From contig JAGRCC010000199.1 in the NCBI GenBank assembly GCA_020433785.1, positions 1-9,198 on the forward strand: 9,198 bases of DNA, read 5' to 3'. A program made the translations under genes and the position numbers. This DNA is from Anaerolineae bacterium (lineage in GTDB: Bacteria; Chloroflexota; Anaerolineae; 4572-78; J111). Positions within the stretch are counted from its first letter, which is position 1, and each line of letters starts with the position of its first letter. Shown here in pieces: positions 1-9,198 of the stretch. The notes beneath the pieces are model-generated. The model saw only the letters and a program-made list of their open reading frames with translations. It made no database searches and was not told where the DNA came from.

Positions 1-281
1 CCAACGAGCAAATCAAATCGCTGGCTGCGCTCGATATTTATGGCCGGGTGGCCCGGCAAATTCTGGCGATGACGGAGCGCTACGGCGTATCACAAGAAAA
101 CGGCGACATCATCATCCCCATTCGGCTAACGCAAAGCGACATTGCCGGTCTCATCGGAGCCACGCGCGAACGGGTCAATCAGGTGATGGTGTTGTACAAG
201 CGCGAAAAGTATATCTCGGTCGACCGGAAATATCGGGTTATTGTTCATAATCAAGAGGCGCTGTCTGAGCGCTGCTTGTAA
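1..281 (+). CDS. Crp/Fnr-family transcriptional regulator, C-terminal part (5' truncated by window start)
   Basis: The frame is open from position 3 to the TAA at 279-281, giving about 92 residues. The GTG at 48 is an internal valine, not a start, since the frame is open to the window edge. What is visible is the end of the dimerisation helix (LAALDIYGRVARQIL) and then a winged helix-turn-helix of the Crp type. The recognition region reads LTQSDIAGLIGATRERVNQV, close to the family pattern LTQ-(D/E)-(I/L)-A-x-x-(V/I)-G-x-(T/S)-R-E-x-V. The N-terminal cyclic-nucleotide-binding-like domain lies outside the window, so the ligand cannot be judged. Proteins of this family bind DNA as dimers in the cytoplasm. 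The next gene, a response regulator, starts 12 bp downstream on the same strand, so the two are probably co-transcribed. Family assignment is firm; specific function is unknown. Confidence 0.88.
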   Translation, partial: NEQIKSLAALDIYGRVARQILAMTERYGVSQENGDIIIPIRLTQSDIAGLIGATRERVNQVMVLYKREKYISVDRKYRVIVHNQEALSERCL

Positions 282-293
282 AAAAGGTTGAAG

Positions 294-950
294 ATGGCGG
301 CGCACCCCATCAAAGTACTGGTAGTCGATTATCACAATTTAACGCGAGCAGGGCTTATAAAAATTATGGCCCCGGAAGCCGATTTCGAATTGGTCGGCGC
401 CACAGGCGATGAGCATGAGGTCATTGACCTGGCCGTCGATCTCGAACCCCAGGTGCTCATTCTCGACGGCACACTGTCCAGTACCGCTCAAATTATCGAG
501 CAACTGGTCGCGCGGAAATCGGCCATCAAGATTCTGGTTTTAGACCTGGATTGTCACGTGCCGCAGGCGGTTAATTGGCTAAATATGGGCGCAACAAGTT
601 ATCTGTGCAAACACAGTACGCCCCAAGATTTGTTCAATGCCATCCGCCACACCAGTCGAGGCGAGACCATGCTCAGCCCAAAAACGGCCCGGGGTATGGT
701 CGATCAATTGGTGCGCGCCGGTCCCGGCCCGGCAGATGACGAACTCCACGGTCTTTTAACCGAACGAGAGGTTGATGTATTAAAACTACTGTGCCAGGGA
801 TTGACCGACAAAGAAATCAGTCAAATGCTGCATATCAGCCCACGCACCGTTAACGGTCACCTGGGTCACATCTACGCCAAGTTCGATGTCCACTCGCGGA
901 CAGAAATGATGGTTTTAGCGTTGGAGAAGGGGTGGGTAAATTGGAAATAA
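294..950 (+). CDS. NarL/FixJ-family response regulator with atypical receiver domain
   Basis: 218 residues. The ATG at 294 is preferred over the TTG at 288 because AAAAAGG (281-287) sits 6 nt upstream of it. Residues 5-120 form a CheY-like receiver: D12, the putative phosphoacceptor D58 (LILDG) and the conserved lysine K106 (YLCK) are present. Two usual positions are changed. The second acidic residue of the metal-binding pair is tyrosine (VVDYH, Y13), and the switch Thr/Ser after beta-4 is aspartate (LVLD, D84). Residues 154-212 are a LuxR/GerE helix-turn-helix (LTEREVDVLKLL, then SPRTVNGHL and KFDVHSRTE). Members bind DNA and usually respond to phosphorylation by a histidine kinase. With this altered acidic pocket, phosphorylation may be weak or absent. 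No kinase gene is in the window. It follows the Crp/Fnr-like gene by 12 bp, so an operon is likely. Confidence 0.9.
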   Translation: MAAHPIKVLVVDYHNLTRAGLIKIMAPEADFELVGATGDEHEVIDLAVDLEPQVLILDGTLSSTAQIIEQLVARKSAIKILVLDLDCHVPQAVNWLNMGATSYLCKHSTPQDLFNAIRHTSRGETMLSPKTARGMVDQLVRAGPGPADDELHGLLTEREVDVLKLLCQGLTDKEISQMLHISPRTVNGHLGHIYAKFDVHSRTEMMVLALEKGWVNWK

Positions 951-996
951 GGTTAAGATTTACGGCTTGGTACAGATAACAGTCGCTTCTTTAATA

Positions 997-1097
997 GGAG
1001 TTACGCAAAAGTCAGGTGACAGTCACTTATTGGTAATAAATCAGTATTAGATTAGCCCAAATAGGTCGATTTAGGGCGTCCAAGTGACTGTCACCTT
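997..1097 (+). repeat. Palindrome-ended dispersed repeat, copy 1
   Basis: A perfect 15-bp inverted repeat, AGGTGACAGTCACTT at 1014-1028 and its reverse complement at 1082-1096, encloses a 53-bp AT-rich core. Each arm is itself a palindrome (GTGAC-A-GTCAC). The left end begins GGAGTTACGCAAAA at 997. A second copy in the opposite orientation lies at 1676-1790, with the same arms and a recognisably similar core (for example CACTTATTG next to the left arm, and a CAAAT-GGTC block). There is no coding capacity. It resembles a MITE-like or REP-like element, but the true ends and any target-site duplication cannot be fixed from two diverged copies. Confidence 0.7.
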
Positions 1098-1167
1098 TAG
1101 TTTAAGTTATTTTACCTGCCCCATCGCCGCTGAATCAGGTGATTTTACCCGGCCAAAAATGCGTAAA

Positions 1168-1198
1168 AACACGCTTGGGATGAGACCCCAAGCGTGTT
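1168..1198. terminator. 12-bp perfect hairpin, possible terminator or 5'-leader structure
   Basis: AACACGCTTGGG (1168-1179) pairs perfectly with CCCAAGCGTGTT (1187-1198) around a 7-nt loop. On the + strand the stem is followed by ATAGTTTAAGG, a poor U-tract. On the - strand it is followed by TTTACGCATTTTT, which is more terminator-like, although no - strand gene reads into it. It lies 218 bp after the response regulator and 64 bp before the SPW gene start. It may therefore end the upstream transcript weakly or fold in the leader of the SPW gene. Confidence 0.45.
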
Positions 1199-1261
1199 AT
1201 AGTTTAAGGAGAGAGAAAATAATTTTTTGGCATTTTTGATTGGATGGAAGGAGGTCCAAAT

Positions 1262-1585
1262 ATGTATTGGCTAACCGGTGTTCTAGGCTTAATCTTGGTC
1301 ATTGCGCCGTTTATTGTGGGCTACAGCGAAAACCTGGCTGCCCTCTGGACTAGCCTCATTCTGGGATTGATTGTCGTGGCGGTCTCGTTCTATAAAGCCC
1401 TGAGCAAAGACACCGCCCGCTGGGAATATGGCGTTGCCGCGGTGATGGGGCTGGCGGCGGTCTTCGCACCATTTATCTTCGGTTTCAGCGCTATGGCCAC
1501 GGCCATGTGGACGGTCATCATTCTAGGGGCGATCATCGCTTTGCTGGCCGGTTATCAGGGGTTTTTTGCCCGACCGCAAATGTAA
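1262..1585 (+). CDS. SPW-repeat integral membrane protein (two repeats)
   Basis: 107 residues. The start is the ATG at 1262, because a near-ideal Shine-Dalgarno, AAGGAGGT (1248-1255), lies 6 nt upstream; a longer reading from 1244 would put that site inside the coding region. The protein is almost entirely hydrophobic with four predicted membrane segments in two pairs. It contains an internal duplication typical of the SPW family (PF03779): W3, A15-P-F, W29, G35 in the first half, and W54, A69-P-F, W83, G89 in the second. A short polar loop (residues 48-54, SKDTARW) separates the halves. The biochemical role of SPW proteins is unknown; they are small membrane proteins. The gene stands alone, with its own strong terminator downstream and a palindromic repeat on either side. 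Family call is strong, function open. Confidence 0.88.
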   Translation: MYWLTGVLGLILVIAPFIVGYSENLAALWTSLILGLIVVAVSFYKALSKDTARWEYGVAAVMGLAAVFAPFIFGFSAMATAMWTVIILGAIIALLAGYQGFFARPQM

Positions 1586-1628
1586 TAGAATGTGAATGAT
1601 CGGCGTTCACGACATCTCGCTTCACCTT

Positions 1629-1668
1629 AAACCTTCTCAGACAGATACTCGTCTGAGAAGGTTTTTTT
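1629..1668 (+). terminator. Strong intrinsic terminator of the SPW gene
   Basis: A 14-bp perfect stem (1629-1642 with 1651-1664, built on CCTTCTCAGAC/GTCTGAGAAGG) closes an 8-nt loop and runs directly into GTTTTTTT. It lies 44 bp after the SPW stop codon. The reverse strand lacks a T-tract after the stem, so it works in the + direction only. Confidence 0.92.
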
Positions 1669-1675
1669 ATTCAGA

Positions 1676-1790
1676 ACCTACGCAAAAAGCAAGGTGACAG
1701 TCACTTGAGCAGGTAAATGACCCATTTGAGCCACCCAGGCGCTAACTTATCGACAATAAGTGATTGTCACCTCTGGAATGGCGTAAGTCC
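1676..1790 (-). repeat. Palindrome-ended dispersed repeat, copy 2 (inverted relative to copy 1)
   Basis: The left arm AGGTGACAGTCACTT at 1692-1706 matches copy 1 exactly. The right arm at 1758-1772 is its reverse complement with one mismatch (AAGTGATTGTCACCT). Outside the arms, TACGC (1679-1683) and GCGTA (1781-1785) form an outer inverted pair. Read on the - strand the element starts GGACTTACGCC and its 51-bp core aligns with the core of copy 1, so the two copies face each other across the SPW gene. On the - strand the second arm is followed by TTGCTTTTTGCG. The element could therefore also act as the transcription end of the large - strand operon whose last stop codon is at 1793. Confidence 0.7.
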
Positions 1791-1792
1791 AG

Positions 1793-3319
1793 TTAATGAT
1801 CACGGGCCAAAGTAATGTGCTTCACCTGAAAATCATCCCACACAAACTCATCTTGCTGGGCGTCGGGTAAAAGCCGTACCGTGGTTACGGTAATTTCATT
1901 GTAGCCGGGTCGCAGCAGCTCAACCGGCGCTCCGCGCTGCACCGATAGCCAGCGCCGGGTAAAATCCTGCTGCGGCAAATCCGGCGACAGCGGCACACCG
2001 TTGATGGCCACCGTTGCGCCGATCTCATTTTGCTGCATCAGTTCCAACGTCAGCCGCCAGTCAGTTGTACCGGGATCGACCAGATAAAACGCCCCGGTCC
2101 ACGACAAACTCGGCTTGCGCCCGCCGAACAGTGGCCACCAGGGCGGCTGCAAATCAGTATCACCCAGATGAATGATGACATCCTGACCCAAAATATTGAT
2201 CTCGTCTTGCGGCCGGGGTTGGGCCGACGAAATACCGCGCTCGACACGGCTGCCGGCGGCTTTGCGCCAGATCGCCAAAGCCGGTCGCGGCGCACCGGTG
2301 TCATCAAGCAGACTGTAGCCACCAAAGGGATCGTCCTGGCCCGGAATCGATAAATTCCAGACCGTGACCAGTTCCACCCACGGCCAATCAGCCCGAATGA
2401 TATTTAATGCCTCGGCCAGATAAGCAGCCTGTTGCTCCAAATTAACCTTGATGTCGGCCTGCTCCGGCGGCGGATCGATGGTCCAGCCCATCTCCGTAAT
2501 CCAAACCGGTTTATCATCATCATCGTTCTCGGCCATAATGGCCCGCAGTTCGGCCAGGCGACTAAAGGCCGGATGATCGCTGTCGCTTTGTGGGGCGGCC
2601 GGCGCCAGGCCAAAACTGTACGGGTGAGCCCCCAGGACATCGAAGTAGTCCGCCGCGCCGGCCTGATACATCGCTCGCAAGAATTCGCGGTCATCCAGCG
2701 CCGAGGCATCGCGGCTGTTGGTCGGGGCCAGGCCGGCGGAAACCACCCATGCGTCGGGATCGGCCAATTTGACGGCGTCGTAACCGAAACGCATCAAATC
2801 GACAAAGGCGACCGGGTCAGGCGGCTGCCCACCCCACTCGATGGCCAGATTCGGCTCGTTCCAGAGAATATACGCCTTGATCCGGCCGCGATACCGCTCG
2901 GCCACGTGCCGGACAAAATCTTCGTAGTGGGCCAAATCATCCGGCGGCGCATTCAGTGACAAATCGACCGCACTGGCCCAGGCCGGATGCTGGTCGAGCC
3001 GGACGACCAAATCCAGTCCGTAAAACTCCGCGCCGGCCACGATCTGGTCGGTGGCTTCCCAGTGAAACTGATCCTGCGTCGGTTCAATCTCGCGCCAGGC
3101 GAACACCTGGACCACCGTATCGAACTCGGCGTCGCGGGCCAATTGGAGCAGGCGATCATCCACGTTGAGAGTGTGAACGGCTAGGCGGGGGGTTGAGGCG
3201 GTGGGGGAGCAGGCGGTGAGAAGGAGGAGGCTGATGAGGAGAACGTAGAATGTGGGACGTGGAACGTGGAACGTGGAACGTGGAATGAAGGGTAGGGGAT
3301 AGAGCATGTAACGTTTCAC
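1793..3319 (-). CDS. Clan GH-A (GH39-like) glycoside hydrolase lipoprotein
   Basis: 508 residues. The chosen start is the GTG at 3319: it overlaps the TGA of the upstream gene as GTGA, and AAGGA lies 8 nt before it. An upstream TTG (3337) is less likely. Residues 1-37 are a lipoprotein signal with lipobox LLTAC (C37). Residues 45-350 look like a TIM barrel with the clan GH-A catalytic pair: acid/base E155 in LWNEPN and nucleophile E276 in WITEMGW. H232 in GAHPY is also typical. This layout fits GH39/PslG-like or GH5-like retaining hydrolases; the substrate cannot be told. Residues 380-500 look like a beta-sandwich, possibly carbohydrate-binding. The signal's polar region is encoded by a 7-bp tandem repeat. 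It is the last gene of the operon behind the propeller lipoprotein and probably acts on the outer membrane face or cell surface. Confidence 0.85.
   Translation of the reverse strand: MKRYMLYPLPFIPRSTFHVPRPTFYVLLISLLLLTACSPTASTPRLAVHTLNVDDRLLQLARDAEFDTVVQVFAWREIEPTQDQFHWEATDQIVAGAEFYGLDLVVRLDQHPAWASAVDLSLNAPPDDLAHYEDFVRHVAERYRGRIKAYILWNEPNLAIEWGGQPPDPVAFVDLMRFGYDAVKLADPDAWVVSAGLAPTNSRDASALDDREFLRAMYQAGAADYFDVLGAHPYSFGLAPAAPQSDSDHPAFSRLAELRAIMAENDDDDKPVWITEMGWTIDPPPEQADIKVNLEQQAAYLAEALNIIRADWPWVELVTVWNLSIPGQDDPFGGYSLLDDTGAPRPALAIWRKAAGSRVERGISSAQPRPQDEINILGQDVIIHLGDTDLQPPWWPLFGGRKPSLSWTGAFYLVDPGTTDWRLTLELMQQNEIGATVAINGVPLSPDLPQQDFTRRWLSVQRGAPVELLRPGYNEITVTTVRLLPDAQQDEFVWDDFQVKHITLARDH
3243..3284. 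repeat. 7-bp tandem repeat (ACGTGGA) inside the lipoprotein signal region
   Basis: Four exact ACGTGGA units (3257-3284) are preceded by two degenerate units, ACGTAGA (3243-3249) and ATGTGGG (3250-3256). On the coding strand they encode part of the residues between the initiator and the hydrophobic core of the signal peptide (around STFHVPRPTFYV). Three units equal 21 bp, so a gain or loss of three units keeps the frame and of one or two breaks it. Similar words occur at 8483-8521. Confidence 0.85.
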
Positions 3320-5265
3320 GGGGTTGTTCCTTGCCAAACGCCGTTGGCGGCGGCGATAAATAGCGTATTGTTAGGCCCCCAGGCTAAGGCTTCGATGACG
3401 GTGTCGGTAAGGTTGGCCGGGCCAATGGCCAGCCAGCTTTGCCCACCGTCGTTTGATTGGTAAACGCCGTGATAAGCTGTACCGGCGTAGAGGATTTCAG
3501 GACGGTGCGGGTCGGCCAGTAAGGCGGTGACCGAAATATGCTCAAGACCCCGCCCCCACCCGACAGCCGGCGAGGTGTCGAGCGGGCCTTCGACGGTGTC
3601 GCCGTGATCGAGGCTGCGATAGATGCCCCGGGTTGTGCCGATGATCAGGGTCGATCCGTTGGCCGTAGCGTGAGCCAGCAGCGCCAGGATCGATTGGCCG
3701 GATAAAGATCGGGCGGTTAAATCCCACCGTTCACTCCCTTTGGCTCGAAAAAGGCCGTCTTCGGTGCCAACGTAAATAAAATTCCCAGTCGGATCGACAG
3801 CTAGACTGACCGTTTCCAGCACATCGCCCAAACCGTCCCAGCGGGCCAGCCAGGTTGCGCCGCCATCGTAACTTTCGTACACGCGCTCCCACGCGGCCAA
3901 TTTATAAAGATGATCGGAGTCGAGCGGAGCGACCGCCAGGGCCGGAATGCCGACGCCCGTCCCAGATACGGACTGCCAGGTAACGCCGCCATCGTGGCTG
4001 GCGATCATGCCGTCGCCGGAACTGCCGGCATAAATTCGCTGCGAATCGGTGGGATCGACCGTGAGCGATTGGATACCGCCGGAGCGAATCACATCCGTGG
4101 CGGATTGCCAGCGCTGGTCATCAACTTGCCAGCGAAACAACCCGGCGCCCGTCCCAAGCAAAAGCCCATCCTCAAGAGTGAGCAGCGCGTGAGCGTTTAC
4201 CGTGCCCAAATCCGGAGCCAAGTTGTGCCAGGTCTCGCCCAGGTCATCGCTGCCGTAGAGACCGTTCCACGTTGCCGCCAGGAGTCGATGAGCATCACCC
4301 GATCGCTCGACGCCGGCTAAATCCAACACGCCGCCGGCCGGTAAGCCATCGCCGCCCTGGCTCCAAGTCGTTCCCCCGTCGGGGCTGCGGTAGAGGCGGC
4401 CCTGGCTGGTTCCGGCGATTAACGCGCCGTCGGCCAGCCATAAAAACGAAGTCGCTTCATCAAATTTGAGAGGCAGTGAGGCAACCCGCTGCCACGATTG
4501 CCCACCATCCTGGGTGCGAACAACCTGATCACGTAAGCTGGCGATGGCAGAATGAGGATTGGTTGGATTAATCGCCATATTGCTGCCGTATTTGCCCTCA
4601 TAAGCGGCTTGCCAGCTCTGGCCAGAATCCCGGCTGGCAAAAATGCCCTGTCCCGAGGTTCCGGCGTAAAGATACTGCCCGTTATCGGACACGGCCAGCG
4701 AGATGACCGCAGCTGAGGCCAGCGGCGAATCCTCGGGGACAATGGATCGCCACGTGCCGTCTTCGGTCTCGGCGTAGACCCCCGCACCATCGAATCCGGC
4801 GTAGAGTCGCGCTTCCGCATCAGTGGCTAGCGCAAAAGCCGTCGCGGCCGGCAGGCCCGGCGTCGATTGCCAACTCTGGCCGCCATCTGAACTGGCCAAC
4901 AGCCCGTCACGCGCCGCCGCCCACAACTTAATCGCGCCTTTTTCTTGGCCGATTGGAGCGGATGGCAGCACGTCAAAAATCGGGTTATCGGCTAAGCCTG
5001 CACCGTTGACCGTCCAGGTTTGGCCGCCATCTTGGCTGGTCAGCAACCCGCCGGCAGAATAATAACCGGCCCAAAACTGGTCGGGGTTTATTGGATTGAC
5101 CGCTGCCGCCAACACAATCGACGCCTGGCGGGGCAGGCCATTTTCAGCACGAGTCCACTGCCATTGTGGCAGCGAAGCCGGTCCGGCCGTCTGACAAGCG
5201 GCCAAGAGGAACAACATTGTTAGGGCAATATATTTTAGAAGGTAAAGAGGCGTAAATTGGGTCAT
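3316..5265 (-). CDS. Asp-box (BNR/VPS10-type) beta-propeller lipoprotein
   Basis: 649 residues from the ATG at 5265; no strong Shine-Dalgarno is seen, so the start is less certain than the frame. Residues 1-24 are a lipoprotein signal ending in lipobox LLAAC (C24). The rest carries about ten Asp-boxes of the form S-x-D-x-G-x-(T/S)-W, for example SQDGGQTW (77-84), SSDGGQSW, SRDSGQSW, SPDGGTTW, SHDGGVTW, SYDGGATW and SNDGGQSW, plus two or three degenerate ones. This number fits one large or two stacked propellers, as in sortilin/VPS10, GH74 and Ycf48-like proteins. I see no clear catalytic signature, so a binding role (glycan or protein) is as likely as hydrolysis. It lies 85 bp after the PQQ-propeller gene and overlaps the glycoside hydrolase gene by 4 bp, suggesting coupled translation and joint export. 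Confidence 0.86.
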   Translation of the reverse strand: MTQFTPLYLLKYIALTMLFLLAACQTAGPASLPQWQWTRAENGLPRQASIVLAAAVNPINPDQFWAGYYSAGGLLTSQDGGQTWTVNGAGLADNPIFDVLPSAPIGQEKGAIKLWAAARDGLLASSDGGQSWQSTPGLPAATAFALATDAEARLYAGFDGAGVYAETEDGTWRSIVPEDSPLASAAVISLAVSDNGQYLYAGTSGQGIFASRDSGQSWQAAYEGKYGSNMAINPTNPHSAIASLRDQVVRTQDGGQSWQRVASLPLKFDEATSFLWLADGALIAGTSQGRLYRSPDGGTTWSQGGDGLPAGGVLDLAGVERSGDAHRLLAATWNGLYGSDDLGETWHNLAPDLGTVNAHALLTLEDGLLLGTGAGLFRWQVDDQRWQSATDVIRSGGIQSLTVDPTDSQRIYAGSSGDGMIASHDGGVTWQSVSGTGVGIPALAVAPLDSDHLYKLAAWERVYESYDGGATWLARWDGLGDVLETVSLAVDPTGNFIYVGTEDGLFRAKGSERWDLTARSLSGQSILALLAHATANGSTLIIGTTRGIYRSLDHGDTVEGPLDTSPAVGWGRGLEHISVTALLADPHRPEILYAGTAYHGVYQSNDGGQSWLAIGPANLTDTVIEALAWGPNNTLFIAAANGVWQGTTP

Positions 5266-5350
5266 CAGGTCAATGAGTCATCGATAAACACCGTAATATT
5301 GTCACGTTATCCTTAAGTGAAAGTGAATCAAAAACCGCCGAACCTCGCCA

Positions 5351-7255
5351 TCAGGGCTTGACGCCGGTTTCACAGCCAGCATGACAAATCCAATCGGCGT
5401 TAATCACGGTTTCGTCAGGATAGACAATCTCAACCTTGACACTCTCCGACAATGGAACGAACTGCTCACATTGAGCATTGAATTCGGCGGCAACCGGACA
5501 GTTGTAACGGCCAATGGTCAACCACCACCAGCCGGCAGCTTGAGCCGGGTTATCCAGGACTATCTGCCACCGGCCGGGGTTCATTTCAGGCTGCCAGCGG
5601 TTCGAGCCGCTTGGCTCGGACAGCAAACTCCGCGATCCATTGTCGATTTGGACACTGAAGCCATCAACAGGCCGGCCGGCCTCATCAACAATTTGTCCCT
5701 GAAACCGAACGGCGCTGTCACTGCCGGCCGCGTACCAAGCGCCCGGCGCGAATTGAAAGCTCGGATTGTCGGGTAGCGAGGGGGGATTGTCCGCCGCCGG
5801 AACCCGTAATTCGGGTTGGTCCGGCGTTGAGGCGGCACTTTCAACCGCTTGCAATTGGCCTTTGCCGTTCACCACGAAGATGGTTTGGCCCGATCGAGCC
5901 GGGTCGGCGTAGACCTGGCTGCCGACGGGCAGTCGGTCGAGGATGCGGCCGGACTGGGCCTCGACCGCATATAAATTGCCATCGCCGCCGCCAAAATAAA
6001 CGATCTGATCGGCCACCAGGGCTGAGGATTTGATCGGTTTGCCGGTCTTGAGCTGCCATCGTTGCCGACCACTTTCGGCCTCGAGCGCGTACAGCGTGCC
6101 GTCATAGCTGCCGACAATAACCAGGCCATCAGCCACAGCGGGCGAAGCGAAAACGTCGTTACCGGTTTTGAAACGCCATTTCTCGTCGCCTGTGGCGGCA
6201 TCCAAAGCATAGATAAACTCGTCGTTGCTGCCAAAAAAGATCATCTCTCCGGCAATAGCCGGGGTCGAAGCGACCCAGTTGCCGGTGCGATAGCGCCAGC
6301 GCTGTTGGCCGGCGGTAGTATCGATGGCGTAAAGATAGCGATCCCGGCTACCGACATAAACCGTATCACCGGCCACGATCGGCGACGAGGCCAGCGCTCC
6401 GCCCGCAGTAAAGCGCCAGCGTTCCTGGCCGGTTCGAAGATCAAGCGCTATTAAATGGCCGTCCTGTCCGGGGACGTAGAGACTGTCGCCTGTAGCGGTA
6501 GGCGAAGCAGAAATAGCCATGTCGAACTGCCAGTGTGGCACGCCCGTTATCTTATCGAGCGCGTAAAGCGTGCCGCCGCTGCCGGTGTAAACGGTATCAT
6601 CGGCCACCGTCGGGGGCACCTCAATAGGTGAATGGGTTTGAAACTGCCAAGCAGTCCGGCCCGTTACGACGTCGAGGGCATAGACGTAACCGTCGTTACC
6701 GCCGGTATAGATAAAATTACCGTCCGCCGCCGGAGCCGCGCCAATGCCGCCTTGCCCTCGAAATTCCCACTGCACCCTTAACTGGCGCGATAACGGCGGG
6801 TCAACTTTGTCCCCGCCCAACAGGATTTGGACTAGCGCACTCAGCAACGATGGTGCGGGCTGCGGCTGAACCCACCAACCCGCCAAAACTAGGCCAACGA
6901 TACCCATCAGGCCGGCCAGCGCCACCCAGGTGAATTTGAGGCGTCGTGAAGAAGTTGGGCGCGCCCAACCGGGTTGCGCGGAGCGGCGGCGCGTGAATAG
7001 ATTGGCGACAAGCCGTAACGGGCCGGGAATCTCGACGGTGGAGACTGCTTTAGGCTCAAGCTGATGCAGCAGGCGATGTTTCAGGCCGTACTTAATTTGG
7101 CTCTCCTGGCTAAAATCGGTCGCAGCCAGCCGCCGGGCTAGAGCGAGATCGGCCTGATAATCGCCGGGTGTTTCCGGCAAATCGGATACGCCAGCTTCTT
7201 GCAGCAAATGATCCAGATCATGGCTGAAGCGTTCGGCCAACTCTTTGGTGCTCAT
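5351..7255 (-). CDS. Membrane protein: anti-sigma-like N-terminus, one TM helix, PQQ-type beta-propeller, C-terminal beta-sandwich
   Basis: 634 residues. The ATG at 7255 overlaps the sigma factor's TGA (ATGA) and has AGGGAG about 8 nt upstream. Residues 1-66 are a soluble helical segment (ELAERFSHDLDHLLQ, then LALARRLAATDFSQES) of the kind found in proteins encoded just after ECF sigma factors in Chloroflexota. It has no zinc-binding HxxxCxxC. One TM helix spans about 108-129 after an Arg-rich stretch, giving N-in/C-out topology. Residues 160-475 hold about eight PQQ-like blades with the pattern G-x-x-D-x-x-(L/I)-Y-A-(L/I)-(D/E)-x-x-(T/S)-G-x-x-x-W. Residues 516-634 form an Ig- or carboxypeptidase-regulatory-like domain with four cysteines (C586, C596, C624, C628) that could form disulfides outside the membrane. 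Inferred role: membrane anti-sigma or sensor protein for the sigma factor. True PQQ binding or dehydrogenase activity is not indicated. Confidence 0.85.
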   Translation of the reverse strand: MSTKELAERFSHDLDHLLQEAGVSDLPETPGDYQADLALARRLAATDFSQESQIKYGLKHRLLHQLEPKAVSTVEIPGPLRLVANLFTRRRSAQPGWARPTSSRRLKFTWVALAGLMGIVGLVLAGWWVQPQPAPSLLSALVQILLGGDKVDPPLSRQLRVQWEFRGQGGIGAAPAADGNFIYTGGNDGYVYALDVVTGRTAWQFQTHSPIEVPPTVADDTVYTGSGGTLYALDKITGVPHWQFDMAISASPTATGDSLYVPGQDGHLIALDLRTGQERWRFTAGGALASSPIVAGDTVYVGSRDRYLYAIDTTAGQQRWRYRTGNWVASTPAIAGEMIFFGSNDEFIYALDAATGDEKWRFKTGNDVFASPAVADGLVIVGSYDGTLYALEAESGRQRWQLKTGKPIKSSALVADQIVYFGGGDGNLYAVEAQSGRILDRLPVGSQVYADPARSGQTIFVVNGKGQLQAVESAASTPDQPELRVPAADNPPSLPDNPSFQFAPGAWYAAGSDSAVRFQGQIVDEAGRPVDGFSVQIDNGSRSLLSEPSGSNRWQPEMNPGRWQIVLDNPAQAAGWWWLTIGRYNCPVAAEFNAQCEQFVPLSESVKVEIVYPDETVINADWICHAGCETGVKP

Positions 7256-7821
7256 AATTCAACTCCCTGGGCTTCCAATTCGGTGCGAAGCCGGCGGATG
7301 GTGCGGTATAAAATCACACCAATGTGGCTTTCGGTCAGGCCGGTCAGTTCGGCAATACGGCGGTTGGTGAGGCCACCGGCAAATTTTAGGGCAATGATGT
7401 CTCGTTCGCGACTGCCTAATCGGGCCACGGCGGTCAGCAGGCGGTGTTGAGCTTCGCGACCGGTGACGACCTCGCCCGGGGTCGGATCGCCGCCGGCCCA
7501 ATCGCGCAGCCGATCGAGCGACAACCACCGCCGGCGTCGCTGCGCCCGTAGGTGATCATTGACGGCGTTGCGGGCAATGGCAAAGAGCCAGGCGGCGAAC
7601 GGCGCTTTCTCCGGGCGATAGCTGTCGAGGTTGACCAGCACTCGTTCGAAGATGTGCGAGGTCAGGTCGTCGGCAGTGTCGGCATCCTGAATCCGGTAGC
7701 GAACGTAGTTGTAGATGCGCGCAAAGTAATGGTCATAGATCGCCGCAAAAGCCGACGCATCAACCATCGATTGTCTGATCAGGGCCGGCTCATTGGGTAA
7801 AGTTGTGGCGAAATCACTCAT
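7252..7821 (-). CDS. ECF-type RNA polymerase sigma-70 factor
   Basis: 189 residues from the ATG at 7821; the Shine-Dalgarno is weak. Region 2 spans about 22-95 (AFAAIYDHYFARIYNYV, ADDLTSHIFERV, then FAAWLFAIARNAVNDHLR), covering core binding and -10 recognition. Region 4 spans about 125-182 (LGSRERDIIALKFAGGLTNRRIAEL, then ESHIGVILYRTIRRLR), the -35-binding helix-turn-helix. Regions 1.1 and 3 are absent, as in group 4 sigma factors. Length fits the family. It heads a four-gene - strand operon, and the next gene overlaps by 4 bp and encodes a membrane protein with an anti-sigma-like cytoplasmic part. That protein would be expected to hold the sigma factor inactive at the membrane until an envelope signal arrives. 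Target promoters cannot be read from this window. Confidence 0.93.
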   Translation of the reverse strand: MSDFATTLPNEPALIRQSMVDASAFAAIYDHYFARIYNYVRYRIQDADTADDLTSHIFERVLVNLDSYRPEKAPFAAWLFAIARNAVNDHLRAQRRRRWLSLDRLRDWAGGDPTPGEVVTGREAQHRLLTAVARLGSRERDIIALKFAGGLTNRRIAELTGLTESHIGVILYRTIRRLRTELEAQGVEL

Positions 7822-7918
7822 CTGTCGTGTCCACTGCCTTTGGCGTGGTATCTATGAGTTAGTACGATGCTGCTTGAAAAGTATTACAAGCTATTTCGGT
7901 CATCTTAGCAAATTCGCC

Positions 7919-7957
7919 AAAATAAAACGGAGGTCAAAGTGTGCTTTGGCCTCCGTT
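7919..7957 (-). terminator. Intrinsic terminator downstream of the DCC selenoprotein gene
   Basis: A 14-bp stem (7926-7939 with 7944-7957, one G-U wobble) closes a 4-nt loop. On the - strand it is followed by a T-rich tract (TTTTATTTT, about 7927-7919). The reverse direction has no T-tract. It lies about 110 nt after the stop codon of the DCC gene and isolates that transcript from the sigma-factor operon. Confidence 0.88.
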
Positions 7958-7965
7958 GAGATTAA

Positions 7966-8068
7966 GGAGCCGTCAAAGCAGAACGTTGACCTGACAAAGC
8001 AAGCTTTGTCGCTCCATAAGAAGTTCGTAGTAATCGCTTTAGTGATGTCGTCCCTAAAGGAGTTACTA
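7966..8068 (-). ncRNA. Structured 3' region of the DCC gene: two-part hairpin plus three-way junction (candidate)
   Basis: Two consecutive foldable units precede the terminator on the - strand. (1) 8028-8068: TAGTAA/TTACTA (6 bp), a symmetric 3x3 internal loop, then CTTTAG/CTAAAG (6 bp) closing an 11-nt loop; the outer stem includes the stop codon. (2) 7966-8015: GGAGC/GCTCC closes a compact three-way junction whose arms are 7972-7976 with 7986-7990 (GTCAA/TTGAC) and 7993-8000 with 8003-8010 (GACAAAGC/GCTTTGTC). Linkers are only 0-2 nt. No tRNA features or known riboswitch motif are visible. It may be a structured 3' UTR, an sRNA released from it, or chance. Confidence 0.4.
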
Positions 8069-8452
8069 GGAATCGGATTTGGTAAACATGAATTTGCTAA
8101 AGAAACCGCGATTATTGGCCACAAGGCGATAGCCCAGCTCGGTAAACCAGACCAGCGGCGGCGAGATCATGGGGCGAACCAGCCAGCGAGGATAGCCAAT
8201 GGTTTCCAAAATAAACATGCTAGCCCGACCGGCTTGTAACACTTCACCATTGGCTTTGATCACATGAATCGCCTGCTCGCACTCCTGGCGTAGCTGCGGC
8301 GTCATCGGTGGAGAGGGGCAATCCTGATAAGGTATGATATAAAATTCAGCTTGTAAATCTTGCCGTCTGACCCAGACGGATGTCCGTTGTCAGAAGCCTC
8401 AGTCACCGTCCCAGAGGAGCCAGTGCTGATGGGGTTTGATGTTGGTTGGCAT
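8066..8452 (-). CDS. DCC-family (DUF393/COG3011) thiol-disulfide oxidoreductase, predicted selenoprotein with U-x-x-U active site
   Basis: 128 codons before the TAG at 8066-8068, start ATG 8452 with TAGGA (8459-8463) 6 nt upstream. The frame contains exactly two TGA codons, 8399-8401 and 8390-8392. They occupy the two catalytic positions of the family motif D-G-(D/E)-C-x-F-C: the sequence reads LLWDGD-U18-GF-U21-QRTSVWV. The rest matches the family along its whole length: RRQD, FYIIPYQD (37-44), ECEQAIHVI...GEVLQAGRAS (57-78), and the ending ELGYRLVANNRGFF. A stop-avoiding call would begin at the internal ATG 8305 and lose the active site. A SECIS-like hairpin follows the second TGA. Three neighbouring genes end in TGA, so a changed genetic code is unlikely. 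The inferred product is a thioredoxin-fold-type redox protein with a possible diselenide. The alternative is a pseudogene, but two nonsense changes falling only on the active-site cysteines would be a striking coincidence. Confidence 0.82.
8363..8379 (-). promoter_or_regulatory. SECIS-like stem-loop after the second in-frame TGA
   Basis: On the mRNA strand, CCGUCUG and CAGACGG form a perfect 7-bp stem around a GGU loop (8370-8372). The stem starts 11 nt after the second UGA and the GGU starts at nucleotide 18. Bacterial SECIS elements, such as that of E. coli fdhF, lie within the coding region just after UGA, with an apical loop exposing GGUC at almost the same distance, and are bound by SelB. 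The same hairpin is 20 nt after the first UGA, still within a plausible reach. GGCUU before and AAGCU after could add a short lower stem. Confidence 0.72.
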
Positions 8453-8482
8453 TTTCAATCCTATCGAATATGTGGGTTGTGG

Positions 8483-8521
8483 AACGTAGAAGGTGATTAT
8501 GCATTACTCACGTCCCACGTT
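8483..8521. repeat. Imperfect palindrome in the GNAT-DCC intergenic gap
   Basis: About 39 bp centred on ATGCAT (8499-8504). The arms AACGTAGAAGGTGATTA and (reverse complement of the right arm) AACGTGGGACGTGAGTAA differ at a few places. The words ACGTAGA and ACGTGGG also occur in the 7-bp tandem repeat at 3243-3284, so the two may belong to one dispersed family. It fills the 83-bp gap between the two - strand genes and could form a hairpin in their joint transcript. Confidence 0.5.
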
Positions 8522-8535
8522 ATACGCGCTATGTT

Positions 8536-9198
8536 CTATTCAAACCCAATCTCCGTCATCAGTTCCGGGGTGGATTTTTGCAAAATATAGCAATTGCGCC
8601 GATCGCCGTTGGTCACCGTCGAGACAAAATCGACGGCAATGTACCCTTTGGCAAAGTACGTTTCAAACGCCTGCCGAATTTTGAGACGCCAGTCAAGCGC
8701 GAGCGCCATGTCGGCGTTTTTAACCGGGTGGATATCCGGCACGCTTTCGAGTTCGAGGAAATCGGCCGTTAAATCCCCATCGGCATGGCTGATTTTTTTA
8801 TCAACGCCCTGGCCGATAACCGTAAATATGGGCGTGCCATCCTGATAATCCAAACCCTTATCTATCTCCTGCCGGGGGCCGCTGACCCACCACTCGACCA
8901 GAAGCCGGTCTGAGGGGAGGCCGGCATTGAGCGTCCCGAAGTTGCTGCCGTAGTAATCCTCGATGTAGGTGCGACTGATGGCTCGAAGTTTGTGCAGATT
9001 CAAATTGGCATTCGGTCCTTCAAGGGGATCGTAGGTCCAGGTGATGAGGGGGAGGTTTTGAGCAATGGTACGGTGGCGCTGTTCCTGTTTGAGGGCCTCG
9101 GCCACACCATGGCGGCGCCACTCGGGGAGTACGCCCATATTTTGGGAACAAAGTTTAAACAGCCCGCTCTTTTCGCGGCCAATAAAGCTAAACAGAAA
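8536..9198 (-). CDS. GNAT-superfamily acetyltransferase, COG3375-like (5' end cut by window end)
   Basis: The frame is open from the window edge (9198) to the TAG at 8536-8538, giving 220 visible residues. The ATG at 9138 is internal, because the upstream residues (FIGREKSGLFKL) continue the family alignment. Acetyl-CoA-binding motif A is clear: MGVLPEWRRHGVAEALK. It is followed by the strings typical of this uncharacterised group: ITWTYDPLEGPNANLNLHKLRA, an I-x-x-YYGSNFGTLNAG block, and LPSDRLLVEWWVSGP. GNAT enzymes transfer an acyl group from acyl-CoA to an amine or related group; the substrate of this group is not known to me. It lies 83 bp upstream of the predicted DCC selenoprotein gene on the same strand with no terminator between them, so co-transcription is possible. 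The family call is strong, and the partial N-terminus prevents a start call. Confidence 0.87.
   Translation of the reverse strand, partial: FLFSFIGREKSGLFKLCSQNMGVLPEWRRHGVAEALKQEQRHRTIAQNLPLITWTYDPLEGPNANLNLHKLRAISRTYIEDYYGSNFGTLNAGLPSDRLLVEWWVSGPRQEIDKGLDYQDGTPIFTVIGQGVDKKISHADGDLTADFLELESVPDIHPVKNADMALALDWRLKIRQAFETYFAKGYIAVDFVSTVTNGDRRNCYILQKSTPELMTEIGFE

Follow-up and report, generated by a model that had tools for sequence, protein, structure and literature searches.

The window, a stretch of 9,198 nucleotides from contig JAGRCC010000199.1 of an Anaerolineae bacterium, carries on its reverse strand a gene of 128 codons (8066..8452) that is predicted to encode a selenoprotein of the DCC/DUF393 family (PF04134). 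The gene opens with an ATG (8452-8450), is preceded at a spacing of six bases by the Shine-Dalgarno-like sequence AGGA (8459..8462), and closes with a TAG (8068-8066). The frame is interrupted by two in-frame TGA codons, at codon 18 (8399..8401) and codon 21 (8390..8392), and by no other stop. The first-pass annotation had described this frame, its two interruptions and its Shine-Dalgarno sequence, and re-deriving the coordinates showed them to be correct. What the standard code leaves of the gene is a 79-residue open reading frame that begins at Met50 (8066..8305). Directly upstream lies a second reverse-strand gene (8536..9138), which is GNAT-acetyltransferase-like solely by virtue of a sub-threshold Pfam match of its homologue at locus L001. 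Homologues of this neighbour also lie directly upstream of the gene with two TGAs (hereafter the UxxU gene, U standing for the residue at each TGA) at loci L001 and L059, and at L001 the two genes overlap in TAATG, which combines the stop of the upstream homologue with the start codon of the UxxU gene. No tRNA was found in the window, and comparison of the window with Rfam returned three weak matches, none of them close to the DCC/DUF393 gene.

With cysteine placed at both TGA sites, residues 12-116 of the read-through protein match PF04134 with an E-value of 5.8e-14 and a score of 53.7 bits against a cut-off of 27.8, in agreement with the earlier description of a full-length DUF393/DCC protein. 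At E ≤ 0.001 the window protein matched nothing in Pfam besides PF04134, and thus no peroxiredoxin-type domain. The position of the C-x-x-C redox motif is kept, with TGA as the codon for its first and its second cysteine; both TGAs had been said to fall on the cysteines of a D-G-D-C-x-F-C motif, and in the alignment they indeed coincide with those of D-G-D-C-G-F-C in homologues. Identity to the window protein is 50-56% for the full-length Cys proteins that score highest (P0004, P0006, P0007, P0009, P0011, and P0012). A first search of 5.8 billion proteins with the window protein returned 63 homologues, comprising 33 with CxxC, one with WxxW, and 29 of 77-92 residues that lack the motif. A search with the protein of locus L047 (genome G482) returned 115, of which 52 have CxxC and 63 (67-139 residues) are without the motif. 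The structure alignment covered 54 of the 63 homologues together with the L001 and window proteins. Neither a sequence search of the PDB nor a Foldseek search against the PDB at E ≤ 0.001 returned a match.

Genes with the same TGA pair were found in other genomes. Scanning genomes at one per species revealed L001, from an Anaerolineae bacterium (genome G001), with both TGAs in place. In a draw of 396 genomes of the class centred on G001, 17 matched at E ≤ 1e-15; five of these have two TGAs and 12 have no stop, and all five two-TGA genomes belong to a single order (5 of its 25 genomes). A draw of 400 genomes of the phylum yielded six matches at E ≤ 1e-20, three with two TGAs (G001 again, G684, and G482) and three without a stop. 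A single-TGA form was absent from the genome matches of both draws, and the viral contigs searched contained no relative. The resulting set of eight UxxU genes consists of the window gene and those of seven other assemblies (L001, L012, L013, L014, L015, L046, and L047), and every one of the eight carries both TGAs and no other stop. The first-pass annotation had pointed to Cys and Sec homologues as the informative comparison, and both kinds are present: CxxC proteins that align at both TGAs, and seven further assemblies with the same pair. It had also named other nonsense changes in close relatives as evidence against its reading; among the genome matches there are none, and the same two TGAs alone occur.

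The residues around the predicted Sec pair drift among these genes, reading WDGAUSLU at L013 and WDGGURFU at L015; most aligned Cys forms keep DGDCGFC. A third cysteine of the window protein, at codon 45 (8318-8320), precedes the stretch P-S-P-P-M. Cysteine precedes this stretch, or variants of it, in six of the eight UxxU genes and in none of the 32 CxxC database proteins that have it, and is also found in all four truncated or W-read database proteins that reach it. Cys45 may act as a third redox residue, or it may mark a lineage.

Downstream of the second TGA we identified a predicted bSECIS hairpin (8363..8379, reverse strand), in which a 7-bp stem pairs 8379-8373 with 8369-8363 around a GGU loop (8372-8370). 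The same hairpin can alternatively be drawn with a 6-bp stem and the loop GGGUC, and the spacing to this GGGUC loop is 16 nt from the second UGA and 25 nt from the first. The bacterial SECIS model in the available text of PMC13188914 has a UGA-to-loop range of 16-37 nt, and the G-GGU-C loop and both spacings fit that model as it is given there. Folded by itself, the window RNA is predicted to adopt a minimum-energy structure that differs from the conserved stem; preference was given to the structure derived from the alignment.

The alignment of the eight UxxU genes is gap-free from the first TGA onwards, and the stem corresponds to columns 23-29 paired with columns 33-39. Given the eight sequences with no structure supplied, RNAalifold returned exactly this 7-bp stem. 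Across the eight genes 94.6% of stem cells are paired and double changes occur at four of the seven pairs; the outermost pair is unpaired in three genes. None of 500 shuffles reached the observed pairing or covariation score, a test that is inflated by the relatedness of the rows. When the stem partner was slid by one to three columns, pairing was 16-46%, and the slide of +3 still had three pairs with double changes. In the Cys genes (seven tested, of 14 Cys loci) the stem was not found, and 36.7% of stem cells are paired. A covariance model built from the eight UxxU genes scored 56-71 bits on those eight, which are its training set and hence not independent. Over the rest of the 170,762 bases scanned (some counted twice) its score never exceeded 9.6 bits; on the nearest Cys gene, L048, it was 9.0 bits.

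Synonymous codon choice points the same way. When codons were re-drawn synonymously according to window codon usage, the observed pairing was reached in 0.2-0.9% of re-draws for the five genes with all seven pairs, in 4.5-4.6% for the three genes with six of seven, and in 97-100% for two Cys genes. The stem contains an Arg codon, following Val-Trp-Val, that is AGA or AGG in all seven UxxU genes having Arg at this place; outside the stem, the Arg codons of the same eight genes are 4 AGR versus 92 CGN, and AGR accounts for 3 of 143 Arg codons in the seven other genes of the window. Judged from these counts, codon choice is bent to the stem.

That the two UGAs share one hairpin at unequal distances could be taken to mean that only one of them is decoded as Sec, the other being suppressed by a near-cognate tRNA or terminating most ribosomes, such that the protein would be mostly mixed or truncated. 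We regard this as improbable. Both distances to the loop lie inside the range given in the available text of PMC13188914, both TGAs are kept in all eight genes, and no genome match has a single stop, although shortened database proteins cannot separate UxxU from UxxC or CxxU.

A decayed gene or a sequencing error would make the TGAs nonsense changes, and would leave the gene dead or expressed only as the 79-residue piece from the internal ATG. An open reading frame does begin at Met50, and many such C-terminal pieces populate the databases. One of these, P0088 (86 residues), matches the C-terminal end of the product of the UxxU gene L047 with 100% identity and comes from a contig that equals that of L047 in length (133,984 bases), and thus demonstrates database shortening of such a gene; other short database homologues may be short for different reasons. 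The 79-residue piece, however, lacks the redox motif and, in the predicted structure model, the initial strand and helix. Among the UxxU genes compared, base differences before the first TGA number 41, 19, and 102 at codon positions one, two, and three; this concentration at third positions is the pattern of coding sequence. The recurrence of the same pair, with no other stop, in seven assemblies besides the window and the covarying stem downstream further indicate that the TGA pair is more than chance. We therefore give very little credence to decay or error. Three further database proteins, P0141, P0146, and P0158, are DCC pieces of 77-85 residues, and the longest contigs that carry them measure 417-791 kb. 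Given contigs of this length, the three are probably not cut by contig ends, and they may represent additional hidden Sec genes.

A quickly built tree comprised 76 rows (38 CxxC, 29 truncated, and 9 UxxU, with P0064 and eight of the 14 Cys loci left out). In it, a clade of 34 rows (SH-aLRT 96) gathers all 29 truncated rows and five UxxU rows and includes none of the 38 CxxC rows. The remaining four of the nine UxxU rows fall outside this clade: L014 and L015 lie elsewhere and are weakly placed, and L046 and L047 group close to L048, a Cys form (support 87). Many forks of the tree are open, which leaves it compatible with one or with several UxxU origins.

The machinery for selenocysteine is present in related genomes, in patchy sets. 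SelA scores above its cut-off in 315 of the 396 genomes of the class. Its presence consequently discriminates little, and selenocysteine use is probably usual in the class. SelB and tRNA-SeC (by ARAGORN) were surveyed in five genomes (G001, G212, G144, G313, and G319), and each was over cut-off or called in three of the five. G212 has SelA and SelB over cut-off, a tRNA-SeC(tca) called by ARAGORN, and a SelD with one TGA. SelA, SelB, and tRNA-SeC(tca) are present in G001, with no SelD over cut-off, and G144 has SelA and SelB over cut-off and likewise no SelD over cut-off. A tRNA-SeC(tca) was called by ARAGORN in G313, which also has a SelD with TGA, and in G319 the SelD is in two pieces with one TGA; neither genome has a SelA match or a SelB over cut-off. 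SelA was the only Sec gene sought in G482, where it was found, and in G684, where all matches were below cut-off. The patchiness of these sets may reflect incomplete assemblies. Only tRNA-Sec genes called by ARAGORN were counted, because matches above the cut-off of the Rfam tRNA-Sec model also occur in 5 of 14 control genomes. The Rfam match in G319 scores 56.7 bits, and ARAGORN calls no tRNA in that stretch. At loci L066 and L064, the over-cut-off Rfam match of G144 is a tRNA-Ser (cga) by ARAGORN, and the G319 match is 126 bases long with an apparent internal duplication.

SelD itself is over cut-off in 14 of 17 genomes and has one TGA in each (including the two-piece SelD of G319). At all nine SelD loci examined (L028-L033 and L054-L056) the TGA stands in C-A-G-U-A-S-K, the site at which SelD proteins carry Cys or Sec. 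At several SelD loci, visual inspection allows a hairpin with a G-U-U loop to be drawn downstream. With this TGA and a drawable hairpin in SelD, recoding of UGA is to be expected in the group. A changed genetic code, in which TGA would stand for an ordinary amino acid such as Trp, is scarcely credible: it would accommodate the WxxW database protein P0002, which has Trp at both places, the two TGAs apparently having been read as Trp, but the seven other open reading frames of the window taken as genes contain no internal TGA and 76 TGG and three of them terminate at TGA, so that TGA does not serve as a general sense codon in this DNA, and the SelD genes of related bacteria place TGA precisely at the C-A-G-U-A-S-K site.

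We thus consider it very likely that the gene encodes a full-length protein of the DCC/DUF393 thiol-disulfide oxidoreductase family in which both residues of the C-x-x-C motif are selenocysteine (U18 and U21). This reading, already proposed in the first-pass annotation, is supported by Cys homologues at both TGAs, by TGA homologues elsewhere, by a covarying bSECIS-like hairpin that has no counterpart in seven Cys genes, and by the patchy Sec genes of related bacteria. Selenium insertion, a shared SECIS, and a redox function are predictions that follow from it.

In the mechanism that we propose, a single bacterial SECIS hairpin would serve both UGAs in turn. SelB with its Sec-tRNA would stay bound to the intact hairpin during the reading of UGA18, at 25 nt from UGA to loop; nine nucleotides later the same hairpin would serve UGA21, at 16 nt. 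Translation would go on to the TAG once the hairpin has unwound. The product would adopt a thioredoxin-like fold and, in keeping with the predicted model, carry U18-x-x-U21 where the first helix begins. This pair would alternate between a diselenide and two selenolates and reduce a substrate. Cys45 would perhaps assist the redox cycle in the lineage that has it.

It further seems fairly probable that these genes constitute a selenoprotein family of DCC type in the Chloroflexota that is undescribed in the literature searched, in which the catalytic cysteines are swapped for Sec pairwise and, among our matches, never singly, in which one short SECIS decodes two UGAs nine bases apart, and which possesses a dedicated diselenide redox centre. 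If true, a selenoprotein family would be added that ordinary gene calling hides, many of its database homologues starting after the TGAs. With UxxU and Cys forms both in existence, and single-Sec forms missing from the matches, a paired switch from Cys to Sec becomes testable. Testable, too, are the service of one SECIS to two UGAs nine bases apart and the role of a diselenide versus a disulfide.

A Sec form of DCC/DUF393/YuxK was not found in the literature searched, whose scope did not extend to subscription papers, preprints, and supplementary files. In the parts of the texts available, DCC is not mentioned in PMC13188914 (2026), PMC12013277 (2025), PMC9312934 (2022), or PMC2398784 (2008), and the first three also do not mention DUF393, YuxK, or PF04134. 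NCBIfam 20.0 has no family for the window protein, the L001 protein, one truncated protein, or the upstream gene, and for P0002 it gave one match (E 0.21), far under its cut-off. The UxxU motif is known in bacteria; what appears to be new, as far as these partial texts extend, is a selenoprotein in the DCC family, which we did not find described as such.

Among known systems, the bacterial UxxU selenoproteins listed in the available text of PMC13188914 are a Prx-like thiol:disulfide oxidoreductase (PF00578), a metal-binding protein (NF041115), and FmdB (TIGR02605). Like the window protein these have Sec as U-x-x-U, but their domains differ from its PF04134 domain. The Cys forms of DCC/DUF393, which bear YuxK-type names, share with the window protein the same domain over nearly the whole length and the same motif position. 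Unlike the UxxU genes, they keep C-x-x-C, and the seven tested lack the hairpin. The Sec-type SelD of the same bacteria also has an in-frame TGA, but it has one Sec and is a different protein. The motif of SelL is UxxU, and animal SelL uses a SECIS in the 3'-UTR. According to the accessible portions of the respective papers, SelL of aquatic animals and marine bacteria has a diselenide bond (PMC2397514) and is Prx-like (PMC2398784). SelL thus described differs from the window protein, whose domain is that of the DCC family.
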